Positions 1 through 8,050 of a stretch of DNA of 8,050 bases are shown in pieces. Source of the stretch: an uncultured Lachnospiraceae bacterium. Its GTDB lineage: Bacteria > Bacillota_A > Clostridia > Lachnospirales > Lachnospiraceae. The translations under genes and the position numbers were made by a program. How positions within the stretch are numbered: position 1 is the stretch's first letter; each line of letters opens with the position of its first letter. Under the pieces are notes generated by a model, which was not told the DNA's origin, did not search any database, and worked only from the letters and a program-made list of their open reading frames with translations. The stretch is from positions 1 to 8,050 of the forward strand of contig CAJKKX010000090.1 in the NCBI GenBank assembly GCA_905200565.1, in the 5' to 3' direction.

Positions 1-387
1 CGGGAAAACCGTATCGAACGGCACCTCGCGCTTGGATTCGATGACCGCCAGCAGCAGCTTTGTCGGGATCATCTCCTGACCATTCTGATTTAATGCGCCG
101 GTACTGTTAAGCTCTTCGTTATTCTGATTTACAATAATCATTCCATACTCATTTTCCGTCGTTCTTCTATAAATCTCCTCTGACTTTACCTGTCCGTCCA
201 TAGAGGTAAGATAATAGCCGGAATTGCCCTCCATGATCAGCAGGTTAGAGCCGTTCACAAATCTGCCCGTCCCCGCCACTTCATATGCCTTTTCCAGTGA
301 TATCTCCGCACTCGCCGTCAAGGGCAATGCCGCTGCTGCTCCAACTGCAAAAACAGTCATCATCGCGCACTTTCTGTTCCCTCTCAT
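1..387 (-). CDS. Secreted protein of unknown function, N-terminal part (runs off window)
   Basis: The reading frame opens at ATG 387 and stays open for 129 codons to the window edge. The start follows AGGAGG at 9 bases. The protein begins MRGNRKCAMM, followed by a hydrophobic stretch and an LTASA/E junction, a good Sec signal peptide with cleavage after about residue 27. The mature part contains short beta-type segments, including YGMIIVNQNNEELNSTG and LNQNGQEMIPTK. The pattern 'glycine, asparagine/glycine turn, IP' loosely resembles WG/KWG-type beta repeats, but this is weak and the family is not identified. It is the last visible gene of the minus-strand run and has its own upstream promoter-like region, a copy of the one in front of the 4449 gene. 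Its ATG overlaps the TGA of a possible 35-codon ORF (ATGA). That a secreted protein starts here is fairly sure; its function is unknown. Confidence 0.75.
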   Translation of the reverse strand, partial: MRGNRKCAMMTVFAVGAAAALPLTASAEISLEKAYEVAGTGRFVNGSNLLIMEGNSGYYLTSMDGQVKSEEIYRRTTENEYGMIIVNQNNEELNSTGALNQNGQEMIPTKLLLAVIESKREVPFDTVFP

Positions 388-491
388 TTTCCTTTTCCTC
401 CTATCCTTTTTATGTCATCCAAAGCTGACGCTTCCCCAACTGTCAGCTTTTTATAATACCATACTTTCAGCAATTTTTCTATTATATTCAC
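384..491 (-). CDS. Possible 35-codon linking/leader ORF (VNIIEKLLKVWYYKKL...)
   Basis: A GTG at 491 opens a 35-codon frame ending in a TGA at 386-384. Its GTG overlaps the stop of the upstream 38-residue peptide (GTGA), and its stop overlaps the ATG of the secreted protein (ATGA), which would make a continuous chain of coupled translation. The central part reads EKLLKVWYYKKLTVGEASA, and a related peptide can be read from the second copy of this region at 4450-4577. No good Shine-Dalgarno precedes the GTG. Base differences between the two copies fall largely at first and second codon positions, which argues against strong protein-level selection. The same DNA also carries the likely promoter of the secreted gene. 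It could be a leader peptide, a decayed gene end, or simply conserved 5' DNA. Confidence 0.25.
   Translation of the reverse strand: MNIIEKLLKVWYYKKLTVGEASALDDIKRIGGKGK
421..450 (-). other. Inverted repeat AAAGCTGAC-N12-GTCAGCTTT in leader copy A
   Basis: Two perfect 9-base arms (421-429 and 442-450) flank a 12-base centre. The structure lies between the likely -10 (453-458) and the ribosome binding site of the secreted gene. In copy B the equivalent arms are 4491-4499 (less one base) and the CTGGC/AAAG side near 4511-4521. There one arm has changed to CTGGC, which still pairs with GTCAG through a G-U wobble, with a two-base bulge. Retained pairing despite base changes suggests a folded 5' leader or a palindromic operator next to the transcription start. 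No T-run follows on the minus strand, so it is not a terminator for these genes. Confidence 0.5.
453..463 (-). promoter_or_regulatory. Likely extended -10 promoter for the secreted gene (copy A)
   Basis: On the minus strand the bases read TATGGTATTAT, an extended -10 (TG-N-TATTAT) with the hexamer at 458-453. Transcription would start near 446. There is no convincing -35 at 17 bp. The equivalent place in copy B reads TATGGTATTTA, so the element is kept between the copies. Read-through from the upstream operon is also possible, as no terminator is seen between 488 and 387. Confidence 0.45.
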
Positions 492-604
492 GCATTTGTT
501 CGTTCTTTTTCGGTACTCGCTGCTATAAATGCAATAACACCCACAAATGTAATTCCGAGTAGTTTTCCGGCTTTTTTTAATTTAGCAGTTACCCGGTCCT
601 TCAT
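488..604 (-). CDS. Small single-pass membrane peptide (38 aa)
   Basis: ATG 604 to TGA 488 encodes a 38-residue peptide beginning MKDRVTAKLKKAGKLL, with a hydrophobic segment at about residues 15-30 (LLGITFVGVIAFIAAS) and a charged tail ending STEKERTNA. The layout, a basic amphipathic start then one membrane helix, fits a small integral membrane peptide with its N-terminus inside. The start lies 6 bases after the stop of the zinc-ribbon protein, and GAGGTGAT overlapping that stop could serve as a close Shine-Dalgarno. The tight spacing suggests it is translated as part of the operon. Its last bases fall in the duplicated leader region. I do not recognise a family; a chance ORF cannot be excluded, but position, start site and membrane profile favour a real gene. 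Confidence 0.55.
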   Translation of the reverse strand: MKDRVTAKLKKAGKLLGITFVGVIAFIAASTEKERTNA

Positions 605-610
605 ATCACC

Positions 611-1312
611 TCATCGTGTCCTTTGTTTGTATTCCTTCTGTCTTGCCGCATCAAATCCTAACAGAACCTGCGGATTTTTGGTATGAATAAGCGCAGCAAG
701 CGTCTTTATTTCTTCACCTCCTGCATTATTGCTCAGTTTTAATTTGCAGAAGGATCCTATTTTCCCCTTATTATCGCCAATCATTGCTTCTGACATGATC
801 GGGATAAACAAATAGCTTACCCTATGCCGGTAAACCCATCCGATATCCCTGTACCGGAAGAAACGACCGGAGCCTTTTCCAAAAACATAGTTTTCACTAT
901 AACGGACTTTGCCGTCAAGTATAGGCGAGGAAGCTGCAAATTCCCGAAGCATTTCTTCATAGGCGCCTGACGTGCGCATGGAAGAAATGCCTTTGCTTAC
1001 ACGGCTTCTGCCGATCGCCCACGGTATCCCAAAGCAGATTGCCACGCCCCCGTAGATAAATGCTCCCTGCGGCAATATGAATAAACAGGCTATTGTAAGA
1101 CCGCACATCACAATAAAAATATTCCGCGCTATATATGGCGTCACATACTTCTTAAAGGCTTTTTCATCAATCTGCTGATCCGACTGCCGCTGCTGTGGCT
1201 GCGTATTGTTTCGGGATGTCTTCTGCGCGGCGTTACTAACCTGTGCTGCGCCGCAATGGTTGCAAAATTTTGCATTTTCCGGAATCTGCTTCCCGCAATT
1301 CTGACAAAACAT
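611..1312 (-). CDS. Zinc-ribbon, two-TM membrane protein with cytoplasmic C-terminal domain
   Basis: This is a 233-residue protein. Residues 1-24 form a complete zinc ribbon with Cys3, Cys6, Cys17 and Cys20 (MFCQNCGKQ... FCNHCGAAQ). A polar Gln/Asn-rich linker (about 25-50) follows, then two adjacent hydrophobic helices at about 63-81 and 83-101. The C-terminal part, about 105-233, contains SENYVFGKGSGRFFRYRDIGW, YLFIPI and KNPQVLLGFD; with both termini predicted inside, it should be cytoplasmic. The 'Y...FRYRDIxWVY' region reads like a small beta-rich domain, possibly PH-like, seen in hypothetical Clostridia proteins, but I cannot name it with certainty. The start is supported by AAGGAGG 10 bases upstream. 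It lies 23 bases after the transglutaminase-like gene and 6 bases before the 38-residue peptide. Zinc-ribbon/TM proteins are often regulatory or assembly factors at the membrane; that role is inference here. Confidence 0.85.
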   Translation of the reverse strand: MFCQNCGKQIPENAKFCNHCGAAQVSNAAQKTSRNNTQPQQRQSDQQIDEKAFKKYVTPYIARNIFIVMCGLTIACLFILPQGAFIYGGVAICFGIPWAIGRSRVSKGISSMRTSGAYEEMLREFAASSPILDGKVRYSENYVFGKGSGRFFRYRDIGWVYRHRVSYLFIPIMSEAMIGDNKGKIGSFCKLKLSNNAGGEEIKTLAALIHTKNPQVLLGFDAARQKEYKQRTR

Positions 1313-1335
1313 TCTGCTTGTTCCTCCTTCATTCG

Positions 1336-2574
1336 TTAATAGAAATCCAATTGATATTCCATATAAAAATATTCGTCATACGGACACAACGGATAGTATT
1401 GATACTGAAAGTTCATGCCTGACCAGCCGGAACTGCCGATATAATCCGCCACCGGATAAATCAGACTATATTGGTACTCGTCACCGGAAAGATTTTCTAT
1501 CTGCTCTATGGTATCACTGCCCTTTACAAGAAAGGTGAGACGGTGGTCCCCAATTCCTCTGTTTATCGCCTGCGTATAAAGAAAATCGAAAAACGATTCG
1601 ACAGAATCTATCATATGTGTACCGTCAAGTCCTAACTGACCTATTACATCATATTCCCACTCTGTCCCGTACAGCGCCTGATAACTCACATCGTCAGCAT
1701 CGCACGCCGGCAGCAGCATTCCCTCTCCTGTTCTTAACCGTCCAAGACCGCTTTCAACCTCAAAGATAATTTGCGCATCCAATGTATTGAAATACTCATA
1801 GGCTATATAAGACGGATATTTGTCTGCTTCATTATAAAAATCATCCCATGTAACATCACAATTATAATAATTCCCATTGATTTTTATCAGATTCCATGCA
1901 TGATAGACCCAGTCTCTTTCTTCCATACTGTAAAGTGTACCCACACAAAAATAGCAGGGAACGCCCCGTTTCATCATCAGATATTGAAACGCACGCGTAT
2001 AACCAGAACATACCGTTCTATTTTCAACAAAAACGCTGTAAATGTTTTGATCATATGCACCCGACTGATAGGTTGTATTTTTGCACAGATAATCATGAAA
2101 AAATCTCTCTGCCTCTATATCAGAAAGACCGTCCGCTTCCTGCAATACTCTGTCGGCAGCATCCTCCACCAGCGCCCGATTATGCTCCAGATCCTGGGCG
2201 AGGATATTATATCCAATCTCTATTTTCAAAACCTTCTCTGTATCGCCGCCGCATGTAAAAAGGCAATCGTTTGACTCGTACCAGAATAACTGAGGCTGAT
2301 CGTACGATATGTAATGTAAAATATTGCTGACAGTCGATCTGCGTAATTCGTAAGAGGGAACTATCTCCTTTTCTCCATTTTCAATACCGGCTAATATTTC
2401 TTCATATACTACTTTTTCCCGGTCTGGCAGCAGGGCGTAAAAAGGAAACATCTCCCCGTCCAGCCCTTCCGGCTGTTTGTTTTGTATATTTGCGGTCTGC
2501 TGCAATCCGTCAAAAATTGCTCTTCTGTTTGCCATAACAGATGCTGCTGCAGCCATTGCCGCAAGTATCATCAC
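1336..2574 (-). CDS. Exported transglutaminase-like (papain-fold) protein
   Basis: About 412 residues from GTG 2574. The transglutaminase-like core is at about 150-265, with the full catalytic triad in family context: Cys189 in TVCSGYTRAF, His225 in VYHAWNLI and Asp240 in CDVTWDD, followed by the usual aromatic YFNTLD. Bacterial proteins of this fold act as proteases, peptide cross-linkers or cell-wall enzymes; the substrate is not predictable here. A hydrophobic N-terminus (MILAAMAAAASVMA) indicates export or membrane anchoring. The C-terminal 130 residues are Tyr/Asp-rich and unassigned. The start is uncertain: AAGGAGG at 2613-2619 is 38 bases from this GTG but only 5 or 8 bases from in-frame ATT 2607 or ATA 2604, which would add a basic segment (ISRFCEKLKAV) that completes a signal peptide. 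It lies in the operon between the small two-TM protein and the zinc-ribbon protein. Confidence 0.85.
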   Translation of the reverse strand: MMILAAMAAAASVMANRRAIFDGLQQTANIQNKQPEGLDGEMFPFYALLPDREKVVYEEILAGIENGEKEIVPSYELRRSTVSNILHYISYDQPQLFWYESNDCLFTCGGDTEKVLKIEIGYNILAQDLEHNRALVEDAADRVLQEADGLSDIEAERFFHDYLCKNTTYQSGAYDQNIYSVFVENRTVCSGYTRAFQYLMMKRGVPCYFCVGTLYSMEERDWVYHAWNLIKINGNYYNCDVTWDDFYNEADKYPSYIAYEYFNTLDAQIIFEVESGLGRLRTGEGMLLPACDADDVSYQALYGTEWEYDVIGQLGLDGTHMIDSVESFFDFLYTQAINRGIGDHRLTFLVKGSDTIEQIENLSGDEYQYSLIYPVADYIGSSGWSGMNFQYQYYPLCPYDEYFYMEYQLDFY

Positions 2575-2601
2575 AGCTTTCAGCTTTTCACAAAACCTGC
2601 T

Positions 2602-2619
2602 TATAATCTGCTCCTCCTT
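2602..2619 (-). promoter_or_regulatory. Strong ribosome binding site pointing to a non-standard start codon
   Basis: The minus strand reads AAGGAGGAGCAG followed by ATT (2607) and ATA (2604). Both codons are in frame with the transglutaminase-like protein, and an in-frame TAG lies just upstream of the AAGGAGG. No in-frame ATG, GTG or TTG occurs between this site and GTG 2574. The other genes here have AGGAGG 6-10 bases before the start, so ATT or ATA would fit and GTG 2574 would not. Confidence 0.5.
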
Positions 2620-2641
2620 CTATTCGCATTTTCAACCGATT

Positions 2642-2905
2642 TCATTTTGATACTTTCTCTTTTTTATTTGCCTTGCAAATCAAGATAACGCCTATGATAC
2701 CGGGCAGGCAGTAACCAAGCAATTCAAAAAAGCCTGCAGGTCCGGAAACCAGCATAACCAAAACATTGCCGGATGAAATTCCTCCGATAAGAGCCAATAT
2801 CTGCAAACAAATTAATACAATTCCCACTTTTTTCTTAATGTTCTTATTCTTAACGCCAGAGGAATGCGATGCAGTTCCTTTTGGTCTTACTCTCTGGACG
2901 ACCAT
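2642..2905 (-). CDS. Small two-TM membrane protein (about 87 aa), overlapping the upstream gene
   Basis: From ATG 2905 the product is 87 residues. A basic segment (VKNKNIKKK) is followed by hydrophobic helices at about 27-43 (VGIVLICLQILALIGG) and 60-78 (FELLGYCLPGIIGVILIC) and a lysine-rich tail ending KKEKVSK, so both ends are probably cytoplasmic. The frame is open further upstream to 2956, inside the gene before it, but ATG 2905 has AGGA 8 bases upstream and is the more likely start. It overlaps the 3' end of the triple-repeat gene by 19 bases in another frame, a sign of translational coupling. The first 25 residues look unlike a finished domain and may be recruited from overlapping sequence. 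The family is not recognised. That a membrane protein is encoded here is well supported; the exact start is not. Confidence 0.65.
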   Translation of the reverse strand: MVVQRVRPKGTASHSSGVKNKNIKKKVGIVLICLQILALIGGISSGNVLVMLVSGPAGFFELLGYCLPGIIGVILICKANKKEKVSK

Positions 2906-4449
2906 CCATTCTGTCCTGTCAGAGCAAAGCCCTGTTCCAGCAAAGACTGCCCGCATTCCTCCGCCAGCAGGAATCCATTTTGTACAGAGAGTCCCAGATA
3001 CTCCGCAACAAGTGCAGCCGCATCCGGATTTCCTTCATCCAGACACTGAAAATCCAGCCACACCCAGAAATAGTCCTCTTGATATTCTTCTTCCCCAATG
3101 CTGATGGAAACAAGCTCCGACCAATCGCTTTGTCTGATCTTTTCTATCATCGTCACATAGCTGGATACCAGATCTGCATATCCGTCCACGCTGGAATTTA
3201 GATTCACATCCACCGTAACTCTGGACACAAAAGCAGAATCTTCTTCACTCTGCAAACCAACCCTGCAATAATCGTAGCCCGAATCCGAATATCTGATTTC
3301 AAAATCCTTGCTTTCCCATCCCCAGACGCCTCCGTCGTCAAGTCCAAAGCCTGCTCTCACTGTACGCGACGCTGTAAGATAATCTATTTCTCCCGCTTCC
3401 ATTTCAATTCCCAGAAGCGACGTCGCCAGCTCCGCCACATAGGGATCTTTATCCAGGCAGCTAAAAACAAAATCTACCTGGTATCCGCCGGATGCAGCAT
3501 CCTCTGCTATGATGATCAGGGAAGAGTTTTCGCGATACATGTAGCCGCCCGCTTTCAGTTCCTCCAGACGCATCTCTGCCGCCTGAGCAGCGTTTACGAA
3601 GCTGCTTCCATCCGGAATGTCTGTGCTGTAAATGTGACCGCGGATCAGATTCACCCTACTGTTCAGAAAATCAAAGGTGATCCACGAAGCTCCCGCGCTG
3701 CCCTCATGCCAGTCGGTCGACTCTCCCGGATACGCCTCCTCACTGCTTTCTGTTCCCATACTGTTTTCCGTCTCCGCGCTGCTTTCTTCTTTCTCCGAAT
3801 CCATTGAAAAATCCGGCACGTCATAGGTCGTCTCCAGTAAGGTATAGCCAAAGCCAAGCATAGCCTCCCCGGCTTTGTCAATCGTTATTCTGCCGTTATC
3901 AGCCTCAAATCCGATAAAGGCTGCCGCCAGCTCCGCCACGTCCGTATGCTCCTCCAAAGATGCAAATTCAAACGTCTCGCTGTAATCATAGCTTTCAGTA
4001 TTTTCTGTCACTATCACAAAGGAGGCATCGCTTACGCCCATTTCTTCCAGTAAATCCGATGCAATTTCGGCGTCTTCTCTGAGTCCGTCCAGGTAGCTTA
4101 CATCCACCGCCGCTGCATCATACACCGTGATTGCTCCGGAAACTGTATCGACAATTCCGTCCTCTCCATAAAAAAACTTCGTATATGTGCGGCCTGTATC
4201 GCCCTCCATGACAAACGTTTTGCATTCGTTTTCCTTTTCCTGGGTATCAAAGGTAAAACTGTCCGGTACATCAAAAGCTTTCGCCTGTGTGAAGTTACCG
4301 GCTCCGGTAACAGTGTATACCGTTACAAATGCCGCTGCAACCGCAGCGACTTGGGTGACACCCCTGCGAATCCCGTTTCCTTTTGGCTTTTGCGGAGCGC
4401 AAGCCGTATACTTTTCCGGAATCTCTTTCCCGCAATTTCTGCAAAGCAT
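2887..4449 (-). CDS. Membrane-anchored protein: defective zinc ribbon, one TM, three extracytoplasmic repeats
   Basis: 520 residues from ATG 4449, with AGGAGG 10 bases upstream; an alternative TTG at 4491 has no such site. Residues 1-20 are a zinc ribbon (MLCRNCGKEI...) with Cys3, Cys6 and Cys17, but the fourth cysteine is missing: compared with the neighbouring zinc-ribbon protein, four residues (xxCG) are absent. One TM helix follows at about 31-47. The acidic outer part has three diverged units, at about 64-204, 254-370 and 381-512. Each ends in a pattern like F-x-F/L..L..-x-x-x-V/A-AEL..-LG...G.I/L....A.....GF. A Ser/Glu-rich linker separates units 1 and 2. The unit layout recalls the YehR/DUF1307 lipoprotein domain, with a glycine-marked strand then a final 'L..GF', but this is only a resemblance. 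It is the first gene of the operon, behind the paired-box promoter. Confidence 0.85.
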   Translation of the reverse strand: MLCRNCGKEIPEKYTACAPQKPKGNGIRRGVTQVAAVAAAFVTVYTVTGAGNFTQAKAFDVPDSFTFDTQEKENECKTFVMEGDTGRTYTKFFYGEDGIVDTVSGAITVYDAAAVDVSYLDGLREDAEIASDLLEEMGVSDASFVIVTENTESYDYSETFEFASLEEHTDVAELAAAFIGFEADNGRITIDKAGEAMLGFGYTLLETTYDVPDFSMDSEKEESSAETENSMGTESSEEAYPGESTDWHEGSAGASWITFDFLNSRVNLIRGHIYSTDIPDGSSFVNAAQAAEMRLEELKAGGYMYRENSSLIIIAEDAASGGYQVDFVFSCLDKDPYVAELATSLLGIEMEAGEIDYLTASRTVRAGFGLDDGGVWGWESKDFEIRYSDSGYDYCRVGLQSEEDSAFVSRVTVDVNLNSSVDGYADLVSSYVTMIEKIRQSDWSELVSISIGEEEYQEDYFWVWLDFQCLDEGNPDAAALVAEYLGLSVQNGFLLAEECGQSLLEQGFALTGQNGWSSRE

Positions 4450-4577
4450 GTTTCTCTTTCCTCCTGTTATCCTGCTTTTAATGGCATCCAAAGCTGACGC
4501 TTCCCTGGCTGCCAGTTCTTTATAAATACCATACTTCCAGCACTTTTCCTATTGCCTGCGTGTACTTCGTTCTTTTT
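4450..4577 (-). repeat. Leader-region repeat, copy B
   Basis: This is the counterpart of 388-510. It runs from the ribosome binding site of the triple-repeat gene through the extended -10 to TTCGTTCTTTTT. Unlike copy A it has one extra T next to the -10 (TATTTATAAA against TATTATAAA). That T shifts the peptide frame shared by the two copies, so no linking ORF like the one at 384-491 survives. The downstream part of the frame (YKELAAREASALDAIKSR) runs in frame into the zinc-ribbon protein, but without a normal start codon. Confidence 0.8.
4523..4533 (-). promoter_or_regulatory. Extended -10 of the operon promoter
   Basis: The minus strand reads TATGGTATTTA, with the hexamer at 4528-4523 and TG one base before it. 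The slot for a -35 at 17 bp (4546-4551) reads TAGGAA, a poor match, which suggests an activator is needed. The paired boxes at 4574-4603 lie 45 bases upstream of this hexamer. Confidence 0.55.
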
Positions 4578-4603
4578 GTGTACAAACCTGCGTCTTTTGT
4601 GTA
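4574..4603 (-). promoter_or_regulatory. Paired TACACAAAA boxes, 21-bp pitch (operon promoter)
   Basis: Two identical 9-base direct repeats, TACACAAAA on the minus strand, occupy 4603-4595 and 4582-4574 with 12 bases between them. The proximal one is also the half of a palindrome TTTGTGTACAAA (4575-4586). A third partial copy, TACACGCAG, lies at 4564-4556. Two 9-base direct repeats with a 12-base gap, about two helical turns upstream of a weak -35, is the general architecture of binding sites for LytTR-type response regulators, although the base sequence is not the usual LytTR consensus. The same pair occurs in front of the STAND gene. Confidence 0.6.
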
Positions 4604-4643
4604 CGCTTTTATCCCTCCGGGCACTCTTCCAGCCGGTTACTGT

Positions 4644-7613
4644 TCACTCCGTTCTCAGTAACTGCAGCCGCTTCTTTGCCTCCCTCGTCATCTCATGCTC
4701 CGTTCCAAATGCCTGCTCCATGTAGCCGACAGTCTCCGTAAGCCAGCGCCGTTCCTCTTCCCGATCTCCGAGCTCATGAGAAATCCGTGCCAGATTATCG
4801 CAGACCTGCGCCGTGATCGGGATGTCGCGGTTCTCTGTATCCGAGATCAGCTCCCCGTACACTTCTGTAAGGTATACGCGCGCCTCCGCAAGCTTTCCCA
4901 TTTTCATTTTCAAATGACCGACATTATTTTTTGCGCGCCGGACCATGCCCTTTGTCGCCGTATACCGTTCATAAATAGCAAGGGCTTCCTCCGTATAGAA
5001 AAGCGCTTTTTCATACTGTTCCATACGGCAGAAAGCAAATCCCAGGGCATAGCTTATATATGCCGTCTCCGTGTGATTTTCCCCGTAATAAGCGCGTGCG
5101 TACTCCCGTGCAGCCTCCAGGGATGCAACCGCGCTCTCATCCTGCACTTTGGTAAGCTCCGCCATTCCCTTCCAGTAAAAGAACAGATACTGCCAGAGAA
5201 TATCCGCCTCTCCGATGCTCGCGCAGAGCTCCTCCTGCGCTTTCCGGAACATCTCCCACTGTTCCGTAAAAAAATAATAGCGGCCCTTTTGCATGAGAAC
5301 TTCTCTGACCATCTCCGCATCCGGCTCCGGCTGCAAAAGACTCTCGCTCCTCTTTATCCAGCAGGGGATCTCTTCGAAATCGTTCTTCTCCAGAAGAATC
5401 TTTATGATATAACGCGAGATTTCCAATTTCAGTCCAGCATTCTGCATTTTTTCCCAGAATTCCCTGCACTGTTCCAGAGCCTTATTAAATTTTCCGTCGT
5501 GGATCAGCGTCCTGATATAAGCCACATAAAAATACTCCGCCAACTCTTTCCCCTGTATGGCATTTGCAGAGTCCGCTTCAAGCTCTGCGAATATACGTTC
5601 ATATTCCTCCGCAGACGTTTCGATTTCATATGCCTCCAGGATCAGACACCGGAGCCGCCATGCAAAAGGCAGATCCGGATATTCCTGCCGGAAACGTGCA
5701 AGCCGCCGGAACATATCCCCGGAAAATCCGTATATCCGACCGACCGCTTCGATAGCCAGCAGCAAAATTCCAATCTGACGCTGAGTGCGTCTTCCGGTCT
5801 GCATTTTCTTCTCATAATACAATAAAATGCGGCAGATTTCTCCGATCTGAGGCGCCTTTGCAAACGCATCCGCAAGCATCCCGCCCTCAAGATACGTTGT
5901 TAAAACATCCGGACATGTCTCTCCCTGGCCTTCCGTTCCCTCCAAAAGAGCCGTCATCTGTTCCAGTACCCGCTCAAAGAAGTATTCCTTCCGCCTGGGT
6001 CCGCGATTTTCCAGGCATTCCGCTATAAAGGGGTGCATGGAAAATCCATCTCCCGATTTTTCAAGGAACCCCTGCCAGCACAGCATCCCAAGCCGTCTTT
6101 CTATCTGTGCCGCGCTTTCCGTCCGTTCCATAAAGTATTTCCACAGAAAGCTTCCGGAATAAGCACGGTAAGGCAGTCTCGTATAGATATCCAGTACCTG
6201 CCGGTCCTTCCCGCTTAAATGATCCAGCTGATACACGCGCTCATAAACCTGTCTAAGAAACACCGACGCCGCCTTTTCCTCCCGGAAAGCCAGCGCGCTG
6301 CCTCTCATAAACCGATCTCTCAGCTCTTCCGGGCTCCAGTTACCGGAGCCGACGGTCCTGCCTAAGAAGCGCAGCGTCAGCGGGTGCCGGCTGCCCTCAT
6401 GCTCCAGCATCTGCAGAAGCGCCACCTGGCTTTCCTTCGTCAGCATTTTTCCGTAATGATCCCGAAAGATCAGACTTCCGGCTTCGGCGCTGAGACTTTT
6501 AATTTCAAAGGTGGTGAATCCGGGCAGCTCCCTCACCCGGGAGGTTGCAAAGATCGTTGCGGGCAGACTGCAAAGCTCCTTTATCCCCTCATCCTTCGCT
6601 GCAGTATGGTCTATATTATCAATGAGGATCAGCACGCGTTTATTTTCAAGAAGACGGATGCGCGCTAATATTTCCTTAAAGTTTTTGTTCAGATCCGTAT
6701 GTCCTGTTTCTGAAAAGGCAGCGACAAAGCTCATCGCCATGCTGTTTTCCCAGGAAATGAGGGCTGCCATATCGCAGAGATTCTCCTCCGCGCAAAGACG
6801 CAAAAGCTGACGCAGCAGTTCTGTCTTGCCGATCCCTCCCATACCGGAAATAAGATAGTGACCGCCGGTGAGCGCCATCTGTCGGAGTTCGAATAATTCC
6901 TGCTCGCGCCCGAAGAAATGCTGACTCGGAAGAGGACTCCTTCCCAGCTCTCCCGTCTGCTTTGTCAGAAATCTGATATACCTTTTTCTTTTTTCAGAAA
7001 GCTGCTCCACTTCCACTGTCTCCGCAGAAAAAGAGGCGAGGCAGGTCTGTTCTCTAAGCCTTCCCATCCGGCTCCCTGCCAGAGCAAATACGGTGAGCAG
7101 CGTCAGCATCCATGCGCTGTACTGTAAGCCCTTCCCCTCATCCATCCCCGTTTCCTCAATGCTTTTATAAAAGCTTTGAAAGTACCGGCTCAATTCCTGG
7201 TCGAAATACGGATCCTCCTCCAGGCAGTTCAGATACGCTTTCAGCTTCCACAAAAAAGCTTTCCGTGAAAATTCTCTTTCTTTAAGAAAATCCGCGAAAA
7301 GCTCCTGCTGACGCTTTAAGGCCCGAGGCGTAAGAAGTCTGACACATTCTTCCTCATAATTACCGTAAGCGGGCCGGGTGCCGGTGCGGTTGATCACCGT
7401 GGAAATGTGGCGGTTCCGTTTTCCCTCAGAACGCCAGATCATTTTTCCGTATTGTCCGGTGCGAAAATCTTCCGCCAGATAGGTCTGCCAGAATTTTACA
7501 AGCGTCAGCCCGCGCCGGTTCTTCTCGCTGAACACCGCCTCCGAGTACACCGGAAAATCCTGTACCGCAAACAAACGGTATATATTTTTCAGAGAAAGCA
7601 GCATTTTGCCCAT
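4644..7613 (-). CDS. STAND (NB-ARC-like) NTPase with C-terminal TPR repeats
   Basis: 989 residues from ATG 7613, with AGGAGG 6 bases upstream. Residues 1-230 are unrecognised, largely helical and basic, with a short hydrophobic run at 167-179. The NTPase module begins with the usual FGRE (234-237). It contains Walker A GMGGIGKTE (257-265), Walker B VLILIDNID (327-335), an ATSR motif (356-359), a GLPL-like HPLTLRFLG (410-418) and a winged-helix region ending in MHP (526-528), the counterpart of the MHD motif. This order marks the STAND class, ATP-driven switches that oligomerise when a sensor region binds a signal. The C-terminal part, about 680-985, is helical, with clear TPR units near 835-970 of the kinesin-light-chain type (YYGENHTETA..., EQYEKALFYTEEALAI), the likely sensor. 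STAND proteins include transcription regulators and antiphage or cell-death switches; no HTH, nuclease, TIR or protease is evident, so the output is unknown. It stands alone between a terminator and the operon promoter, which shares its boxes. Confidence 0.88.
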   Translation of the reverse strand: MGKMLLSLKNIYRLFAVQDFPVYSEAVFSEKNRRGLTLVKFWQTYLAEDFRTGQYGKMIWRSEGKRNRHISTVINRTGTRPAYGNYEEECVRLLTPRALKRQQELFADFLKEREFSRKAFLWKLKAYLNCLEEDPYFDQELSRYFQSFYKSIEETGMDEGKGLQYSAWMLTLLTVFALAGSRMGRLREQTCLASFSAETVEVEQLSEKRKRYIRFLTKQTGELGRSPLPSQHFFGREQELFELRQMALTGGHYLISGMGGIGKTELLRQLLRLCAEENLCDMAALISWENSMAMSFVAAFSETGHTDLNKNFKEILARIRLLENKRVLILIDNIDHTAAKDEGIKELCSLPATIFATSRVRELPGFTTFEIKSLSAEAGSLIFRDHYGKMLTKESQVALLQMLEHEGSRHPLTLRFLGRTVGSGNWSPEELRDRFMRGSALAFREEKAASVFLRQVYERVYQLDHLSGKDRQVLDIYTRLPYRAYSGSFLWKYFMERTESAAQIERRLGMLCWQGFLEKSGDGFSMHPFIAECLENRGPRRKEYFFERVLEQMTALLEGTEGQGETCPDVLTTYLEGGMLADAFAKAPQIGEICRILLYYEKKMQTGRRTQRQIGILLLAIEAVGRIYGFSGDMFRRLARFRQEYPDLPFAWRLRCLILEAYEIETSAEEYERIFAELEADSANAIQGKELAEYFYVAYIRTLIHDGKFNKALEQCREFWEKMQNAGLKLEISRYIIKILLEKNDFEEIPCWIKRSESLLQPEPDAEMVREVLMQKGRYYFFTEQWEMFRKAQEELCASIGEADILWQYLFFYWKGMAELTKVQDESAVASLEAAREYARAYYGENHTETAYISYALGFAFCRMEQYEKALFYTEEALAIYERYTATKGMVRRAKNNVGHLKMKMGKLAEARVYLTEVYGELISDTENRDIPITAQVCDNLARISHELGDREEERRWLTETVGYMEQAFGTEHEMTREAKKRLQLLRTE

Positions 7614-7674
7614 AAAAATCCTCCTGATCCTGTCAGCATGATATCTCCCTGCCTGCTTCGATTCTATTAACATT

Positions 7675-7703
7675 TACATATCATGTCTGAAGGAAAACTA
7701 CAA
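7675..7703 (-). promoter_or_regulatory. Promoter of the STAND gene
   Basis: On the minus strand a -35-like TTGTAG (7703-7698) is followed after 17 bases by TATGTA (7680-7675), with TG one base before it (TGATATGTA, extended -10). Transcription would start near 7668, leaving a leader of about 55 bases before ATG 7613. The in-frame ATG at 7673 would lie before this start and has no ribosome binding site. Confidence 0.55.
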
Positions 7704-7724
7704 GAAAAATCCCCGTATTTTATT

Positions 7725-7754
7725 TTTTGTGCACAAATTTCCGATTTTTGTGTA
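7725..7754 (-). promoter_or_regulatory. Paired TACACAAAA/TGCACAAAA boxes, 21-bp pitch (STAND promoter)
   Basis: Direct repeats TACACAAAA (7754-7746) and TGCACAAAA (7733-7725) are separated by 12 bases. Each is also embedded in a palindrome: TTTGTGCACAAA (7726-7737) and TTTTTGT-GT-ACAAAAA (7745-7760). The proximal box is 44 bases from the -10 hexamer, against 45 at the operon promoter. The distal palindrome overlaps the T-run of the upstream terminator. Likely the binding site of a dimeric regulator shared with the operon; the protein is not identifiable from this window. Confidence 0.6.
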
Positions 7755-7755
7755 C

Positions 7756-7788
7756 AAAAAAATACAGGTGGACGAATCCACCTGTATT
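7756..7788 (-). terminator. Intrinsic terminator of the desuccinylase/aspartoacylase-family gene
   Basis: On the minus strand, AATACAGGTGG and CCACCTGTATT (7788-7778 and 7771-7761) form a perfect 11-bp stem with a 6-base loop, followed directly by seven T (7762-7756). The first stem base lies in the TGA stop at 7790-7788, so the hairpin starts as the gene ends. It insulates the STAND gene from upstream transcription. Confidence 0.9.
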
Positions 7789-8050
7789 CAGATCACTCCA
7801 TAAGCCACCATCGGGCTTCCTTTCGGCAGATTGAGACTGACCGTCTGGTATAAAATCACGCAGCGCTCCTCCGCGCGGCAGATATGGATGACATTTCCAA
7901 AATAATCGCGGATCTCACCGAGAACTGCGCTCTTCTCACAGATATCTCCTGCAGAAAAGAACGGGTACCAGCATCCGCCGCAGGGTGCATCTATGTAACG
8001 GACGTCTGTCAGAAGCGTCTGCTTCCCGGCTTCACGCATAGCCTCTTCCG
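7788..8050 (-). CDS. Succinylglutamate desuccinylase/aspartoacylase-family protein, C-terminal part
   Basis: The frame enters from the window edge and ends at TGA 7788. The 87 visible residues contain CWYPFFSAGDICEKSAVLGEI, then DYFGNVI, VILYQTVSLNLPKGSPMVAYG and the stop. This is the typical C-terminal beta domain of the AstE/AspA zinc hydrolase family, where the pattern is W-x-P-x-V-x-x-GD-x-V-x-x-G-x-x-LG-x-I-x-D-x-FG, then VLY and a final GD-x-L-x-x-IG. The zinc-binding catalytic part lies outside the window, so the substrate (an N-acyl amino acid or similar amide) cannot be judged. The usual AP-x-x-G-V turn is replaced here by RAEERCVILY, a mild divergence. The ATG at 8039 is internal, not the start. 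The gene ends in a strong terminator and appears unrelated to the following operon. Confidence 0.8.
   Translation of the reverse strand, partial: EEAMREAGKQTLLTDVRYIDAPCGGCWYPFFSAGDICEKSAVLGEIRDYFGNVIHICRAEERCVILYQTVSLNLPKGSPMVAYGVI

What the first reader, a model, noticed from the sequence alone, without database searches (positions are those of the whole stretch)
7725..7754. Matched paired-box promoters in front of the STAND gene and the envelope operon
Both promoters have two 9-base direct repeats (TACACAAAA, with one TGCACAAAA) spaced exactly 12 bases apart, and the proximal box lies 44 or 45 bases from a TG-extended -10. Box sequence, pitch and distance to the promoter all agree at 7725-7754 and 4574-4603, while the surrounding sequence does not. 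This is hard to explain by chance and suggests one activator controls both units. The geometry recalls LytTR-type sites, but the consensus differs, so it may be a new site for an unidentified regulator.
Basis: partly seen in the sequence, partly recalled or inferred. Interest (0 to 1): 0.75.

Follow-up and report, generated by a model that had tools for sequence, protein, structure and literature searches.

The report
Paired boxes mark STAND-gene promoters
Two matching nine-letter DNA boxes, two helix turns apart, sit ahead of a bacterial alarm-protein gene and a neighbouring surface-protein gene set; the same paired boxes recur ahead of distant relatives of that gene in other gut bacteria, so they look like a real switch, perhaps worked by the alarm protein itself.

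Summary
TRCACAAAA-N12-TRCACAAAA occurs exactly at 4574-4603(-) and 7725-7754(-), 44-45 bases ahead of the -10 regions. Taken without regard to the motif, 8 of 17 upstream regions of this STAND-TPR family (window plus 16 relatives) carry an exact TRNACAAAA pair, always at pitch 21 and at no other pitch from 10 to 40. Three more have a degraded pair in the same place; six have none. Relatives with exact pairs are only 30-36% identical to the window's protein. Shuffles gave 0 of 25,500; 0 of 39 testable STAND genes lacking this family's N-terminal domain have the pair. Full-box composite promoters occur in 8 of 15 STAND-bearing genomes, 7 of them at the STAND gene. The boxes are not LytTR sites: consensus differs and they lie about one turn further from the -35. 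No neighbouring regulator gene is common to the loci. Favoured: the STAND protein activates its own gene plus, here, a neighbouring envelope operon. The binding protein is inferred, not shown. Against universality: in the closest relative with DNA at hand (85-86%) the STAND gene lacks the boxes while the downstream promoter keeps them.

The parts
7746..7754 (-). distal box TACACAAAA of the STAND promoter
7725..7733 (-). proximal box TGCACAAAA of the STAND promoter
7698..7703 (-). -35-like TTGTAG of the STAND promoter, 21 bases after the proximal box
   Evidence: read; region conserved in L001
7675..7680 (-). -10-like TATGTA preceded by TGa, 44 bases after the proximal box
   Evidence: read; the scoring script preferred a later TAATAG
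4644..7613 (-). STAND NTPase gene: uncharacterised all-helical N-terminal domain, nucleotide-binding core, TPR repeats (start at 7613 as in relatives)
4595..4603 (-). distal box TACACAAAA of the envelope-operon promoter
   Evidence: conserved in L001
4574..4582 (-). proximal box TACACAAAA of the envelope-operon promoter (TGCACAAAA in L001)
4546..4551 (-). -35-like TAGGAA, 22 bases after the proximal box
4523..4528 (-). -10-like TATTTA preceded by TGg, 45 bases after the proximal box
   Evidence: read
2887..4449 (-). first gene of the envelope operon (zinc-ribbon-like start by eye, then a secreted or anchored protein); likely start ATG at 4449
   Evidence: no Pfam match
611..2574 (-). further operon genes: transglutaminase-like protein (1336-2574) and zinc-ribbon protein (611-1312)
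406..540 (-). third, degenerate copy of the envelope promoter ahead of the gene running off at 1-387; proximal box remnant TACCGAAAA at 507-515, distal box lost

Best explanation
The paired boxes are the upstream regulatory element of a promoter type that belongs to one family of STAND-TPR proteins. A protein binds two TGNACAAAA boxes on one face of the helix (pitch 21, two turns), centred near -63 and -84, and helps RNA polymerase at a weak or ordinary sigma-70 promoter. Most likely that protein is the STAND protein itself: when its TPR part senses a signal it assembles, its N-terminal domain binds the boxes, and it raises its own transcription. In this window the same element also sits ahead of the adjacent envelope operon, so one signal would turn on sensor and surface proteins together. 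Shown by sequence: the element, its conservation, its geometry and its tie to this STAND family. Inferred: activation rather than repression, DNA binding by the STAND N-terminal domain, and the feedback loop.
For: Exact pairs ahead of 8 of 17 family STAND genes, only at pitch 21; three more degraded pairs in the same place. The pair-bearing relatives are 30-36% identical to the window's protein and 31-54% to each other, apart from two close couples, so unselected DNA would not stay matched. 0 of 25,500 shuffled regions have an exact pair, and 212 kb of family loci hold no exact pair besides the STAND promoters and the L001 envelope promoter. 0 of 39 testable STAND genes without this N-terminal domain have it. 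In 16 of 17 aligned sites (11 STAND promoters, 6 others) the scored -10 lies 44-48 bases after the proximal box. In 15 STAND genomes the composite promoter hits 9 places: 7 STAND promoters, 1 other promoter, 1 coding hit without full boxes; the reversed control hits 3. Among seven loci (window, L002-L006, L009) all-against-all blastp finds no shared neighbour gene except a generic ABC-type ATPase pair in L004 and L009, so the STAND gene is the only constant partner. L002 and L004 are alike from the distal box onward and unrelated before it. Box base 3 (A, or C/T) tends to go with the N-terminal motif (RNRY[ITL]S, or [RK]NRYHS/RNRHIS). Known STAND proteins MalT and AfsR are transcription activators (passages).
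Against: 6 of 17 STAND upstream regions have no pair: L001 (replaced locally), L008 and L167 (the gene follows another within some 12-24 bases, by reading), and L011, L012, L109. L011 and L012 have the most divergent N-terminal domains by eye; L109 is unexplained. The N-terminal domain matches no known DNA-binding family and no clear PDB fold. Full-length family members were found in only 3 of 397 sampled family genomes. The pair also lies ahead of other genes (type VII secretion operon in G526, a putative short RNA in G163), which a separate regulator would explain as well. One full-box composite site lies between genes in G144, where no family STAND gene was found. The link between box base 3 and the N-terminal motif rests on few lineages, may be shared descent, and has exceptions: the proximal box of L007 has G, and the AraC-gene site in G522 has A where its STAND gene has C.
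Confidence: 0.45

Rival explanations
1. A separate regulator encoded elsewhere (LytTR-like, AraC-like or of an undescribed family) binds the boxes and activates the STAND gene and, here, the envelope operon.
For: 9-base direct repeats 12 bases apart are the LytTR layout (PMC6193735, passages). Genes that look AraC-type by eye in G110 and G401 also have TTTGCACAAAA boxes at pitch 21, and an AraC gene (Pfam) in the STAND genome G522 has a one-mismatch pair with a good promoter 23 bases on. Genes other than STAND carry the pair (G526, G163). A full-box composite site exists in G144 without a family STAND gene.
Against: LytTR repeats in that paper read like ACC.CTTA and lie 4-11 bases from the -35, here 21-25. 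In G110 the likely -35 lies only about 10 bases on by my reading. No neighbour gene is common. A free-standing regulator with about one target per genome would be unusual.
Confidence: 0.38
2. The boxes are an operator for repression: the STAND protein or another regulator binds upstream and holds both units down until a signal comes.
For: Upstream direct repeats can also serve repressors (general knowledge); nothing here measures the sign of regulation.
Against: The boxes lie upstream of the -35 (near -63 and -84), a place more usual for activators than for simple repressors.
Confidence: 0.1
3. The A-tracts phased at 21 bases act as a bend or UP-like element for RNA polymerase, with no specific regulator.
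For: ACAAAA tracts at a two-turn pitch upstream of -35; the degraded pair of L010 keeps the A-tracts best.
Against: The non-A positions of the boxes are kept too in the motif-blind set (TGNAC in L002, L003, L004, L005, L006 and L009). ACAAAA pairs with a composite promoter occur in 20 of 298 family genomes, the reversed control in 28 by my count of the rows.
Confidence: 0.05
4. The two sites are merely a recent duplication of one promoter fragment, without shared function.
For: Promoter fragments are duplicated here: the copy at 406-540 is one.
Against: Outside the boxes the two promoters are unlike, and boxes persist ahead of STAND genes whose proteins are 30-36% identical to the window's.
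Confidence: 0.02

Closest known systems
LytTR regulatory system promoters (HdrRM and BrsRM type)
   Same: Two 9-base direct repeats mostly 12 bases apart upstream of the regulator's own promoter; direct autoactivation shown there for HdrR (PMC6193735, passages).
   Different: Box sequence TGNACAAAA, not ACC.CTTA-like; 21-25 bases, not 4-11, to the -35; the gene driven is a STAND-TPR protein, not a LytTR regulator with a membrane partner.
STAND transcription activators MalT and AfsR
   Same: Nucleotide-binding core plus TPR-type sensor; for AfsR also the order N-terminal effector, core, TPR, and binding to direct repeats (abstract start and passages).
   Different: No LuxR-type or SARP domain was detected here; the N-terminal domain is an uncharacterised helical one; AfsR repeats are 11 bases, adjacent, and overlap the -35.
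AraC/XylS-type direct-repeat operators
   Same: Pitch of 21 bases (recalled); AraC-like genes in G110 and G401 have TTTGCACAAAA boxes at pitch 21.
   Different: Boxes further upstream; no AraC-like gene common to the STAND loci.
DeoR (SorC family) operator of Bacillus subtilis
   Same: Contains TGAACAAAA and a further direct-repeat half-site (PMC11229326, passages).
   Different: There the 9-mer is part of a palindrome ATTGAACAAAATTTCAAT in a 39-base operator spanning -60 to -21 for repression; no pair at pitch 21 upstream of the -35.

Membership tests
LytTR binding site | two 9-base direct repeats about 12 bases apart | tested here: met
   definition
LytTR binding site | LytTR-type consensus (ACC.CTTA-like; the GTT-containing form is recalled) | tested here: not met
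   boxes are TRNACAAAA in the 8 exact family sites
LytTR binding site | repeats 4-11 bases upstream of the -35 | tested here: not met
   21-25 bases for 16 of 17 sites; 21 for the window STAND promoter by my reading, 33 by the script
LytTR binding site | LytTR regulator and membrane-protein pair in the operon | tested here: inconclusive
   ORF starts of six loci read by eye, no neighbour gene common to seven loci; no profile scan of all neighbours
STAND transcription activator | STAND nucleotide-binding core with TPR-type sensor | tested here: met
   TPR_12 over cut-off, AAA_16 and NB-ARC below cut-off; model best matches STAND-TPR entry 6mfv
STAND transcription activator | recognisable DNA-binding domain (LuxR HTH as in MalT, recalled; SARP as in AfsR) | tested here: not met
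   no such Pfam or NCBIfam match; structure comparison inconclusive
STAND transcription activator | binds and activates target promoters | not testable with these tools
   needs binding and reporter assays
AraC/XylS operator | proximal half-site at or next to the -35 (recalled) | tested here: not met
   21-25 bases away in 16 of 17 sites
DnaA boxes | TTATNCACA-type 9-mers (recalled) | tested here: not met
   relatives have TGAACAAAA boxes, which do not carry the CACA core (by reading)

The most novel reading that the evidence does not exclude
The N-terminal domain of this STAND family is an undescribed sequence-specific DNA-binding domain. The proteins are self-amplifying one-component switches that carry their own paired-box promoter from locus to locus and capture a different output operon in each lineage (envelope proteins here, a type VII secretion operon in G526, a short RNA in G163).
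Probability: 0.3. Interest if true: 0.72.

Novelty: new variant of a known kind. Interest (0 to 1): 0.52.

Why it matters
STAND proteins in bacteria are mostly read as immune sensors or left without a role. A conserved promoter element tied to one gut-bacterial STAND family gives a direct handle on when the gene is on, what it controls and what its N-terminal domain does. It also gives a search key for output operons, and a test of whether STAND proteins without any known DNA-binding domain can be transcription regulators.

Tried and rejected

Rows left out of the 17: L168 (gene lacks the N-terminal domain), the core-only matches L060 and L110-L121, and L013-L052 (no N-terminal motif; these 40 are the control, where L024 had only 27 bases upstream and was not testable). 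Identities cover 15 of the 17 (not L011, L012). Per-position conservation is partly circular, since some sites were found with the pattern; the motif-blind evidence is. The -35 and -10 choices come from a score that I wrote. Hits of the pair with up to one mismatch in 12 STAND genomes are not much more common than the reversed control, so single such hits (G522 AraC, G526, L006) rest on their promoter context.

Full report
What is there. The window lies on a contig for which no whole genome is held. Its genes on the minus strand are a 989-residue STAND-TPR gene (7613-4644), then a promoter region, an operon with a zinc-ribbon-like secreted or anchored protein, a transglutaminase-like protein and a zinc-ribbon protein, then the start of a further gene at 387 whose relative in L001 is a WG-repeat protein. 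The STAND boxes start 141 and 120 bases before the start codon. They come directly after an intrinsic-terminator-like hairpin (7789-7760) behind the gene upstream.

Is it more than chance. Within the window 0.03 matches are expected at three mismatches. The stronger test uses relatives. One genome scan and two searches of whole genomes gave 16 further STAND genes with this N-terminal domain, divergent in L011 and L012. Taking 350 bases (200 for L108) before each of the 17 genes regardless of motif, an exact TRNACAAAA pair at pitch 21 occurs in 8: window, L002, L003, L004, L005, L006, L009, L165. L007, L010 and L108 have pairs with 3, 2 and 2 mismatches, reached by 2, 1 and 0 of 400 shuffles. 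L001, L008, L011, L012, L109 and L167 have none. No exact pair occurs at any other pitch from 10 to 40. A motif-free listing of direct repeats, made for the window and L001-L011, found the same pairs. Shuffling gave 0 exact pairs in 25,500 regions. L002 with L004 (76%) and L003 with L165 (93%) are not independent, nor window with L001 (85%); all other couples among the 15 compared are 25-55% identical.

Anatomy. lines up a different set of 17 sites: 11 STAND promoters (8 exact, 3 degraded) and 6 others (window and L001 envelope, L006 second copy, G526 secretion operon, G163 RNA, G522 AraC gene). In 16 of 17 the arrangement is box, 12 bases, box, 21-25 bases, -35-like hexamer, 17 or 18 bases, -10, with 44-48 bases from proximal box to -10. 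That puts the boxes near -63 and -84, two turns apart on one face, which fits an upstream activator (general knowledge of activator positions). The third box base is A in one group and C or T in another, and mostly matches within a genome: window both C; G526 C or T at both promoters; L006 both A; but in G522 the AraC-gene site has A and the STAND site C.

Specificity. In 397 genomes of the family, exact TRCACAAAA pairs occur in 5 and exact TGNACAAAA pairs in 18, the latter against 6 genomes with the reversed control as I count the rows. Of the 19 stretches examined only the one in G163, itself a STAND genome, has the composite promoter; 13 of the other 18 overlap an open frame of 100 or more codons. 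In 15 STAND genomes the composite pattern gives 9 hits in 8 genomes: 7 at STAND promoters, 1 in G163, 1 inside a coding frame without full boxes; the reversed control gives 3. In 298 family genomes the looser composite gives 22 hits in 20 genomes, the reversed control hits 28 genomes by my count; 2 of the 22 have both boxes in full, G163 and G144. The G144 site overlaps no frame of 80 codons and none starts on its strand in the next 400 bases, and G144 showed no family STAND gene at E 1e-30; it counts against strict specificity. STAND genes without the N-terminal domain have no pair: 0 of 40, of which 39 were testable, best 3 mismatches.

Other genes with the element. L001 (UBA7225, STAND 85-86% identical): pair ahead of the WG-repeat gene, which there follows the STAND gene directly; the window's middle genes are absent at this place. 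In L001 the STAND gene's own promoter is alike from just after the boxes onward, but the boxes are replaced by the end of a ROK-like gene (by eye) and a terminator-like stretch. G526: a pair with one mismatch ahead of a type VII secretion operon (FtsK/SpoIIIE with FHA domain over the EssC cut-off, YukD). G163: an exact pair with composite promoter ahead of what looks like a short terminated transcript, while its STAND gene has no pair. L006: a second copy with one mismatch downstream of the STAND gene.

What binds. All-against-all blastp of frames of 80 or more residues in seven loci (window, L002-L006, L009) finds, besides the STAND gene and its shadow frames, only a generic ABC-type ATPase shared by L004 and L009 (the name is by eye). 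The STAND gene is thus the only constant companion, and the similarity of L002 and L004 starts at the distal box, as if box, promoter and gene move as one unit. This makes self-regulation the simplest account, as shown for HdrR in LytTR systems and in keeping with the STAND activators MalT and AfsR (passages read). The weak point is that the N-terminal domain has no family match and no clear fold match; its model is all-helical at fair to good confidence over residues 1-190. Its conserved stretch GKxIWRxxGxRNRYxSxxCNRS is a candidate DNA contact by composition only. L011, which has no boxes, lacks that stretch, and L010, with a degraded pair, has it altered. This is suggestive, not proof.

Verdict. 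The identity of the regulator stays open; self-activation by the STAND protein is favoured at 0.45 over a separate regulator at 0.38.

Noticed in passing
window 406-540: Third, degenerate copy of the envelope-operon promoter and leader ahead of the gene running off at 1-387; the middle operon genes, absent at this place in L001, lie between the two promoter copies.
   Followed up: partly
window 1275-1328 and 4412-4465: Zinc-ribbon gene starts with ribosome-binding site are near-duplicates (78% over 54 bases), pointing to duplication within the operon.
   Followed up: no
L169 2267-8669 (G526): Type VII secretion operon (EssC, YukD and small proteins) headed by a paired-box promoter like that of the STAND gene of the same genome.
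   Followed up: partly
L171 8283 to about 8440 (G163): Exact pair and promoter followed within about 100 bases by a terminator-like hairpin and no long reading frame: a possible small RNA.
   Followed up: no
L062 and L063 near 1501 (G110, G401): AraC-like genes (by eye) preceded by TTTGCACAAAA boxes at pitch 21, in G110 only about 10 bases from a -35-like site; possibly their own operators.
   Followed up: no
L214 near 1498 (G144): Full-box composite promoter-like site between genes in a genome where no family STAND gene was found.
   Followed up: partly
L006 17147-17176: Second copy of the STAND promoter about 8 kb downstream, in a region with AMP-binding genes.
   Followed up: partly
L001 1225-1345: Boxes of the STAND promoter replaced by the end of a ROK-like gene and a terminator-like stretch, with the core promoter kept.
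   Followed up: yes
proteins P0132, P0136, P0138, P0139: Near-identical N-terminal domain fused to unrelated protein ends on short contigs; probably chimeric assemblies.
   Followed up: partly
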